From positions 1 to 33,895 of the forward strand of contig CALEEC010000090.1 in the NCBI GenBank assembly GCA_937949245.1: DNA of 33,895 nt, in the 5' to 3' direction. A model generated the notes under the pieces. It did not search any database and had not been told where the DNA came from. It was given only the letters and a program-made list of their open reading frames with translations. The position numbers and the translations under genes were made by a program. Below are positions 1 to 33,895 of the stretch, piece after piece. The stretch comes from an uncultured Gemmataceae bacterium. Its GTDB lineage: Bacteria; Planctomycetota; Planctomycetia; Gemmatales; Gemmataceae. Every line of letters starts with the position of its first letter. Position 1 is the first letter of the stretch.

Positions 1-1
1 G

Positions 2-937
2 GCCCAACTATTGCAGCCCATCGACGAATTTGGGGAAGTGAACGTCCATCGGCTAGCGGATGGCTCGATCCAAGTGATCGCCACGATCTTGCGGGAGCCG
101 GACATCGAAGGTGCCCGAGCCGGCTTAGCCCTCGATGCCAGTGCGTCGATGAAGAAAGCCTACGGTGCCAACGTCGGGCTGTCACCCATCTTTGCGAAAT
201 CCGCTGGGGTGACCAATGAAGTTGAACCCGTGGCCCGCACTATGGCCCAGTATCTGGCTCGCTTTTCCTGCGATAACCAAGCCCACCTGTTGTACTGGGC
301 TTGTGGTGCCGATGGTTCGCAGATCGAGCCGATTGGTGCCGTCTCCAGCGAGGATACCCTCAAATTGCGGATCAACGGTCCGAAAAAACAACCTTGGGGC
401 CGCGGCACCAAACTGCTACCGCCGCTGCGCTATTTCGTCGATATTTTCCGCGATGCCCCTTGGGCCATTTGCGTCTTCGTGACCGACGGTATCATCGAAG
501 ACTTGGCCGAAGTCAAAGAATTCTCTTGGCAATTCGCCCAACAGATCGCCGCGGGCAAACGCAAATTCATCAAGATGGTTCTGTTGGGTGTCGGTGAAGA
601 AGTCGATGAGGGGCAGATGGAAGAACTCGACGACATGTTCAACGATGCCGATCTGACCGATCCCAAAGGCCAGCCGATCGACATCTGGGATCACAAACTC
701 TCCAGCGAAATGCGTTCGTTGACGCAAATTTTTGCTGAGGTAGTCAGCGAAAAAATGATCGTGGCCCGCCAAGGACGCATCCTCGATTCGCGGGGCCGCA
801 CCGTCAAACACTACACCGATGGCGTGCCGGCGATTCTCAAATTCACGCTGCCGGCCGACTCGACTTCGTTCTCGCTGGTTCTGCCCGGGAACGAAATGCT
901 GACCCAAGACATTAGTGAAGGCTTGGCCCGCGTGTGA
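2..937 (+). CDS. VWA-domain protein, 5' end outside window (partial)
   Basis: Partial gene. The reading frame is open to the left edge, and the residues before the TTG at 11 (A-Q-L) still align with the N-terminus of the paralogue at 1141, so the true start lies a few codons upstream of the window. A MIDAS-type metal site is visible: DASAS about 45 residues in, a Thr in the GRGTKL segment, and a TDG motif in the CVFVTDGIIEDL strand. This is the VWA/Rossmann-like fold that binds a divalent metal and protein partners. About 75 residues after the VWA core (IVARQGRILDSRGR onward) form a small, probably beta-rich C-terminal domain shared with the next gene. No signal peptide or membrane segment is seen, so it is probably cytoplasmic. 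The style resembles VWA proteins of tellurium-resistance (TerF/TerY-like) clusters. That is inference and the biological role is unknown. Confidence 0.85.
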   Translation, partial: AQLLQPIDEFGEVNVHRLADGSIQVIATILREPDIEGARAGLALDASASMKKAYGANVGLSPIFAKSAGVTNEVEPVARTMAQYLARFSCDNQAHLLYWACGADGSQIEPIGAVSSEDTLKLRINGPKKQPWGRGTKLLPPLRYFVDIFRDAPWAICVFVTDGIIEDLAEVKEFSWQFAQQIAAGKRKFIKMVLLGVGEEVDEGQMEELDDMFNDADLTDPKGQPIDIWDHKLSSEMRSLTQIFAEVVSEKMIVARQGRILDSRGRTVKHYTDGVPAILKFTLPADSTSFSLVLPGNEMLTQDISEGLARV

Positions 938-1084
938 GCAGTCTTCGGCTTGAAAGTTTTCGTCGGCATGGATGGGTCTGTCCGCCATGAGGTTTCCGGC
1001 CGCGTGAGAGCTGGGAGCATTCTTTGGTCGTGCCAGCGGTGCAGTCGTCGTAGCAATCGCATGTTCGCGAAGGTTTTAGGTTCG

Positions 1085-1098
1085 GCTCCGAGAGGAGC
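1085..1098 (+). promoter_or_regulatory. small GNRA-loop hairpin upstream of second VWA gene
   Basis: GCTCC-GAGA-GGAGC forms a perfect 5-bp stem with a GNRA-type tetraloop, 42 bases before the ATG at 1141. It could be part of the leader RNA of the second VWA gene. It is short enough to be chance. Confidence 0.25.
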
Positions 1099-1140
1099 GT
1101 TGTCGGCCCCCCGAATACTATCGTCAGGTCAGGAGCTAAT

Positions 1141-2169
1141 ATGCCGCCTATTTATGGTCAATTGCCGAGTCAGATGGTCGCCAAAGAGTTCGGCGAAGTC
1201 AACGTCCGTCAAGACGGCGATACCGTCCACATTGTCTTCACCATTTCGATGGAACCGCAGGGGGAAGCGGCCGAGGGGTGGCAGACCGGGGTCGCGCTGG
1301 ATGCCAGTGCATCGATGTACGAAGCCTACGGTCGCTGTCTGGTCGGCCAAGTGCCCGACGACGTGATGGCCCAATACGAACGCCGCGGCTGGATTCAGCG
1401 GCAGGTGCAGGACGGCCAAAGCTATCTGATTTGGCGACAAGAAGGCTCGCAAGACGCCATCCAGCGTGGCTACCTGCGTTACTCGAACAACGACGTGCAG
1501 CAAGCCGCCCGAGAATTCACGGCCTATCTGGCCGGCAATCTCGATGCCGACGGGGGCACAACCGTGGTCTACTGGGCTTGTGGCGATGGTTCGCAGTACG
1601 AAGTCGTGGGCGACTTCACCGCGGAACAGTGCAAGACGCTGGAACTGACCGGTCCCCAACGGATCACGTTCGGCGAAGGAACCCGATTGAAACCGGTGGT
1701 CCAGTATTTCGTCGATCGCTTCGCCGATGCCAAACGCGGAATCTACCTGTTCCTCACCGATGGCCGACTCGATGATCTGGAAGAGGTCAAACGCTACACG
1801 AAACGCCTCGCCCAGGAAATTGAGGCGAAAAAACGCAACTATGTCAAGTGCGTCTTGATCGGCATCGGCGATGAAATCGACGAAAGCCAGATGGAGCAAC
1901 TCGACGACCTGGACACCGGCACGAGCGTCGATATCTGGGACCACAAAATCGCCAAACAGATGCGGAGCATCGTCGAGATTTTCGCCGAGGTGGTCGATGA
2001 AAACCAAATCGTCGCGTCCACGGCTCGCATCTACGATTCTAACGGCAAACTCATCAAGAACTTCACCGATGGTTTGCCGACCAAGGTGAGTTTTTCGATG
2101 TCGGCTCGTTGCCCGTGGTTTGAACTTGAAGTGGGAGACGAGCGGATTCGTCAAGCGATTGCCAACTAG
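1141..2169 (+). CDS. VWA-domain protein, paralogue of the preceding gene
   Basis: A 342-residue VWA protein with a clear start: AGGAG at 1131-1135, 5 bases before the ATG. The MIDAS residues are DASAS at 54-58, a Thr in FGEGTRLKP and TDG in LFLTDGRLDD. It matches the upstream gene closely over the core and the C-terminal domain (FGEVNV, ALDASASM, YWACG, DIWDHK, IFAEVV, TDG-P). Between the MIDAS helix and the next conserved helix it carries about 35 extra residues (roughly 78-116, rich in Tyr, Trp, Arg and Gln) that the first paralogue lacks. There is no signal peptide or membrane segment. The 203-bp gap from the first gene and the shared strand suggest one transcription unit, with the coiled-coil gene at 2281. 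The pair probably arose by tandem duplication. Its binding partner is unknown. Confidence 0.88.
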   Translation: MPPIYGQLPSQMVAKEFGEVNVRQDGDTVHIVFTISMEPQGEAAEGWQTGVALDASASMYEAYGRCLVGQVPDDVMAQYERRGWIQRQVQDGQSYLIWRQEGSQDAIQRGYLRYSNNDVQQAAREFTAYLAGNLDADGGTTVVYWACGDGSQYEVVGDFTAEQCKTLELTGPQRITFGEGTRLKPVVQYFVDRFADAKRGIYLFLTDGRLDDLEEVKRYTKRLAQEIEAKKRNYVKCVLIGIGDEIDESQMEQLDDLDTGTSVDIWDHKIAKQMRSIVEIFAEVVDENQIVASTARIYDSNGKLIKNFTDGLPTKVSFSMSARCPWFELEVGDERIRQAIAN

Positions 2170-2225
2170 GCAACTAGGCTCCGCAGACGATTCTGTTCCG
2201 GCAAACCTCGGACGGCTCGCCAAGG

Positions 2226-2254
2226 GCCGACGACGCGAGTCGATGGGTGTTTTC
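2226..2254 (+). repeat. terminator-like dispersed element, copy 1
   Basis: GCCGACGAC followed by GCGA and GTCG, then GGGTGTTTTC. It matches, in the opposite orientation, the elements at 8036, 24628 and 24751, and sits between the second VWA gene and the coiled-coil gene. The stem is degenerate here (CGAC/GTCG, 4 bp) but the GGTGTTTT tail is kept. It could act as a weak terminator or attenuator inside the cassette. Confidence 0.5.
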
Positions 2255-2280
2255 TCGGGCTAAACCCGGTAGGAATTCTC

Positions 2281-3762
2281 ATGCGTATTCTCAAGACACT
2301 TTCCGCGTTGGCGCTGCGACAAGTCTTAGGGCCGGATCGCGCCGACTCGTTCATCAACTTCGTCAACGATCGCTTCGAGGACAACTCGCAGCGGGTGCAA
2401 CAAGCCTTGCAGGTGGCTAACGAACGCGCTTGGCAGGCGATCGAAATCACGCTGGCCGGCTCGTCGTGGTGGCAGAAAGCGAAGGAAACCCTGTTGCTCA
2501 AAAGCGAAGATCGTGCCCTGAAGCAGCAAATCGAAGAATTTCTGCAAGCGATCGTGATTGATCAACCGCCGGCCGATCAGCCGTTTTTCCGCCAACGGTG
2601 TTTAGAGGAACTCCGCAGTGCCAAAAAACAACGGCTGGTGCCCGGCGAACCGATGCCCGGCATCGAACAACTAACCAGCGAAACCCGTGCCTTGGCCCGC
2701 TTCGATGAGCAAGATCGGCTCTTCCATGCCGAACTGCAAGCGGTAGCCGCGATGGCTCGGGAATTAGAACAACGACAGTTCCCCAGCCTGGCCCAATTCA
2801 TCGGCTTAAAACCGCCGGAAGGTCGGCCGATCTTGGTGACCGCGGTGCGTTACTTTTTCCGCCGTGAAGTCGAAAATGATCCGAAACTCTCCGCCGGCTT
2901 GACCTTCGATCAACTCGACACCCTGTCGCGTGCTCAAGAAGCCGGCTTTGCCAGTCTGCATCAAGCGATGCAGGTGCAAGGGGCGCGACTCGAAGAACTG
3001 TTGGGCAGTGTCCGTGTTCAACTGAATCAGCTGCGGGATCTGACCGAGGAAGTCCGCGACACCGGCAACGAAACGCTGTATGTGGCCCGGTCCACCCAGG
3101 AAGACGTTCAAGCCTTGAAAGCCGAACTGGCCGAACAACGCCAACTGCTCGAAAGCCAACTGAAAGCCTTGGCCCAGATGCTCAGCGGGATCAGTTCGGC
3201 CACCGCGTCGTCTGTCCCAACCTCGTCGCAGCAGCCCCGATTGGCTCCGCCGACGGTGCCGTTAGTCGTCCAGTCGGCCGAACAATCGCGGCAGGACGTC
3301 GAACAAATCGTCGCCTTTTGCAAAACCTTGTCGCAGGAACAACAACGTCAACTGCAACCGGCCATTGAGCGGGTCCGGGAAACCGTGCAGACGTTCTCGA
3401 ATGCCGAACGCCGGTTGCGTCGCCATGCAAAGCCCTCGGCCATCTTTCGCCGTTTGCCTGAACCGACCGAGGCGAGCGAACCGACCGAGGCAAGCGACGG
3501 CAACGAACCCCTCTTCCATACGGTGGTTCCCCCCGTGGTCGCGGATAGGGCAACACTGCAAGAAACCGCGGCGATCGAACGATTGGCCCCGCCGAGGGGA
3601 TCATCCGCGCTTCCCAGTTCGCCCGCGAACGCGTCTTCATCTTCGTCTTCGGCATCGGCATCAACACCGGCACCGACACCGTCCCCGACGCCCGGCAAGA
3701 GGTTACGCCGCAGTATGCCCAACAGCCTGTTCAAACCACCGGAAACAGATTCGGATTCGTGA
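2281..3762 (+). CDS. coiled-coil protein with Ser/Pro-rich tail, third gene of VWA cassette
   Basis: A 493-residue protein I do not recognise as a named family. Residues 1-200 are mostly helical, with no signal peptide, and include a conserved-looking YFFRREVEND segment (191-200). Residues 205-300 are a strong heptad-like coiled coil rich in Gln, Glu, Leu and Ala. Residues 335-382 form a second helical stretch. From about 300 to 335, and from 390 to the end, the chain is low-complexity Ser/Pro/Thr, including a perfect repeat of EPTEAS (bases 3460-3495, two 18-bp units differing at one base). An AGGA sequence lies about 7 bases before the ATG. It follows the two VWA genes by 111 bp on the same strand, so it is probably co-transcribed. 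A scaffold that the VWA proteins bind is a reasonable guess but is not shown. Confidence 0.82.
   Translation: MRILKTLSALALRQVLGPDRADSFINFVNDRFEDNSQRVQQALQVANERAWQAIEITLAGSSWWQKAKETLLLKSEDRALKQQIEEFLQAIVIDQPPADQPFFRQRCLEELRSAKKQRLVPGEPMPGIEQLTSETRALARFDEQDRLFHAELQAVAAMARELEQRQFPSLAQFIGLKPPEGRPILVTAVRYFFRREVENDPKLSAGLTFDQLDTLSRAQEAGFASLHQAMQVQGARLEELLGSVRVQLNQLRDLTEEVRDTGNETLYVARSTQEDVQALKAELAEQRQLLESQLKALAQMLSGISSATASSVPTSSQQPRLAPPTVPLVVQSAEQSRQDVEQIVAFCKTLSQEQQRQLQPAIERVRETVQTFSNAERRLRRHAKPSAIFRRLPEPTEASEPTEASDGNEPLFHTVVPPVVADRATLQETAAIERLAPPRGSSALPSSPANASSSSSSASASTPAPTPSPTPGKRLRRSMPNSLFKPPETDSDS
3460..3495 (+). repeat. two-copy 18-bp in-frame tandem repeat
   Basis: Two adjacent units of GAACCGACCGAGGC(G/A)AGC encode EPTEAS twice inside the disordered tail of the coiled-coil protein. 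The repeat is typical of slippage in a linker. Confidence 0.85.
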
Positions 3763-3789
3763 CTCTGGGGGCGCTCCCGGTAAAGTCCG

Positions 3790-3898
3790 CCGTAGCGTTT
3801 CCGGGAGAACCGGGGAAGCCAATTCGGATTCGCGACTCCATTTTCTCGCGGAGGGGGATTCGCTACAACATCCTCTGCGGAAGCGGAAAACGCTACGG
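3790..3898 (+). promoter_or_regulatory. nested inverted repeats in the hemG leader
   Basis: CCGTAGCGTTTCCGG (3790-3804) is complementary to CGGAAAACGCTACGG (3884-3898) with one mismatch. Inside, CGCGGAGG (3848-3855) can pair with CCTCTGCG (3872-3879) through one G-U pair. The outer right arm ends 10 bases before the chosen hemG start and includes its GGGAG ribosome-binding sequence, so folding could mask translation initiation. The arms could equally be the ends of a small degenerate mobile element. No folding energy was calculated. Confidence 0.4.
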
Positions 3899-3908
3899 GA
3901 GATCGGCT

Positions 3909-5354
3909 ATGAAAGTGCGCGAATCCAAGGACCCCCAGGCACCACGAATTGTCATCGTCGGCGGAGGGCTATCTGGGCTGACGGTAGCCTACCGTTTACG
4001 CGAACGCCTTCCCCAAGCCCGGTTGACAGTGCTGGAAAGTCAACCGCGGGTAGGCGGCAACATCGGCACGCAGTATGTCGATGGCTTCCGCTTGGAAACC
4101 GGCCCCAACGGTTTTCTGGACAACAAGCCCAGCACGGTGCAACTGTGCCATGACTTGGGCTTGTCCGACCGCTTGATTGCCGCGAGCGAAGGTTCGCGGA
4201 AAAATCGCTTCGTCTTTGTCGATCAGCGCTTGCAGCGGTTGCCGGGTTCGCCGATCGAGTTGTTGCGTTCGCCGTTGCTGTCTTGGTCGGGCAAACTGGC
4301 GTTTCTGTTGGAACCGCTACGGCATGGACGACGTTCCAACCGCGAGGAGAGCGTGGCGGAATTTGCCACTCGGCGTGCCGGGCGCGAAGCCGCCAATGTC
4401 TTTGCCGATGCGTTGGTAACCGGCATTCAAGGAGGCGATCCGCAATTGCTGAGCCTGCCGGCCAACTTTCCGCGACTGGTCGAACTCGAGCGGCGCTACG
4501 GTAGCATCGTGCGCGGGGTGTTGGCCTCGGCGAAAGCCAAACGCCGCTTGGCCCAAGCCCGGGGCGAAACGCCGGCCGGCCCCCCGAAGATGTGGTCGTT
4601 CCGCGAAGGTCTGGGCGTACTGATCGATGCCCTCCGCGAGCAGTTGGGCGCGGCCATCGTCTGCGGGGCCAAGGTGCGACAGCTCGACCGCGACGCGTCG
4701 GGCTGGCAGGTTCTGGGCGAAGGACGCGACCGCTGGTCTGCCGATGTCGTCGTCCTGACGCAACCCGCTTACGAACAAGCCGAGGCGCTCGACTCCCTTG
4801 ACTCTGAGTTGGCCGACGAATTGCGCAGCATTCCTTACAACGCGATCGTCGTCGTGGGGATCGGGTATCGGCAAACGGATGTGCCGCTGAATCTAGACGG
4901 TTTCGGCTTCATCGCGCCGCAGCGGACCCGGCGAGATATCTTGGGGGTGCAGTGGTGTTCGTCGATTTTTCCAGATCGTGCCCCCTCTGGATTGGTACTC
5001 TGGCGCGTGTTATGCGGCGGTTGGCATCGTGGGGAAATGGTCCACTGGGACGCCGAGCGATTGCTCGTTGCGGTACGGCAGGAGTTGCAGCAGATGATGG
5101 GCGTGACCGCCGAACCGGTGTTCCATCGGATCATCCGTTGGCCGCGGGCGATCCCGCAATATTTCGTTGGCCATCTGGCGCGGTTGCAACGCATCGAAGC
5201 ACGCGTATCGGCCGAGCATCCCGGCCTGTTTCTCGCCGGGAACGCTTATCGCGGCATCGCCATGAACGATTGCACCGAACAAGGCCAACTGTTGGCGGAA
5301 CGCATCGTACATGGGCTGCAATCCCCCGACAAGCCGGCAACCCGTGCGTGGTAG
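3909..5354 (+). CDS. hemG: protoporphyrinogen/coproporphyrinogen oxidase (HemY-type, FAD)
   Basis: Oxidises protoporphyrinogen IX (or coproporphyrinogen III) to the porphyrin, a late step of haem synthesis, using FAD and O2. The N-terminal dinucleotide-binding motif is clear (IVIVGGGLSGLTVAYRL, residues 14-30). It is followed by an ESQPRVGGNIG flavin contact and GFRLETGPNGFLDNKP, and the C-terminal FAD motif is LFLAGNAYRGIAMNDC. The length of 481 residues is normal for the family. The frame is open back to 3759, but I chose ATG 3909 because GGGAG lies about 7 bases upstream and the extra N-terminus is unlike the family. The neighbours are unrelated to haem, so it is probably transcribed alone, perhaps controlled by the inverted repeats in its leader. 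The choice between coproporphyrinogen and protoporphyrinogen as substrate cannot be made from sequence alone. Confidence 0.93.
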   Translation: MKVRESKDPQAPRIVIVGGGLSGLTVAYRLRERLPQARLTVLESQPRVGGNIGTQYVDGFRLETGPNGFLDNKPSTVQLCHDLGLSDRLIAASEGSRKNRFVFVDQRLQRLPGSPIELLRSPLLSWSGKLAFLLEPLRHGRRSNREESVAEFATRRAGREAANVFADALVTGIQGGDPQLLSLPANFPRLVELERRYGSIVRGVLASAKAKRRLAQARGETPAGPPKMWSFREGLGVLIDALREQLGAAIVCGAKVRQLDRDASGWQVLGEGRDRWSADVVVLTQPAYEQAEALDSLDSELADELRSIPYNAIVVVGIGYRQTDVPLNLDGFGFIAPQRTRRDILGVQWCSSIFPDRAPSGLVLWRVLCGGWHRGEMVHWDAERLLVAVRQELQQMMGVTAEPVFHRIIRWPRAIPQYFVGHLARLQRIEARVSAEHPGLFLAGNAYRGIAMNDCTEQGQLLAERIVHGLQSPDKPATRAW

Positions 5355-5478
5355 GCAAGTCCCGACGGATCGTTACAACCGGGCGAATCTTTCGACGGGG
5401 GGAATTCGGGGCAGGTTTTTCCGCGATTCTTTTGGCCAATCGGGGGCCAGTTCCGTTAACATCAATGACAATACCCAG

Positions 5479-5515
5479 GCGGGCCGACCTTAGTACGATT
5501 CCCCTCTCGGCCCGC
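5479..5515 (+). promoter_or_regulatory. hairpin in the glgC leader
   Basis: GCGGGCCGA (5479-5487) and TCGGCCCGC (5507-5515) are perfect 9-bp complements separated by 19 bases, ending 25 bases before the glgC ATG. It may be a 5'-UTR hairpin or a protein-binding operator. It is not followed by a T-run, so it is not an obvious intrinsic terminator. Confidence 0.45.
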
Positions 5516-5540
5516 GCTCCTAGCATGTGCGAGGCTCTCC

Positions 5541-6833
5541 ATGCAACGCTCGGTTCTCTCACTGATTCTCGGGGGTGGGCGGGGAACGCGCTTGTACCCG
5601 CTGACCAAATCGCGTAGTAAACCCGCTGTTCCGGTTGCCGGCAAGTATCGGCTGATCGACATTCCGATCAGCAACTGCATCAACAGTCAGATGAACCGGA
5701 TCTACGTTCTGACACAATTTCTCAGCGTCAGCTTGCATCGCCACATCAGCAACTCGTACAAATTCGACATGTTCAACAAAGGCTTCGTGGAAATCTTGGC
5801 CGCTCAGCAAACCAACGAAGCCTCCGATTGGTATCAAGGCACCGCCGACGCCGTGCGTCAGAATCTTCGCTACATCGTCGAAGATCCTTGTACCGATGTC
5901 CTGATCCTATCGGGCGATCAGTTGTATCGCATGGACTTTCGTCAACTGCTGAAAAACCACGTCGAATGCGACGCCGACTGCACCATCGCGGTGTTGCCGG
6001 TGCCACGCAGTCAATGCGATCAGTTCGGCATCGTCAGTGTGCAAACCAATGGCCGGATCAACGGTTTCGTCGAAAAACCTAAGACCGACGAAGAATTGAA
6101 ATTGTTCCACACCCCGACCGAATGGATCGAGCGTCGCGGCATTCAAGCCAACGGCCGGCATCACCTCGCGAGCATGGGTATCTATCTGTTCAAGAAAGCG
6201 GTGCTGATCGACCTGTTGCAAGCCAAGCCTCTGCCGACCGATTTCGGCAAAGAACTGTTCCCCCGCGCCATCCGCACCCACAAGATCTTCACCTACCTGT
6301 TTGACGGCTACTGGGAAGACCTCGGCACCATCAAAGCCTATCACGAATCGAGCCTGGCCTTGGCTGGGTCCAATCCACCGTTCGACTTCCACTCTCCCGA
6401 TGGGGTGATCTACACCCGGATGCGGTTCTTGCCGGCATCACGTGTCGAAGGCAACGTCAGCTTCAGCGAAAGCCTTGTCTCCGATGGTTGCGTGATCATG
6501 CAGAACACCAAGATCGAACACAGTCTGGTCGGTGTGCGTAGCCGGATCGGCCGCAATGTGACCCTGCGCGACACGGTCTTGATCGGTGCCGACCGCTTTG
6601 AAACCGACGACGAACGCCGGGAGAACCGCCTACGCGGTATCCCCGACCTGAACATCGGCGACAACGCCCATATCGAACGCGCCATCCTCGACAAAGATTG
6701 TCGCATTGGGCACAATGTTCGCATCGTCAACGCCAAAGGTATCGAAGAAGCGGAAGGCGAAAACTACGTCATCCGCGATGGCATCGTCGTGATTCCTCGC
6801 GGGACGATTATTCCTGACAACACCGTGATCTAG
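5541..6833 (+). CDS. glgC: glucose-1-phosphate adenylyltransferase (ADP-glucose pyrophosphorylase)
   Basis: Makes ADP-glucose from ATP and glucose-1-phosphate, the committed step of glycogen synthesis in the cytoplasm. The nucleotidyltransferase signature ILGGGRGTRLYPLT (residues 9-22) leads into KPAVP, YRLIDIPISNCINS, YQGTADAVRQN, LSGDQLYRMD, VEKP and YLFDGYWEDLGTI. The C-terminal third is a left-handed beta-helix (IGRNV, IGDNAHIERAILDKDCRIG) and ends in a YVIRDGIVVI...GTIIPDNTVI segment. The arrangement and the 430-residue length resemble cyanobacterial and plant enzymes more than the E. coli type. GAGG at 5531-5534 places the start. No glycogen synthase or branching enzyme gene lies beside it. 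The GH63-like glucosidase at 21683 is the only other clear glycan enzyme here, and no functional link is shown. Confidence 0.96.
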   Translation: MQRSVLSLILGGGRGTRLYPLTKSRSKPAVPVAGKYRLIDIPISNCINSQMNRIYVLTQFLSVSLHRHISNSYKFDMFNKGFVEILAAQQTNEASDWYQGTADAVRQNLRYIVEDPCTDVLILSGDQLYRMDFRQLLKNHVECDADCTIAVLPVPRSQCDQFGIVSVQTNGRINGFVEKPKTDEELKLFHTPTEWIERRGIQANGRHHLASMGIYLFKKAVLIDLLQAKPLPTDFGKELFPRAIRTHKIFTYLFDGYWEDLGTIKAYHESSLALAGSNPPFDFHSPDGVIYTRMRFLPASRVEGNVSFSESLVSDGCVIMQNTKIEHSLVGVRSRIGRNVTLRDTVLIGADRFETDDERRENRLRGIPDLNIGDNAHIERAILDKDCRIGHNVRIVNAKGIEEAEGENYVIRDGIVVIPRGTIIPDNTVI

Positions 6834-6878
6834 GCCATGCCGAGCGAATGAATCCGATCCCCCACTTCGACGGTCTGC

Positions 6879-6992
6879 AGCAGCCGTGGTACGATAGTCT
6901 TTCCCGCCGAAGGCGGGATAGCCATTCCCCGACGTAGAAGTGCCAATCTATGCAGGGGAGAACCTCCTTTCTCCTACGATACCACGGCGGCT
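6879..6992 (+). other. candidate structured RNA or palindromic element (long closing stem, two hairpins)
   Basis: The outer arms 6879-6891 and 6980-6992 pair at 12 of 13 positions (core CCGTGGTA/TACCACGG). The stem can continue inward with CG and TAG pairing to CTA and CG across single-base bulges (6892-6897 with 6974-6978). Inside are a perfect 6-bp hairpin CCCGCC-GAA-GGCGGG (6903-6917) and a second hairpin in which CCCC and CGTAGA pair with TCTATG and GGGG (about 6927-6957, symmetric internal loop, one G-U pair). The result is a three-way junction about 114 nt long. It begins 46 bases after the glgC stop. It could be a small RNA, a 3'-UTR structure or a small non-autonomous palindromic element. 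No homologue is known to me. Confidence 0.4.
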
Positions 6993-7002
6993 CGCACTGG
7001 CA

Positions 7003-7022
7003 CGGCGGGCCAACGCCCGCCG
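7003..7022. repeat. GC palindrome with CAAC loop
   Basis: CGGCGGGC-CAAC-GCCCGCCG, a perfect 8-bp stem, followed by CTCGG. It resembles the hairpin at 20014-20029, which has a TAAC loop and is also followed by GCTCG. There is no T-run, so it is more likely a dispersed palindrome (REP-like) than an intrinsic terminator. Confidence 0.6.
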
Positions 7023-7111
7023 CTCGGAAATCTGCTGACTAGCCCCCGCGTTGACTACTTTGCCGATTTATTGCGCCCGATCGCAAGATAGCAGAAATAG
7101 GCAAGCTGCTC

Positions 7112-7141
7112 TTGTCAACCTCCCACTGGGGAGTGTCTACT
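7112..7141 (+). promoter_or_regulatory. possible sigma70-type promoter for the lipoprotein gene
   Basis: TTGTCA (7112-7117, 5/6 match to the -35 consensus) and TCTACT (7136-7141, 4/6 match to the -10) are separated by 18 bases. The spacer contains a small inverted repeat, CTCCC-ACTG-GGGAG (7120-7133). Planctomycete promoter consensus is poorly known, so this is tentative. Confidence 0.3.
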
Positions 7142-7221
7142 AATGATTAAACGGGTTCTTCATTTCTCCTCTCCCGACGTTGGCCGGATTCTCACAGCCC
7201 CGTCGCGTTGGAAGTCTTACT

Positions 7222-8025
7222 ATGCGTGCAATCTTGGTGCTTTTGGCTTTGTGCAGTCTCGGAGTAAGCGGTTGCCGAACCAAGGTGCCCCCCAAACAGA
7301 GAATGCATCTGGCAGGCCGTTGGACGATCGTCAGTGCTACCCGCAATGGGACTCCTGTAGCCGAGATGACCAACGCTCATTTTCTGTTGGAAGGGTCGGT
7401 CTACGCATGGTGGAATGACGATCTGGTGACCATCGGCACTTTCCGTTCGGGTCAAACCGATGGAACCGTGCAGGTGACCTTCTCCGACAGTTGGGGCGAC
7501 AAATGGCAAGGAATCGCGGAATTGGCCGATCAACAACTGACCCTTCGGCTCGAAGAATGGCACGAAGCCGGTAAAGAACTCAAGTTGGCCCCTTCGGAAA
7601 CGCCCCGACCTCGCCGACATCCGCACCGAGACGAACCGCCGGCGACTCAGGCCAAGCCCGATCAGTTGGTCTTGGTATTGCAACGGGCACCCGCACGAGG
7701 GGGACCGTGGATGAAAGAATTGCAAGAACGGCACAGCGATCGCCAACGTCGCGTCGCTGCCATCCGCGCTGCGGCTTCGGATTTGATTCTCAGCTTCCAA
7801 GCCGCGGGGCGTTGGCCGGCCCAACTCGATGACGCCAACGCCGATGACATGGTCTACCTCCCCGGCACACCGAGCGAGCAAGACCCCAACACCATGCTGT
7901 TGTACGAACGGATTGCCCCCTACAATGGCGGATTCGTCGCCTACCAAGACGGCCACGTTCGCTGGTTCAAAGCGGCCGACTTGAAACAGTTACTGGCGAA
8001 ACTTCAGGAAGACAACGAAGATTAG
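7222..8025 (+). CDS. lipoprotein with TIGR03067-like domain
   Basis: A 267-residue lipoprotein. The start at ATG 7222 is chosen because it gives a compact signal peptide ending in the lipobox LGVSGC (Cys18), with GGAAG about 8 bases upstream. The mature part opens with an LAGRWTIVSATRNGTPV segment, the L-x-G-x-W pattern of a small beta-barrel-like domain (TIGR03067-type) expanded in planctomycetes. Residues 120-150 are charged and proline-rich. The C-terminal part (about 175-267) has a DGHVRWF motif resembling the C-terminal segment of planctomycete DUF1559/pseudopilin-type proteins, but without their N-terminal prepilin helix. It is probably an envelope lipoprotein of unknown role. It converges with the TonB-dependent receptor gene, whose stop is 83 bases away. 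Confidence 0.82.
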   Translation: MRAILVLLALCSLGVSGCRTKVPPKQRMHLAGRWTIVSATRNGTPVAEMTNAHFLLEGSVYAWWNDDLVTIGTFRSGQTDGTVQVTFSDSWGDKWQGIAELADQQLTLRLEEWHEAGKELKLAPSETPRPRRHPHRDEPPATQAKPDQLVLVLQRAPARGGPWMKELQERHSDRQRRVAAIRAAASDLILSFQAAGRWPAQLDDANADDMVYLPGTPSEQDPNTMLLYERIAPYNGGFVAYQDGHVRWFKAADLKQLLAKLQEDNED

Positions 8026-8035
8026 AAGACTGGAT

Positions 8036-8060
8036 ACCCGACGACGGGCATCGTCGGCTC
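8036..8060 (-). terminator. terminator-like dispersed element, copy 2, between convergent genes
   Basis: CCGACGA (8038-8044) and TCGTCGG (8051-8057) form a perfect 7-bp stem with a 6-base loop, inside the dispersed ACCCGACGAC...GTCGGCTC element. It lies between the convergent lipoprotein and receptor genes, so it could end transcription from both sides. The T-run seen in other copies is absent here. Confidence 0.5.
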
Positions 8061-8108
8061 ATTTCACGCAAGAGCCGCCAACGCCCGGGGGGAGTTTGCG
8101 ATTGGTCC

Positions 8109-10799
8109 TTAGTAGGTCAACTGGGCCGAGAAGTAATAGTTGGTGCCGGGACGCAACAGCGAACCGGGCACGAACAGGTCTGCTCCCGCACGCGGATCGA
8201 GATGTTCCCGATATAGCTTGTTGCCGAAGTTTTCCACACCGGCAACCAGCAACAATCGTTCGGTCGCTTGCCAGTATCCCGAGATGTTGAAGATCGTGAA
8301 GCCCGGCGTCGGCAACTCGCCCAAGGTCGTGGCCACATAGTTCTGGCCAAACACCGAGCGTGCCGAGAATTCGATCGCCCACTTCGCTTGCGGGTTCTGT
8401 TCGTCGATGGCTTGATGGATACGGAACCCATTGCGCCATTCCAGTGGCGGAATCTGCGGCAGCGGGGCGCTATCCAACGGGATATTCCGACTGCTCACCA
8501 ACTGCAACTGCTGTCCTCCCGCGCTGATGGTCGTCGGCCGAGCGTTCGAGTTCGGCGTGCGATCGGTCCCTTGTACATAGCTGAGGGCCGAGAACGGCGT
8601 CAACCAACTGAGCACATCCACTTCCATGAACAACTCGGCACCAGCCAAGGTCGCTAGATCGGTGTTGGTGAACACCACTTGGTTTTGCGTGCCCCCTACA
8701 CCCTGAATCTGCACTTGGTCGAAGGTGATGTAGTTGTTGACCCAGGCGAAGAACAGGGTCGCACCACCGCGGAAGTACTTGTAGTTGGCTGTGAAGCCGA
8801 TGTCGATTTGTTTCAGTTGTTCTTCTTTCAGAGCCGGATCACCGACTACCCGGCTCAGACCTTGTTGCAGCACCGAGATGAACGGCCCGTTGGCGTACAG
8901 TTCCGTCAAGGTCGGCGGACGTTGAGCGTAGCCGAAACTGGCGAATGTCGTCACTTCGTTGTTGATCTTGTATTCACCCGACAGGTAGCCGCTCATCAGG
9001 AAGAAGTTCCGATGGGTGTTCGGTTCGGTCGGATTGACGGAGAAATATTGGGTCGGGAAGAAGGCCAATTGCTGCAACCCCGGCGGGGCAGTCGGCGTGT
9101 TGAGGATGCCGACTCCTGGCAGTCCCGGCGTCAGGTAGAAACCGGCGAGATTGCGATTGACCGGCGTTCCCCCCGTGGCCAATGGAACATTACCAATCAA
9201 CACCCGTGGATCGAGAGCTTGCGTTTGCACATAGTCCAATCGCCCCCCCGCCTTGGCCGTCAAACGATCGCTCAACGGCCAGATCAAGTCGGCGAACAAA
9301 CCAGGGTTGACGCTCCGCGACTCCGGCAATCCCAGGCGTTCGTAAACTTGACCGTTGGGCGTGTTCGGATCGAGCAGGAACGTCGTCGTCCGCAGATTCG
9401 GATTCAGTTGCAGCGTGATGTTTTCGACCAGATATTGATCGACGATGTTCAAATCGGTACCGATGGCCAGGCGCGCGTGATCTTTGTCGCCCCATTCCAT
9501 CAACGCACGATAACCGCGGGACAAGACGCTGAAGGCAGTGTCGTTCCCGAAGTTGCTGAAGGCGTAGAAGTTGCCAGGATACGCAGGATTGGGTATCGCC
9601 CCTGGACCGCCGATCGTCGTCGTATTGATGCCCCGGCGGGCCAGAGTGATCGGATAGTTGAACACCTGATTGAGGAAATCTTGTTTCTGTTGCCGGAACG
9701 TATCGCCACTGGCCCCCGTAAAGTTATACCAAACATCCATTTGCAGCTTATCGACCCAGTTTTGATCGACCAAAGTGTATCGCAAGCGGTAGAACTCGGT
9801 ATCGAGCCGATTGATGTCGAAGTACTGACCGGCGAACAACAGATCGCTTTGGACCAGCCGCAGCCCCTTCAACTCGATGGTCGATTTGTCACTCAGACGC
9901 AGGGCCAAGCCGAAGGTAGTGTTCTGCGACAAATAGCTAGAGGGGACCGTTTGTCCATTGCCAGCATCGTAGTCGTTACCGCCGAGAATGTCGTAGCTGA
10001 CGCGGAACTGCCAATCTTGGTTTCCGCCGCTGATCTGCTGATAGCCTTCCCAGCGATCGCGGTTGGTCTGATAGCCCAGGACCGTCTTGCCTCGCCAACG
10101 GAAGGCGTTCGGATCGCCCTGGTCACGCATAGCATCCCGTTGATTGTCCAAGGCACTGCGGTTAGGATTCAGCAAGTCCGGTGTGATAATCTCGATGAAG
10201 GAAAAGCCCGGCCCCAAGCGGACGTTGTACGGCCCTTTGACGATGTCGATGCGTTCCAACGAGTTGGAGTCGAACTTCGAGATCGCCGAGTCGAGGTCTT
10301 GACGCGCTGGAAGGAAGAAAGCACCGTCGCCATAAGTGACTAATTGACCAACGCGGAAACCCCGCACCCGCGGGTCAGCAATCACCGCGTTTCGGCGTTG
10401 CAGTTCGACACCGGTGGCCGAGGCCGATCGTTCGAGCAAGCTCGACACGTCGGTAGCAGCACGAGCCGAGGCTTCCCCCCCGCCGACCGAGCTGGTCGAG
10501 GCCGCTGCTCCCCCCGTGGCGGCTTGACCGGATGTAAAGCCTGTTCCACCAACTCGTTCCGTTGCTTGCACCGCGCCCGTCTCGGGGGTGGGCGCACTCG
10601 GAGGCGTTGGTTGTTGCGTCACATCTTCGGTGACATCTTTTTTGATGTCCTTTTTCTCTTGCACCAGCCGCAATTGTGGATCAACGCGCGGCACTGCCGG
10701 GGATGACGGGTCATCGGCCCGCCCGATTGTTCCAACGCCTATCAGACCGACTATTGCCAGCAACGACCAGCAGTAGCAGATCCCTTTCGAGCGAACCAT
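8109..10799 (-). CDS. TonB-dependent outer-membrane receptor
   Basis: An 896-residue outer-membrane active transporter. It would take up a large or scarce ligand using energy from TonB/ExbB/ExbD, none of which are in this window. The N-terminal signal peptide (about 1-28) is followed by roughly 80 residues of low-complexity Ala/Thr/Pro/Gly linker. The plug domain starts near residue 110, with RGFRVGQL, DGAFFLPARQDLDSAI and LERIDIVKGPYNVRLGPG. The rest is a beta-barrel with alternating aromatic strands, closing with a NFGNKLYREHLDPRAG segment and a terminal Tyr after FSAQLT. I do not see a clear TonB box. The start is fixed by AGGAGGG 7 bases before the ATG. The substrate is unknown: I see no Fur box or cobalamin riboswitch upstream, and no adjacent uptake genes. 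Confidence 0.92.
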   Translation of the reverse strand: MVRSKGICYCWSLLAIVGLIGVGTIGRADDPSSPAVPRVDPQLRLVQEKKDIKKDVTEDVTQQPTPPSAPTPETGAVQATERVGGTGFTSGQAATGGAAASTSSVGGGEASARAATDVSSLLERSASATGVELQRRNAVIADPRVRGFRVGQLVTYGDGAFFLPARQDLDSAISKFDSNSLERIDIVKGPYNVRLGPGFSFIEIITPDLLNPNRSALDNQRDAMRDQGDPNAFRWRGKTVLGYQTNRDRWEGYQQISGGNQDWQFRVSYDILGGNDYDAGNGQTVPSSYLSQNTTFGLALRLSDKSTIELKGLRLVQSDLLFAGQYFDINRLDTEFYRLRYTLVDQNWVDKLQMDVWYNFTGASGDTFRQQKQDFLNQVFNYPITLARRGINTTTIGGPGAIPNPAYPGNFYAFSNFGNDTAFSVLSRGYRALMEWGDKDHARLAIGTDLNIVDQYLVENITLQLNPNLRTTTFLLDPNTPNGQVYERLGLPESRSVNPGLFADLIWPLSDRLTAKAGGRLDYVQTQALDPRVLIGNVPLATGGTPVNRNLAGFYLTPGLPGVGILNTPTAPPGLQQLAFFPTQYFSVNPTEPNTHRNFFLMSGYLSGEYKINNEVTTFASFGYAQRPPTLTELYANGPFISVLQQGLSRVVGDPALKEEQLKQIDIGFTANYKYFRGGATLFFAWVNNYITFDQVQIQGVGGTQNQVVFTNTDLATLAGAELFMEVDVLSWLTPFSALSYVQGTDRTPNSNARPTTISAGGQQLQLVSSRNIPLDSAPLPQIPPLEWRNGFRIHQAIDEQNPQAKWAIEFSARSVFGQNYVATTLGELPTPGFTIFNISGYWQATERLLLVAGVENFGNKLYREHLDPRAGADLFVPGSLLRPGTNYYFSAQLTY

Positions 10800-11138
10800 G
10801 AACGAGCCCTCCTACCTGAGACCCGGTCGCCGAAGCATGAAGCCGCGGATGGTTAAGCTTCGGGTCTTCGAGATAGTGACCTGAAGACCTACGTGCGAAG
10901 CCGGTTCCGTGGATTCGACACGCTCAGAATCTCTGTGACGCCGTGCGTAAGAAACGATTTCTCGGATTAGTCGTCTTTTCGGCTTTTCCGCGGAAGCAAG
11001 TTGAAGGGTTTTCTCAGAAAATGCCAAAGATAGCGATTGTTGCGGTTATCGAGACGCGAATGCTCGAAAATAGCTCCGCTACCGAACGATAGCGAAGATG
11101 CTGAAAAACACCCCGACGGCAGAAAATAGTAATGATGA
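10800..11138. other. upstream region of the receptor gene
   Basis: With the terminator-like hairpin at 11139 this makes a gap of 397 bases between two genes on the minus strand. Apart from the ribosome-binding site (10807-10813) and the stem at 10857-10901 I see no gene. I cannot place a promoter with confidence. Confidence 0.55.
10857..10901 (-). promoter_or_regulatory. imperfect hairpin in the receptor gene leader
   Basis: GCTTCG (10857-10862) pairs with CGAAGC (10896-10901), and GGTCTTC (10863-10869) pairs with GAAGACC (10883-10889). The result is a two-part stem with a one-sided bulge of six bases and a 13-base loop, about 60 bases upstream of the start codon. It may be a leader RNA structure or an operator controlling the receptor. 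It does not match the cobalamin riboswitch consensus that I can recall. Confidence 0.4.
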
Positions 11139-11167
11139 CGAGCCATTCCGCTTAGTGGAATCGCTCG
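11139..11167 (-). terminator. hairpin after the double-kinase gene
   Basis: CGAGC and ATTCCGC pair with GTGGAAT and GCTCG around a TTA loop: 12 pairs including one G-T, with a single C-C mismatch. The hairpin starts 29 bases past the stop codon on the minus strand and is followed there by a T-rich tract (TCATCATTACTATTTTC). It is a plausible intrinsic terminator, although the T-run is broken. Confidence 0.5.
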
Positions 11168-11196
11168 CCCTCCTCTTCGGAAGCCATAGCGCATCA

Positions 11197-14100
11197 TCAG
11201 CGGTACTTGCGGAAAGCACGCTCCAGACGCCGGGTCTGCGTTGCAGGGGCGAACTTCTCAGCTTCCTCAAGCAATTTACGGCCCTCATCGAGTTTTTGCC
11301 GATTGCCTTTGGCCAGGTCGGGGATCAATTCGCCGAGTTCGTAACGCCACAGCCAGCCGTCGCGATCTTGCGGATGCGTCAATCGTACCGCTTCCCGCAA
11401 CGCTTTTTCCGCATCCTCTTGCAGCAGGTCGGCATTGGCAGTCGCCGTTCGGGCACGCTCTTTCTTGCCTAGCCCGATCGTGCCGTAGACTTCGGCGAGT
11501 AGCCATGGACTGCATTCCCAAGGCGTTTGCTTCACGCTGACCTCAATGCGGTTGAGCATGTTCAGAGCAGCTTCGACTTCGGTCGGTTCAGTGGAAATGA
11601 GTCCACGCCGCGCCCGCAGCAACCGCATGGCCAGAACATTCTCATAAAGCGGCAACTGCATTTGCTCCGAACCGACACGATCGGGAACCTTCTTGGGATC
11701 CTCCAAGGTCGCCTCTGCTGCTTTGAAGATCTCCATCGCAGTCTTGCGGAAGGTGTCGCGTTCCTCTTCCGTGCCCGGTTTTAGCAGCAGAATGCGGGCT
11801 AAAGCATACGATTGCCAGAAGGAAACCAGGCGTTTTTTGCTGAGAGTTTCCGCTTCCTCGAGCAATGGCTTGACTTTGTCGGTTTCGCCGCGTTCCAAAG
11901 CGAGTTCGGCTTGCTCGATCACCAAGGCGGTCAAAGCAACGCTCGCCTGGACCGAGAACGGGCCTTTTTCGGGGACCTTGTTCAGTGTCTCGCGAGCTTC
12001 TTCGTAATCGCGCATCGCCCAGCGGGTCATGCCGATCCAGTATTGCGTTTCTTGGAGATAGTTGCTCAACGACGTGATCGGGTCGTTATTCCGCTTGGCA
12101 TCCTCGACGGCGCGCGTCAGGCGTTTTTCCGCATCGCTGAGGACATCGAGGGCATCTTGGAAGGGCTTGCGTGACTCGCGAGGGACGTCGTAAGCGGCCC
12201 AACGATACAGGCAGCGGCCTAGGTCCATGCGTATCTTGCCGGGGTCTTGCGAGCCGGCTTCGGCAATCGCGCGGCGGAAGGTCGCCACTGCTTCGGGGTA
12301 GCGTTGTTTCTCTCCGCAGGCCCAGGCTAAGTCTTCCATTGCTAAGGCCATCGAGTTGAGCGCTTTTTCTGGCTCTGAGAAATTCGACTCCACCAACGAG
12401 CGATTGATCGCCACCATCTTTTCGAGGATCGACTTTCTTTGAGCACGATCGTAGATCGCCGAGGCGGTTCCGATGCGGATGGCCAATTGGTTCAGCGGCC
12501 GCAAAAACTGATTGCGTTGCGACAGATAGTTTTTGCGGTTCTGCGAATTGGCCAGGGCCGACTCATAGGCCGCCAGTGCCTTCAGTTGCGCGGCTCGGCC
12601 GGCTTGGATCGCTTGGTCACGGGCGGCGCCGGTCAACTTCATCGCTTTGGCGAATTCAGTGTCGGCAACGCCTTCGTCAAGGTAGGCTTCGATCCAGAAC
12701 GCACGCGGATGCTGCGGATCGAGTTGTTTGGCCAACTGCACATCCCGAGCGATGGCCGCCGCGTTCCCTTTGTAGTCCTTGTAATACAGGTAGCCGGCCC
12801 GGGCGACGTAAGCCTCTACCAGGAAATCTTTTTCGATCTTGGAATCTTTGACCAAGTCGATGGCTTTGGTCACTTCCACGTCCGCGGTTTCCCAGCCTTT
12901 CTCGGTGTACTCGAAATTCACTTCGGCCTTTTTCGCCCAGAGGTGAGCCAACCCGAGGCGAATCGGTTCGGGGGCATCCGCTTTCACTTGACTGGCCAGT
13001 TTCAGCCCGGGATCGACTACCGTTTGTACGAGGTTCTCGGCAATCATTTTCGCTCGAGTAGTTGTCATCGAGCGACCGGCCGTGAAGGAGTCGGTTTGCA
13101 CCACAATTTCGCCCAGCAGCGGCAACAATTCCACCGATAGCGGAGCTGCTTTCGACATCTCTAGCAGCAGCGGAATCGAGAGCGGGCCAAGCTGTTTGGC
13201 GGTCTCCAGTTCTAGCGTCGGCAACTGGACCAACTGCTTCAGCGCCGCGTCTTTCTTTTGAATGGCCAGCAGTCCCCCCAAGGCCCGCAAGCGGGGCGAA
13301 GGGATCGAGAGATTCAGCCCAAGTTTCAACCACGCTTCGAGCATGGCAAGATTTTCGGGGGTATCGACGAATACCTCCGTGCTGATCGGCGAGGTGCGAT
13401 CTGCCAAGACCGAACGCGACTCCATCGCTTGGCAAATCAGGGCTTGGCACTGGTGTTTGCGGACATCGGTCAGCCAAGTGGTTGTGTCGCCATCGCTCAA
13501 GCAGCGGAGCAATCGTTCCATCGATGCTTTGGGCGAATCGGTCGAGAAGGTAGCCAGCACCAACAGGTAGCGGCGATAGGCATCGAACGCCTGGTCGTCC
13601 ATCGGAACCTTGCCAGCCAAATCGGTCAATTCCGTTTCCGCCCGACTTCGCGTGGCTCGGTCCAACGATTCGCTCAATTCGAGCTGGACACCGACTTTCG
13701 CCAATTGCACCCAGGGATGTTTCAACGGACTGGTGCTAAGCACTTTCTGGGCGGCTTGCAGATCCGCTTTGGTTTTTGCGCTAAGGATGCGGGTACGAAT
13801 CTTCTCGATCTCCGCACCTTGGATCTTCTCCAAGATGGCATCGCGGACCAGGGGGGGAAAGTCGGCATCGCTCATGTAAGTATCGAGTGCCGCGCCTTTT
13901 TCGACAGCGTCGAGCAGAGCCGTCAACTTCGCCACTCGACGAACCACTTGCGTATGATTCCCCTTAGCCGCGTCTTTGCTGAGCGACACCAGGCGGGCAC
14001 GGAGGATGTCTCTTTTGGCTAACACCTGCGTCAGCGGCGTGAATTCTTTGGCCAGTTCTTGCAAACGCGATTCGGCCTGCTCTTTGGTCATGACCACATC

Positions 14101-17100
14101 GAGCGAACCGATCAGGGCGTTGGCAGCCTGACGATTTTTCTCTTCCACCCTTGGCAAAGCCGATTTTAGGTCGGCCGCCAGTTTCGAGCGATCCACATCG
14201 CTGATGCTGTCTTTACGATCGCTCAGCACTTGGGTGATCTTGGAAAAAAACTCCGAGCGGCTTAATTCGCTAGCTTGGTTGGCCAACGTTTGGGCTAGGG
14301 GGGTCACTTCGTTGGCAGGCACCGTTTTGAGTCGGCCGAGCAGTTCCAGGGCGTCCAGATCGCGTTTTTCGTTCATCGACGATGTTAGATCCCGCAATTC
14401 GCTGATGCGGCGTTCCACTTCGGCAGCCAGCGGTTGCGCCGTGCCGGCTATATACGATTTGGCTTCGGCGAATTTCAGACGGAAATCCAGAGCGCGGAAC
14501 TCTTTTTCGACCTCGGCATCGGTACGATTGCGGCCCCGGCTTTCGGTCAGGTAGACTTGCATTTCGTCGGCACGATCGGCTTCACTGATTCCCGGTCGAC
14601 GGACGTGTTCTGACCATTTCAGGAAGAGTTGATTTTCCTCCGCGAAGGCTTTGTCGGCCAACTTGGCCCGATGCTGCTTTAAGAAGCGGAGGGCTTCTTC
14701 AAACTTCTTCTCCTCCACGAGTTTGGTCAGTGCCTGCAACGTTTGCGGGTCGGCTTCGACGGGTTTGGGCACTACGTTGGTCGCGGGCGTATCGGCGACC
14801 AGCGACTTATCGACCACTAATTGGGCCGCGATACCATTATTGGAGAAGTGGTCGCCTTCGATGGAAGGGGGCGTCAGCAGCAACAGCATTGCTACGACGA
14901 GAGCGGCGGCACTGACGAACACGAGCACCCCGGCTAACAGAGAATTAGAATTCGAGCGTAGCGGTGCCGTGCCGTAGGTCGGCGCTCCCGGTGGCATTAA
15001 TCCCACGGGAACTTGCGGATGCTGCCAGCCTCGGTCGCTCACGGGGGTCGTACCCACCGAGGCGGGCGTCGGATGCAAAGTGTCTGTGGGATACCCACTT
15101 GGTAGAGCTGCGGTGTTCGTTCCTGGAGCCGGATAAACCGGAACTTCCGTTGAAGCAGGAAGATTAGCAAACTGCGATGGTTCAAGAATCCCCGGCGGCA
15201 GGCTATCATCGGGGCCGTAGTTCGGCGTCGATAGCACAGGTCTGCTCGGTATGGGCCGGCCCAGCGGCGGTTGTCCTCGCATTCCCCCTCCTCCGAGGGA
15301 CAGCGGCGGACTGCCCGCGGCCAAAGGAGGTTGTGCCGCAGCAGGCGAGATCCCCGGGGTCGGCGGAGGTGTATTCATGCCGGGAAGGGGACCGCTATAG
15401 GTATCTGCAGCGGCATCCGAAAGCCCCAATTGCTTCAATTTGTTGAGATCGGCGGTGCCATGCGCACCGGTGCCAATTCCTGGAATCTTCGGCGGCGGCG
15501 GAGGGGGCGGAGGCGGAACCTGTAATGGGGGGCGATCGACCGGCGGACGGGTGGAGATATTCACCATGCTCCCCATACTGGGCCGACTCGGCTTGCGTAC
15601 TCCGCTGTCACTGCTGGAGTCGCTGGTCAGCGGCAGAATTCGCGCATTCGGATCGATAAACGGGGCGCAGGCGCGTTCTAGAGCCGTGACCATTTCCACG
15701 CAGCTATCGTAACGATTTTTCGGGATGACCGACGTGGCCCGCCGAAGCACCGCTTGTTCGAGTTCCGGTACCAACGAAAAGTCGAGCCGGCCCTCCATGT
15801 GCATCATGATGAGCGTATGGATCGGCGTGTTTTTATCAAACGGCAGTTCGCCGGTACGGAGTTTGTAGTAGGTTACCGCCAACGAATATTGATCGCTCCA
15901 TCGTGTGACCTGATTGCGGAACACCTCGGCAGCGGCGTAGTAATAGGTGAAGCCGACGCTCGCTTCGTGAATGATGCTCGCCCCCCCTTCGACCACTTTG
16001 GCTAGGCCGAAGTCGCTCACTTTGACGTGATTATCGCGGGTCAGCAGCAGGTTTTCCGGCTTGATGTCGCGGTGCTGGATGTCCTGCTCGTTCATGTAGT
16101 CGATCGCTTCGGCTGCTTCTCGCGTATAGCGCAGCAGTTCGATCAATGGAATGCCGGTGCCCGGTTGCGGATTGATTTTCTGATAATCCTTCAACCGCTG
16201 CATCAGGTTCTTCTCGGCCTTCATCGTGGCGACGACGAGCATCGAGGCTGGCGGTTGTTCGGGAGTATTCAGCAATTCTTCGTCGATGACGTTGCTTTGA
16301 TCGTCCAGCAACCAGTAGGCTTGAATCTCCATCAGGTGCGCGTGGGTGATGTTCTTCATGATCTCCAACGCGCGGAACTCTTGGCGTCCTTCTTTGGCTT
16401 CGAGATTGCGGACGATTTTTAGGGCACAGGGTCGGCCACCGGGGGCACGTCCTTCCCAAACTTCGCCATAGCCCCCGCGTCCGAGCAATCTTTTCAGCTT
16501 GTAGCCGAAACCGATGTCCGAGTCGGCCGTCAACAGCGTATCAGGATGGACACCGGCTTTGCTGACTGAACGCGAGACGCCCCGTCCCGTCACTCCTTCG
16601 CCGCCCCCGCCTTCCAAGCAACGCCGTAGTTCGCGGACCATGTCGGTAGTCGTCGGCCAGCGTTTTTCAGGATCAAGTGCGGTCGCTCGCTTGATCACGC
16701 GTTGTTCACCAATCGGCAGTCGGCTCAGATCGAGTTGTCCTTGGCTATGAATGGCCAGCAACTCGTAGGCATTTTTGGCCTCGAACGGCAGTTTGCCGGT
16801 GCGCAATTCAACGTAGGTGATGGCCAAGGAATACTGATCGGTCCATTGCGACGGATGACCGGCGATGAATTCCGGGGCGACATAATATGGCGAGGCAGCA
16901 TTCGCCGCGGTAGCCGCCTCTTGACCGAAGACGCGTGCCAAGCCGAAATCGCAGACTTTGGCGCGGCGACCGACGATCAGAATGTTGCCCGGCTTGATGT
17001 CGCAATGCTGGATGCCGCCCGGAAAGCCAGTGCCCGCATGCTGCGTCGGATCGTTCAGGTAATCCAACGCACTGGCCGCGTCTTCCATGTAGATCATCAA

Positions 17101-17535
17101 TTCCAACGGCGGAATCCCTTGCAACCCTTCGGCTTTGCACTCCTTAAGCCGATCGGCCAGACTTTTTTCGCCCAACCCCATGGCAATAATCAGTTCCGAC
17201 GCTTTGCCGGCCAGCAAAGTGGTTTCCGACGCATTGTTATTGCTATCGAGCAACCCACCGCGATCGTCTTTGAGCCAGAACGCGATAATGTCGATCAGGT
17301 TAGGGTGGTTGAGCTTACGGAAAAAGCGAATCGCCTGGAACTCTTTCAGACCTTGGCGATTGCGTAGGGGAATGATTTTGATGGCTTTCTCGGTGCCCCC
17401 GGCGAAGACAGCCTTCCACACTTCGCCGATCCCGCCTTCCCCGATGAATTCGGTCAAACGATAGCCCTGGACCGGCTCATCCCCGGCCTTATAGCGGGTA
17501 CGAGTGCTCCGAGTGGGTCGCGTTCCTGGCTGCAT
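11197..17535 (-). CDS. giant transmembrane Ser/Thr protein kinase with two kinase domains and helical-repeat tail
   Basis: A 2112-residue receptor-like kinase. Kinase domain 1 spans residues 25-307: glycine loop GEGGIGEVW 32-40, Lys53, catalytic loop HCDIKPGN 177-184, DFG 196-198, APE intact. Domain 2 spans 345-622: GRGGYGEVW 352-360, Lys373, HRDIKPEN 488-495, DFG 508-510, but AAE (535-537) where APE is expected. Both keep the Lys/Asp/Asp set, so both could be active. Domain 1 has Cys instead of Arg before the catalytic Asp. Next comes about 200 residues of Pro-rich linker (with a run of nine prolines near 674-682), one membrane helix (about 866-888), then some 1220 residues of charged helices, in part TPR-like, on the far side of the membrane. 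GGGAG precedes the ATG by about 9 bases. The signal sensed and the targets are unknown. Confidence 0.93.
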   Translation of the reverse strand: MQPGTRPTRSTRTRYKAGDEPVQGYRLTEFIGEGGIGEVWKAVFAGGTEKAIKIIPLRNRQGLKEFQAIRFFRKLNHPNLIDIIAFWLKDDRGGLLDSNNNASETTLLAGKASELIIAMGLGEKSLADRLKECKAEGLQGIPPLELMIYMEDAASALDYLNDPTQHAGTGFPGGIQHCDIKPGNILIVGRRAKVCDFGLARVFGQEAATAANAASPYYVAPEFIAGHPSQWTDQYSLAITYVELRTGKLPFEAKNAYELLAIHSQGQLDLSRLPIGEQRVIKRATALDPEKRWPTTTDMVRELRRCLEGGGGEGVTGRGVSRSVSKAGVHPDTLLTADSDIGFGYKLKRLLGRGGYGEVWEGRAPGGRPCALKIVRNLEAKEGRQEFRALEIMKNITHAHLMEIQAYWLLDDQSNVIDEELLNTPEQPPASMLVVATMKAEKNLMQRLKDYQKINPQPGTGIPLIELLRYTREAAEAIDYMNEQDIQHRDIKPENLLLTRDNHVKVSDFGLAKVVEGGASIIHEASVGFTYYYAAAEVFRNQVTRWSDQYSLAVTYYKLRTGELPFDKNTPIHTLIMMHMEGRLDFSLVPELEQAVLRRATSVIPKNRYDSCVEMVTALERACAPFIDPNARILPLTSDSSSDSGVRKPSRPSMGSMVNISTRPPVDRPPLQVPPPPPPPPPKIPGIGTGAHGTADLNKLKQLGLSDAAADTYSGPLPGMNTPPPTPGISPAAAQPPLAAGSPPLSLGGGGMRGQPPLGRPIPSRPVLSTPNYGPDDSLPPGILEPSQFANLPASTEVPVYPAPGTNTAALPSGYPTDTLHPTPASVGTTPVSDRGWQHPQVPVGLMPPGAPTYGTAPLRSNSNSLLAGVLVFVSAAALVVAMLLLLTPPSIEGDHFSNNGIAAQLVVDKSLVADTPATNVVPKPVEADPQTLQALTKLVEEKKFEEALRFLKQHRAKLADKAFAEENQLFLKWSEHVRRPGISEADRADEMQVYLTESRGRNRTDAEVEKEFRALDFRLKFAEAKSYIAGTAQPLAAEVERRISELRDLTSSMNEKRDLDALELLGRLKTVPANEVTPLAQTLANQASELSRSEFFSKITQVLSDRKDSISDVDRSKLAADLKSALPRVEEKNRQAANALIGSLDVVMTKEQAESRLQELAKEFTPLTQVLAKRDILRARLVSLSKDAAKGNHTQVVRRVAKLTALLDAVEKGAALDTYMSDADFPPLVRDAILEKIQGAEIEKIRTRILSAKTKADLQAAQKVLSTSPLKHPWVQLAKVGVQLELSESLDRATRSRAETELTDLAGKVPMDDQAFDAYRRYLLVLATFSTDSPKASMERLLRCLSDGDTTTWLTDVRKHQCQALICQAMESRSVLADRTSPISTEVFVDTPENLAMLEAWLKLGLNLSIPSPRLRALGGLLAIQKKDAALKQLVQLPTLELETAKQLGPLSIPLLLEMSKAAPLSVELLPLLGEIVVQTDSFTAGRSMTTTRAKMIAENLVQTVVDPGLKLASQVKADAPEPIRLGLAHLWAKKAEVNFEYTEKGWETADVEVTKAIDLVKDSKIEKDFLVEAYVARAGYLYYKDYKGNAAAIARDVQLAKQLDPQHPRAFWIEAYLDEGVADTEFAKAMKLTGAARDQAIQAGRAAQLKALAAYESALANSQNRKNYLSQRNQFLRPLNQLAIRIGTASAIYDRAQRKSILEKMVAINRSLVESNFSEPEKALNSMALAMEDLAWACGEKQRYPEAVATFRRAIAEAGSQDPGKIRMDLGRCLYRWAAYDVPRESRKPFQDALDVLSDAEKRLTRAVEDAKRNNDPITSLSNYLQETQYWIGMTRWAMRDYEEARETLNKVPEKGPFSVQASVALTALVIEQAELALERGETDKVKPLLEEAETLSKKRLVSFWQSYALARILLLKPGTEEERDTFRKTAMEIFKAAEATLEDPKKVPDRVGSEQMQLPLYENVLAMRLLRARRGLISTEPTEVEAALNMLNRIEVSVKQTPWECSPWLLAEVYGTIGLGKKERARTATANADLLQEDAEKALREAVRLTHPQDRDGWLWRYELGELIPDLAKGNRQKLDEGRKLLEEAEKFAPATQTRRLERAFRKYR

Positions 17536-17697
17536 ACGCTTTGTCTCCCGTCCAGAGCAAATCCGGCTGGGTCAAGACAACCAGAGTCTTACCGAGCATT
17601 TTGTCGCATGAGGCACTTGCTCATCATTGTAGTACGGTTTCAACGGCGACGCAACGGAATGCAACGCGAGAAGATGGCGAAACTAAAAGGGCGAGCG

Positions 17698-18357
17698 TTA
17701 CGATTGATCAGCCGTTGTGGCCGAACCTGTGTCGGCATCGTCTTTTACGAACTTTCGCTGCTCCTGGATCAATCGACCGGCACGCCAGAAATATTGCAAT
17801 CCACTGAGCAATGTTGCCAGCAGCATCGTCCATAGCAAAGCACGTTGCAGCGACTCCAACAGGCGATTCACTTCGGTCGGAAGTCCCCATGGTCGAACAG
17901 ACAGAACCACGAAGACCGCGACCAGCCAGGCGCATTGCAGGAACATTTTCGCTTTGCCCAGCGTGTCCGCACCGAACTTCAGTCCCAGCGTCTCGATGTA
18001 GCCTCGCACCCCCGTGATCAAAATTTCGCGCGACAGAACCAAAGTCACCATCCACGGTTGCAATTCCGCCTCGGGAACCTCCAACAAATAAACGAACGCT
18101 CCACAGACCAGCACTTTGTCGATCAGCGGATCGAGACTTCGGCCCAAAATCGTGCCACACTGATACCGCCGTGCCCACCAACCATCGAGCCAATCGGTCA
18201 GCGACGCGATGGCAAACACGCACAAAGCCGCGAGCCATTGCTGGTACGCGATACATCCGAACAGCACCACCGACCATCCCAACCGCAAGAACGACAACAC
18301 ATTCGGCACCGTCCACAGCGGTTCTTGCAAGGCCGGATTGTCTCGCGGATCGGACAT
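17698..18357 (-). CDS. pgsA: CDP-diacylglycerol-glycerol-3-phosphate 3-phosphatidyltransferase
   Basis: Transfers a phosphatidyl group from CDP-diacylglycerol to glycerol-3-phosphate, the first committed step of phosphatidylglycerol synthesis in the inner membrane. The complete CDP-alcohol phosphotransferase signature D-x2-DG-x2-AR-x8-G-x3-D-x3-D is present at residues 55-80 (Asp55, Asp58, Gly59, Ala62-Arg63, Gly72, Asp76, Asp80). Several hydrophobic helices cover most of the 219 residues. The frame is open up to 18483, but ATG 18357 is preferred: GAGGAAG lies about 6 bases upstream and the protein then begins just before the conserved WTVPNVLSFLR segment. The last ~20 residues are charged. 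It is 162 bp upstream of the kinase gene on the same strand. Specificity for glycerol-3-phosphate rather than another alcohol rests on overall similarity. Confidence 0.92.
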   Translation of the reverse strand: MSDPRDNPALQEPLWTVPNVLSFLRLGWSVVLFGCIAYQQWLAALCVFAIASLTDWLDGWWARRYQCGTILGRSLDPLIDKVLVCGAFVYLLEVPEAELQPWMVTLVLSREILITGVRGYIETLGLKFGADTLGKAKMFLQCAWLVAVFVVLSVRPWGLPTEVNRLLESLQRALLWTMLLATLLSGLQYFWRAGRLIQEQRKFVKDDADTGSATTADQS

Positions 18358-18662
18358 CGCAACTTCCTCAAACGACGCCAAGCCAATCACGCCACATCCC
18401 CCAACGCCGAGACGTTCTACGCCACTTGCTCCCCCCGGCAAGAGCCAACCGACCAGCGCGACTCGGCAACTGCGATTGCACAATTCCTCACCATCCGTTA
18501 TCCGCCTCAGGTAGGTGCGCCACTCGATGAACTAGCCAGTGATGCGACGAACCCACATGAGACGAATCAGCGACAAGACAACCCAGCAACTCGATTATCG
18601 GTGAGCAGGCGGGTCGCTCCAACGACAAGTGATTTCGCGGGAGATCATGCGGAGTCGGAATC
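18358..18662. other. 305-bp divergent intergenic region
   Basis: Lies between pgsA (minus) and the YdjM-like gene (plus). The open extension of the pgsA frame to 18483 looks non-coding. I see no strong palindrome or convincing promoter pair in it. Confidence 0.6.
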
Positions 18663-19913
18663 ATGGCGAGTTTTCGCGGTCATATCACCTTTTCCTCGGC
18701 TCTGGGCTTTCTGTACGGCGGCATTGGTGCCAATGCCTTCGACTTCGACCCCGCAACGGCGATTCTCGGTGCCGGCATCTGTACTGTGGGGGGGATGCTG
18801 CCCGACCTCGACAGCGACTCCGGCATCCCGGCCCGCGAGATGTTCAGCCTCGCCGGAGTGCTATTTCCTCTGATTTTGCTTCGCCGACTGGCCAATACCA
18901 CTATGTCGCCGGAAGAAATCTTGATCCTCATGACTCTGGGCTACTTCTTCATCCGCTATCCGGTGCGTTATCTGTTTCGCAAGTTCACGGTGCATCGCGG
19001 AATGTTCCACAGCATCCCGGCGATGCTGATCGCGGGAATGGTGGTTTATTTGTGTTACGATCATCCATCCTTGAAAACCCGGTTGTTCTTCGCGGTGGGG
19101 GTGATGGTCGGCTTTTTGTCGCACTTGTTGCTCGACGAAATTTATGCCGTCGATCTCCGCGGCATGGTGCCCAAGTTGAACTCGATGGCCGGCAGCGCCT
19201 TGAAGTTCACCTCGAAATCGCTGGGGGCCAACGTCATGACCTATGGCCTCCTACTGCTGTTAGGTTGGCATACCATCCACGACTTGGAAACTGAAACCGG
19301 CAAAGTGCTGCTGCCGATGAAGGCTCAGGTCGCTTGGGACGACTCGATCGAAGCCCATCCGCATATCGCGTCGGCCCTGCATACCGGGGAAGATGCCTCG
19401 TGCACGCCGACGCCAACACCAACATCGACCTCAACGCTCGCACCTGGGACGACCTCAACACTCACGCCTGCACCGCCACCGACGCCAAGGCTAATATCGA
19501 CGCCTCCTGCATCGCCGACAGCGGCTGCATCTCCCCTGTCGCCTCTGTCGCCCCCGGCCACGACTCTTCCGCCCAAGACTTTGCCCCCCTTGCTCCCCGT
19601 GACCGCAAACTCGACGGAAACCACCACGATGCAAAAGACCGGCTACAATCCGACCATCCCGCCGACTGCAGCAACGCCGATTTCCGCGGGGACGAGTCGG
19701 CAATCGTCTCCCTCGCAAATGCCGAATTCGCAAACGTCGAATTCGCAGCCGCGGCACGCGCCTCCCTCGCCAACGTCGAATCCACCGATTCCGCAATCGC
19801 CGACAGCGACGCCAGCAGTTGCGTTTCCGCAATGGACCAATCCGAAGAAAAAACCACTGCGTGGCATCGGCGACTGGATGAAAGAACGCCTGTACGGCAA
19901 ATCGAAAGAATGA
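18663..19913 (+). CDS. YdjM/DUF457-type membrane-bound putative metal-dependent hydrolase with Pro/Thr-rich tail
   Basis: A 416-residue protein. The N-terminal 230 residues have about five membrane helices and the signature of the YdjM/DUF457 family, annotated as membrane-bound, probably metal-dependent hydrolases: His7 in FRGH, LPDLDSD (46-52), HRGMFHS (111-117) and GFLSHLLLDE (150-159, His154 and Asp158). These His/Asp residues could bind a metal. From about residue 238 to 390 the chain becomes low-complexity Thr/Pro/Ser/Ala, and it ends in a basic segment with IGDWMKERLYGKSKE. This long tail is not part of the usual family. A GGAG sequence sits about 7 bases before the ATG. Substrate and role are unknown, and the gene appears monocistronic. 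Confidence 0.82.
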   Translation: MASFRGHITFSSALGFLYGGIGANAFDFDPATAILGAGICTVGGMLPDLDSDSGIPAREMFSLAGVLFPLILLRRLANTTMSPEEILILMTLGYFFIRYPVRYLFRKFTVHRGMFHSIPAMLIAGMVVYLCYDHPSLKTRLFFAVGVMVGFLSHLLLDEIYAVDLRGMVPKLNSMAGSALKFTSKSLGANVMTYGLLLLLGWHTIHDLETETGKVLLPMKAQVAWDDSIEAHPHIASALHTGEDASCTPTPTPTSTSTLAPGTTSTLTPAPPPTPRLISTPPASPTAAASPLSPLSPPATTLPPKTLPPLLPVTANSTETTTMQKTGYNPTIPPTAATPISAGTSRQSSPSQMPNSQTSNSQPRHAPPSPTSNPPIPQSPTATPAVAFPQWTNPKKKPLRGIGDWMKERLYGKSKE

Positions 19914-19941
19914 GCAATTCTCTTGGTGACGTGATAGACTT

Positions 19942-19960
19942 CGCCCTCCAACGGAGGGCG
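19942..19960 (+). terminator. GC hairpin with AAC loop after the YdjM-like gene
   Basis: CGCCCTCC-AAC-GGAGGGCG is a perfect 8-bp stem starting 29 bases after the stop codon. Its right arm can alternatively pair in GGGC-GGAC-GCCC (19956-19967). There is no T-run. It may be a terminator or a member of the AAC-loop palindrome family. Confidence 0.45.
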
Positions 19961-20013
19961 GACGCCCGCCGGTTAACTCGCCGCGAATACGTTCTGATAT
20001 GCAGATAGACACA

Positions 20014-20029
20014 GGGGGCTAACGCCCCC
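20014..20029. repeat. GC palindrome with TAAC loop
   Basis: GGGGGC-TAAC-GCCCCC, a perfect 6-bp stem with a 4-base loop followed by GCTCG. It is closely similar to the element at 7003-7022 and lies between convergent genes (YdjM-like and pdxJ). Confidence 0.6.
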
Positions 20030-20056
20030 GCTCGCGAGAAGTATAGGTGCAATACT

Positions 20057-20081
20057 CACCGAACGGCGGGTGTTACCGGTG
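20057..20081 (-). terminator. hairpin overlapping the pdxJ stop codon
   Basis: CACCG-AAC pairs with GTT and CGGTG across a two-base bulge, with a GGCGGGT loop. The stop codon of pdxJ lies in the right arm. The core is also similar to the GCGGCGGGTGTT sequence at 29213-29224, suggesting a dispersed element that serves as a gene end. Confidence 0.35.
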
Positions 20082-20798
20082 TGCCGAGCGGATTACTTCT
20101 TTCATCTCGCGTACAGCGCGTTCCATGCCGACTAAGACGGCTCGCGAAACGATGCTGTGGCCAATGTTCAGCTCTTCCACGCCGGGGATTCGAGCGATGT
20201 CGATGACGTTCCAATAATTCAAACCATGCCCCATGTGGACGTGCAGTCCCAACGCAACGGCGTGGGCCGACGCTTGCTGCAGCAGAGCGATTTGATTCAA
20301 CCGCTCGGCTGGAGTTTTCGCTTCCGAGTAAGTGGCCGTCTGGAATTCGATCGCGTCGGCTCCGAGGTTTTTCGCCGCTTCCACTTGCTCCAAACGCGGA
20401 TCGATGAATAACGATACCGGCACTTCCACCCGCCGCAGTCGGCCAATCGCATTGGCAACCGCGGCGTGATGCGCGATGACATCCAATCCACCTTCGGTCG
20501 TCAGTTCCTCCCGGCGTTCCGGCACCAAAGTCGCTTCGTCGGGACGCACTTGGCAGGCAAATTCGACAATTTCGTCGGCAACCGACATTTCCAGATTCAG
20601 CCGATTCTTGACCACTTTCCGCAACTGGATCACGTCCTGATCTTGGATGTGTCGGCGATCTTCGCGCAGATGCACCGTAATGCCATCGGCCCCCCCCAAA
20701 ATGGCCAAGACCGCGGCGGCCACCGGATCGGGTTCTTTGGCGCGGCGGGCTTGCCGTACCGTGGCCACATGGTCGATGTTCACACCCAGACGGATCAT
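20073..20798 (-). CDS. pdxJ: pyridoxine 5'-phosphate synthase
   Basis: Condenses 1-deoxy-D-xylulose-5-phosphate with 3-amino-2-oxopropyl phosphate to form pyridoxine 5'-phosphate, the ring-closing step of DXP-dependent vitamin B6 synthesis. It is a 241-residue TIM barrel of normal family length. Conserved segments are [13 protein letters not shown] (residues 6-18), [18 protein letters not shown] (36-53), [29 protein letters not shown] and [16 protein letters not shown]. The ATG overlaps the TGA of the upstream membrane-protein gene by four bases (ATGA), so translation is probably coupled. An AAGGAA sequence about 8 bases upstream, inside that gene, can serve as its ribosome-binding site. No other B6 gene is in the window. 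Confidence 0.96.
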
Positions 20799-21550
20799 GC
20801 CGTTTTTCCTTGTCGAGGCAAACCGGAGCCTTCGGCGCTACGCGGACGGGGACGCATCAACCGATAGCGAATCGACTCGCGATACAATTGTTTGTACAAC
20901 ACCACCGCCAGCAGAATGTCGATGATTTTTTGAAGGATTGTCCCCACCAACGGCAAGGGCACCGGCGGGGGAAATAAATAATTGCACAAAATCAACGCCA
21001 GCAGAATCGGCACCAGCAATTGCGTCGTCCGCGTCACCCGATAGTTGGCATCGACGTACATCAGGAAGAAATTGCGGAGGTCTTTGACGATCTCCATCAG
21101 CAACCAACTGACTTGGTGCGACACGATACCGGCCGAAGGCGTTGCGGACGTGGTGGAGTCGGAGGAACCCGTAGGCTTCAGCGGCGCATCCATAGGTGGG
21201 AGAAGGATTTCCGCTACTGAACTCGGGCGATCGGTCGCCGCGGAAGTGGGTCCGGGGGGAAGCGCCAGTACCGAGCCATTGTTCGGATGCTCCGGGACTG
21301 TCGCGGCCGTGGTTTCGATCGTGATCGTGGACGGCGGGAGAATCCGTTCTGCTCCGAGCATCGGGGTACTGCTGAGCATCGCCCGGCGTGAGGCTTCGAC
21401 TTGGCTTAACAAGCGTTCCACCACCCGGGTTTCCAGCAACGAGGTGTCTTGCAGGGCCGCGACGGCGTCTTCAAGCCGACGGACGCGGCGTTCCAGCGCC
21501 TCGGCATCGGCTTCCGAATGGGTAGTTGCCTTCATGGCTGGGTCGTTCAT
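20795..21550 (-). CDS. membrane protein with N-terminal coiled coil, coupled to pdxJ
   Basis: A 251-residue protein I do not recognise. Residues 14-55 form a short coiled coil ([17 protein letters not shown] onward). Residues 60-140 are a Pro/Ser/Thr-rich linker. Residues 177-194 and 200-219 are two hydrophobic helices separated by a short PPPVPLP turn, so both ends probably face the same side. The tail is basic. The frame extends to 21595, but I chose ATG 21550 (MNDPAM) because a GGGG tract lies about 7 bases upstream; ATG 21535 is another possibility. Its stop overlaps the pdxJ start by four bases. A link to B6 synthesis is not implied by the sequence; the coupling may only set expression level. 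Confidence 0.72.
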
Positions 21551-21682
21551 CGACAAACCCCAGGACAAGCGTCGGCCAACGGCGGGTGCTCGCAACTTCT
21601 ACATGGCGCCATTTTGCGCAGTTCCAACACAATTTACCATAATCGCTCCCGCTTCCGCTTGCTAGATCAGCCTGTTAACTTA

Positions 21683-24421
21683 TTATTGCGAAGAGTCGGG
21701 TTGTAAAGCCTGGGCGGATTTCAAGAAATACTGAGTGCGATTGTCGAGAAATTCTTCTTCGGTAATCACCGCAAACAGTTCGATCAACCGCGACACCAAG
21801 CCCGTCCAGCCGGTCTGGTGCGAAGCCCCCAACCCGGTTCCGTTGTCGCCATGGAAGTATTCGTAGAATAAGACGTAATCGCGCCAATGCGGATCGGTCT
21901 GAAACTTTGGATGTTCGCCCAAACACGGCCGACGCCCCGACTCGTCGCGGATAAACAGTCGAATCAACCGCTGCGCCAGATCCCGGGCAATCTCGAACAA
22001 GTTCATCCGCTTGCCGGAACCTGTCGGATACTCGACCTCGAACGAGGGACCAAAGTAACCGAAGTACTGCAACAACGCACGCAAGATCAGGAAGTTCATC
22101 GGCATCCAGATTGGCCCACGCCAATTGGAGTTGCCACCGAACATACCGCTATCCGATTCACCCGGCAAGTAGGCCACACGGTACTCATCGCCGCCGACGT
22201 AGAAAATGTAAGGATGCTGTTGGTGGTACTTCGACAACGAGCGAATACCATAAGGGCTGAGAAACTCGTTTTCATCGAGCAATCGGTGCAGCACCCGGCG
22301 AATGCGTGTTTCGTCCAAGATGGACAACTGACGCCGATCTTTGTAACCGGGCTTTCGCAGATCATGGATGTTGGCCACCAATTCCGGGCGTGCCTGCAAG
22401 AATCGCTCGAAGCGTTCGCCGGCTTCGGGACAACGGTCGCGTAAGTCGGAATCCAACACCGTCACGGCACAAAACGGCAACAGCCCCACAAGCGAACGCA
22501 CTTTCAAACGATGCGATTCGCCGTTGGGAAGCCGCAGCACGTCGTAGAAAAAGCCGTCTTCCTCGTCCCACATGCCGATGTCTTCGCCTAGGTGCAGCAT
22601 GGCCGAGGCGATCCACAAGAAATGTTCGACGAACTTCAGCACCATATCGACGTAGAGCGAATCCCGTTCGGTCAATGCCAGCGACATTTCGAGCATATTT
22701 TGGCAGTACAACGCCATCCACGCGGTGCCGTCGGCCTGTTCGAGGAATCCCCCGGTAGGCAACTTCGAGCTGCGATCAAACACGCCGATGTTATCCAGCC
22801 CCAAGAAGCCACCTTCAAATACATTGCGGCCCGTGCGATCTTTGCGGTTGACCCACCAGGTGAAGTTCAGCAACAGCTTTTGGAAGGCACTTTCCAGCCA
22901 GCGTAAGTCACCTTGGCCGGTACGGGCTTTTTCCATGCGGTAGGCGTAAATGGTGGCCCAGCCATGCACCGGGGGGTTGACATCGCCGAAGTTCCATTCG
23001 TAAGCCGGAATTTGGCCGTTGGGATGCAGGTAGCGTTCCCGCAACATCAAGCTCAACTGCGACTTCGCGAAATCGGGATCGACTTGGCTTAGCGACAGCA
23101 CATGAAACGCTAAATCCCAGGCGGCGTACCAGGGATATTCCCATTTATCTGGCATCGAAAGGATGTCGGCGTTGTACATGTGATGCCAGTTGTCGTTGCG
23201 GGGCGCCCGGCGACGTAGATGCAAGTACGGATTGCTGCCGCGTTCCTCGAGCCATTTATCGACATCGTAGTAGTAGAACTGCTTGGTCCAGAGCATCCCT
23301 GCCAACGCCTGCCGAAGTACCAACGCTTCGTCGGGAGGTGTTGTAGCTGGGGTGATGGCCGCGTAGAAAGCGTCTGCTTCCGCACGGCGTTGCTCGAAGA
23401 TCGTGTCAAACTCGGAACCAAGCACGTCGGTGTTCGCTTCGAGCAACTGCTGCGGCGCGGTACCGCTCAGACGCAAGCGGACTTCGCCGAACTCGCCCGG
23501 CGGAATTTGCAAGCGTTGATGGCTGGCCATCTTAGTGCCCGTTCGTTCCGGGTTGACCGCGTCGGTTTGGCCGTGGATCAGGTAGTGATGAAACGCATCT
23601 TTCACATACGGCGTTTCGTTCGGTTCGCCGAACAACCGTTCGCGATTGGTGGCGTTCTCGGTGAACAGCAATTCGGCCTCGGGGGAGCAGTATAAGAACA
23701 TGTCGCCCAAACGGGGTTCGACGGCTCGCACCACCTGGAGGTTCCGTTCGGTTTTCTCGACGTTCAACGTCGGCCGCGTAGAGATCAAACGCGGCGTCCA
23801 ACGATCGCGGAACCAAAGAGTCGGCAACACATGCAAGGTCGCCGACTCGGGACCACGGTTGTAGGCACGAATCCGTATGAGCAGATCCGTCGGAGAGGCT
23901 TTGGCGTATTCGACGAACACATCGAAGTACCGATCGTCCTCGAAGATGCCGGTGTCGATCAATTCGTATTCCGGTTCCGAGCGAGTGCGTTTCGCATTCG
24001 TCTGCACTAGGTCGTCGTAAGGATATGCCCGTTGCGGGTACTTGTAGAGATACTTCATGTACGAATGGGTTGGTGTGTTGTCGAGGTAGTAGTAGTACTC
24101 CTTGACATCCTCCCCATGATTGCCTTGGCTGTTGGTCAGTCCGAAGAGGCGTTCTTTTAAGATCGCATCTTGGCCGTTCCACAGGGCCACGGCGAAGCAG
24201 AGCAACTGTTTATCATCGGAGATGCCCGCCAGACCGTCTTCGCCCCAGCGATAGGCCCGTGAACGAGCGTGATCGTGGGGAAAATAATTCCAAGCGTCCC
24301 CTTCGGGGCTGTAGTCTTCGCGAACGGTGCCCCATTGACGCTCGCTCAAATACGGCCCCCACAGTTTCCAGGGAACCTGCTGTTCGCGTGCCTCGGCCAA
24401 ACGTGTATGTTCTGCAGTCAT
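21683..24421 (-). CDS. GH63-like glucosidase (MGH1-type alpha-toroid)
   Basis: A 912-residue protein resembling bacterial glucosidase/mannosyl-oligosaccharide-glucosidase-like enzymes of glycoside hydrolase family 63. These cleave terminal alpha-glucosyl units from oligosaccharides or small glucosides. The N-terminal third (to about 330) is beta-rich (YLSERQWGTVREDYS, YYYYLDNTPTHSYMKYLYKYPQ). The rest is the alpha/alpha-toroid, with WYAAWDLAFHVLSL, PAYEWNFGDVNPPVHGWA, GLDNIGVFDRS, GPIWMPMNFLI and the C-terminal SHQTGWTGLVSRLI. There is no signal peptide, so it is probably cytoplasmic. GAGG lies about 5 bases before the ATG. I cannot assign the catalytic acid and base with confidence, and the natural substrate (glycogen-derived sugar, glucosylglycerate or other) is unknown. 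Confidence 0.87.
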   Translation of the reverse strand: MTAEHTRLAEAREQQVPWKLWGPYLSERQWGTVREDYSPEGDAWNYFPHDHARSRAYRWGEDGLAGISDDKQLLCFAVALWNGQDAILKERLFGLTNSQGNHGEDVKEYYYYLDNTPTHSYMKYLYKYPQRAYPYDDLVQTNAKRTRSEPEYELIDTGIFEDDRYFDVFVEYAKASPTDLLIRIRAYNRGPESATLHVLPTLWFRDRWTPRLISTRPTLNVEKTERNLQVVRAVEPRLGDMFLYCSPEAELLFTENATNRERLFGEPNETPYVKDAFHHYLIHGQTDAVNPERTGTKMASHQRLQIPPGEFGEVRLRLSGTAPQQLLEANTDVLGSEFDTIFEQRRAEADAFYAAITPATTPPDEALVLRQALAGMLWTKQFYYYDVDKWLEERGSNPYLHLRRRAPRNDNWHHMYNADILSMPDKWEYPWYAAWDLAFHVLSLSQVDPDFAKSQLSLMLRERYLHPNGQIPAYEWNFGDVNPPVHGWATIYAYRMEKARTGQGDLRWLESAFQKLLLNFTWWVNRKDRTGRNVFEGGFLGLDNIGVFDRSSKLPTGGFLEQADGTAWMALYCQNMLEMSLALTERDSLYVDMVLKFVEHFLWIASAMLHLGEDIGMWDEEDGFFYDVLRLPNGESHRLKVRSLVGLLPFCAVTVLDSDLRDRCPEAGERFERFLQARPELVANIHDLRKPGYKDRRQLSILDETRIRRVLHRLLDENEFLSPYGIRSLSKYHQQHPYIFYVGGDEYRVAYLPGESDSGMFGGNSNWRGPIWMPMNFLILRALLQYFGYFGPSFEVEYPTGSGKRMNLFEIARDLAQRLIRLFIRDESGRRPCLGEHPKFQTDPHWRDYVLFYEYFHGDNGTGLGASHQTGWTGLVSRLIELFAVITEEEFLDNRTQYFLKSAQALQPDSSQ

Positions 24422-24627
24422 AGTGCCTCGTGATCTGGGAAGAAATTCACCGTGGGGCTACCACTTGTCAAGCAAGAGCTGTCGATTTCTCGCTGCTTGC
24501 TCCGTTGCGCACCTCCTTCCGTGTTAATTATGCCCATTTTCGATGAAGTCCAACCCGAGATGCTTTTCTGCTCGTCGTCCTGCCTGCCCCCCCAGGAGTC
24601 GACGGTGGAGGAATCATCCAACGACTG

Positions 24628-24684
24628 GCCGAAGAAACACCTGACGACGGGTTAAGCCCCCCGACGACTGGCGTTGTCGGCTCC
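24628..24684 (-). repeat. terminator-like dispersed element, copy 3 (expanded)
   Basis: Read on the plus strand it begins GCCGAAGAAACACC-TGACGAC and ends GTTGTCGGCTCC, matching the copy at 24751 at both ends. It carries about 20 extra bases in the middle that repeat the CCCGACGAC motif. The insertion looks like an internal duplication. Confidence 0.6.
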
Positions 24685-24706
24685 AAAGATTATTCGCGCA
24701 ATGATA

Positions 24707-24739
24707 GGAGCCGCGGCCCCCAGTCCGCAGGTGTTTTGC
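24707..24739 (+). repeat. terminator-like dispersed element, copy 4 (diverged)
   Basis: Begins GGAGCCG and ends GGTGTTTTGC, which is the same element in plus orientation with several substitutions in the stem (GCGGCCCCCAGTCCGC). Its T-rich end can also form GTGTTT-TGC-AAACAC (24731-24745). Confidence 0.45.
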
Positions 24740-24750
24740 AAACACTCAAT

Positions 24751-24787
24751 GCCGAAAAAACACCCGACGACTAGGGTCGTCGGCTCC
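24751..24787 (-). repeat. terminator-like dispersed element, copy 5 (best conserved)
   Basis: CCGACGAC (24764-24771) and GTCGTCGG (24776-24783) form a perfect 8-bp stem with a TAGG loop. Read on the minus strand the stem is followed by GTGTTTTTTCGGC, the classic intrinsic-terminator shape. But no minus-strand gene lies immediately upstream: the next gene to the right (24969) is on the plus strand. A terminator role here is therefore doubtful. Confidence 0.65.
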
Positions 24788-24968
24788 TTCCTTGTGCCCG
24801 AAATAGCGCGCTGTCAACGTCTGTCGATGGTGGTGCTGCCCCATGTCGATTTCGCTCAATCCACCGTTTTTTCCCTCGATCCGCCTTGCCAAAAAAGGGC
24901 AGGGGTGGGTATAGACCAACGGCGGCAGCGAAGTTGGGTAGATCTGCGTTCGGAGGCGTTGCCCGAAG

Positions 24969-27353
24969 ATGATCACGCCACGCCGAATTCTCGGGGCGAT
25001 TCTCGCATGGGCCGTGCTGCTCGGCATCGGGTTGGGCTGCGCCGGCAATCCCGGCTATTTTCCGCATTTGCTCCCCCCAGGCCGAGTCATTCCCACGCAT
25101 GCCAAGCCCGGCGGTGCCAGCTATTTTGCCAACTTCGACCCGCATGCCTGCAAACTCGAAGTCACGCCGGTGTTCTGCTCCAATCCGTTACGCAGCGAAC
25201 AAGTCGTCATCGCTACCGTGCTGGACGCCCAGGGCCAACCGCGACGCAAACGCCGGGTCGAATGGCTGCTGGAAGGTGTCGGAACCATCCTCGAAGTGGA
25301 CGAGTCCGGCCATTGGGTCGGCCGCGGCTACAAGGTCGATAACAAGTATGCCGTCTCCTACACCGATTATGTCGAACGCCTAGTCACCCGCGGCAACGAC
25401 AATCCGGCGGACGACTTCAAGATCTACCCGGGGCAAACGTGGTGTGTCATTTCCTCCGCGTTGGAGGGCCAAACCTCACTGACCGTCTACGCGCCCGAAA
25501 TCCACGACCGGGACAAGAACCGAGTCTATGTGAAAATGCATTGGTCGGATGTCGAATGGCAATTTCCCCAAGCGGCCGCCGTGCGTGCCGGCAGTGCCCA
25601 CACCTTCAGCACCACCGTTCGCAAATTCACGACCCGGCAACCGATGAGCGGGTATCGCATCCGTTACCAGGTGGTCGAGGGAGCGCCGGCAGTATTGACC
25701 GTCTCGCCGAATCAGGGATTCGCACTGGGGGATCAAGACGTCACCGCTCTGACCGATGCCGACGGACAAGCCGCGGTGCGGATTATGCAGCTCCACCCCC
25801 AACCGGGACGTACCAAACTGCGGGTAGTAATCGTCCGCCCTTCCCATGAAGACGGCACAGGCGATACCGTCATCGGGCAAACCGACACCTACATCGATTG
25901 GCAAGCGCCGTCGCTCTCGCTCCAAGTCGATGCGCCCCCCGCGGCTCTCATGACCGAATGCGTTCCCATCACCGTCGCGGTACGCAACACCGGCAACGTC
26001 GATGCGCAGGCCATGACCGTGCAGAGTCAGGTTCCCGAAGGGATGATCTTGCTCGAATCGAATCCCCCGGCGCAGGTGGAGGGGAATCTGTTGGTCTGGA
26101 ATTTGCCCGCGTTGCCCCAGGGACAGCAACACACGGTGCAAGCCTTCTTTCGTCCGGCCCGATTGGGCGAAACCCGGGCCGGCGTCACGGTGCAAACGGT
26201 CGATGGCATCACGGCTCAACGCACGGTGCTGACTCGTGTGACCACGGCACGGATCGCGGCCGAGTGTTCGGGGCCCGAGATGGCCGTCGTCGGACAAACC
26301 ATCCCGATCCGCGTCGCGGTTCACAATCCGGGATCGGGACCTGCGGCTAACGTGAAGCTGGCCTTGCGTTATGGTCCGGGCTTAGTCCATGTCTCCCAGA
26401 CCAATCCGGTCGAAATCACCTTCGACCACCTCGGTCCTGGGCTGACCCGCTCGGCCGACGTGCTGCTCCAGGTGAAACAACCCGGCTCGTGGGAATATCA
26501 ATTGACCACGACCGCCGATGGCGATCTTCGTGCCGAGGTTCCGCCGCGACGCGTCGAAGTACGCCAACCGGCATTGCAAGTGGCCCTCCGCGGACCGGAT
26601 CAGACCTACCTCAATCACGATTCCACTTGGACCCTGACGGTGCGTAACACCGGCGAAGTGCCCATCGCCAACGTCTTCGCCGGTGTCGTGTTTCCCCCCG
26701 CGTTGACTTATCGCCATGCCGAACCGCAGGGCGTCTATGCCAACGGCCAAACGACCTGGAGCATGGGCACCTTTGCGCCGCACGAGACGCGATCGGTACG
26801 GTTCAACGCTTTGGGAGCGCAGTTGACCTCCTCAGCCGCTCTGGTAGGGACCGCTTCCGGTGAACCGATGGTGCAACGGGCCGGCCAATGGGAAGTCGCT
26901 GTCAGCGACCGCAAATTGCTCGTTGAGGAACGCTTCACCTTGCCGATCACCGTCTTGGGGGTGCCAGCGTTGCAATTGGAAGTCGTTGATGCGGAAGATC
27001 CGATCGCGGTTGGTCGGCCGATCCGTTATACGGTGAAGGTGATCAATCAAGGGACGCTGCCGGCGCAACAGGTGGAACTGATCGCGCAATTGCCCCCGCA
27101 ACTCAAGCCGCGACGCGGCAGCGGTCCCATCGAGGGACGCATCGACGGCCAACGCGTCCTCTTTCCGCCGTTGGACGGCCTACAACCCGGGCGCGGCTGG
27201 ACTTTCACGATCGACGCGGAGGCCGTCGCTTTTGGTGATGCACGCTTCCGCGTCGAGTTACGGTGTCCGCAACTGAGCGTGCCCCTCCATGACGAAGAAT
27301 CGACCCGCATCGTGCCGCTGGCCAACGCCGACACGGCCGGGCAACGCTTTTGA
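24969..27353 (+). CDS. secreted/lipid-anchored protein with DUF11-type repeats
   Basis: A 794-residue envelope protein. The N-terminal signal (about 1-23) ends at Cys24 in GIGLGC, a weak lipobox because the -3 position is Gly. Residues 30-320 are beta-rich, Ig-like segments (YANFDP-type start, KRRVEWLLEGVGT, DADGQAAVRI). From about 325 to the end there are about four DUF11-like beta-sandwich units, each starting with a V-x-N-x-G pattern: VRNTGNVDAQ, VHNPGSGPAAN, VRNTGEVPIAN, VINQGTLPAQQ. Proteins of this kind are common in planctomycetes and are thought to be structural or adhesive at the cell surface. GGAGG lies 12 bases before the ATG. The tandem-kinase gene follows after 85 bases and may be co-transcribed. 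No enzyme motif is seen. Confidence 0.85.
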   Translation: MITPRRILGAILAWAVLLGIGLGCAGNPGYFPHLLPPGRVIPTHAKPGGASYFANFDPHACKLEVTPVFCSNPLRSEQVVIATVLDAQGQPRRKRRVEWLLEGVGTILEVDESGHWVGRGYKVDNKYAVSYTDYVERLVTRGNDNPADDFKIYPGQTWCVISSALEGQTSLTVYAPEIHDRDKNRVYVKMHWSDVEWQFPQAAAVRAGSAHTFSTTVRKFTTRQPMSGYRIRYQVVEGAPAVLTVSPNQGFALGDQDVTALTDADGQAAVRIMQLHPQPGRTKLRVVIVRPSHEDGTGDTVIGQTDTYIDWQAPSLSLQVDAPPAALMTECVPITVAVRNTGNVDAQAMTVQSQVPEGMILLESNPPAQVEGNLLVWNLPALPQGQQHTVQAFFRPARLGETRAGVTVQTVDGITAQRTVLTRVTTARIAAECSGPEMAVVGQTIPIRVAVHNPGSGPAANVKLALRYGPGLVHVSQTNPVEITFDHLGPGLTRSADVLLQVKQPGSWEYQLTTTADGDLRAEVPPRRVEVRQPALQVALRGPDQTYLNHDSTWTLTVRNTGEVPIANVFAGVVFPPALTYRHAEPQGVYANGQTTWSMGTFAPHETRSVRFNALGAQLTSSAALVGTASGEPMVQRAGQWEVAVSDRKLLVEERFTLPITVLGVPALQLEVVDAEDPIAVGRPIRYTVKVINQGTLPAQQVELIAQLPPQLKPRRGSGPIEGRIDGQRVLFPPLDGLQPGRGWTFTIDAEAVAFGDARFRVELRCPQLSVPLHDEESTRIVPLANADTAGQRF

Positions 27354-27438
27354 TCGGTCTTGTCGCGACTGGGCCTTCGTGGTATGCCAGAATCAGCACA
27401 GCGGTTCGACTCACGGATTCAGCAACTCGGGATCAGGG

Positions 27439-29175
27439 ATGACCCTCATGCCGTCGAAGGCTTCATCGGCTTCGGCTTCGTCCGCCATTGTTTGGCGTGT
27501 GCATCCTCCGTTCCGCGACGCCTTGGGCACGGATACACCTCCGTTAGAGGAATGGGAACATTCAGGACAAGCCCAGATCGTCAAACATGGGCCGCATCGC
27601 ACGGTCTATCGCGTCCAATTGCCGACGTTGCGGCTGTATTGGAAACGCTGCCGCTTGGCCAACTTCCGGGCTTGGCTGCGCGAACTGCTGCGTCCGCCGA
27701 AAGCACGCTTGGAATTCGACCACGCGTTGGCCCTTGCCGCCCGCGGCATCGCGACCATTCAGCCGATCGCTTGGGGCCGACCTCCAGGGTGGTGGCCCCG
27801 CGAAAGCTATCTGCTGACCCAAGCCTGCGAATCGGCCGTCCCTTTAGCCGACTACCTCGAACAAACGTTGCCCACCTTGGCTCCAGCGCAGCAATGGGCC
27901 GTGCGGTGTCGCTTGGCCCGTGCCTTGGGGCTGTATCTGGCACGATTGCACGAAGCGGGGGTCTGTCATCCTGACTTGCATCCGGGCAATTTGTTGGTGC
28001 AAGTCCCCGATCAGGCCGATCTCTGGCCGCGGTTTTGGTTGTTGGATCTGCACGATGTCCGCTTGGGTCCGGCTCTACGTTGGCCGGCCAGTCGAGACAA
28101 TCTGATCATGTTCAATCGGTGGTTTTCGCTGCGGGCCAGTCGCACCGATCGGCTACGGTTTTGGCTCAGTTATCGACGCAATCGCTGGTTGGGGGATTCT
28201 GCCCGGCTCTGCGAAACAACGCCCATCGTGCCGGAAGTCCTCCCCGGCGAACGGGAGCAAGCCCGCGAACTGGAACGGCGGACGTTAGCTTCGAATCAGC
28301 GGTTGTGGCAATCGCGCGATCGACGCTGTTGGGGCCAGAATCGGCACTTCTACCGACTGCGCGGCCGACGTTGGGTGGGGCACGCCGTCGCCGACCTGGA
28401 TCGCGATTGGTTGGCCCAACTGTTGGCCGACCCCGATGCACCGTTTCGTGATCCTAGCCGACCTCGGCTCAAGGATTCGCCCAGTTCGACGGTGGTCGAA
28501 CTGGCGATGCCGACTCCCACTGGGGAACGCTGGCTGATCTACAAGCGTTTTCGCCTCACCAGCAGGTGGGACGCCTGGAAAAACCTGTTCCGTCGATCGG
28601 CCGCGTTGCGTTCCTGGTTTTGGGGGCATGCGCTACGCGATCGTGGCTTGCCGACACCTCGGCCATTGCTGGTGTTGCACCGCACCAATCGGCTCGGATT
28701 GCCTACCGAGGGGTATCTATTGGTCGAGAAAGTCGAGTCGGCCCAGGATCTGCAACAATGGGTCCGTGCCCTAGCGCAACGGCCCGCCGAGCAACGAACA
28801 CTGCTGTTGCGAGAAGCCATCGATGCAGTGGCGCAACTGATCCGACGCCTGCATCAACGCGGACTATCGCACCGCGACTTGAAAGCGGCTAATCTCCTGC
28901 ATGGCACCGCGGGGTTCTGCCTGATTGATCTGGTCGGAGTGCGTCACCCCTGGCGGATGACCGATGCAATACGGATGCGAGATCTGATGCGTTTGAACGC
29001 CAGTTTTGCCCTATCGAGCGAAATTCGTCGTACCGATCGACTGCGTTTTCTCCGCACTTATTTGGCTTGGGGACTGCATGGCAAACGCGGATGGAAGCGT
29101 TGGTGGAAGGCCATCGCCCAAGCTACGGCCGCGAAGATCGAACGCAACCAACGCCGACAACGCCCCTTAGCTTGA
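27439..29175 (+). CDS. protein with two tandem WaaP/Kdo-kinase-like domains
   Basis: A 578-residue protein made of two lipopolysaccharide-kinase-like folds. Domain 1 (about 45-250) has Lys69, a catalytic-loop motif HPDLHPGN (177-184) and Asp203 in LLDLHDV. Domain 2 (about 350-550) has Lys369, HRDLKAAN (478-485) and Asp497 in LIDLVGV. Both therefore keep the Lys/Asp/Asp set. A shared RTDRLRF segment follows each domain (236-242 and 531-537), so they probably arose by internal duplication. WaaP and KdkA relatives phosphorylate heptose or Kdo of the lipopolysaccharide core at the inner face of the inner membrane. Here the acceptor is unknown. The frame is open to 27289, inside the upstream gene. 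I chose ATG 27439, preceded by a GGGA-rich stretch, but the start is uncertain. No signal peptide is present. Confidence 0.83.
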   Translation: MTLMPSKASSASASSAIVWRVHPPFRDALGTDTPPLEEWEHSGQAQIVKHGPHRTVYRVQLPTLRLYWKRCRLANFRAWLRELLRPPKARLEFDHALALAARGIATIQPIAWGRPPGWWPRESYLLTQACESAVPLADYLEQTLPTLAPAQQWAVRCRLARALGLYLARLHEAGVCHPDLHPGNLLVQVPDQADLWPRFWLLDLHDVRLGPALRWPASRDNLIMFNRWFSLRASRTDRLRFWLSYRRNRWLGDSARLCETTPIVPEVLPGEREQARELERRTLASNQRLWQSRDRRCWGQNRHFYRLRGRRWVGHAVADLDRDWLAQLLADPDAPFRDPSRPRLKDSPSSTVVELAMPTPTGERWLIYKRFRLTSRWDAWKNLFRRSAALRSWFWGHALRDRGLPTPRPLLVLHRTNRLGLPTEGYLLVEKVESAQDLQQWVRALAQRPAEQRTLLLREAIDAVAQLIRRLHQRGLSHRDLKAANLLHGTAGFCLIDLVGVRHPWRMTDAIRMRDLMRLNASFALSSEIRRTDRLRFLRTYLAWGLHGKRGWKRWWKAIAQATAAKIERNQRRQRPLA

Positions 29176-29205
29176 CTGCACTTGCTCAGGATGGAATCGC
29201 TTCCC

Positions 29206-29233
29206 CCACTGAGCGGCGGGTGTTTGCTCGTGG
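29206..29233. terminator. hairpin between convergent genes
   Basis: CCAC and GAGC pair with GCTC and GTGG (8 bp, one bulged T) around a GGCGGGTGTTT loop. It lies 31 bases after the tandem-kinase stop and about 97 bases beyond the carotenoid oxygenase stop, so it may serve either or both. The loop sequence resembles that of the hairpin at 20057-20081. Confidence 0.4.
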
Positions 29234-29329
29234 TGTGTCGATATTGCTAGAGTCGCCGGAGTCGATGTCGCGAATGTCGTTGTCGCGTGGGGATCGCGGA
29301 CACTTGCTCCCCAACGCGTTACGCGCGAC

Positions 29330-30808
29330 TTAACCGAGCATCGCGCCGGGAATCCAGATGCCGTGGAAGCCATACGGCACCCGCACCGGCAATAGCACCC
29401 GTGCGATCGGTTCGGCACGCATGTCGGCCGCGTTCACGATCAGTAGTTCGCCGCGATTCGTGTTGGCATCGTGGACATACGTCAGCAGATAGCCGTCATC
29501 CTCCGCTTGGGCATTCGCTCGCGGAACGAATACGCCCTCGCCGCCGAAACGCCCCCGGCCAAACGAGTGCCGTTCCGTCTTGCCGGTCTGGAGGTCGAAC
29601 TTGCGGAAACCGGCGAAAAATTCGCCCCCCGATTCGCCCGTATAACCGAACCGCACCGGGCGTCCGGTCAGATGATCCGCGATCCGCGGAAATTCGATCG
29701 GCGTGTCGTCCAAGGTGGTTTCTTGCACTCGGCCGCTGGTCAGGTCGATCTGCCAACGGTGCAGCAGCGCCGGCGTCGGCTTCGCTTCGCGCTGCACACG
29801 TCCCGATACTTCCTCGGGGAATTGAGCATACCGGGCACCGAGGACGATCACCCTTTGCTCTTCCTCCCAGGCGTTGAGCAGATGGAACACATAACATGGG
29901 GCGATCTCGAACCAGCGAACTTGTCCCCCCCGACGCGGCAAGATGCCGATACGGGCACCGAACTTCGGCTCGAATTGCAGCAACGGTTCGCCGCGTAGCA
30001 GCCGCCCCAAATCGAACACCACCGGCAGGTCCAGAAAGATCGCGTATTTCTGGGTGATGCCGAAGTCGTGCATCATCACGGGTCTGGGAATGTCGATCGG
30101 TTGCGTCGCTACCAATTCCCCCTTGGCATCGATGATGCTGTACTGCACATACGGTCGAATCGGCCGATAGCCGAAGCAAAACATCTCCCCGGTGGTTGCG
30201 TCGATCTTCGGATGGGCGGTGAAAGCGTGTCGCAGTTTGCCACCGAAGGTGTAGGGGCCGATCGTATTCAGTTCCGGCACCCCGATATGATACGGTTCGC
30301 CCCCTTCCCACAAAGCCAACAAATGGCGATGATGCCAGACCAAAGCGGTATTGGCAACGTGCTTGTTCGGATTCTTCCCACCGAGTGCCTTGGCCAAATC
30401 GGGGGGATCGTTCAATCCGCCGTATAAGGCTTTCCCCGCTCGGCGTTCCTCTTCAAAGCCAGGCGTGCGGATGTAGCGATTGCGATAGCTGGCCTTGCCC
30501 TGGTGCAAGCGGACTCCGTGCAACATGCCATCGCCATCGAACCAGTGATACCGGCCTTTGGGGGGAAACTGCGGATTGGGACCGTTGCGGACATACATGC
30601 CGTCGAGGTCGTCGGGCAAGGTGCCGATGACCTTCAGATCGGCCAGGGTTGATTCTTCACGAACGGGAGCAAAGTTGCCTCGGAGAAAGGGATTGTCTCG
30701 ATTCAGGTCTTCGGCCAAGGCTTGGGGGAAAGTCCAAGCGAAAGGATGGTCTGCCAATAACGGGCTGAGGGCCAGTCCCGTTTGCAAAAACGCACGGCGA
30801 TCTAGCAT
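29330..30808 (-). CDS. carotenoid cleavage oxygenase family protein
   Basis: A 492-residue member of the carotenoid oxygenase/lignostilbene dioxygenase family, seven-bladed beta-propellers with a non-haem iron that split a conjugated double bond with O2. The four iron-binding histidines are recognisable: His199 (TAHPKID), His247 (MMHDFGIT), His309 (CYVFHLLNAWEE) and His482 (PYGFHGIW). Other family segments are LDGMYVRNGPNPQF, YHWFDGDGMLHGV and the FVPR segment. The N-terminus LDRRAFLQTGLAL looks like a twin-arginine signal, suggesting export folded to the periplasm. AAGGGG lies about 7 bases before the ATG. It follows the Nudix gene by 20 bases on the same strand, probably one operon. No carotenoid synthesis genes are nearby, so the substrate could be an apocarotenoid or a stilbene-like aromatic. 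Confidence 0.93.
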   Translation of the reverse strand: MLDRRAFLQTGLALSPLLADHPFAWTFPQALAEDLNRDNPFLRGNFAPVREESTLADLKVIGTLPDDLDGMYVRNGPNPQFPPKGRYHWFDGDGMLHGVRLHQGKASYRNRYIRTPGFEEERRAGKALYGGLNDPPDLAKALGGKNPNKHVANTALVWHHRHLLALWEGGEPYHIGVPELNTIGPYTFGGKLRHAFTAHPKIDATTGEMFCFGYRPIRPYVQYSIIDAKGELVATQPIDIPRPVMMHDFGITQKYAIFLDLPVVFDLGRLLRGEPLLQFEPKFGARIGILPRRGGQVRWFEIAPCYVFHLLNAWEEEQRVIVLGARYAQFPEEVSGRVQREAKPTPALLHRWQIDLTSGRVQETTLDDTPIEFPRIADHLTGRPVRFGYTGESGGEFFAGFRKFDLQTGKTERHSFGRGRFGGEGVFVPRANAQAEDDGYLLTYVHDANTNRGELLIVNAADMRAEPIARVLLPVRVPYGFHGIWIPGAMLG

Positions 30809-30828
30809 GGGTAGCCCCTTGAATGGGA

Positions 30829-31269
30829 TCAGACGAGGGCGACTTCCGCATCTACAGGTTCGGCGACTTTCCCTGTGGCTGGGGGAAAGACACTACGAAT
30901 GATATCGCGCAATCCCGGTTCTTCAATGCGTTCGATCGCTTGTGCTACCGGCACCCAGGCACGATGCCGTTGTCGGCGTTCGGGCCAATTGTCGGCGATT
31001 TCGTTGACCTGCAATACGAAGACAATCACATGATGGACCAATCCCCATTTTTCATACAAGTAGCTGCCCACCGGTTCGGGACGCAGAACGCCGACCAGTC
31101 CTGCTTCTTCCCAGGCTTCTTGCAAAGCGGTTTCACCGCCGGTCTTGCCGGGGTCGATCTGCCCTTTGGGAATGACCCAGCGTCGGCCACTGTTGGAAGT
31201 AACCATACACAGCTGCCCATCGCGCAGGGCCAGAACTGCTGCTTGCCGACGTGTCGAGAGAGAGGCCAT
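30829..31269 (-). CDS. Nudix hydrolase
   Basis: A 146-residue Nudix-fold pyrophosphohydrolase, cleaving nucleoside-diphosphate-X or polyphosphate substrates with Mg2+. The Nudix box runs from Gly36 to Leu58 (GQIDPGK then TGGETAL then QEAWEEAGL). It departs from G-x5-E-x7-REUxEExGU in two places: Lys42 for the first Glu and Gln50 for Arg. The metal-binding EE pair (Glu54, Glu55) and Glu51 are kept. The PKG before the box and the missing first Glu resemble the diphosphoinositol-polyphosphate-phosphohydrolase-like subfamily. GGAGG lies about 11 bases upstream. It is the first gene of a probable two-gene operon with the carotenoid oxygenase. The substrate cannot be read from the sequence. Confidence 0.9.
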   Translation of the reverse strand: MASLSTRRQAAVLALRDGQLCMVTSNSGRRWVIPKGQIDPGKTGGETALQEAWEEAGLVGVLRPEPVGSYLYEKWGLVHHVIVFVLQVNEIADNWPERRQRHRAWVPVAQAIERIEEPGLRDIIRSVFPPATGKVAEPVDAEVALV

Positions 31270-31382
31270 CGCGTTTTGATCCTCCGCGATTTTGCGGGCA
31301 AAGCGTTTTGTCCGCGATGCATCCGTGGTAGTGTACTCGTATCGTCGGACTTTATCGGCTGTCGGTCAAGTTCCGATCCATC

Positions 31383-31420
31383 AGCTTCATCGGATCTACA
31401 CAATAGATTTGTCGGAAGCT
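31383..31420. promoter_or_regulatory. imperfect palindrome in the divergent Nudix/phosphatase intergenic region
   Basis: AGCTTC (31383-31388) pairs with GAAGCT (31415-31420), and ATCTA (31394-31398) pairs with TAGAT (31404-31408). The two-fold symmetry, AT-rich centre and position near the middle of the 212-bp divergent region fit an operator controlling both directions. Promoter hexamers are not clear. Confidence 0.4.
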
Positions 31421-31481
31421 CATGAAAATCAACGACACTAGGGATTTTAACGATTGTGGACTTCTGAGGTGGGGTTAGACC

Positions 31482-32705
31482 GTGTCCATGGTGTTACCGC
31501 CGGCGCTTTCGGTGCGACAAGTGATGCTCTGCGATCCGTGCCGGGTACCCCCGCAGCAACCGATCCATGACGTGTTGCAGTTGATGCGCCAACGTCGGAT
31601 TGGTTCGGTTCTGGTTGTGGAAGATCAGGATCGATTGGTCGGCATTTTCACCAGCCACGATCTGCTCAAGTTCGTCGCGGAAGCCACCTCGGGAGGGCGG
31701 GAGGATCCGATCGCACGGTGGATGACGCGTTCGCCGATCACGATTGGCCCCGAGGTCGGTTGGGAAGAAGCCTTACAATTGATGGAACGGCAAAACATCC
31801 GGCATCTGCCCGTGTGCGAGCATGGCCGATTGATTGGCTTGGTGTCCGCTCGCGAATTGATCCGCAGTCGGGCATTGCATTTGAATCATCTGATCGAAAG
31901 CCGTACCGCTCAACTACGGCAAGCCAACGCGGAACTACTCAGCCGCGAAGCGGAGATGCGGCACTACTTTCGCGTGGCGGGCCGACTGCAACAGCGCCTG
32001 GTGCTACCACATGCACCACCGCATTGGCCGGGACTCTCTTGGGGAATTCATTTCGCCCCGTTGGACAATCTAGGGGGCGATTTCTACGATTTTGCCCAAC
32101 CTGATGACGATCATCTGGGCATCCTAATTGCCGATGCCAGCGGACATAGTTTGCCGGCCTCGATGGTCGCGATCATGGCCCGATTCGCTTTCAGCGAAGT
32201 GGCACATACCACGGTTCGGCCCGGGGAAGTGTTGTCGGCGATGAATCAACGGCTCCAAGGCTTGACCGACGAGCGGTTCGTGACCGCGTTTTATGGGGTG
32301 ATCGATCGACGCAATTATCGTCTGACCTACGCCAACGCGGGGCACCCGTTTCCGTACCGTTACGAAGCCAAGACAGGCCGCTGCCACGCGATTTCGTCAC
32401 GGGGACTATTGCTGGGCATCATGCCGGAGGAACGCTACCGCGAACGCGAATTGGACCTGGAACCGGGCGATCGCTTGGTGTTATTCACCGATGGTTTGGT
32501 CGACACGCTCAACGAACGCGGCGACGCCTTTGGCCCGGAATTTCTGTTGCAAGCAATCTGCCGACATGGCCAAGAAGCGGCGGACAAAATGGCCCGGCGC
32601 TTGTTTGGCGACTTGACCGACTTCCGGGGAACGCGATCGTTAGCGGACGATGTCACGATCGTCGTCGCGGGGATGGACACACTGTCGATCATGGGCTTGG
32701 CCTGA
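31482..32705 (+). CDS. CBS-pair-regulated PP2C-type (SpoIIE/RsbU-like) phosphatase
   Basis: A 407-residue predicted Ser/Thr phosphatase. Two CBS motifs (about 10-66 and 75-132) form a Bateman module that typically binds adenine nucleotides. A short helix (133-172, LHLNHLIESRTAQLRQAN region) links it to a PP2C domain of the SpoIIE/RsbU type (about 185-400). The metal-binding motifs are present: GGDFYDF (Asp200), ADASGH (Asp218), FTDG (Asp337) and ADDVTIVV (Asp389, Asp390). These enzymes usually dephosphorylate anti-sigma-factor antagonists. No such antagonist or anti-sigma factor lies in this window. I chose GTG 31482, with a GAGGTGGGG tract ending 7 bases upstream; ATG 31488 in the same frame would give two residues less. 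No membrane segment is seen, so it is cytoplasmic. Confidence 0.9.
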   Translation: MSMVLPPALSVRQVMLCDPCRVPPQQPIHDVLQLMRQRRIGSVLVVEDQDRLVGIFTSHDLLKFVAEATSGGREDPIARWMTRSPITIGPEVGWEEALQLMERQNIRHLPVCEHGRLIGLVSARELIRSRALHLNHLIESRTAQLRQANAELLSREAEMRHYFRVAGRLQQRLVLPHAPPHWPGLSWGIHFAPLDNLGGDFYDFAQPDDDHLGILIADASGHSLPASMVAIMARFAFSEVAHTTVRPGEVLSAMNQRLQGLTDERFVTAFYGVIDRRNYRLTYANAGHPFPYRYEAKTGRCHAISSRGLLLGIMPEERYRERELDLEPGDRLVLFTDGLVDTLNERGDAFGPEFLLQAICRHGQEAADKMARRLFGDLTDFRGTRSLADDVTIVVAGMDTLSIMGLA

Positions 32706-32838
32706 CTTCGCGAAGGCGGGAATCTACCGCTATGCGAGCGCCGGATGGCCGCCCGTTGTGGTTTTTGTTTTGCCCTCCGTCGATTCCCAGCGACGGTTTG
32801 CCTTCGCCTGGAAAAGTCGTTGGGGGGGAAGGAGCATC

Positions 32839-33513
32839 TCAAACCAACGGCGTGCGGCGGGATTGGCTTTCCATTTGCTGCCGAAGGTGAGCGAAATAGC
32901 GGGTCAGGTCGTCGGCATCCTTGACTTGGCCCCGCGAACAACTGCCGCTGGAACAGCCCGAAGTGCCACTCCCACACGACGAACACCCCCCGCCCGAGGT
33001 CGAACCGCAGTCGGGTTTTCCGCACGTCGGAGTATCGCCGGACAATTTCGCTTGGGGCACCTGCGTCAAATCGTACAGTTGAACCACCAGGCCGTGCTGT
33101 CGGCACAACGCTTCGACCACCGGCGACAGATCACATTCGCCCCACGGCAGCAACTCGACGACCGCGATTTGACCGTCGAACAACACTTCTACATCGATCG
33201 CCATCACCGGCAATTGTTGTTGACTAACTTGGGCCGTGAAATCACGCAACAGGTTGGCCTCGCGGTTGCGTAGGTACTGTTCGTGTTCCCGATCGTCAGC
33301 GTTGGCTAGCCGCAACAGTTCGCCCAACGGCAGCGCTTGGGCCGGACGTTGGGCCGGGCAAAGTACACTGCCCAGTTCGATGCCCCGTTGCGTGCGGATA
33401 ACGACCGCGTCCCCCCGTTGCAGCGGTACTGCTGCACCGGATGCCTCGGCCGATTCGACCCAGCGAAAGCGACTAACGTATCCCGCTCGACCGTATTGGA
33501 TTAGCCATTCCAT
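32839..33513 (-). CDS. PSP1 domain protein (RicT/YaaT-like) with Cys-rich tail
   Basis: A 224-residue PSP1-family protein. In Bacillus the relative YaaT/RicT works with RicA and RicF in a complex that carries [4Fe-4S] clusters and affects RNase Y and phosphorelay output. The PSP1 core covers about 5-150 (GDAVVIRTQRGIELGSVL, REANLLRDF, DVEVLFDGQIAVVELLPWG). Residues 160-195 are Gly/Ser-rich and hold six cysteines with spacing C164-x4-C169-x7-C177-x2-C180-x6-C187-x4-C192, which could bind iron-sulfur or zinc. The end (196-224) is a charged helix. The start is ATG 33513; only a weak GAGTGAT precedes it. It lies 217 bases downstream of the lpd gene on the same strand. RicA and RicF are not present in the window. 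Confidence 0.83.
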   Translation of the reverse strand: MEWLIQYGRAGYVSRFRWVESAEASGAAVPLQRGDAVVIRTQRGIELGSVLCPAQRPAQALPLGELLRLANADDREHEQYLRNREANLLRDFTAQVSQQQLPVMAIDVEVLFDGQIAVVELLPWGECDLSPVVEALCRQHGLVVQLYDLTQVPQAKLSGDTPTCGKPDCGSTSGGGCSSCGSGTSGCSSGSCSRGQVKDADDLTRYFAHLRQQMESQSRRTPLV

Positions 33514-33582
33514 GCATCTATCACTCGCGGCCTTCGATCGCTACCCTGGCCAAAGATCGATCCTCGAACCGAGGCACGCGGT

Positions 33583-33606
33583 AGCCGACCTGGGCGGTTT
33601 CTCGAT
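33583..33606 (+). repeat. direct repeat, left copy (AGCCGACCTG...CGGTT...CGAT)
   Basis: Matches the copy at 33689-33712 at 19 of 24 positions; the differences are GG/AA in the middle and TCT/GAG near the end. The pair brackets the GGTGTCC repeats at 33601-33661. Confidence 0.55.
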
Positions 33607-33661
33607 TTTGGTGTCCATTTCCCGATCTTGGTGTCCGGCCGCATCTCGTCGTTCTGGTGCC
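33601..33661 (+). repeat. three imperfect GGTGTCC-type tandem repeats
   Basis: CTCGATTTTGGTGTCC (33601-33616), CCCGATCTTGGTGTCC (33621-33636) and a diverged TCGTCGTTCTGGTGCCC (about 33645-33661) occur at about 20-26-base spacing between the PSP1 and lpd genes. An inverse GGAACACCAAG follows at 33680-33690. Confidence 0.55.
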
Positions 33662-33688
33662 CGTAGTGCCCGAGGTGGGGGAACACCA

Positions 33689-33712
33689 AGCCGACCTGAA
33701 CGGTTGAGCGAT
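33689..33712 (+). repeat. direct repeat, right copy (AGCCGACCTG...CGGTT...CGAT)
   Basis: Partner of 33583-33606. It ends 16 bases before the lpd stop codon. Confidence 0.55.
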
Positions 33713-33728
33713 CTCAGCCTCAGCGGCA

Positions 33729-33895
33729 TCAGGCATGCAGCGGCGCACCGGCGTAAGCCATGCGTGCCGCTTCGGCCAACGATTCGGACAACGTCGGGTG
33801 CGCATGCGTGATGCGGGCAATGTCCTCGGCGGAACCGACGAACTCCATGGCCGTCACCGCTTCGGCGATCATATCGGAAGCACGCGGACCAAAGA
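33729..33895 (-). CDS. lpdA: dihydrolipoyl dehydrogenase, C-terminal end (partial)
   Basis: Only the last 54 codons are in the window; the gene continues past the right edge. The read-through frame on the minus strand carries [12 protein letters not shown] and then the HAHPTLSE segment. Its His and the Glu five residues later are the catalytic dyad of the interface domain in dihydrolipoamide dehydrogenase (E3). The stop TGA follows GAPLHA. E3 re-oxidises lipoyl groups of the pyruvate and 2-oxoglutarate dehydrogenase complexes and the glycine cleavage system, using FAD and NAD+. It was found by translating the edge, because it has no start in the window. Which complex it serves depends on neighbours outside the window. 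Confidence 0.9.

What the first reader, a model, noticed from the sequence alone, without database searches (positions are those of the whole stretch)
2..3762. Cassette of two paralogous VWA proteins and a coiled-coil protein
Two VWA proteins with intact MIDAS motifs and a shared extra C-terminal domain are followed on the same strand by a protein with a strong coiled coil and a disordered tail. Duplicated VWA genes beside a scaffold-like gene suggest a multi-protein complex rather than two separate functions. The MIDAS style recalls VWA proteins of Ter-type stress clusters, but the coiled-coil partner is unfamiliar to me. This is the best candidate in the window for an undescribed system. The first gene continues off the left edge, so the cassette may be larger.
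Basis: partly seen in the sequence, partly recalled or inferred. Interest (0 to 1): 0.62.

Follow-up and report, generated by a model that had tools for sequence, protein, structure and literature searches.

The report
VWA pair with swapped adaptor partner
Three neighbouring genes in a planctomycete encode two long-conserved VWA (metal-binding, protein-gripping) proteins and an adaptor protein that takes the place of the kinase/phosphatase (TerY-P) partner these VWA pairs usually have, which points to an undescribed variant of a bacterial stress or anti-virus signalling system.

Summary
Window 2-937 (missing only its start codon), 1141-2169 and 2281-3762 encode two VWA proteins with intact MIDAS motifs and a helical/coiled-coil protein with a disordered tail. 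The window is a whole contig, so nothing lies further left. The VWA1-VWA2 pair is ancient: the slots form separate clades, and the genes are adjacent in 40 of 48 loci across planctomycetes, cyanobacteria, gammaproteobacteria, myxobacteria and others. In 21 loci the pair sits beside a TerY-P module (small VWA, PP2C, Ser/Thr kinase, often TerY). In 10 others, the window included, it sits beside a protein with the window's N-terminal module; none has both. In two relatives that partner carries a Ser/Thr kinase; elsewhere in Gemmataceae the module heads kinases fused to WD40, FGE-sulfatase, NPCBM, HEAT, TPR or UDG. It joined VWA pairs at least twice, probably three times. Every complete partner tail carries a short motif (hydrophobic-small-x-hydrophobic-Phe), seen again in loci found afterwards and no commoner than chance in module proteins away from VWA pairs. 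Best reading: a VWA-pair chassis with exchangeable signalling partners; the window holds a kinase-less adaptor version. Complex formation and biological role are inferred.

The parts
2..937 (+). VWA1: Ter-type VWA protein, 311 aa, only the start codon is cut off by the contig end
   Evidence: ORF; alignment with complete relatives; slot-1 clade
134..148 (+). VWA1 MIDAS motif 1, D45-A-S-A-S49 (with T136 at 407-409 and D162 at 485-487)
764..913 (+). VWA1 C-terminal beta-rich stretch shared with VWA2
   Evidence: alignment A3; strands by analogy with the VWA2 model
1141..2169 (+). VWA2: second VWA protein, 342 aa
   Evidence: ORF; relatives at 42-64% identity in 44 named loci; model pLDDT 94
1300..1314 (+). 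VWA2 MIDAS motif 1, D54-A-S-A-S58 (with T181 at 1681-1683 and D207 at 1759-1761)
   Evidence: invariant in 39 rows
2008..2157 (+). VWA2 C-terminal beta-rich stretch
   Evidence: strands in the model at residues 290-339
2281..3762 (+). Adaptor protein, 493 aa: N-module, coiled coil, disordered tail
   Evidence: ORF; relatives
2281..2910 (+). N-module (residues 1-~210), also the N-terminus of many Gemmataceae kinases
   Evidence: helical model, pLDDT 65
2881..3198 (+). Coiled-coil helix (residues 201-306)
3199..3759 (+). S/P/A-rich tail (residues 307-493), likely disordered
   Evidence: composition
3433..3447 (+). Tail motif 1, PSAIF (residues 385-389)
3718..3732 (+). Tail motif 2, PNSLF (residues 480-484), near the C-terminus
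   Evidence: counterparts PNHLF, PSALF, LSPIF, LGGAF, LGKAF in other cassettes

Best explanation
A three-gene signalling cassette built on an ancient VWA1-VWA2 pair of the Ter (TerF-like) type. Inferred mechanism: the two VWA proteins act together as a MIDAS-metal-dependent scaffold and the third gene supplies the signalling arm. In many lineages that arm is a TerY-P module (small VWA, PP2C phosphatase, kinase). In the window it is an N-module adaptor that oligomerises through its coiled coil and docks to the VWA pair through Phe-containing motifs in its tail. In two relatives the same slot holds an N-module protein with its own Ser/Thr kinase, so the likely output is phosphorylation-type stress or anti-phage signalling, with the window's kinase-less version a scaffold or regulator. 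Shown: gene order, intact MIDAS, ancient pairing, N-module/kinase homology, no locus with both partners, repeated recruitment, tail motif. Inferred: physical complex, docking role of the motif, phosphorylation output, stress or defence role.
For: VWA genes adjacent on one strand in 40 of 48 loci from many phyla, often overlapping by 4 bp; slot 1 and slot 2 are separate supported clades. N-module partner in 10 loci, TerY-P genes in 21, both in 0 (Fisher P 0.0026). No TerY-P kinase orthologue in eight Gemmataceae genomes with the N-module cassette, while the three control genomes rang. Partner with active-looking Ser/Thr kinase in G022 and G035. N-module fused to kinases and sensor/effector-like domains elsewhere and to VWA domains in cis. 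One origin of all cassette N-modules rejected, p-AU 0.011. Tail motif in 9 of 9 complete cassette partners (18 seen, about 1.6 expected) against 8 seen, about 14 expected in 20 N-module proteins elsewhere; seen again in L205 and L206, found later.
Against: No direct evidence of binding. The motif pattern was drawn from the cassette sequences, so its excess over shuffles is partly circular and the out-of-sample set is small and related. No TerY-P protein carries the motif above chance, so the motif need not bind the VWA pair. In Thiotrichaceae TerY-P exists elsewhere in the genome. No recurring defence neighbours. Several TerY-P-lacking contigs are short.
Confidence: 0.55

Rival explanations
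1. Decayed kinase cassette: the third protein is an N-module kinase that lost its kinase domain, so the window holds a degenerating, non-signalling remnant.
For: Kinase-bearing partners occupy the same slot in G022 and G035; a related N-module gene in G021 is broken by a stop.
Against: The six kinase-less Gemmataceae partners form their own clade (98/97*), are intact at 410-537 aa where complete, and keep tail motifs; kinase-less partners also occur in Thiotrichaceae.
Confidence: 0.12
2. Not signalling but metal or stress handling: the VWA pair and coiled-coil protein form a structural chaperone-like or cytoskeletal complex, and the link to kinases is incidental.
For: VWA-MIDAS proteins also serve chaperone complexes such as NorD and ViaA (PMC9976466, PMC10585395, listed); strong coiled coil.
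Against: No AAA+ (MoxR) partner found beside the N-module cassettes; the usual partner of the pair is a kinase/phosphatase module.
Confidence: 0.22
3. Chance neighbours: three genes that happen to lie together in a fragmented genome.
For: Intergenic gaps in the window are 203 and 111 bp, larger than in tight operons.
Against: The same order recurs in divergent Gemmataceae and in Thiotrichaceae, with overlapping genes in several; in the L139 and L140 genomes the only N-module protein is the one in the cassette.
Confidence: 0.03

Closest known systems
TerY-P triad (TerY-like VWA, PP2C phosphatase, Ser/Thr kinase)
   Same: The same VWA1-VWA2 pair lies beside TerY-P genes in 21 loci; kinase-bearing N-module partners suggest the same kind of output. 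TerY-P is described as a metal-sensing phosphorylation switch (PMC11090510) and as acting against T7-like phages (PMC7699616).
   Different: The window cassette has no TerY, PP2C or TerY-P kinase; one adaptor replaces them.
Ter clusters with TerF-like vWA, StiP and PRTase (PF10138 and neighbours)
   Same: The window VWA family occurs in such a cluster in G047 (PRTase_2, StiP, TerY, PP2C, kinase); weak match to the TerF-like vWA model.
   Different: Scores lie below the Pfam cut-off (22.6 against 29.4 bits for VWA2); no TerB, TerC or TerD was found beside the N-module cassettes.
VMAP and other vWA-MoxR ternary conflict systems (PMC7159879)
   Same: A VWA protein in a small operon with a modular adaptor, in multicellular or colonial lineages.
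   Different: No MoxR ATPase or VMAP domain in the window cassette; two VWA proteins instead of one.
Expanded Ser/Thr kinases of Gemmataceae (PMC11032199)
   Same: N-module kinases with TPR or WD40 repeats are of this kind.
   Different: That paper's main text mentions neither VWA nor von Willebrand; the kinase-less, VWA-linked form is not described there.

Membership tests
TerY-P triad | TerY-like VWA with TerY_C metal-binding domain | tested here: not met
   No TerY_C match in the three window proteins or in G000 (an incomplete genome; no control rang in that search, but the model does ring in L074 and L110)
TerY-P triad | PP2C phosphatase and TerY-P kinase beside the VWA gene | tested here: not met
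   None in the window; no TerY-P kinase orthologue in G000 or seven related genomes
TerF-like vWA family (PF10138) | Score above the curated cut-off (29.4 bits) | tested here: not met
   VWA1 12.9 and VWA2 22.6 bits; 15 of 39 family members match weakly, best E 1.5e-5
VWA superfamily with MIDAS | VWA fold and DxSxS...T...D | tested here: met
   Motif; VWA folds such as RGLG1 among the best PDB matches
VMAP / vWA-MoxR ternary system | MoxR AAA+ ATPase and VMAP component in the operon | tested here: not met
   No AAA+ or VMAP gene in the cassette or recurring beside its relatives; upstream side of the window not available
N-module kinases of Gemmataceae | Shared N-terminal module | tested here: met
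   31-42% identity over about 240-290 residues, E down to 1e-77
N-module kinases of Gemmataceae | Ser/Thr kinase domain | tested here: not met
   No kinase match in the 493-aa window protein
Known anti-phage defence systems | Match to a defence-gene model | tested here: not met
   No PADLOC match for the three window proteins; the L112 kinase matches generic defence kinases only
Known anti-phage defence systems | Protection against phage | not testable with these tools
   Needs a bench assay

The most novel reading that the evidence does not exclude
The N-module is a new homotypic adaptor domain, and the VWA1-VWA2 pair is a portable signalling chassis whose partner has been swapped repeatedly, with a tail motif evolved each time to plug N-module proteins into the pair: a stand-alone, undescribed stress or anti-phage system.
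Probability: 0.3. Interest if true: 0.7.

Novelty: new variant of a known kind. Interest (0 to 1): 0.52.

Why it matters
TerY-P modules are linked to tellurite resistance and phage defence, but how their VWA proteins connect to kinases is open. A natural partner swap, with the same VWA pair beside a TerY-P module in one lineage and beside a single N-module adaptor (with or without its own kinase) in another, isolates what the VWA pair does and names a concrete docking motif to test. The N-module is also an unnamed domain heading many multidomain kinases of Gemmataceae, so its function bears on the large signalling expansion of that family.

Tried and rejected
(1) Sequence to the left: impossible, the window is the whole contig. 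(2) Family libraries: nothing above cut-off for the three proteins in Pfam or NCBIfam, nothing in PADLOC; EzrA, ZapG and Csm2 hits look like coiled-coil noise; NF047472 LA_3696_Nterm (E 2.8e-4, residues 12-39) is a faint lead not followed. (3) Fold search of the N-module: no match at E <= 0.001, and the model (pLDDT 65) is too weak to claim a new fold. (4) Tail motif in TerY-P partners: not above chance. (5) N-module search in 392 planctomycete genomes drawn across the phylum: only weak matches besides the window's own; the strong ones are in the window's family and a few Thiotrichaceae. (6) More cassettes for an out-of-sample test: the family search appeared to return records already held; Thiotrichaceae gave L205 and the short contig L206. 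(7) Recurring neighbours: none. (9) Papers on PF10138 / TerF VWA pairs: nothing relevant in the open library. (10) Chance neighbours and a local tandem duplication were considered and rejected.

Full report
What is there. The window is a complete contig (G000:C90). Its first three genes run on the plus strand: VWA1 (2-937), VWA2 (1141-2169) and a 493-aa helical protein (2281-3762). Alignment with complete relatives shows that VWA1 lacks only its start codon. Both VWA proteins keep the full MIDAS, invariant in 39 aligned family members. VWA2 is modelled at pLDDT 94 with a VWA core, an N-terminal hairpin and a C-terminal beta-rich stretch; VWA domains such as RGLG1 are among the best PDB fold matches. 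The third protein has a helical N-terminal region (residues 1-~210, called here the N-module), a long coiled-coil helix (201-306) and an S/P/A-rich tail.

The VWA pair is ancient and spread widely. VWA2 relatives at 42-64% identity occur in Gemmataceae and other planctomycetes, Cyanobacteria (Nostoc, Symploca, Desmonostoc), Gammaproteobacteria (Thiomargarita, Thioploca, Competibacter), Desulfobacteraceae, Myxococcota, Verrucomicrobia and others; MAG titles carry some risk of misbinning. In 40 of 48 loci two VWA-family genes are adjacent on one strand, often overlapping by 4 bp. In a tree of 118 VWA rows, slot 1 and slot 2 fall into separate supported groups (98* and 95*), so the duplication predates the spread of the pair. 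In the window's family 14 of 95 genomes have a close VWA2: a patchy, accessory distribution.

Two alternative partners. In 21 loci the pair sits with genes of a TerY-P module: a small VWA, PP2C and a kinase, often with TerY bearing its metal-binding C-terminal domain; in G047 also with PRTase_2 and StiP. In 10 loci, the window included, it sits with an N-module protein. None of the 48 has both (Fisher P 0.0026). In eight Gemmataceae-family genomes with the N-module cassette, including two single-contig ones, no TerY-P kinase orthologue was found anywhere, while the three control genomes rang. In Thiotrichaceae a TerY-P module exists elsewhere in the genome, so the two coexist there.

What the adaptor is. 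In G022 and G035 the partner in the same slot continues after the coiled coil into a TPR-like stretch and a Ser/Thr kinase with its catalytic motifs. Elsewhere in the same family of bacteria the N-module starts proteins with kinase plus UDG, HEAT, WD40, FGE-sulfatase, NPCBM or long TPR arrays, proteins with repeats but no kinase match, and helical-repeat/VWA proteins. It is therefore a modular N-terminal adaptor, without a family model or a solved relative. In two Thiotrichaceae genomes (L139, L140) the only N-module protein is the one in the VWA cassette.

Repeated recruitment and a tail motif. In the N-module tree (30 rows) six kinase-less Gemmataceae-type cassette proteins form one clade (98/97*), the two cassette kinases group elsewhere, and the Thiotrichaceae ones elsewhere again on a long branch; a single origin of all ten is rejected (p-AU 0.011), a single origin of the eight kinase-less ones is not (p 0.205). 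In the VWA tree the Thiotrichaceae VWA2 groups with other Thiotrichaceae VWA2s, some beside TerY-P (97*), and the VWA1 of the kinase cassettes belongs to a different VWA1 subgroup from the window's. So N-module proteins came to lie next to VWA pairs at least twice, probably three times. All nine complete cassette tails contain a motif of the form [LIVMP][GASPN]x[AILV][FW], e.g. PNSLF, PSALF, LSPIF, LGGAF, LGKAF: 18 against about 1.6 expected from shuffles. Twenty N-module proteins away from VWA pairs have 8 against about 14 expected. The pattern was drawn from the cassette sequences, so the excess is partly circular. A cassette found later (L205) ends in YILGAAFR, and a further protein (L206, on a short contig and close to L140) has VRLGKAFQ near its end.

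Mechanism. Shown: order, MIDAS, deep conservation of the pair, homology of the adaptor to kinases, no locus with both partners, repeated recruitment, tail motif. Inferred: the VWA pair forms a metal-dependent scaffold; the adaptor oligomerises by its coiled coil and docks by its tail; output is phosphorylation-type signalling, direct in the kinase versions and regulatory or scaffolding in the window. A stress or anti-phage role is inferred from TerY-P, described as a metal-sensing phosphorylation switch associated with restriction systems (PMC11090510) and as acting against T7-like phages (PMC7699616). No neighbours recur around the N-module cassettes, so that step is the weakest.

Filing. It is not a TerY-P triad (TerY, PP2C and kinase absent), not a VMAP ternary system (no MoxR or VMAP found), and VWA1/VWA2 fall below the TerF-like Pfam cut-off. 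It works like a Ter-type VWA signalling module with another partner: a new variant of a known kind.

Noticed in passing
L089:1899-5435 (G035:C263): An N-module/VWA fusion protein carries an intein (Intein_splicing and LAGLIDADG matches) inserted in its MIDAS motif, between DK and SGSM.
   Followed up: partly
L075-L087, and G000:C108 (L083): Gemmataceae genomes carry further VWA genes of the same family, often in tandem, away from any N-module gene; several have a long disordered C-terminal tail ending in a recurrent motif such as LEFDKP or LEFNK.
   Followed up: partly
L102:4056-7199 (G036:C210): N-module + kinase + FGE-sulfatase protein; the near-identical copy in G036:C129 (L103) reads only 366 aa and may be broken.
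   Followed up: no
L207:2015-2908 (G532): A divergent stand-alone N-module-like protein (297 aa) without VWA neighbours on a short contig; the module family may be wider than found here.
   Followed up: no
L139, L140, L205, L206: Thiotrichaceae partners carry a second repeated tail motif (LPDFWL, LADFWL, LPNWLL) and some an InlB-like beta repeat insertion.
   Followed up: no
window 1129-2223, minus strand: A 364-aa antisense open frame lies over VWA2; judged a shadow ORF of GC-rich coding sequence.
   Followed up: yes
window 11197-17535, minus strand: A 2112-aa open frame with a kinase-like match to the L071 kinase domain.
   Followed up: no
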